Source: a virus
Virus record (IMG/VR): IMGVR_UViG_3300031886_000039
Coordinates: 1-24,567 of that record
Strand: one strand, 5' to 3'
Length of the DNA: 24,567 nucleotides
The notes beneath the pieces were generated by a model that made no database searches, had not been told where the DNA came from, and worked only from the letters and a program-made list of their open reading frames with translations. This document shows, piece after piece, positions 1 to 24,567 of this stretch. The stretch's first letter is position 1; every line of letters starts with the position of its first letter. The translations under genes and the position numbers were made by a program.

Positions 1-1146
1 GGTGAAGCAGGCCGTTCTGAGGCATTGTCATTATTGATTATAGACGAAGCAGCATTTATCAAAAATATTGATGAAATATGGGCTGCAGCACAACAAACAC
101 TAGCTACAGGTGGTAAATGTATTGCTTTATCTACACCAAATGGTATGGGAAACTGGTTCCATAAGACATGGTCAGATGCTGAGACAGGTGCCAATAGCTT
201 TAATTTTATAAAATTACACTGGACTGTTCATCCGAATAGAGGACAAACATGGAGAGATGAACAAAATTCATTATTGGGTCCTGATATGGCAGCACAAGAG
301 TGTGACTGTGACTTTATTACATCAGGTCAATCTGTAATCCCTGGCGTAATTTTAAAAGAGTATCAGGACAATTTTATACAAAAACCAATTGAAAAACGAT
401 ATGATAACGCAATGTGGATATGGTCACAGCCTGTTTTAAACAAAAGGTACATACTTAGCGCTGATGTTGCTCGTGGAGATGGTGCTGATTATTCCGCTTT
501 TCATGTATTAGACTTAGAAACACTTGAACAAGTTGCAGAATATAAGTCAAAAGAAGGCACAACAAGATTCGCTGGAATATTAATGTCAGTAGCAACAGAA
601 TATAATGATGCATTGATGGTTGTTGAGAACAATAATGTTGGTTGGGCAGTATTACAGATAATAATAGATAGAGATTATAGAAATTTATTCTGGATGAAGA
701 AAGATTTACGATATGTAGATGTTAATAGGCAGTATACGAACAAATATAAAAATGAAAACAAACAAATGGTTCCAGGCTTCACAACATCACTAAAAAGTAG
801 GCCTCTTATTATAGAAAAACTAGCTCATTTTGTTAGAGAAAAAGAATTAAAAATAAATTCCATTAGATTGATAGAGGAATTATTTGTATTTATATTTAAT
901 AATGGGAAACCGGAAGCTTTAAAAGGGTATAATGATGACTTAGTTATGAGTATGGCTATCGGTCTCTGGATAAGGGAAACAGCACTGAGACTTCATGATG
1001 AAAATATGAGAATGACAAGAGAGTCAATGGAAAAAATAGGTGGCAATGCTGGTGTATACAAAGTTGAAGAAACAGAAGACTGGGGCTGGAAGATGCCTGT
1101 GGGCGATAAAAAAGAATCACTAACTTGGTTAATAGGTAAAGAGTAA
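1..1146 (+). CDS. 17: Terminase large subunit gp17, 5'-truncated by the window
   Basis: This is the motor ATPase and nuclease that pumps DNA into the prohead through the portal and cuts the concatemer. The frame is open from base 1, so the gene starts upstream; a TTG at 25 is an internal Leu codon, not the start. The visible part begins just before the Walker B motif (LLIIDEAAF, bases 31-57), followed by the ATPase coupling motif (STPNGMG). Then comes the RNase H-like nuclease domain, with its expected acidic residues: Asp at 463-465 (LSADVARGDG), Glu at 625-627 (VVENNNVGW) and the Asp pair at 934-939 (YNDDLVMS). These correspond to the T4 gp17 nuclease triad. The Walker A region is outside the window. 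The portal gene follows after one base, which supports the assignment. Family identity is very secure. Confidence 0.96.
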   Translation, partial: GEAGRSEALSLLIIDEAAFIKNIDEIWAAAQQTLATGGKCIALSTPNGMGNWFHKTWSDAETGANSFNFIKLHWTVHPNRGQTWRDEQNSLLGPDMAAQECDCDFITSGQSVIPGVILKEYQDNFIQKPIEKRYDNAMWIWSQPVLNKRYILSADVARGDGADYSAFHVLDLETLEQVAEYKSKEGTTRFAGILMSVATEYNDALMVVENNNVGWAVLQIIIDRDYRNLFWMKKDLRYVDVNRQYTNKYKNENKQMVPGFTTSLKSRPLIIEKLAHFVREKELKINSIRLIEELFVFIFNNGKPEALKGYNDDLVMSMAIGLWIRETALRLHDENMRMTRESMEKIGGNAGVYKVEETEDWGWKMPVGDKKESLTWLIGKE

Positions 1147-1147
1147 A

Positions 1148-3046
1148 ATGGCAAAACAAGATACATTTTTTGATAGAATTAGACGATTATTTTCTACTAA
1201 CGTTATTGTAAGAAACGTTGGCGGAAAAAAGTTAAAAATTGTAGATACAGACAAGATGCAAATAGGATCCAGGAAATTAATGGATCGTTACACTCGAATG
1301 TTTTCTACAACAGCAGGCTACGGTGGCTATATGGGGTATTCAGGAGAGCTAGCTAAAGCTCAAAGAATATCATTGTTTAGAGACTATGAAGCTATGGATG
1401 ATGATTCAATTATTTCTTCAGCAATGGATGTGTACGCAGACGAATCAACAATGAAGTCAGAGTATGGTAATGTACTTGAAATTAAAAGTAATAATAATCA
1501 AATAAAAGATATTCTACACAATCTTTTTTATGACATACTGAATATAGAATTTAACTTATGGCCGTGGGTTAGAAATTTAGTAAAATATGGTGATCTTTAT
1601 CTGCATTTAAATGTACAAGAAAAATGGGGAGTTATTAATGTAGAACCGTTGTCTCCGTATGATGTATCTAGAATTGAAGGATGGAATCCTGAAAATCCTC
1701 AAGAAGTAAAATACATATTAGATACAACAGATCCGAGAAATGCAGCAGGAAATGCACCCAGAACAGAATTTGAAAATTTTGAGATAGCACATTTTAGAAT
1801 GTTGTCAGATTCAAACTATCTGCCATACGGCAAGTCAATGATAGAGGGTGGTAGAAAGACTTGGAAACAATTAAGTCTTATGGAAGACGCTATGTTGATC
1901 CATAGAATCATGAGAGCTCCTGAAAAAAGAATATTTAAGATTGATATTGGAAATTTACCACCAAGTGAAGTAGATACATACATGAAAAGGATCATCGATA
2001 AGATGAAAAAGGCTCCAGTTGTAGATGAAACAACAGGTGACTATAATTTACAGTATAATATGCAAAATCTTACTGAAGATTTCTATTTACCAGTACGTGG
2101 TGGTGATAGTGGGACAGCAATAGAATCTTTACCAGGGCTAACTTATGAAGCAGTAGAAGATATTGAGTATTTAAGAAATAAACTTTTAGCAGCACTTAAA
2201 ATTCCGAAAGCATTCTTAGGTTATGAAGAACAAGTTGGATCTAAAGCTACATTGGCTGCTGAAGATGTTAGATTTGCTCGTACTATAGAACGAATTCAAA
2301 GAATTGTTGTTAGTGAGCTCACAAAAATAGCTGTAGCACACCTCTATTCACAAGGTTTCACTGATTCTGGATTAGTAGACTTTGATTTAATACTAACAAA
2401 CCCATCTACAATTTATGAGCATGAAAGATTAGATTTATGGGAAAAGAAAGCTACGCTAGCAGATAGCATGGCAACGGCTGGATTAGTTTCTTCACAATGG
2501 GTGTATGATAATATCTTCTTATTTTCTGATGAAGAAGTTGCAAAGCTTGATCTAGAAGTAATAGCTGATAAAAAACAAACCTTTAGGCTTTCACAAATTG
2601 AAATGGAAGGCAATGATCCTGTACAGTCAGGTCAAGCTATTGGAACGCCTTATGATATGGCAACTGCAATGGCACCTGAAGGGACACCAGGCAATTTAGA
2701 TCAAACAGGTGATGAGGGTGTTCCTACTGGCGCAATGTTTGATGAGGAAGAGGACTATAAGTCAAGAAAAAAAGTAATGAAAAAGAAGTCTGCTAGAAGA
2801 GATCAGGAAGACAGAAGTAGGCTTGGTGGTGTCCGTGATGTACTTGGTAAACATGATTACGCAAATGTAAGAAAGCCTAGCAAGTCTAACAAAATAAGAC
2901 ACAAGTATAGAAAAAGCCCATTAGCACTATCACACTTTAATAAGCTAAAATCACATTATGGTGATAAAGAAAAACAAATGATCACAGAAGTTGATAAGAT
3001 TGAAGAGGAGTTTAATGATAAAAAGACTAAAACAAAAAAGAAATAA
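1148..3046 (+). CDS. 20: Portal vertex protein gp20
   Basis: This is the portal protein, the dodecameric ring at one head vertex that nucleates prohead assembly and is the channel for DNA packaging. At 632 residues it is about 100 longer than T4 gp20. Portal-like segments include FRDYEAMDDDSIISSAMDVY near residue 80 and YLRNKLLAALKIPKAFLGYE around residue 345, the conserved stretch before the family's C-terminal third. The extra length is a Lys/Arg-rich, low-complexity tail of about 90 residues (KSRKKVMKKKSARR and onward, ending KKTKTKKK), probably disordered and possibly contacting DNA or the acidic scaffold. The ATG follows the gp17 stop after one base and has only a weak purine-rich site, so translation may be coupled. 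T4 places tail genes 18 and 19 between 17 and 20; they are absent here. Confidence 0.94.
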   Translation: MAKQDTFFDRIRRLFSTNVIVRNVGGKKLKIVDTDKMQIGSRKLMDRYTRMFSTTAGYGGYMGYSGELAKAQRISLFRDYEAMDDDSIISSAMDVYADESTMKSEYGNVLEIKSNNNQIKDILHNLFYDILNIEFNLWPWVRNLVKYGDLYLHLNVQEKWGVINVEPLSPYDVSRIEGWNPENPQEVKYILDTTDPRNAAGNAPRTEFENFEIAHFRMLSDSNYLPYGKSMIEGGRKTWKQLSLMEDAMLIHRIMRAPEKRIFKIDIGNLPPSEVDTYMKRIIDKMKKAPVVDETTGDYNLQYNMQNLTEDFYLPVRGGDSGTAIESLPGLTYEAVEDIEYLRNKLLAALKIPKAFLGYEEQVGSKATLAAEDVRFARTIERIQRIVVSELTKIAVAHLYSQGFTDSGLVDFDLILTNPSTIYEHERLDLWEKKATLADSMATAGLVSSQWVYDNIFLFSDEEVAKLDLEVIADKKQTFRLSQIEMEGNDPVQSGQAIGTPYDMATAMAPEGTPGNLDQTGDEGVPTGAMFDEEEDYKSRKKVMKKKSARRDQEDRSRLGGVRDVLGKHDYANVRKPSKSNKIRHKYRKSPLALSHFNKLKSHYGDKEKQMITEVDKIEEEFNDKKTKTKKK

Positions 3047-3051
3047 ATTTA

Positions 3052-3059
3052 TATTTATA
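3052..3059 (+). promoter_or_regulatory. TATTTATA box in the gap after gp20
   Basis: TATTTATA lies in the 38-base gap between the portal gene and the 3085 gene, 25 bases before the ATG. The same octamer sits in several other gaps of this window, so it is a candidate late-promoter element. It is the reverse complement of the T4 late box TATAAATA. Function is inferred from recurrence only. Confidence 0.4.
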
Positions 3060-3084
3060 GATGATAATTTAGCATAGGGTATAA

Positions 3085-3924
3085 ATGAAACATTCTAAAT
3101 ATAGAAATACAGGTCTTTTATTTGAGTTACTTACAAGACAAATAACAGTGGACATTTTGAATAATGTACCCTCTTCTTTAGCAACTGAAATATTGCAAAA
3201 GAACTTTCATAAAGGGTCAGAACTTTTTAAAGAAAATAAGCTTTTTAATGTGCTTATTGAATCAAAGTTTAAATCAGCAGAAAGAGCTGAACATTTAATC
3301 GAGACAACAGTAAAAGCTTACAGTAAAGTTATAAATCAAAGTAAGCTTAAATTGGAAAAATACAATCTCATTAAGAGCATTAAAGAATGTTTTGATATGA
3401 ATGAATTTTTTAAATCTCGTGTAGGCAACTATAGAATTTTAGCAGCAGTAAACAATGTCTTGAATGAAGACTATAGTAATCCTGTAATTCTTTCTAAAAA
3501 TCACTACACTATTGTAGAGAATATGACGTCTGATAAAAAGACAAAAGAGACAGAATTAATGATGGCATTACGTCGTGAAAATAAAGATTTACGTAGTATA
3601 ACTTACAAAATTTTAATTGAAAAGTTTAATCAAAAATATAAATCACTTTCTAAGAATCAAAAAGATGTTTTAAGAGAGTATATTAATAATATTTCAAATA
3701 CAAATGGCCTAAATGATTTCTTACAATCAAGCTTTAAAGGTATTTCTTTTAATTTAAAAAAATCCTTACCAACTATTGATGATAAAGTAGTAAAGATAAA
3801 AATTAAAGAGTGTATTAAATTAATAGAAGGTATCAAATATAGTACTAAGCAACATACTTATAATGTTTTAAAATTAATGAGATTTTATCAACTTCTAGAG
3901 GATGTACATTATGCAACAAAATAA
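3085..3924 (+). CDS. Uncharacterised protein of the head gene block (279 aa)
   Basis: No functional domain is recognised. The protein is basic, Lys/Asn-rich and predicted mostly alpha-helical, with no signal peptide or membrane segment. It opens with MKHSKYRNTGLLFELLTRQI; from memory, similar uncharacterised proteins sit beside genes 20 and 21 in marine T4-like phages. T4 has its small core proteins gp67 and gp68 in this position, so a role in prohead core assembly or portal initiation is possible, but no sequence similarity to them is claimed. The gene follows a 38-base gap containing a TATTTATA box. Its end overlaps the next gene by 14 bases. Coding status is strong (long frame, context); function is unknown. 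Confidence 0.8.
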   Translation: MKHSKYRNTGLLFELLTRQITVDILNNVPSSLATEILQKNFHKGSELFKENKLFNVLIESKFKSAERAEHLIETTVKAYSKVINQSKLKLEKYNLIKSIKECFDMNEFFKSRVGNYRILAAVNNVLNEDYSNPVILSKNHYTIVENMTSDKKTKETELMMALRRENKDLRSITYKILIEKFNQKYKSLSKNQKDVLREYINNISNTNGLNDFLQSSFKGISFNLKKSLPTIDDKVVKIKIKECIKLIEGIKYSTKQHTYNVLKLMRFYQLLEDVHYATK

Positions 3925-4324
3925 AAAATTAGTAGAACTCATTAGAAAAATTATTCAACAAGAAATTGAGGAAATGAATACAGCTGCCAGTGCTGGCGGG
4001 GAGTATTCTACACCACACGCATTTAGTGATGATGAGAAGGATGAGGAAGAATTAAAATTATCTAATGGAATGGCAGTAGTTAAAGAAAATTATTATCAAT
4101 GGCGTAATAATGAAGAGTTATCTACCAAGCAAAAGATCGCTAAATCAATGGTAGCTATAAGAGATAGTATTTCTTTGATTGACAAGGCAGTAAAGTATAA
4201 TGTTAAACTAAAAAATGAAATGCAATTTGAATCTGGTAGCTATATGGAAAGAACAAAAGTAGCACTTAACAAAATTTCAGAAAAATTAATAAGATTATCA
4301 ACAAGAATAAAGGACTTAGTATAA
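3911..4324 (+). CDS. Uncharacterised small helical protein upstream of gp21 (137 aa)
   Basis: The function is not recognised. The protein is hydrophilic and helical, with an acidic stretch (DDEKDEEELKLSNG) and a Lys-rich C-terminal half. It has no membrane segment. Two in-frame ATGs are available. The one at 3902 lies directly on the AGAGGA at 3897-3902, while the one at 3911 (MQQNKK) is 8 bases after that SD, so 3911 is preferred. The first 14 bases overlap the end of the 3085 gene. Its stop shares one base with the protease start (TAATG), implying translational coupling. The position, immediately before the prohead protease, suggests a core or assembly factor; that is inference from context only. 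Confidence 0.75.
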   Translation: MQQNKKLVELIRKIIQQEIEEMNTAASAGGEYSTPHAFSDDEKDEEELKLSNGMAVVKENYYQWRNNEELSTKQKIAKSMVAIRDSISLIDKAVKYNVKLKNEMQFESGSYMERTKVALNKISEKLIRLSTRIKDLV

Positions 4325-4917
4325 TGAAGCAACTTTTAGTAGATACAATCCCTTTTAACTTTTCTAGAAGTGATATTAATGAATCATCAGCCAAAAATGG
4401 TGGAAGATTAATTGTTAATGGTGTTTTGCAAAGAGCAGAAGCAAAAAATCAAAATGGTAGAATATACCCTAAAGAAATTTTAATGAGAGAAGCTAATAAA
4501 TATACGTCTGAATTTATCAAAGAACGTAGAGCAATGGGCGAGTTAGATCATCCCGACAGCTCTGTTGTTAATTTACAAAATGTTTCGCACAATATTTTAG
4601 AGATGCATTGGAAAAATAATGATTTAGTAGGTACTGTTGAAGTACTTAGCACACCAGCAGGCAATATTTTAAGAGAATTATTTAAATCAGGTATTAAATT
4701 AGGTATAAGCTCTAGAGGCTTAGGGTCAATTAAGCAGGAAGGAAATGAAGACGAGGTCCAAAACGATTTTGAATTAATCGCATTTGATTTTGTCTCTAAT
4801 CCTTCAACACATGGCGCATTTCTGCAGCCAGTTCATGAATCAAAAGGATCGTCAACTACCACTAATAAATGGGCAAATGTTGAGTCTGATATAAGAAACA
4901 TTTTAATAGGAAAATAA
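4324..4917 (+). CDS. 21: Prohead core protease gp21
   Basis: This is a T4 gp21-type serine protease with the herpesvirus-assemblin-like fold. It sits inside the prohead and cleaves scaffold and capsid proteins, usually after Glu in (L/I)-X-E sites, before DNA packaging. Its 197 residues are close to T4 gp21 (212). The catalytic His lies in MGELDHPDSS (His76) and the Ser in the conserved GISSRGLGS (Ser129/130), preceded by the family's NQNGRIYP segment near residue 43. The C-terminal FELIAFDFVSNPSTHGA, around residue 148, is also typical. Its ATG overlaps the preceding stop as TAATG. One base separates it from the next gene. Confidence 0.94.
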   Translation: MKQLLVDTIPFNFSRSDINESSAKNGGRLIVNGVLQRAEAKNQNGRIYPKEILMREANKYTSEFIKERRAMGELDHPDSSVVNLQNVSHNILEMHWKNNDLVGTVEVLSTPAGNILRELFKSGIKLGISSRGLGSIKQEGNEDEVQNDFELIAFDFVSNPSTHGAFLQPVHESKGSSTTTNKWANVESDIRNILIGK

Positions 4918-4918
4918 G

Positions 4919-5443
4919 ATGGCAAAGAGCACAAAATTAAAAGATATATTAAACGAAAGTATCGGTATCGGGGGCATAGTTCCTATGGAAGCAATAGGGG
5001 ATATGAAAGGCTCTCAAGGTACAAAATTATTGCAAATGGCTAAAGATCTTGTAGCTAAAGAAGATGCTAATAAGCTTATGAACAGGGAAGATCTTATTAA
5101 AACTGTAGCAGAATTCCAGACTTATGGTCCGTCAATTTATAAAAAACATAATTTAGCAGAAGTTGGTCATATTTTTAAAGAAATAGCAGAGGCATCACAA
5201 AAACATGTTGTAGAAGAAGCTTCTGAATGGTTTGATAGAGTGACTGTACAAAGAAATATGAATGATCTTAAAAAACAGGCGGGATCATTTTCTAAAATTG
5301 CAACTGAAGCTCAAGCATTACAAGATAGAATGGCTGCCTTATATGAAGATATGGGTACAATTCTAAATCGTTACTTTGCAATAAATGATGCGGAAGAAAG
5401 TAAATCATATAGGCAACATGACGACAAAAAAGAAGAGGAATAA
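4919..5443 (+). CDS. Uncharacterised helical protein between gp21 and bS21 (174 aa)
   Basis: No known domain is recognised. The sequence is predicted almost entirely alpha-helical and ends in a charged tail (RQHDDKKEEE). The N-terminus contains a Gly/Ile/Met-rich stretch (SIGIGGIVPMEAIGDMKG) that is not hydrophobic enough for a signal peptide. It contains several (L/I)-X-E tripeptides (for example IKEI and LAEV), the type of site cut by gp21, compatible with being an internal core protein. The start has AGGA about 8 bases upstream and is one base after the protease stop. The stop codon directly abuts the ATG of the bS21 gene. A scaffold or internal head role is plausible from position; nothing in the sequence proves it. 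Confidence 0.8.
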   Translation: MAKSTKLKDILNESIGIGGIVPMEAIGDMKGSQGTKLLQMAKDLVAKEDANKLMNREDLIKTVAEFQTYGPSIYKKHNLAEVGHIFKEIAEASQKHVVEEASEWFDRVTVQRNMNDLKKQAGSFSKIATEAQALQDRMAALYEDMGTILNRYFAINDAEESKSYRQHDDKKEEE

Positions 5444-5641
5444 ATGGCAATACAAATCAAGGTTATAGATAACAAAATAGAATGGGCGTTACGTAAATTT
5501 AAACGTAAAGTTAAAGATGCAGGAATACTGCATGAGTTACAACAAAGACAATTTTATCTAAAACCTTCAGCAATAAAACGAGATAGGAATGCTAAGGCAA
5601 GACGTCGTGCTCAAATTCGTTCAAAAAAAGCTGAACTTTAA
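5444..5641 (+). CDS. rpsU: Phage-encoded 30S ribosomal protein bS21
   Basis: This is a 65-residue homologue of bacterial bS21, the small subunit protein that sits beside the anti-Shine-Dalgarno region of 16S rRNA and helps mRNA binding at initiation. The hallmark is clear: ALRKFKRKVKDAGILHE (residues 15-31), then RQFYLKPSAIKR (35-46) and a highly basic C-terminus, matching the bacterial pattern ALRRFKR...AGVL...REFYEKP. Its length is close to E. coli S21 (71). The start has AGAGGA and directly follows the preceding stop. bS21 genes are known from cultured and metagenomic marine phages, where they are proposed to swap into host ribosomes. Placement inside the head operon suggests late expression, perhaps to favour abundant virion mRNAs; that link is inference. 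Confidence 0.93.
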   Translation: MAIQIKVIDNKIEWALRKFKRKVKDAGILHELQQRQFYLKPSAIKRDRNAKARRRAQIRSKKAEL

Positions 5642-5654
5642 AATATATTAGGTA

Positions 5655-5662
5655 TATTTATA
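5655..5662 (+). promoter_or_regulatory. TATTTATA box in the gp22 leader
   Basis: An exact TATTTATA in the 126-base gap between bS21 and gp22, 105 bases before the gp22 ATG and just upstream of three hairpins. A second AT-rich box, TATAAATG at 5668-5675, resembles the T4 late box TATAAATA in the forward direction. Either could drive gp22-gp23 transcription. Confidence 0.4.
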
Positions 5663-5675
5663 AAAAATATAAATG

Positions 5676-5737
5676 CACTCACATTCGTTGAGTGTTTCGA
5701 ATTAATCAACTCTGATTATAGTTCCTTAATAACTATA
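5676..5737 (+). promoter_or_regulatory. Three consecutive hairpins in the gp22 5' leader
   Basis: Three short inverted repeats lie in a row. CACTCA (5676-5681) pairs with TGAGTG (5689-5694) across a 7-base loop. TAATCA (5703-5708) pairs with TGATTA (5713-5718) across 4 bases. TATAGTT (5717-5723) pairs with AACTATA (5731-5737) across 7 bases. The last two stems share two bases, so full forms compete. The gp22 SD (AGAGGAG, from about 5754) lies 16 bases downstream and stays single-stranded in this model. They could stabilise the gp22-gp23 mRNA or control its translation. No U-tract terminator follows. Confidence 0.45.
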
Positions 5738-5767
5738 CAAATGTAAACCTCTAAGAGGAGAATCCAA

Positions 5768-6838
5768 ATGGATAAACTATTACAAGAAGCAATTGCTGAC
5801 GCAAAAGCTGTACGCGAAACTGCGCTAGCAAATGCAAAACTAGCCCTCGAAGAAGCCTTTACACCTCATCTGAAATCAATGCTTTCCAAAAAGCTACAAG
5901 CTGAAATGGAAAACGAGGAAGAGGAAGCCGATGCCGGCGATGAAGCCGGTGATGAAGCTGACCCATTTGCTGCGGATGATTCCGTAGAAGAAGAAATGGA
6001 CAGTTCAGATATTGGTAAAGCTGATAACAAGAAGCCAAGTGACAAATCTAATGATGACGATGGTCAAGGCCCTGAAGAAGAAGGTTCACCTTCTGCTCAA
6101 GGCGATGAAGATGATGAAGCTGAAGAGGCGCCTGATCAAGCTGTAGGTGAAAACTCTAACCCTTTCAGTGAAGAAGACGGAGAAGAAGAAGCTCCTGTCC
6201 CTGATATGGAAGACGAAGAAGAAGAAGAACCTGAAGCAATGGCTGGCGATGACGTAGATCTTGAAGAAGTACTACGTGAACTCGAAGCTGAAATGGCAAT
6301 GGAAGAAGAAGGTGAAGAAGAGGAAGAAGCTCCCGAAGCTCCTGCCCCTGAAGAACCTGCTGATGAAGAGCCCGCTGAAGAAGAACTTGATCTTGAAGCA
6401 ATTATCAAAGCATTATCTGAAGAAGGTGATGAAGAAGAAGAAGAAGAGGAAGCTCCTATGGCTGAACCTGAAGAATCCGTACACGCTGAACTCGCAGAGT
6501 ATAAGCAAACAGTACAGTATTTGAAGGAAAAGTTGTCAGAAGTAAATCTTCTTAACGCAAAACTTCTTTATACGAATAAGCTATTTAGAAGCAGAAATGT
6601 TTCACAAGAACAGAAAATGAAAGTTATTGAACAATTTGACAGAGCTGCTAACGTACGCGAAGTTAAACTTGTTTATACTACATTTGCTGAATCTATGAAA
6701 CGTAAACCTGTTAATGAATCAGCTCGTACAAAGAGTCAAGCTTCAAAACCTGTAGCTTCTACCAAAGGTAGACAAACTATCATCGGTGAACATGTGGATT
6801 TTAAAACCCGCATGAAGAAATTAGCTAACATTATTTAA
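5768..6838 (+). CDS. 22: Prohead core scaffolding protein gp22
   Basis: This is the main scaffold of the prohead core, which shapes capsid assembly and is then degraded by gp21. The N-terminal helix (MDKLLQEAIADAKAVRETAL) is followed by an extreme Glu/Asp-rich stretch, about residues 50-240, with tracts of consecutive acidic residues. The recognisable gp22 core comes next: LKEKLSEVNLLNAKLLYTNK, then LFRSRNVSQEQKMKV, near residues 253-290. A basic tail (GEHVDFKTRMKKLANII) ends the protein. It is longer than T4 gp22 (269) because of the acidic insert. The (L/I)-X-E sites needed for gp21 digestion are numerous. The SD AGAGGAG is strong. The GAA-rich DNA creates long spurious frames on both strands. 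The gp23 gene follows after 12 bases. Confidence 0.9.
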   Translation: MDKLLQEAIADAKAVRETALANAKLALEEAFTPHLKSMLSKKLQAEMENEEEEADAGDEAGDEADPFAADDSVEEEMDSSDIGKADNKKPSDKSNDDDGQGPEEEGSPSAQGDEDDEAEEAPDQAVGENSNPFSEEDGEEEAPVPDMEDEEEEEPEAMAGDDVDLEEVLRELEAEMAMEEEGEEEEEAPEAPAPEEPADEEPAEEELDLEAIIKALSEEGDEEEEEEEAPMAEPEESVHAELAEYKQTVQYLKEKLSEVNLLNAKLLYTNKLFRSRNVSQEQKMKVIEQFDRAANVREVKLVYTTFAESMKRKPVNESARTKSQASKPVASTKGRQTIIGEHVDFKTRMKKLANII

Positions 6839-6850
6839 AGGAGAAACATT

Positions 6851-8464
6851 GTGTCTAATTACAATTCACAACTCAAAGACGTAATGGGTGGGTACAATCC
6901 GCATAATGAGCTTTTATCATCCTCTCGCAAATTGGTCACCAAATGGGCGCCGACAGGCTTACTCGAAGGAATGGCAAATGAGAGTGAAACATCAGGTATG
7001 GCAGTATTGCTTGAAAACCAAGCAAAACAGCTTATCGATGAAGCTTCACAAGCAGGACAAAATGCAAATCAAGAACAGTGGAGTGGCGTAGCCCTTCCAT
7101 TGGTTCGTAGAATTTTCGCTGAACTTTCTGCGCAGGAATTTGTATCTGTACAACCTATGAACCTACCGTCTGGTCTGATTTTTTATCTAGACTTCAAGTA
7201 TGGTTCAACTATGCAAGGCGGAAAATTACACGCGAAAGATTCAGATCTTCACGGTAATACTTCCTCATCTGGCGATCCAGCTGGCGGCTTTTATGGCGGC
7301 GGCAAGTGGGGTTACTCGATCAATGATCAAGAAACAACCACAGCGAATGAAACGTTCGCAACAGCATCTGTTGCAGACGTACGTCATGATACTGCATTAA
7401 GTGCATCGGCAGCAGCCGGTCTCTTAAAAAAGATCACTTTTGATGCACCCACGGGTTCTGATAAAGATGGTGCAAGAGCATGGGCTATAACTGGCTCAAA
7501 TGTTCATGCAATTTACCCTGCATTTACATCTGTTTCCGGAAATACAGTCACTATGATTGTATCTGGTTCAGGTGCTGGTGGTGGTAACGCTGCTAGCAGT
7601 GAATGGCATCTTTGGTATCATTTAGCTCCAACAGACACCACTCGTGGTGACTTTGAAGCAGTATCTGAATCTGAAGGATCTAATCCTGAAGAAAAGAATG
7701 CTGGTATTCCAGAAGTAGACATCCAGATGAAATCTGTTGCGATTACTGCAAAGACTCGCAAACTGAAAGCTATCTGGACTCCTGAGCTTGCTCAAGATCT
7801 TAATGCATACCACGCTGTGGATGCAGAAGCAGAATTGACTTCTATGTTGTCTGAGTACGTATCAATGGAAATTGATATGGAAATCGTTGACATGTTGAAA
7901 CAAAATGCTTCAGCTAAGACTGAAAACTGGAGTGCAAAAGTAGGATTTGAATATCAATCTGGTACCAATTCATTTATTGAAGTATCAGCTGGTTCAAATG
8001 CTTACACTAAAGGCGACTGGTATCAGACCCTTGGTCATAAGTGTCAGTCAGTTTCTAACGCAATCCACAAGAAAACTCTTCGTGGTGGCGCAAACTTTAT
8101 GGTCGTAAGTCCTGAAGTTGCTACTATCCTTGAAGTAATTCCTGGATTTTCTACAGATTCTGATGCAGACGTAACCAAATCTTACGCAATGGGCGTTCAA
8201 AAGATTGGTTCACTAACAAACCGATTTAACGTGTACAAGAACCCTTATCTACAAGATGATCAAATCCTCTTGGGATTCAGGGGTGCTCAGTTCTTAGAAA
8301 CTGGCGCTGTATATGCACCTTACGTGCCTATGATCTTGACACCGGTTGTTTATGATCCAACCAACTTTACTCCACGTCGTGGTGTAATGACGCGCTATGC
8401 TAAGAAAATGGTAAGACCAGAGTTCTATGGCTTAGTAAACGTCGCAAATACAGATCAAGTTTAA
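6851..8464 (+). CDS. 23: Major capsid protein gp23 (GTG start)
   Basis: This is the HK97-fold hexamer-forming capsid protein. Signature segments are ALPLVRRIFAELSAQEFVSV, VQPMNLPSGLIFYLDFKYG, then IPEVDIQMKSVAITAKTRK, LKAIWTPELAQDLNAYHAV and AEAELTSMLSEYVSMEID, all typical of T4-like gp23. Its 537 residues compare with 521 in T4. The N-terminal propeptide should be removed by gp21. The best site is LIDE|ASQ, after Glu64, almost exactly where T4 gp23 is cut (Glu65). Start: GTG at 6851, 8 bases after the AGGAGA that overlaps the region just past the gp22 stop. Codons here look richer in C-ending forms than in neighbouring genes, as expected for the most abundant virion protein. A strong terminator follows. 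Confidence 0.97.
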   Translation: MSNYNSQLKDVMGGYNPHNELLSSSRKLVTKWAPTGLLEGMANESETSGMAVLLENQAKQLIDEASQAGQNANQEQWSGVALPLVRRIFAELSAQEFVSVQPMNLPSGLIFYLDFKYGSTMQGGKLHAKDSDLHGNTSSSGDPAGGFYGGGKWGYSINDQETTTANETFATASVADVRHDTALSASAAAGLLKKITFDAPTGSDKDGARAWAITGSNVHAIYPAFTSVSGNTVTMIVSGSGAGGGNAASSEWHLWYHLAPTDTTRGDFEAVSESEGSNPEEKNAGIPEVDIQMKSVAITAKTRKLKAIWTPELAQDLNAYHAVDAEAELTSMLSEYVSMEIDMEIVDMLKQNASAKTENWSAKVGFEYQSGTNSFIEVSAGSNAYTKGDWYQTLGHKCQSVSNAIHKKTLRGGANFMVVSPEVATILEVIPGFSTDSDADVTKSYAMGVQKIGSLTNRFNVYKNPYLQDDQILLGFRGAQFLETGAVYAPYVPMILTPVVYDPTNFTPRRGVMTRYAKKMVRPEFYGLVNVANTDQV

Positions 8465-8490
8465 CAACTAGTCTTATTTGCAATCTATTA

Positions 8491-8517
8491 AAGGGGCTCT
8501 TTTTGAGCCCCTTTTTT
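8491..8517 (+). terminator. Rho-independent terminator after gp23
   Basis: A perfect 7-bp stem, GGGGCTC (8493-8499) with GAGCCCC (8505-8511), closes a TTTTT loop and is followed by six Ts (8512-8517). The two As at 8491-8492 can extend the stem into the T tract. It lies 26 bases after the gp23 stop. This is the only convincing intrinsic terminator in the window and separates the head block from the neck block. Confidence 0.95.
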
Positions 8518-8546
8518 ATTTCGTTATACTATTATGATTTCTTTGA

Positions 8547-8554
8547 TATTTATA
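8547..8554 (+). promoter_or_regulatory. TATTTATA box upstream of the gp13-like gene
   Basis: An exact TATTTATA, 35 bases before the ATG at 8590 and just after the gp23 terminator. Since the terminator should stop transcription from upstream, a new promoter is needed here, which makes this copy the most persuasive of the set. Confidence 0.5.
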
Positions 8555-8589
8555 AAAGGAAAGAAATATTTCTAATTGGAGAATAAAAT

Positions 8590-9741
8590 ATGGCTGTACC
8601 AATATGGCAAGGAAGTAGTTCATTTTCAGCAGGTAACACTCCTTATGGGTTTTATGATACTGATAGTGACTATGCAACATCAATAGATAAGTTCGCAGAC
8701 TGGTCTGCAAGAAGGCTAGGCTACCCTATTGTCGACATTGAAATGCAATCTGGATCTTTTTACGCCTGTTTTGAAGAAGCAGTTACTGAATATAGCGCTC
8801 AAGTTAATCAGTTTAATATAAGAGATAATCTACTGCACTTACAAGGACAATCAACAGGCTCAAATTTATCTGGTAAAAAAGTAACGCCAACACTTGGCAG
8901 GACTATATTCTTAAGCCAACAATACGGAACTGAAGCAGGAGCCGGAGGTTTTGTTGACTGGAAAAAAGGAAGTATTAGTGCAATATCCGGTACACAAGAA
9001 TATGATCTTAATGCTTTATATGGCGCTGCATCTGAATCAGGTGCTGCTATGGAAATTAAGAAAGTTTACCATGATAGCACACCAGCAGTAAACAAATATT
9101 ATGATCCTTACGCAACCACAGGATTTAATACTGCAAATTTTCTTCAATCATTTGGCTTCGGTGATTATTCACCTGGTGTATCTTTTACTCTAATGCCAGT
9201 ATTTGAAGATTTATTGAGAATACAATCTATAGAATTTAATGACATGGTAAGAAAATCTCAATATTCATTTACACTAGTTAATAACAAATTAAGACTATTT
9301 CCTAAGCCAACCACAAATCACAAATTATATTTTGACTATATACTAACGTCTGAAAGAAGTAATACACTAGTAACAGGAAGCGGTGAGCAACCAAATGTAA
9401 TTTCAGACTATTCTAATGCACCCTATGATAATATGGAGTATCAATTTATCAATGATGTAGGTAAACAGTGGATTAGAAAATATGGATTAGTGTTATGTAA
9501 AGAGCTTTTAGGTAATATTAGAAGTAAGTTTGGGTCAATACCCATACCTGGTTCTGAATTTACAATGGATGGCGAGACACTCAGATCAGAGGCAGCGTCA
9601 GATAAAGAAATACTCATCTCAGAATTAAGAGAAACACTAGAACAAACTAGCAGACGTGTACTAATGGAAACAGATAGTGAAGAAAGTATGCGACTACAAG
9701 AAAAACTTAACAAAGTACCACTTAATATTTATGTAGGATAA
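8590..9741 (+). CDS. 13: gp13-like neck (head completion) protein
   Basis: This is probably the T4 gp13-type neck protein, which joins gp14 under the portal to close the filled head. The key segment is FADWSARRLGYPIVDIEM (residues 35-52), followed by an amphipathic helix (FEEAVTEYSAQVNQF), which parallels the gp13 pattern of an N-terminal aromatic, R-x-LG-x-P-V-V and an EA-rich helix. A middle beta-rich part includes GTQEYDLNAL, and the C-terminal helical part (SEEIL-type helix, SRRVLMETDSEESMRLQEKL) is hydrophilic. At 383 residues it is longer than T4 gp13 (309). The SD is TTGGAG. Four bases separate it from the next gene, consistent with a 13-14-15 operon. The assignment rests on the N-terminal motif plus order; a more general connector label is the alternative. 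Confidence 0.75.
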   Translation: MAVPIWQGSSSFSAGNTPYGFYDTDSDYATSIDKFADWSARRLGYPIVDIEMQSGSFYACFEEAVTEYSAQVNQFNIRDNLLHLQGQSTGSNLSGKKVTPTLGRTIFLSQQYGTEAGAGGFVDWKKGSISAISGTQEYDLNALYGAASESGAAMEIKKVYHDSTPAVNKYYDPYATTGFNTANFLQSFGFGDYSPGVSFTLMPVFEDLLRIQSIEFNDMVRKSQYSFTLVNNKLRLFPKPTTNHKLYFDYILTSERSNTLVTGSGEQPNVISDYSNAPYDNMEYQFINDVGKQWIRKYGLVLCKELLGNIRSKFGSIPIPGSEFTMDGETLRSEAASDKEILISELRETLEQTSRRVLMETDSEESMRLQEKLNKVPLNIYVG

Positions 9742-9745
9742 ACCA

Positions 9746-10231
9746 ATGGCCGGAAGATTTATCAGATCAAGAGATTTAAATTTCTTTGATACAATTAATA
9801 AAGAGCTTTTAGGGGACCCTGTAAATAATAAAACAGGCGTTATAAATCAAGAAGTCGTAATTTATAAAGTCTCTGTTTATGAAACAGAAACCAATTTTTA
9901 TGGTGAAGCATCTCAAGGAAGATCATATCAAAACGGTGTTAAATTAGCATGTCTTATAGAAGCAGAAGATTTTGATTTTGAAACATCAGAGTTTGGACCA
10001 GATTCAAATCAAAATGCAACATTTTCATTTCTTAGACAATCATTAATAGATTCCGGAGATTTTGTTCCTGACTTAGGGGATGTAATAGACTGGAACTATA
10101 CTTATTGGGAAATAAATTCTATTAATGAGAACCAATTAGTAGGTGGGCAAGCCAATCAAAATCATTCTGTTGTTGTGACAGCATTCTTATCAGAGCAATC
10201 TAGAGTTAATATTCAAAGAATAAGGGGTTAA
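9746..10231 (+). CDS. 14: gp14-like neck / head-tail connector protein
   Basis: This is a 161-residue beta-rich protein lying between gp13-like and gp15-like genes, the place of T4 gene 14. It contains VVIYKVSVYETETNFYGEAS near residue 38, then LACLIEAEDFDFETSEFGPD, and a C-terminal beta core with PDLGDVIDWNYTYWEINSI. The arrangement suits a neck subunit that binds gp13 and the tail terminator. It is shorter than T4 gp14 (256), so the identification depends largely on position and on a remembered resemblance to marine phage gp14 proteins. The start has AGGAT about 7 bases upstream, and the stop is two bases before the first gp15-like ATG. No signal peptide or membrane helix is present. Confidence 0.65.
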   Translation: MAGRFIRSRDLNFFDTINKELLGDPVNNKTGVINQEVVIYKVSVYETETNFYGEASQGRSYQNGVKLACLIEAEDFDFETSEFGPDSNQNATFSFLRQSLIDSGDFVPDLGDVIDWNYTYWEINSINENQLVGGQANQNHSVVVTAFLSEQSRVNIQRIRG

Positions 10232-10233
10232 TT

Positions 10234-11016
10234 ATGGCTAAGATTATCCCTGCAAATATACAATCAGATGCAGATAAAAGAAATAGAGGGGAGGACGTCT
10301 CTAGATTAAAAGATAAAACTTCAAACTTTTCAATCGGTCTTTTAGAAATCGATTCTGCATTATTTTATTATTTTAAAAATGTTATAAAGCCCATGATTAA
10401 GGAGGCAGGTGAACAAGTTGAGGTTCCTGTAATATATGCAAATTCTGAAAGATGGAAGTCAATCAAGAAAGATGGATGGATTAGAGACATAAAAAGAAAA
10501 ATTATCACACCTGCAATAGCATTTAGAAGAACTAGTTTTGCTAAGGATGCTAGCATGCCTGTTGATAAGCTAGACCCTTCAAACCCAAAGCTTCATCAAA
10601 CATTTGAGTCTCGTTACACAAATGAAAATCGCTATGATAATTTTTCTGCTACAAGAGGAATAATACCAAAGAAAGAATTACATAGTATTGCTGTCCCTGA
10701 TTATATAACGCTAAGTTATGATTTTACTGTATGGACAGCATTTACTGATCAACAAAATTCCATAGTTGAAAAAATCAACTGGTCAGAAGGATCGTATTGG
10801 GGAGAACCCGGAAAATTTAGATTCATGGCAACAATAGATAGTTTTGAAGATGCAAGTGAATATGATGAAACACAGAGAAATATAAAGACAAATTTCTCAG
10901 TGACACTAAAAGGCTATTTAGTACCTGCACACTTTGATAAAATTGTTACAACACAAAAATCACTCACAAAAAAGACAATCATAGTTGGTGATGTCGTAAC
11001 AAATCAATCATTATAA
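10234..11016 (+). CDS. 15: Tail terminator / sheath stabiliser gp15, first copy
   Basis: This is a T4 gp15-type protein, the ring capping the contractile tail and attaching it to the neck. Its 260 residues match T4 gp15 (272). Diagnostic features are VPVIYANSERW (residues 64-74), a following RKIITPAIAFRRTSF segment, the DYITLSYDFTVWTAFTDQQN core (around 163-182) and the closing NIKTNFSVTLKGYLVP. The equivalent T4 stretches are VPITYASKEHF, the Y-x-L-x-I-F-T-R-Y strand and the E-W-S-L-T-F-E-V-N-G-W-M-Y-P end. SD AAGGGG is good. Its stop overlaps the next ATG (TAATG). The next gene encodes a clear paralogue, about 60% identical by eye and ungapped over 230 residues. Which copy is the real cap cannot be decided here; this one has the normal length. 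Confidence 0.88.
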   Translation: MAKIIPANIQSDADKRNRGEDVSRLKDKTSNFSIGLLEIDSALFYYFKNVIKPMIKEAGEQVEVPVIYANSERWKSIKKDGWIRDIKRKIITPAIAFRRTSFAKDASMPVDKLDPSNPKLHQTFESRYTNENRYDNFSATRGIIPKKELHSIAVPDYITLSYDFTVWTAFTDQQNSIVEKINWSEGSYWGEPGKFRFMATIDSFEDASEYDETQRNIKTNFSVTLKGYLVPAHFDKIVTTQKSLTKKTIIVGDVVTNQSL

Positions 11017-12302
11017 TGCCAAAATTAGTACCAGCAAACAGACAGACAGCAGCTGATAAAATAAACAGAGGCAGAGAAATATCAAGAATTGGTGATAAGA
11101 TTCGTGGCTTATCTGTTGGTTTACTAGATATAGATTCTGCCCTTCATTGGTATTTTAATAATATAATAAAGCCGGATATTAAAGAGGCAGGTGAGCAAGT
11201 TAAGGTACCAATAATGTATGCAAATCCTGAGAAGTGGTATGCAATACAGCGTCAAGGATTTGTAAGGGATAAAAAAAGAAAAATTATTTGTCCTGTTATA
11301 GTTTTTAGAAGAACATCTATGACAAAAGATACAACAGTCCCAGTTGACAAACTAGATCCTACAAATCCAAAATTACATCATATTTTTCAATCTAATTATA
11401 GCAAGGTAAACCGTTATGATAAATTTTCTGCAACAAAGGGAACAATACCAAAAAAAGAAATGTACTCTGTTGCTGTGCCTGACTATGTTGTTTTAAGTTA
11501 TGACTTTACAATATGGACAAGTTTTACAGATCAAATGAATGGTATTATTGAAAAAATTAATTGGTCAGAGGGGTCATATTGGGGTGAGACAGGTAAGTTT
11601 AGATTTAGGGCAACAATAGATAGCTTTGATGATGCTAGTGAGTTTGAAGAAAATAGAAGGAATATAAAGACAAATTTTTCTGTAACATTAAATGGATATT
11701 TGCTACCTGATTCATATCCACCAACAGCAGACACAACACAACAATTCATTACACCAACACAGATGGTGATGAATGAGAATGTAGATTCTACAATAGTAAC
11801 ACCTGATCCAGGAATTGTAGGCACAGGGACAACAACTATTATGGGAGGCGGAGGCGGATCATCAGAAAGTTCTGGAGGTGGTACTGGAACTGGTAGTATG
11901 GAAGTTTTAACATTACAACCTGGAAATAATTTAGTTTTTAACAACATATATTATGATGGCACAACATCAGTCACCGAAACAATAGGGATATCAGACAATC
12001 CCGTATTTACATCATTATCAGCATCATATATCTCTGCTTCAAATATAAATTTATCAGGTGATTTAGAGGTTGCAGGTAGTATTACAGCTAAAGAATTTTA
12101 TACACAATATATTACCTCGTCTGTTATTTTTCAAAGTGGATCAACACAATTTGGTGACTCAGCTGATGATACTCACCAATTTACGGGTAGCATTTTATTA
12201 GATGGTGCTATAACAGCTGCTACAACTGGCTCATTTGGTTATATAGAAGTTGCAGGACAGTCAGTTGTATCAAATGTTGTAATCGATGGTGGTTCTTTTT
12301 AG
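11016..12302 (+). CDS. Second gp15 copy fused to a fibre-type C-terminal domain
   Basis: Residues 1 to about 236 are a complete gp15-like tail-terminator domain (VPIMYANPEKW, DYVVLSYDFTIWTSFTDQMN, NIKTNFSVTLNGYLLP), collinear with the preceding gene. A Thr/Pro-rich linker and a Gly/Ser run (GGGGGSSESSGGGTGTG, from about residue 276) follow. The last 130 residues are fibre-like beta repeats: DNPVFTSLSASYISASNINL, LEVAGSITAKEFYTQYI, and [16 protein letters not shown], a module shared with four downstream adhesin genes. No obvious SD precedes the ATG, which overlaps the upstream stop, so translation is probably coupled. The natural reading is a collar or tail-top subunit that displays an adhesin or whisker-like appendage. 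The alternative is that it binds adhesins through the shared module. The structure is seen; the role is inferred. Confidence 0.88.
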   Translation: MPKLVPANRQTAADKINRGREISRIGDKIRGLSVGLLDIDSALHWYFNNIIKPDIKEAGEQVKVPIMYANPEKWYAIQRQGFVRDKKRKIICPVIVFRRTSMTKDTTVPVDKLDPTNPKLHHIFQSNYSKVNRYDKFSATKGTIPKKEMYSVAVPDYVVLSYDFTIWTSFTDQMNGIIEKINWSEGSYWGETGKFRFRATIDSFDDASEFEENRRNIKTNFSVTLNGYLLPDSYPPTADTTQQFITPTQMVMNENVDSTIVTPDPGIVGTGTTTIMGGGGGSSESSGGGTGTGSMEVLTLQPGNNLVFNNIYYDGTTSVTETIGISDNPVFTSLSASYISASNINLSGDLEVAGSITAKEFYTQYITSSVIFQSGSTQFGDSADDTHQFTGSILLDGAITAATTGSFGYIEVAGQSVVSNVVIDGGSF

Positions 12303-12323
12303 TAATTTTCATATTTAATTAAG

Positions 12324-12367
12324 AGGCTATATAGCCTTACAAAAACATTACTTTGGGTATATACCCA
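12324..12367 (+). promoter_or_regulatory. Twin perfect palindromes in the leader of the 12393 gene
   Basis: Two 14-base perfect palindromes sit 16 bases apart: AGGCTATATAGCCT (12324-12337) and TGGGTATATACCCA (12354-12367). As RNA each forms a 5-bp stem with the same ATAT loop. They lie in the 90-base gap before the ATG, ahead of the SD TAGGAG. They could be a paired protein-binding site or mRNA-stabilising hairpins. There is no T tract, so a terminator is unlikely. Confidence 0.5.
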
Positions 12368-12392
12368 TTCAACTTAGGAGAGCTATTATATA

Positions 12393-12845
12393 ATGGCACA
12401 GACTGTTAAGCTTAAGAGGTCTGCAATCGCGGACAAAGTTCCAGATACAGGTTCTATGTCTCTAGGAGAATTAGCTGTTAATACAAAAGATGGCAAATTA
12501 TATTTCCTTAAAGAAGATGGAACAAAAACTGTAGAATCAATTCTTACAACATCAGCACCGATTACCGGATCACTACAAATAGACACATTGACTGTGAATA
12601 CTGATTTTAACTATGGTAGTACTGTATGGAACGAGAATAGTGGAATAAATGAGTTAACAGGTTCTAGCTTTTTATTTAAGTCTGGCACACCGCCAGAATT
12701 AGAAATATATAATGGTTCCGATGAATTGGTATTTAAAGTAGACAGCAAGGTTGTTGTATTTAGCCCATTGAATGTTACACCAAACGCTGTTGCAGGCGGA
12801 ATGTTTTACTCCGGAAGCAATGAGTGGTATTTAGGGCATGAATAA
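12393..12845 (+). CDS. Short fibre-type virion protein with tail-fibre N-terminal domain (150 aa)
   Basis: The N-terminal 45 residues follow a pattern common in phage tail fibre and tropism proteins: VKLKRSAIADKVPDTGSMSL, then GELAVNTKDGKLYFLKEDGT. It is a small beta domain, often used at the base of fibres. The rest is beta-rich: SGTPPELEIYNGSDELVFKV, and ends with GGMFYSGSNEWYLGHE. There is no enzymatic motif or signal peptide. At 150 residues it is much shorter than a full fibre, so it may be an attachment or tip subunit. The SD TAGGAG is strong and the leader holds two palindromes. It is the first gene of the adhesin cluster. Confident as a virion-associated structural protein, less so for the exact role. 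Confidence 0.7.
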   Translation: MAQTVKLKRSAIADKVPDTGSMSLGELAVNTKDGKLYFLKEDGTKTVESILTTSAPITGSLQIDTLTVNTDFNYGSTVWNENSGINELTGSSFLFKSGTPPELEIYNGSDELVFKVDSKVVVFSPLNVTPNAVAGGMFYSGSNEWYLGHE

Positions 12846-12879
12846 TGCATTTAAGTAAATTAATAATTCATTGCTTCAA

Positions 12880-12887
12880 TATTTATA
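12880..12887 (+). promoter_or_regulatory. TATTTATA box upstream of the 12958 fibre gene
   Basis: An exact TATTTATA in the 112-base gap, 70 bases before the ATG at 12958. The rest of the gap holds AT-rich sequence and the SD AGAGGAG. A 36-codon frame spans this gap but looks fortuitous. Confidence 0.4.
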
Positions 12888-12957
12888 ACAGAATTAATAT
12901 ATTCATCGAATCAGAAGATCTGTGTTCTTTGAATCCCATTCTTAGAGGAGAATAAAA

Positions 12958-14754
12958 ATGGCAAATTGGAAAAAGGTAATCGTAAGTGGTTCAGCACCGG
13001 AACTAGCTAGCGTAGTACTTGACACAGACTTAGCAGTTTTACATGGAGGTACTGGAGCATCATCTCAGGCGGGCGCCAGAACAAATTTAGGATTAGTAAT
13101 CGGAACAAATGTGCAAGCATACGACGCTGATTTAACTGATATAGCTGCTTTAGCTAAAACTAATGGTAATTTTATTGTTGGTGATGGTAGTAATTTTGTA
13201 GCTGAAAGTGGTGATACAGCAGCAACATCATTAGGATTAGGTGCAGCAAGTGCAGCTTCATTTGGTACAGTAACAACTACAGGAAATATTGTCAGTACAG
13301 GTGGTGTTGGTACAAAGATCTCAGGATCAATCAACTCAACTGGTTCATTTGGATTACTTCAAGGTGATGGTTCAGGAATAACAAATTTAACATCTGCAGC
13401 AATTTCTACTTATACAAACGGTGGAACGTCAGATAGAATACTAACTTCCAACGGTTCATCAGCAGTAAATGCAGAAGCTACCTTAACTCATGACGGAAGC
13501 ACATTTACAGTAACTGGTGCTCAATCAATTTCCGGAAATCTTCTCAGTACAGGCGGTGTTGGTACAAAGATCTCAGGATCAATCCACTCAACTGGTTCAT
13601 TTGGTAGAGTAGAAGCAACAAAATTTGTTGGTGATGGCTCAGGATTAACAGGTGTAGCGCAAGATATTGATGCATTAGATCCATACGGAGCAGCAACATT
13701 ACATCAGACACAAGATAAATTCCAGGTATCTGATAATGGAACTGAAAAATCTATCACATTTAGTAATTTAGAAGATAGTATATTTGCAAATGTAACTGGT
13801 GGGGATGTACATATAGCAGCAGGTGGAGTAGCAACAATTCAGGGAACATCAGTAGAAACAAGTATGATAGCAAATGATGCTATTGATGGCACAAAATTAG
13901 CTGATGATGCTGTTAATAGTGAACATATTACAAATGCGTCAATAGACACTGCCCATATTGGTAATGATCAAATAACTAATGCTTTGATGGCTGATGATGC
14001 TATTGATTCTGCTCAATTAGCAGCTGCCTCAGTAGATTTAGCACATATGAGTGTTAATTCTATTGATAGTGATCAATACGTAGACCTCTCAATAGACACA
14101 ATACATATACGCGATTTACAAGTAACAACAGATAAACTAGCTGCAGACGCAATAACAAGTGCTAAAATAGCTGATGATCAAGTTGATACTGAACATCTTG
14201 CTAATGATGCTATAGAGACAGCAGCTATAGCCAATTTACAAGTAACAAAAGAAAAAGTAGCTAATAGCACTTTAACAGGAAATCAATTTCATGCTGATGT
14301 AGCAGGTTCAGGTATCGCTTTAAGTGGTGCAGCTTTGTCAGTTAATTTTTCTGAACTGGTCGCTGCAACACCTACTTTTCAAGACTTAACAATTACTGGT
14401 GACTTAACTGTTAGCGGTACTACAACAACGCTGGATACACAGAATCTTCTTGTTGAAGATAACTTTATTTTTGCAGGAACAGGATCTGCAGGTAATAGTT
14501 GGGATGGTGGTTTAATTGTCCAGAGTGGATCAGCTGATAAGTCAGGATCTGCTATTTATAGCGACTCATCAGAACATAGATGGGCAGTAGCAAAAGGTGT
14601 GCAAGCATCAGGATCAAACACAGTTGTTCCAGAAGCATTCGTAGGAACAGTAAACATAGATCAAGCCACTAACCCGAATTCTACTTCTGGTTCTTATGGC
14701 GAAGGTGAAATGTACATCACAGCAGCAGATGATATTTGGATTAGAGTCGGTTAA
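12958..14754 (+). CDS. Tail fibre / adhesin with 14 decapeptide repeats (598 aa)
   Basis: A modular fibre. The N-terminus MANWKKVIVSGS is shared with the 15089 protein and probably anchors it to the virion. Next comes the common fibre segment LAVLHGGTGASSQAGARTNL. Two copies of STGGVGTKISGSI.STGSFG follow, about 112 and 196 residues in, each leading to a GDGSG(I/L)T loop. From base 13873 to 14292 are 14 tandem decapeptides of form (N/D)-D-x-(I/V)-D-x-x-x-(L/I)-A, hydrophobic every fifth residue, giving a rod-like stalk. The C-terminal part has LTITGDLTVSGTTTTLDTQN, then LVEDNFIFAGTGSAGNSWDG, and ends GEGEMYITAADDIWIRVG, a common pattern in marine phage fibres. SD AGAGGAG is strong. Likely a trimeric receptor-binding or side fibre; the receptor is unknown. 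Confidence 0.85.
   Translation: MANWKKVIVSGSAPELASVVLDTDLAVLHGGTGASSQAGARTNLGLVIGTNVQAYDADLTDIAALAKTNGNFIVGDGSNFVAESGDTAATSLGLGAASAASFGTVTTTGNIVSTGGVGTKISGSINSTGSFGLLQGDGSGITNLTSAAISTYTNGGTSDRILTSNGSSAVNAEATLTHDGSTFTVTGAQSISGNLLSTGGVGTKISGSIHSTGSFGRVEATKFVGDGSGLTGVAQDIDALDPYGAATLHQTQDKFQVSDNGTEKSITFSNLEDSIFANVTGGDVHIAAGGVATIQGTSVETSMIANDAIDGTKLADDAVNSEHITNASIDTAHIGNDQITNALMADDAIDSAQLAAASVDLAHMSVNSIDSDQYVDLSIDTIHIRDLQVTTDKLAADAITSAKIADDQVDTEHLANDAIETAAIANLQVTKEKVANSTLTGNQFHADVAGSGIALSGAALSVNFSELVAATPTFQDLTITGDLTVSGTTTTLDTQNLLVEDNFIFAGTGSAGNSWDGGLIVQSGSADKSGSAIYSDSSEHRWAVAKGVQASGSNTVVPEAFVGTVNIDQATNPNSTSGSYGEGEMYITAADDIWIRVG
13292..13604 (+). repeat. 61-bp imperfect direct repeat inside the 12958 fibre gene
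   Basis: Copies at 13292-13352 and 13544-13604 differ at only two bases and are 252 bases (84 codons) apart, so the repeat keeps the frame. Each encodes STGGVGTKISGSI.STGSFG. Near-identity at the DNA level, including silent positions, points to recent duplication or gene conversion, and it could mediate in-frame deletion or expansion. Confidence 0.85.
13873..14292 (+). repeat. 14 tandem 30-bp units encoding decapeptides
   Basis: Fourteen consecutive in-frame 30-base units, from NDAIDGTKLA and DDAVNSEHIT to NLQVTKEKVA and NSTLTGNQFH. Positions 4 and 9 are nearly always hydrophobic, and residues 1-2 are often Asn/Asp or Ala/Asp. The DNA has diverged more than the protein pattern, so this is an old array held by structure. 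Confidence 0.85.
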
Positions 14755-14784
14755 CATAATTATATCTAAAAAGGGTTTCAAAAT

Positions 14785-15006
14785 ATGGCTTTGATAAGTA
14801 AGAAGAACAAGACCAAAGTTCTGCTAGATGATGTTTTAAAGTTTGATAAAGATGAGTTAGAGTTTTTACATAAACTAATACAATCATCTATGATACCAGG
14901 AAAATATCTAACTCAGGCTGTTAATGTTTTGAGTAAGATAAGAAATATGTATCAAATATCTGGTATGGGTGATGAAATTGAAATGACTGTTGAAGACGAA
15001 AACTAA
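14785..15006 (+). CDS. Small uncharacterised protein between fibre genes (73 aa)
   Basis: A 73-residue helical protein, not recognised. It has a basic N-terminus (MALISKKNKTKVLLDD), an amphipathic middle (FDKDELEFLHKLIQSSMIPG) and an acidic end (GDEIEMTVEDEN). No signal peptide or membrane helix is present. The ATG has AAAGGG 9 bases upstream, and the gene lies 30 bases after a fibre gene and 82 before the next. The compact two- or three-helix look and the position suggest a fibre-assembly helper or connector; that is a guess from context. Coding is supported by the SD, strand, spacing and a frame with sensible composition. Confidence 0.65.
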   Translation: MALISKKNKTKVLLDDVLKFDKDELEFLHKLIQSSMIPGKYLTQAVNVLSKIRNMYQISGMGDEIEMTVEDEN

Positions 15007-15013
15007 ATTTTAA

Positions 15014-15064
15014 ATGTCTTATTGGCCTAATGTATGGCTGCATTGGGAAGTGGGCTCACATGAG
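15014..15064 (+). other. Structured gap with a possible 17-codon leader ORF
   Basis: The 82-base gap before the 15089 gene is richer in G than other gaps. It holds a 7-bp hairpin with one G-T pair, CCTAATG (15026-15032) with CATTGGG (15041-15047), loop TATGGCTG. A 17-codon frame starting at 15014 (MSYWPNVWLHWEVGSHE, three Trp) spans it and stops before the SD AAGGAG. The frame lacks its own SD, so it is more likely a leader structure than a gene. Confidence 0.3.
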
Positions 15065-15088
15065 TAACCAACCGTAAGGAGTAATTAA

Positions 15089-15607
15089 ATGCCAAGTTGG
15101 AAAAAAGTTATAACATCAGGCAGCAGTGCAATGCTGTCATCTTTATATACGTCAGGCGACGTATCTGGTTCCGCATCTTCTGTAGGGTCTTTTGGACAAG
15201 TAAAAGCGGGAACATTAAGTGTTACAGGTAATATCACTACACAGGGTGACATAATAGCAGAAAATTATATAGTATCATCATCAGTAACACATTTAACACA
15301 ATCATATAGTTCAGGTTCTACAGTATTCGGTAATACTTCTGATGATACACATCAATTTACAGGCTCCTTAAGTATGACAGGGGACGTAATACCTTCAACA
15401 GACGCAACAGTAGACTTAGGATCAGATACAAAAAGATTTGCTAATCTATATACTGCAGATATTCAGTTATCCAATGAACAAAAAGGCCCAAATGATATTG
15501 ATGGAACAACTGGTAAGTGGACAATCCAAGAGGGCGAAAATGATCTATTTTTAATTAATAGACGTACTGGTGCCAAATTTAAATTTATAATAGAACAAGT
15601 AGAATAA
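15089..15607 (+). CDS. Short modular fibre protein (172 aa)
   Basis: A compact adhesin built from modules used elsewhere in the cluster. The N-terminus MPSWKKVITSGS parallels the 12958 protein and is a probable virion anchor. SASSVGSFGQVKAGTLSVTG is next, followed by the roughly 37-residue shared module ([37 protein letters not shown]). The C-terminal domain has DLGSDTKRFANLYTADIQLS, TIQEGENDLFLINRRTG and ends FKFIIEQVE. This last domain recurs at the end of the 19850 protein, so it is a true domain, perhaps a fibre tip or trimerisation unit. The SD is AAGGAG. It looks like the minimal form of the larger fibres: anchor, one repeat module, tip. Confidence 0.8.
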   Translation: MPSWKKVITSGSSAMLSSLYTSGDVSGSASSVGSFGQVKAGTLSVTGNITTQGDIIAENYIVSSSVTHLTQSYSSGSTVFGNTSDDTHQFTGSLSMTGDVIPSTDATVDLGSDTKRFANLYTADIQLSNEQKGPNDIDGTTGKWTIQEGENDLFLINRRTGAKFKFIIEQVE

Positions 15608-15627
15608 AATAATTTGATATTTCCTAA

Positions 15628-15635
15628 TATTTATC
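15628..15635 (+). promoter_or_regulatory. TATTTATC variant box upstream of the 15663 gene
   Basis: TATTTATC differs at one base from the recurring TATTTATA. It lies in the 55-base gap, 27 bases before the ATG, a spacing like those at 3052 and 22367 (25 bases each). Confidence 0.3.
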
Positions 15636-15662
15636 TTTGTATAGTTTAAACGGAGAATAATT

Positions 15663-15986
15663 ATGCCTCTCATTACTGGTAATAAATATATTTCAATCGA
15701 CTTAGATAAGATCCGGGTCTATGATGGTACTGAAGAGGTTGCACGTCTACAATTAAATGATGATTATGAATTAGAGGTCTTTAAAACAGCAGACTTATCA
15801 GCAGATGTTAAAAAAACTGCAACAAGAGCAGAAATTAGAACCTTAGCAGTAAAGAAAACAACAGCAGCGGGTCTAGATCCAACAACAGCAGAAAATGCCG
15901 TCGTTGATAGTGATTCAGATTCTTTTTTGAATCAAAAGTACGTTGTTGACGTAAATAATAATTTTATAATAGCAAGTAGCTATTAG
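15663..15986 (+). CDS. Small uncharacterised protein of the adhesin cluster (107 aa)
   Basis: The protein is not recognised. The N-terminal part looks beta-rich (MPLITGNKYISIDLDKIRVY, DGTEEVARLQLNDDYELEV), the middle is a Lys/Ala/Thr-rich helix, and the end (VVDVNNNFIIASSY) is beta again. There is no signal peptide, membrane segment or enzymatic motif. The SD GGAGA stands 8 bases before the ATG. A TATTTATC box is 27 bases upstream, and the large 888-residue adhesin follows after 22 bases, so the two are probably co-transcribed. Being small, beta-rich and paired with a fibre, it may be a connector or chaperone for the neighbouring adhesin; this is only positional inference. Confidence 0.65.
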   Translation: MPLITGNKYISIDLDKIRVYDGTEEVARLQLNDDYELEVFKTADLSADVKKTATRAEIRTLAVKKTTAAGLDPTTAENAVVDSDSDSFLNQKYVVDVNNNFIIASSY

Positions 15987-16008
15987 AGACATAACAGGAG
16001 CCTAAGAA

Positions 16009-18675
16009 ATGCCAAAGCAACATAATGCGCTGTATGGTGATGATCTACATAATCCGAAAGGAATAACTGTAGATAGCCATGCATCCTCATCAAAATTTGT
16101 AATAAGCGCGTCTAATATGACAATTACAGCGTCAGGTTTTACAGTTAAAGCAACAGCTTTTCAAGGTGATGGAAGTGGATTAACAGGTGTGCCTGCTAAT
16201 GATTGGGATGGTACACATTCTGGAAACGGTGTCATTACTGGAAATCTTGAAGTTCAAGGTAACTCAAGTGGTTCTATTACTTCAACAGGATCATGGGGCA
16301 AAGTAGAAGCAACAAAATTTTCAGGTGATGGTTCAGGTATAACAGGAGTTACTGATGCAGCCGCTTTACCAAAAGCGGGTGGCGCAATGACGGGAGCTAT
16401 CACTACTAACTCTACATTTGACGGAGTAGACATAGCTACAAGAGATGCAATTCTAACAAGCACAACAACTACTGCAGGTGCAGCTTTACCAAAAGCAGGT
16501 GGTACTATGACAGGTGCGTTAATAGGAACGACTGCAACTTTTACTGGTGACATAACTGCTCAAAATTATATCGTAAGTTCAAGTGTAACTTATATGACAA
16601 CATCATTTAGTAGTGGATCAACTATATTCGGTGATACAGCAGATGACACACATAAATTTATAGGTAGCATTACAGCATCTGGTGTCGTATCTGCGTCTGG
16701 TGGATTTGTTGGAGATGGAAGTAATTTAACTGGTATTTCGACTGGTGTTTTTTCAGATGGAACTGCAACTCTTATAAGCGGATCATCAGTATCAACTGGT
16801 TCATTTGCAAAAATACATATAGCTGATGCTGAGTTTTTAAGTATGGATCACGCAGCAGTACGTGGGGATGATGATATAGAGTTTATTGGTTGGACGACGA
16901 CAGGATCTGCTGCTGGTATGATTTCTGGTCTTCAGGAAGATGATCTTATCCTTTATGCTTACGCCGGTTCATCATCAGTACCCTCAGCTACTCAGTTTGC
17001 TTCTGAAGGCTATACTAGTTTAGGAGCTACAAACATTTATGATTATTACTATGGACATGTTTGGTATAAAAAAATGGGAGCAACACCTGATGCTTCTGTT
17101 CCCAACAATCCTTTCGTTTGGGGAGATTTTTTAGCGACAGCATGGCGAAATGTACACCCAGATGATCTTTGGGATGCAAGTGTGCAGAAATACGGTGGTA
17201 GTAATAATAGACCAAATACACCTAGTATAACGACAGTTACAGCTAAAGCAGTAGTGGTATCAATTGGAATGAGCTCAGCCAGGTCGTTTACAGCAGGGCC
17301 AAGTGGCTATACTGGTTTTGTTAGTAGTTCAGCTAGTGGTCATACCTACCCAGGTAATATTGGTGTAGCTTATAAAGAAATAGCAACAGGAGCATCAGAA
17401 GATCCAGGTGAATTTAATGCTGAGGTGGGCAACCATCTTGGTTACACAATAGCATTAAAGAAATATCCTGCAGGCACATACACTACTAATTACGGATTTT
17501 CTGATATATGGAATCAGCATCATAAAGGTACGTATGCAAAAATAAGCGGCTCATCAGCTTCAAGTTTTTCTGGCGGAACTGCAACATTTAACACCTTTGT
17601 AGGCGATGGTTCAGGTTTGACTAATTTGGATTTATCATCAGTAAATGTATTTGATTATACTTCAGGAAGTAGCCCAGTAGTAACCACAAATCCAAGCAGC
17701 GTAGGTTCGACTTGGATAAATACAACGTCTGGAGAAATATTTGTTGCTACTGATATAACTTCAAATGAAAATGTATGGCAAGGCACTGCTGGTAATACAG
17801 TAGAGCCTCCTCCTTCTTTTCTTGGATCAAGAGGTATATGGGCTGGTGGTTATAGATCCTCTGGGGCTACAAACTACATTGATTATGTAACTATAGCATC
17901 TACAGGAAATGCAACTACTTTTGGAAACTTGACTCTTAGTAGACACTCTGGGCGTGCTAGCTCCAATGGAGTAAGAGGTGTCATTGGTGGTGGAAACGAT
18001 GGTTCTTCCTATACCAACGTCATTGATTATATAACCATAGCCACAACAGGTAATGCAATCGATTTTGGAGACTTGACTGAAACTAGAGGGTTAACAGGTG
18101 CTTGCTCCGATGGGACAAAAGGTTTATGGGGTGGCGGTGTTGGTGGTGGCAACGTCATTGATTATGTAACCATAGCAACTACAGGAAATGCAACTGATTT
18201 TGGAGACTTGACTGTTAGTAGATATGATCTGGGATCCTGCTCCGATGGGACAAAAGGTTTATGGGGTGGTGGTGCTAGCACTACCAACGTCATTGATTAT
18301 GTAACCATAGCAACTACAGGAAATGCAGTTGATTTTGGAGACTTGACTGTTGCTAGATATGGATCATCAGCTTGCTCCGATGGAACAAAAGGATTATGGG
18401 GTGGTGGACAATATAGCACCGCAGGCGCCAACGTCATTGATTATGTAACCATAGCAACTACAGGAAATGCAACTGATTTTGGAGACTTACTTGTCGGCAA
18501 CGAATCACCAGGAGCTTGCTCCGATGGAACAAAAGGAGTATGGGGCGGTGGATACGTCAGCGGGCAAAGATCCAATGTCATACAGTATGTAACTATAGCA
18601 TCTACAGGAAATGCAGTTGATTTTGGAGACTTGACTACCGGTAGAAGCACTCCAGGTTCTTGCTCAGGTACTTAA
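16009..18675 (+). CDS. Large adhesin with C-terminal six-repeat propeller (888 aa)
   Basis: A multi-domain fibre-like protein. Residues 1-270 hold fibre modules: three or more GDGS(G/N)(I/L)TG loops, GGAMTGAI and GGTMTGAL segments (common in phage fibres), and the shared module (NYIVSSSVTYMTTSFSSG, STIFGDTADDTHKF). Residues about 271-505 form a compact domain: DDLILYAYAGSSSVP, KKMGATPDASVP, NTPSITTVTAKAVVVSIGM and AYKEIATGASEDPGEF. This resembles a beta-sandwich domain I recall from many metagenomic phage structural proteins. Residues about 606-888 are six repeats of 45-48 residues (NVIDYVTIATTGNATDFGDL, then CSDGTKGLWGGG), probably a beta-propeller. The last repeat ends CSGT and the first begins GSRGIWAGG, so ring closure by the two ends is likely. 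SD is AGGAG. Probable receptor-binding protein; the ligand is unknown. Confidence 0.85.
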   Translation: MPKQHNALYGDDLHNPKGITVDSHASSSKFVISASNMTITASGFTVKATAFQGDGSGLTGVPANDWDGTHSGNGVITGNLEVQGNSSGSITSTGSWGKVEATKFSGDGSGITGVTDAAALPKAGGAMTGAITTNSTFDGVDIATRDAILTSTTTTAGAALPKAGGTMTGALIGTTATFTGDITAQNYIVSSSVTYMTTSFSSGSTIFGDTADDTHKFIGSITASGVVSASGGFVGDGSNLTGISTGVFSDGTATLISGSSVSTGSFAKIHIADAEFLSMDHAAVRGDDDIEFIGWTTTGSAAGMISGLQEDDLILYAYAGSSSVPSATQFASEGYTSLGATNIYDYYYGHVWYKKMGATPDASVPNNPFVWGDFLATAWRNVHPDDLWDASVQKYGGSNNRPNTPSITTVTAKAVVVSIGMSSARSFTAGPSGYTGFVSSSASGHTYPGNIGVAYKEIATGASEDPGEFNAEVGNHLGYTIALKKYPAGTYTTNYGFSDIWNQHHKGTYAKISGSSASSFSGGTATFNTFVGDGSGLTNLDLSSVNVFDYTSGSSPVVTTNPSSVGSTWINTTSGEIFVATDITSNENVWQGTAGNTVEPPPSFLGSRGIWAGGYRSSGATNYIDYVTIASTGNATTFGNLTLSRHSGRASSNGVRGVIGGGNDGSSYTNVIDYITIATTGNAIDFGDLTETRGLTGACSDGTKGLWGGGVGGGNVIDYVTIATTGNATDFGDLTVSRYDLGSCSDGTKGLWGGGASTTNVIDYVTIATTGNAVDFGDLTVARYGSSACSDGTKGLWGGGQYSTAGANVIDYVTIATTGNATDFGDLLVGNESPGACSDGTKGVWGGGYVSGQRSNVIQYVTIASTGNAVDFGDLTTGRSTPGSCSGT
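17824..18672 (+). repeat. Six in-frame propeller repeats (135 or 144 bp)
   Basis: The conserved block (AACGTCATTGATTATGTAAC and on) begins at 17872, 18016, 18151, 18286, 18430 and 18574, spacings 144, 135, 135, 144 and 144, all whole codons. Copies 3 to 5 are almost identical in DNA across the block encoding NVIDYVTIATTGNA.DFGDL, while the stretches between blocks vary in sequence and length. That implies homogenised framework strands with diverging loops. Confidence 0.9.
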
Positions 18676-18722
18676 AATGAATAAAACAATAATAAATAGC
18701 ACTATATGTGTAAGGATATAAA

Positions 18723-19523
18723 ATGGATTTGACAGTACCACACAAAAATGGTGTGTTAGTAAATGATAAAAGTAGTGAACTAATGGTAAGAGTATCAACT
18801 GGATTACCTGCTATTCAAAATCAGACAAGAATTTTTGACAGACAAAATAGTCAGACAAGTTTAACTTTAACAACACTTACAATGCTTTCTGGTCAATCTC
18901 CTATGAGGATGATGAGACAAGTAATGGCTGAAATAGAAAAAAGACAAAGTGCGCTGTATGAAGCTCAATATAATGTGGCAAAATCTAAAAGTGAGTTAGA
19001 GAAATTACTTGATAAAAAAGATGATTTGAGTAAAGTTGAACAGGCAAGTGCTATTAAATTACAACATTCAATAACCATGACAGAAAATAAAGCTAATGGT
19101 TCTTTGAAAGATATAGCTATATTAATGGATTCTTATGATTCTATTAAAAAGACTAATGATATTGATAATTGGAGTGAGGCTGAATTCGAACAAGAAGAGA
19201 AAGCTCATCATACTCGTAGAGGATTTGAATTACTATATAGAAATTTAATAGAATATGGTAGAGGAAAAGAAGCTTCACTGGAGTATTTACAACAATATGG
19301 TGTTCATGCTCAAATTGCAATAGCAGAAGTAACTGGCTATATAACATTAGTAAATGAGCTTGTTGCACGTGGTGACAAAATAACATCATTACATCTTGAA
19401 GATTTTTTGGATGAAATGAAAGATAAGTATTCAAATAATGCAGATGAAGTTAGCAAACGACTTTTTGGAAAAAGTGATATAACAAACAAAGAGTATATGA
19501 CCTTAATTGGAGAAGGAAAATGA
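18723..19523 (+). CDS. Uncharacterised helical virion-region protein (266 aa)
   Basis: The function is not known. The N-terminal 60 residues include STGLPAIQNQTRIFDRQNSQ, then a Thr/Leu/Met-rich stretch (LTLTTLTMLSGQSPMRMMRQ). From about residue 60 a long predicted coiled coil begins (VMAEIEKRQSALYEAQYNVA, then KSKSELEKLLDKKDD), followed by more helix. From memory, proteins with this QNQTRIFDRQNSQT and QSPMR segment also occur in marine cyanophages, so it is a conserved phage family. No enzyme motif is visible. It has a good SD (AAGGA) and overlaps the next gene by four bases. Lying among fibre genes, it may be a baseplate or fibre-attachment component or an assembly chaperone. Confidence 0.75.
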   Translation: MDLTVPHKNGVLVNDKSSELMVRVSTGLPAIQNQTRIFDRQNSQTSLTLTTLTMLSGQSPMRMMRQVMAEIEKRQSALYEAQYNVAKSKSELEKLLDKKDDLSKVEQASAIKLQHSITMTENKANGSLKDIAILMDSYDSIKKTNDIDNWSEAEFEQEEKAHHTRRGFELLYRNLIEYGRGKEASLEYLQQYGVHAQIAIAEVTGYITLVNELVARGDKITSLHLEDFLDEMKDKYSNNADEVSKRLFGKSDITNKEYMTLIGEGK

Positions 19524-19795
19524 TAGTAGAGTATAAATTACATAGAAATTCAGATGGAAATAAATGTATTCCTTCTTTCATAGAAGACGGAGGATACTAT
19601 CCATCCGGTAATAAATTAGTCGGTATAACCATCAATGATGGCTCATACATTCCATCTACTTTGGTAGAGCTGGATAAGGCAGCTTTAATAACAAAATATA
19701 CTGCTATGTCGCCTGTTAATATCACCACCGGGGATGCTTTAACATCTGTAGAAATAGAGAGTGAAATTGATGCTTTCATTGCTAAAGATAGTTAA
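19520..19795 (+). CDS. Small uncharacterised protein coupled to the 18723 gene (91 aa)
   Basis: Not recognised. The start codon overlaps the upstream stop (ATGA), with AGAAGGA just before it, so translation is coupled to the 266-residue protein and the two probably act together. The first half looks beta-rich with Gly/Asn turns (RNSDGNKCIPSFIEDGGYYP, then SGNKLVGITINDGSYIPS). The second half is a helix ending EIESEIDAFIAKDS-like acidic sequence. There is no membrane segment or signal peptide. A turn-rich beta domain suggests a small structural or assembly protein; no function can be assigned. Confidence 0.7.
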   Translation: MIVEYKLHRNSDGNKCIPSFIEDGGYYPSGNKLVGITINDGSYIPSTLVELDKAALITKYTAMSPVNITTGDALTSVEIESEIDAFIAKDS

Positions 19796-19812
19796 CAATC
19801 GATATACATTGA

Positions 19813-19820
19813 TATTTAAT
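19813..19820 (+). promoter_or_regulatory. Weak TATTTA-type box upstream of the 19850 fibre gene
   Basis: TATTTAAT lies 29 bases before the ATG at 19850, sharing the first six bases of the recurring TATTTATA and a similar distance to the start. A similar TATTTAAT is at 12312-12319 in the gap before 12393. In DNA this AT-rich either could be chance. Confidence 0.2.
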
Positions 19821-19849
19821 AACGATAAAATAATTAAAAGGAAAATATA

Positions 19850-22336
19850 ATGCCAATTTTTACCTCACATGTCTCTGCTAGTTCAGCGGTTACAGCTTCG
19901 CAATATAAGGTAGATACTTCACTATTACCAGACGCAAATGATGGTGCATCAATAGGAGCAGCAGGAACTGCTTTTAGCGATGTATTTTTAGCAGAGGGTG
20001 GAGTAATAAATTGGGACAGCGGTGACGCAACATTAACTCAAGCAGGAAATGTTGTAACTCTAGCTGGTGCTACTTTTGCTGGCACACTTTCAACAGCAGC
20101 TCAACCAAATATAACTTCAGTTGGAACACTTGGTAGTATTAGTGTTGACGATCAGGCCGGCAAATCTATTTCTATAGATGGTGCTGGTGGTGGAGCAATA
20201 AATGGTTTAACAATAGGCGGCGGAACTGCAGCAGCTGGTGCATTTACAACTTTATCTTCAACTGGTAACACTGTATTAGGAAGTGATTCTAATGACACAA
20301 TAACGTTGAATGGTATTGATACTGGTACAGACAATACTGTTCTTGTTGTGAATGGCTCAGGTGTTGTTTTAACAGATGAAATTGATTCAAGAGTATGGGG
20401 AACAACTTTATTAGATGGTACAAATGGAACTAATAATGAAATAGCAATATTTACAGACTCTAATTCAGTAGAGGGTGATTCAAAAGTAACTTGGGATGGT
20501 GCAACATTTGCAATTGATGGTGATTTACGAGCAATAAATTATATTGTAAGCTCTTCTATCACACATATGACTCAAAGTTTTTCAAGTGGATCAACTGTAT
20601 TTGGTGATACAATGGATGATACTCATCAATTCACTGGCTCTTTAGCTGTCACGGGATCAGCTACATTTAGTGAGGCATTAACAAATTTAACATTAGTAAC
20701 ACCGGCTTTAGGAACTCCTTCAGCTTTGGTTTTAACAAATGCAACAGCATTACCTGCAGCTCAAGTAGCTCAAGGTACAATGGCTTCTGGTATGGTTTTG
20801 GTTGCTCCTGCTTTGGGAACACCAGCAAGTGGTGTGATGACAAATGTAACAGGAACTGCAGCTAATTTAACAGTTGGAAATGCAACTAAAATTACATCTA
20901 TAACAAATAGCAATATTGTACAATTAACTGAAACTCAAACATTAACAAATAAAACTTTAACTGCACCAACATTAACAACACCAGCTTTAGGAACACCAGC
21001 AAGTGGCGTATTAACTAATTGTACAGCATTACCCGCAGCTCAAGTAGCTCAAGGAACAATGGCTTCTGGTATGGTTTTGGTTGCACCAGCGTTAGGAACA
21101 CCAGCAAGTGGTGTAGCAACAAATTTGACAGGAACAGCAGCAGGTCTAACTGCAGGAGCTGTATCTACAATAGCAGGATTAGCACCGAATACGGCAACAA
21201 CTCAAGCAACTCAAGGGGCGATTACAAGCTTAGGAACACTAGTCGGTTTAACTACATCAGGAACTACTACATTAGGTAATGGTGTCGGTGCTACCATTAA
21301 TATAGGTTCCCAAGCATCCGGAAATACACAAACCGGTAAGGTATACCCAGAAACTACTTTTTATAGTAATCTTTTAATGGATAATGGAAAGCACGTAAGT
21401 GGCTCATCAACTTCAACTGGTTCGTTTGGATACTTAGAAGGTGACGGAGGCGGAATAACAGGACTTACATCTGCAGCTATTAGTTCAGTTGCTGGAATGA
21501 CTAATAATAATGTTATAACTGCAACAGGTGCAGCAGCAGTTACGGGTGAATCTAATTTAACTTTTGATGGCAGTGTCTTAACAGTAACTGGTACAATAGC
21601 AGGTTCTGCACTTAAAGATGAAGATAATATGGCATCTGATTCTGCTACTCACCTCGCATCACAGCAAAGTATTAAGGCTTATGTTGATTCTCAAGTTACA
21701 GCACAAGATATGGATGTTGCGTCAGACAGTGGTACAATAGATGTAGATTTAGATAGTGAAACTTTAACTGTAGCTGGTGGTACTGGTATGAATACATCAG
21801 CAACTGGCACCACAATAACAATTGCAGGTGAAGATAGTGATGCTACCAATAAGGGTATTGTTATTGTTGAAGGTGGAACTAACGCAACAGTAGATTACTT
21901 AAATGGAACTGCAACGGTAAATGTAGCTGATGCATTTATAAAGAATAATGCTAGCGATACATCTACTGGTACTATAACCGCAGCTGGATTTATTTCGACT
22001 GAAGGAAATATATCTGGTTCATCATCTTCAACTGGATCCTTTGGCTATCTTTATACAGCAGGCGGCGGTATGTCAGCAGGAACAATACTACCATCCGCAG
22101 ATAATGCTTATGATCTTGGATCTGCAACTTACAGGTTTGCTAATCTGTACGTTGGTGACTTAATGATGAGCAATAAGTCCCGAGGCGGGAATGAAGTGGA
22201 CGGGACTTATGGTGATTATACCATTCAAGAGGGTGAAGAAGATCTGTATTTACTAAATCACAGAAATGGAAAGACTTATAGGTTTAAGCTTGAAGAGGTT
22301 GACAGTCGACCCTGGTATAAAAAGATCTTTAGTTAA
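19850..22336 (+). CDS. Large repetitive tail fibre / adhesin (828 aa)
   Basis: A long fibre assembled from modules. The N-terminus [18 protein letters not shown] resembles that of the 22400 protein and is a second anchor type. Then come fibre segments such as [20 protein letters not shown] and [18 protein letters not shown], and the shared module ([35 protein letters not shown]) near residue 230. A block of ALGTP.S....[12 protein letters not shown] repeats (about residues 283-430), with [17 protein letters not shown] between, is a pattern seen in many phage fibres. Two STGSFGYL modules follow. The C-terminus ([40 protein letters not shown]) matches the end of the 15089 protein and adds [13 protein letters not shown] is AAAGGA. 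Likely an elongated side or distal fibre. Confidence 0.85.
20744..21114 (+). repeat. 92-bp direct repeat inside the 19850 fibre gene
   Basis: Copies at 20744-20835 and 21023-21114, offset 279 bases (93 codons), encode [20 protein letters not shown] followed by [11 protein letters not shown]. They differ at only a handful of positions, mostly third codon bases. The pair keeps the reading frame and could recombine to lengthen or shorten the fibre. Confidence 0.8.
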
Positions 22337-22366
22337 ATCTGGTTTTATAAAAACGATCTTTCAGTC

Positions 22367-22374
22367 TATTTATA
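22367..22374 (+). promoter_or_regulatory. TATTTATA box upstream of the 22400 gene
   Basis: An exact TATTTATA, 25 bases before the ATG, in the 63-base gap. The spacing is identical to that at 3052-3059 before the 3085 gene. Confidence 0.45.
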
Positions 22375-22399
22375 GTAAACTGACAGAGGAAATGTTTCT

Positions 22400-24567
22400 A
22401 TGCCAATAGTAGCATCAACACATATATCGGCTTCCGATAATTTTCAATTAGGTGATAGCGCTGATGATAAGCACGTATTACATGGTCATCTTAGCGGCTC
22501 ATATACTTCAACTGGTTCATTTGGTAGAATCAATGTAGCAGGCACTACTAATATTGGTGGTCCTATATATGTTACAGACAATAAACAAATTTATTTGGGA
22601 ACTGATGAAGATTTCTCTTTATACCATAATGGTTCTCACGCATATCTAAATAATACTACAGGTAACATTTATTATAGAAATGATGTAGCTGGTGCTAGTC
22701 ATATATTTATGACAAAATACGGCGGTGGTTCATTAACATCTGTTTTTGAAGTTACTGATGGTGGTGCAATATTAAATCAGGGCAACTTAACAGTAGCTAA
22801 TGATATAATAATTGATGACGGTGGCTCACTAAAAGAAGCTGGTGGAACAGCAGCTTTTACATTTGATGCTTCTGGTAATGTTACAAAAATAGGTCAAGAC
22901 TCACCAAGTTCAGGACAATTTCTAAAATGGGATGGATCAAAGGCTGTTTGGGATGCTGCTAGTGGTGGTGGAGGTGCAATATCAGCATTAAATAATGCAA
23001 CTGCTAATGAATTGGTAACTGTAGGTGCTACAACGACAGAATTGGATGCTGAAGCTAATTTAGTATTTGATGGTACAAAATTAGGTATAAATACTACATC
23101 ACCAACATCTCCCCTACACGTTGAAAAAGGAAATATAGATGCCGCGAGTGTATCTAGTTTCATAAATCTTTCAGGTTTCACTTACTCAAAGAATTTTAAT
23201 GTTCAGGGTGAGGGAAATCTCCAAAACTTTAGAGACGTTTATTTTAGTCCAGATGGAAAACGTATGTTTGGTCTTAGTTCAAGCTGGGACCTTAATTCAT
23301 ATTACTTATCTGGATCTTGGGATATAGACAGTGCTGTAATGTATAATTCTGTTCTGCCATTTGGTTCCAACGCAGGTTCGCCGTATGAGTATCCAAATGG
23401 ATTTACATTTTCTTCTGATGGAATGAATATGTATTCAGTTGGAGCACAGTATGATACAATCATTTGGATAAAATTAACTCAACCGTGGGTATTTGATAAA
23501 GGTACACAAGGCTATGGAACAGAATATACTGCAGCTGGTACTTTTAGTATTGCTACACAAGAAACAGATGCTACTGGCATAGATATATCACCAGATGGCA
23601 CAAATATTTACATTGTAGGCAAATCAGGTGACGACGTTAGTCAATATAAATTATCCACACCATACGACATTACGACTGCTGCATATTTACAAAATTTTAG
23701 TATCAGTTCTCAAGAGGCAAATGTAGAGGGAATAAGATTTAAGCCTTCAGGTGATCAATTTTATATTGTTGGCTCTTCTGGTGATGAAGTCAATGTTTAT
23801 AATTTAACAACTAATTGGGATATATCAACAGCTACAGCACATCATACTATAGATGTGTCTGGTCAAGATACTGATCCAAATGGTTTATATGTTTCCCATG
23901 ATGGTAAGAATTTGTATATCGCCGGCGATGCTGGAAATACTGTTGATCAATGGGTAACAAATCTTTCAGGATCTTTAGCACCAGAGACTTATCATACTGG
24001 CGTTAATAGATTTTATGGCACATTCCAATCAATAGGTGATAGTAGCTTTGATGGAAAAATTGATTTTAGACCAAACTCAGAGGTTTTAATTTCATCAAGT
24101 TCTTTAAAATTAGATGGTGGAGGTGCAAAATTATCGTCCATTTATTCTAATAATATTTCAGATATGTCAGCAAGTTTTGTTAGAGAAATTTCTGTAGGAT
24201 CTGCAACACCATCAAATCTACAAAATAACAGGGGAATCTTTTTCAGCCCTGATGGTAGACGTATGTACCTAACTGATTTAAGTAATGATCCAGAACAATG
24301 GGCATTATCTACTCCTTGGGATATATCTACAGGAATAAGACAAGGTGAAGTAAGTAACCTTGCTAGTACTAGTTATTCTTCTTATGTTGCATTTAGTGAT
24401 GATGGCTTGACAATGTTTGCATTTTCTACTCATAATTCTTCAAAAATAGTAGAACAATTATCTTTAACTAAACCATGGGATATATTACATACAGCACCAA
24501 GCAATGTAAAACAATATACGCTAGAAGGATTACCAAGTGACGGAGCAGACGGTGGTTTTTGGTTCGG
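22400..24567 (+). CDS. Large adhesin with SPDG-type propeller repeats, 3' end outside window
   Basis: The frame is open from the ATG at 22400 (SD AGAGGA, 8 bases upstream) to the window edge, at least 722 residues. The N-terminus MPIVASTHISASDNFQLGDS combines the anchor type of the 19850 protein with the DSADDKH part of the shared module, then SGSYTSTGSFGRINVAGTTN. A fibre segment follows (TDNKQIYLGTDEDFSLYHNG), then GQDSPSSGQFLKWDGSKAVW. From about base 23210 come beta-propeller-like repeats of form (F/I)-S-P-D-G-x-x-(M/I)-(Y/F)...L-S-T-P-W-D-I. SPDG-like turns are near 23246, 23410, 23588, 23743 and 23893, then, after a roughly 95-residue fibre spacer, near 24248 and 24398. So one propeller and the beginning of a second are visible. 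Probable receptor-binding adhesin. Confidence 0.87.
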   Translation, partial: MPIVASTHISASDNFQLGDSADDKHVLHGHLSGSYTSTGSFGRINVAGTTNIGGPIYVTDNKQIYLGTDEDFSLYHNGSHAYLNNTTGNIYYRNDVAGASHIFMTKYGGGSLTSVFEVTDGGAILNQGNLTVANDIIIDDGGSLKEAGGTAAFTFDASGNVTKIGQDSPSSGQFLKWDGSKAVWDAASGGGGAISALNNATANELVTVGATTTELDAEANLVFDGTKLGINTTSPTSPLHVEKGNIDAASVSSFINLSGFTYSKNFNVQGEGNLQNFRDVYFSPDGKRMFGLSSSWDLNSYYLSGSWDIDSAVMYNSVLPFGSNAGSPYEYPNGFTFSSDGMNMYSVGAQYDTIIWIKLTQPWVFDKGTQGYGTEYTAAGTFSIATQETDATGIDISPDGTNIYIVGKSGDDVSQYKLSTPYDITTAAYLQNFSISSQEANVEGIRFKPSGDQFYIVGSSGDEVNVYNLTTNWDISTATAHHTIDVSGQDTDPNGLYVSHDGKNLYIAGDAGNTVDQWVTNLSGSLAPETYHTGVNRFYGTFQSIGDSSFDGKIDFRPNSEVLISSSSLKLDGGGAKLSSIYSNNISDMSASFVREISVGSATPSNLQNNRGIFFSPDGRRMYLTDLSNDPEQWALSTPWDISTGIRQGEVSNLASTSYSSYVAFSDDGLTMFAFSTHNSSKIVEQLSLTKPWDILHTAPSNVKQYTLEGLPSDGADGGFWF

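Follow-up and report, generated by a model that had tools for sequence, protein, structure and literature searches.

Results

The neck gene block and its two gp15 genes

The window, by which we mean the whole stretch of DNA analysed here, is a virus record of 24,567 bases and probably a fragment. Read from left to right it carries terminase, portal and prohead genes (named by their position and the look of their sequences, without a family search), the gene of the major capsid protein, a gp13-type adaptor, a protein in the gp14 position, two gp15 genes designated A and B, and a run of fibre genes:

start 6851: major capsid protein (phrog_138)
8590..9741, + strand: gp13-type head-tail adaptor (phrog_211, 2.5e-12)
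9746..10231, + strand: protein in the gp14 position, 161 aa (by position only)
10234..11016, + strand: gp15 A, predicted plain tail terminator, 260 aa, core and C-terminal arm without extension
11016..12302, + strand: gp15 B, predicted tail terminator fused to a fibre module, 428 aa
11016..11720, + strand: gp15 core of B, about residues 1-235
11721..11790 (approximate), + strand: C-terminal arm of B (DTTQQFITPTQMVMNEN), from an arm alignment over all relatives
11791..11903 (approximate), + strand: flexible Thr/Pro and Gly/Ser linker of B, from sequence and pLDDT < 50
11904..12299, + strand: fibre-type extension of B, with shaft module and C-terminal IDGGSF, from BLAST, motifs and dN/dS
12393..12845, + strand: fibre-type protein, 150 aa (phrog_17885)
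15089..15607, + strand: fibre gene with the common shaft module (phrog_892, tail fiber)
16009..18675, + strand: fibre gene with the common shaft module (BLAST, module)
19850..22336, + strand: fibre gene with the common shaft module (BLAST, module)

The gp15 genes adjoin the gp13 gene (phrog_211) and the gene in the gp14 position, as in the neck block of T4. Profile and family searches gave no match for the gp14-position protein (9746-10231), so that its assignment is by position only. In T4, residues 178-256 of gp14 contact gp15 (PMC12270204), and because the protein found here has only 161 amino acids the gp14-gp15 joint is probably built differently in this virus. Directly upstream of the major capsid gene, where a prohead scaffold would be placed, the window encodes an extremely acidic protein of 356 aa (5768-6838) that has no PHROGs match.

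A and B were described in the initial annotation as tandem gp15-like genes that align without gaps over about 230 residues at about 60% identity. The gene limits proved exact, and the gap-free alignment has 157 identical residues out of 234 (67%); BLASTP extends it to 256 aa at 63% identity, with a single gap close to the C terminus (E 2e-126). B matches the Pfam family PF16724 above its cut-off of 25 (9.1e-8, 32.0 bits) and A falls below it (7.4e-5, 22.5 bits), the family being matched at E <= 0.01 by 50 of the 83 related cores. When a profile made from nine relatives was compared with the PDB, T4 gp15 was the sole match, a weak one (E 1.5e-4). Furthermore, in the AlphaFold model of B the core is predicted with fair confidence (much of residues 32-230 at a pLDDT of about 75-88). 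Among solved structures this model is closest to T4 gp15 (4huh, Z 13.7, rmsd 3.0, 147 residues), and the model of A (mean pLDDT 75.9) has the same best match (Z 12.5, rmsd 3.8, 157 residues). Almost all of the 50 structure matches listed are tail or sheath terminators. The check proposed for the N-terminal domain of B, structure prediction, thus returned the gp15 fold at the level of the monomer, and these sequence matches and models confirm A and B as T4 gp15-type tail terminators.

The dN/dS values were 0.04-0.16 for A, 0.05-0.14 for the core of B and 0.10-0.32 for the B extension (from residue 237 on). Both copies are under purifying selection, and the extension evolves faster than the core, which hints at receptor binding but is only suggestive in this respect.

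Arm, linker and extension of gp15 B

The arm of many relatives reads TTxK-F/Y-x-T-P-K and then continues in a likely strand. An arm is common to plain and fused proteins, terminating the former and preceding the extension in the latter. In phage Milano and in R-type pyocins the C-terminal arm of the terminator pairs with, or is buried in, the topmost sheath ring (PMC10491603).

The linker of B consists of a Thr/Pro stretch and then GGGGGSSESSGGGTGTGS; it extends to about residue 296, after which some 132 residues remain. A shaft module of 14 protein letters lies at residue 379 of B and occurs again in the ORFs at 15089, 16009 and 19850, to which the extension is 37, 49 and 56% identical, respectively, by BLAST. 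This agrees with the earlier description of a Thr/Pro linker, a Gly/Ser run and a domain of about 130 residues carrying a module of the downstream fibres, and by sequence we consider the B extension homologous to tail-fibre proteins. Much of it is poorly modelled as a monomer, below pLDDT 60, and comparison of the gp15 extensions with the PDB, Pfam and PHROGs gave no convincing structure or family match. Since the extension is poorly predicted and lacks a sequence match to a solved structure, the proposals of a trimeric fibre and of an adhesin rest on this sharing of sequence. In L017, a locus otherwise close to the window, the extension contains a large insert.

Some features of the fibre-type proteins are worth recording. 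The C-terminal hexapeptide [IVLY][DN]GG[ST]F ends 39 of 2322 ORFs and is internal in none; the copy in B lies at window 12282-12299. The ORFs that end in it include 13 gp15 B proteins of the window clade and many fibre-like proteins of unlike sequence, in L007, L017, L019-L023, L032, L085, L086, L093 and other loci. A looser form of five residues terminates 30 of 1856 non-redundant ORFs (0.13 expected) and lies internally in 4 cases. The hexapeptide may be a docking or assembly tag. By eye, the 12393..12845 protein and the fused gp15 extensions of L059 and L075 have similar C-terminal ends. Fibre-type proteins of the window (12958-14754 and 15089-15607) and of L015 (11357-12499 and 13083-14846) start with M(A/P)xWKK and then SGS, and so do two structural or fibre proteins of Immutovirus, which makes this start a possible common anchor. 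Finally, a motif of the type GTKGLWGGG...VIDYVTIATTGNATDFGDL is repeated several times in the C-terminal part of the 16009-18675 protein, which may hold a repeat domain of the propeller type.

The junction between A and B

The stop codon of A and the start codon of B overlap by one base (TAATG). A has a good Shine-Dalgarno sequence (-7.9 kcal/mol), whereas the region upstream of B shows no anti-SD pairing (+0.9 kcal/mol, against -3.7 to -9.1 in the 21 other genes tested). Both the overlap and the missing SD had been noted at the outset and stand, and coupled translation through the TAATG overlap is plausible from the sequence in the window clade. The further claim, that the fusion is made at a set ratio to the plain copy, is weak because the lack of an SD is specific to some lineages: the SD of B is absent in the window clade and L059, weak in L007, L039 and L044, and good in L024, L030, L040 and L046. 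A fixed expression ratio was thus discarded as a general feature of the pairs and is kept as a possibility for the window clade only.

Relatives of the fused gene

Three profile scans and one single-sequence scan of IMG/VR yielded about 240 loci, a redundant set biased toward the queries. In the census, which was not dereplicated, 88 loci had plain gp15 only, 82 had fused gp15 only and 35 had a plain gene followed by a fused one; the paired loci include three that run off the contig, and further loci cut at one end were counted apart. The proposed search for the same gene pair in related phage genomes was therefore successful. The plain gene came first and the fused gene second in 35 of 35 pairs, no other order being seen in the census. 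We had considered this order as a sign of selection and dropped the idea, as a tandem duplication of the core alone gives the plain-first order. A dozen other IMG/VR contigs (L001-L011, L017) carry pairs closely related to that of the window, so that the window pair is neither a chance event nor an assembly artefact.

Searches of whole records found one gp15 in the fused-only records tested and two in the paired ones. One record of 216 kb has a single gp15, which is fused and of 458 aa. Many relatives have no gp15 other than the fused one, which can therefore probably act as a terminator.

In a phage collection the detectable relatives were Immutovirus, Microcystis phage Mel-JY01 and one uncultured record only. 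Flavobacterium phage vB_FspM_immuto (Immutovirus) has a single fused gp15 of about 464 aa, annotated as a hypothetical protein (QQO92131.1). It has a C-terminal tip domain in common with the fused group (5.5e-11), its core is 37-39% identical, and no plain copy was seen. The fused gp15 is a widespread modular arrangement among mostly uncultured T4-like phages, beyond any single phage.

Two other observations were made next to the neck genes of relatives. Just upstream of gp13 in L024 there are two small ORFs (4872-5435 and 5455-6273) that by eye have a free-standing Hint/intein-like look, and just upstream of the neck genes in L016, a 484-kb uncultured phage genome, a TnpB-like transposon protein of 430 aa (by eye) is encoded from 2745.

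Extensions as free-standing genes

The same sequences that extend gp15 in some loci are found as separate genes in others. The extensions of about 900 aa in L022 and L023 have free-standing counterparts in L024, L028, L032 and L038, fibre-like genes for 736-939 aa that lie 1.1-3.7 kb downstream of gp15 and match them at 62-67% identity. An extension of about 270 aa is 36-52% identical, mostly near end-to-end, to the product of the next gene in L030, most of L036-L045, L048 and L052. In L050 and L051, an ORF of 155 aa located 10 bp after a plain gp15 is 39-40% identical to the extension of the fused gp15 of L024. Moreover, a profile of the tip domain matched 113 domains in gp15 proteins and a further 73 in ORFs of other kinds; of these 73, 63 fall in ORFs 0-30 bp after gp15 (counts that include redundant loci). 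All these sequence comparisons indicate that the gp15 extensions are swapped modules.

Order of events

In the tree of cores the A and B clades of the window are sisters with moderate support (92/76), and they sit in a clade of 16 rows (100/99) whose other members, L019-L023, are all fused-only. In a wider tree the plain copies of pairs appear in 7 places, mostly among fused proteins, and at least six of these are forced by supported branches, so that plain copies have six or more origins on the tree. From the position of the sisters within a fused-only clade and the repeated appearance of plain copies, the ancestor of the window's group was most simply fused and A came later; on the tree, then, fusion looks ancestral in this group and the plain copy derived. 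A reading in which B is the novelty, gained on top of a plain gp15, runs opposite to these results, the fused protein being the only gp15 in many relatives and plain A being derived on the tree. For L047, L050 and L051, which have a plain gp15 and a separate 155-aa gene, the placement inside the fused group, on a long branch, suggests fission rather than fusion.

A and B are 60-80% identical in most pairs, and in 12 of 14 pairs the path from their common ancestor is longer to A than to B, although these pairs are not independent. We also examined whether plain copies show reduced identity to fused-only cores, and this was rejected as inconsistent, only the tree path lengths pointing that way.

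Discussion

We consider it fairly likely that B is an 'evolved' tail terminator, that is, a cap that bears a fibre after its arm, with the plain copy probably mixed in and the fibres forming neck appendages. The idea of terminator-mounted fibres, already put forward in the initial annotation, fits everything found here, B being fused to a fibre-type module. With its N-terminal 230 residues B would build the gp15 hexamer and so close the tail below gp14. The arm would pair with the topmost sheath ring, as in Milano and R-type pyocins, which would bring the fibre out on the outer side of the sheath at its top. From there the arm would continue through the flexible linker into the fibre module, which would emerge from the particle at the neck. 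Plain A would have arisen upstream by duplication of the core, keeping fold and arm but having no fibre, and A and B most likely co-assemble in one hexamer. A would then dilute the fibres, which would leave them more room or reconcile a six-fold ring with three-fold fibres. In phages with the fused form only, up to six tethered chains would be present, and free copies of the extension may join tethered chains and complete trimers. At the neck, the fibres would serve to contact the host or to handle the other tail fibres. We infer that B is present in the virion, that the ring is a mixture of A and B, that the fibres are trimeric and that they act in adhesion. A more specific version, in which a mixed hexamer of fixed pattern sets the fibre number and free copies from the next gene form hetero-trimers nucleated by the gp15-tethered chain, is put forward tentatively and is rather doubtful.

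The extension could instead be a whisker-like scaffold and not an adhesin, holding or sensing the long tail fibres or clamping the sheath top, with the fusion itself being real. Neck fibres of T4 interact with the long tail fibres (PMC12270204), the tips of the A-1(L) neck fibres did not bind the host (PMC10966104), and the extension is short in many members. However, other extensions amount to whole fibre-like proteins of 900 aa, their rate of evolution exceeds that of the core, a frequent property of receptor-binding parts, and a lactococcal neck module bound host cells (PMC6669499). We regard the scaffold function as less probable than not, though as a serious contender.

It is unlikely that A and B make separate rings, A taking another cap position (in a stacked ring, or as tube terminator like T4 gp3) while the gp15 ring consists of B only. 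T4 uses both gp3 and gp15, and two copies of conserved fold, with A the longer-branched in 12 of 14 non-independent pairs, would suit such an arrangement; against it, A and B have kept 60-80% identity in most pairs with no sign of a changed arm, and close relatives manage with one gp15. Still less probable is that A alone is the terminator ring and B a fibre that uses an inherited gp15 fold as anchor, elsewhere or at low copy: the good SD of A and the lack of one for B in the window clade would allow B to be made in small amounts, but the fused protein is the only gp15 in 82 loci, including the 216-kb record, the core of B is under strong purifying selection, and B is the copy that passes the Pfam cut-off.

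If B is an evolved terminator, the arrangement would be a way to attach fibres covalently at the neck, used in one lineage for a fibre-like extension of 900 aa and in others for short shafts or tip domains. It also offers a rule for annotating the large 'hypothetical' gp15 proteins of environmental phages, and the plain/fused pair, having arisen repeatedly, would be a natural test of fibre stoichiometry on a six-fold ring. The fused form can be tested in the laboratory, as the isolated genus Immutovirus has a fused gp15.

Compared with T4 gp15 (PF16724; PDB 4huh, 4hud and 9mkb), the proteins described here have the same fold, a weak but specific sequence match and the same spot in the neck block, after gp13 and a gp14-like gene. 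T4, however, has one plain gp15, whereas here the core bears a fibre extension and a plain copy may precede it. The whiskers of T4 fibritin (gpWac) and the collar on gp13 are likewise neck fibres of a T4-like phage, but fibritin is a separate trimeric protein bound to domain III of gp13 (PMC12270204) and the fibre described here is covalently part of the terminator. A search for Fibritin_C (PF07921) in 9 large records gave no match, and the control genomes gave none either. Anabaena phage A-1(L), an aquatic myophage, has neck-anchored fibres (gp82-gp81-gp80 on the gp5 pentadecamer), which are separate proteins on a 15-fold ring, and its terminator gp8 is a separate protein as well (PMC10966104).

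The lactococcal 936 phages, with their NPS, MTP-TpeX and evolved Dit, follow a common principle: structural proteins bear extra binding modules. Their neck passage structure was modelled with six trimeric fibres, and host cells were bound by one module of the neck and one of the tail (PMC6669499). These are siphophages whose modules are borne by NPS, the major tail protein and Dit instead of the tail terminator, and a plain/fused terminator pair was not encountered in the part covered. In the literature covered, mostly outside the subscription journals, we found no terminator-fibre fusion, second gp15 copy or plain/fused gp15 pair in T4-like phages. The neck fibres of T4 and A-1(L) are separate proteins docked on neck rings, whereas in the phages described here the conserved terminator itself appears to be the modular fibre carrier.
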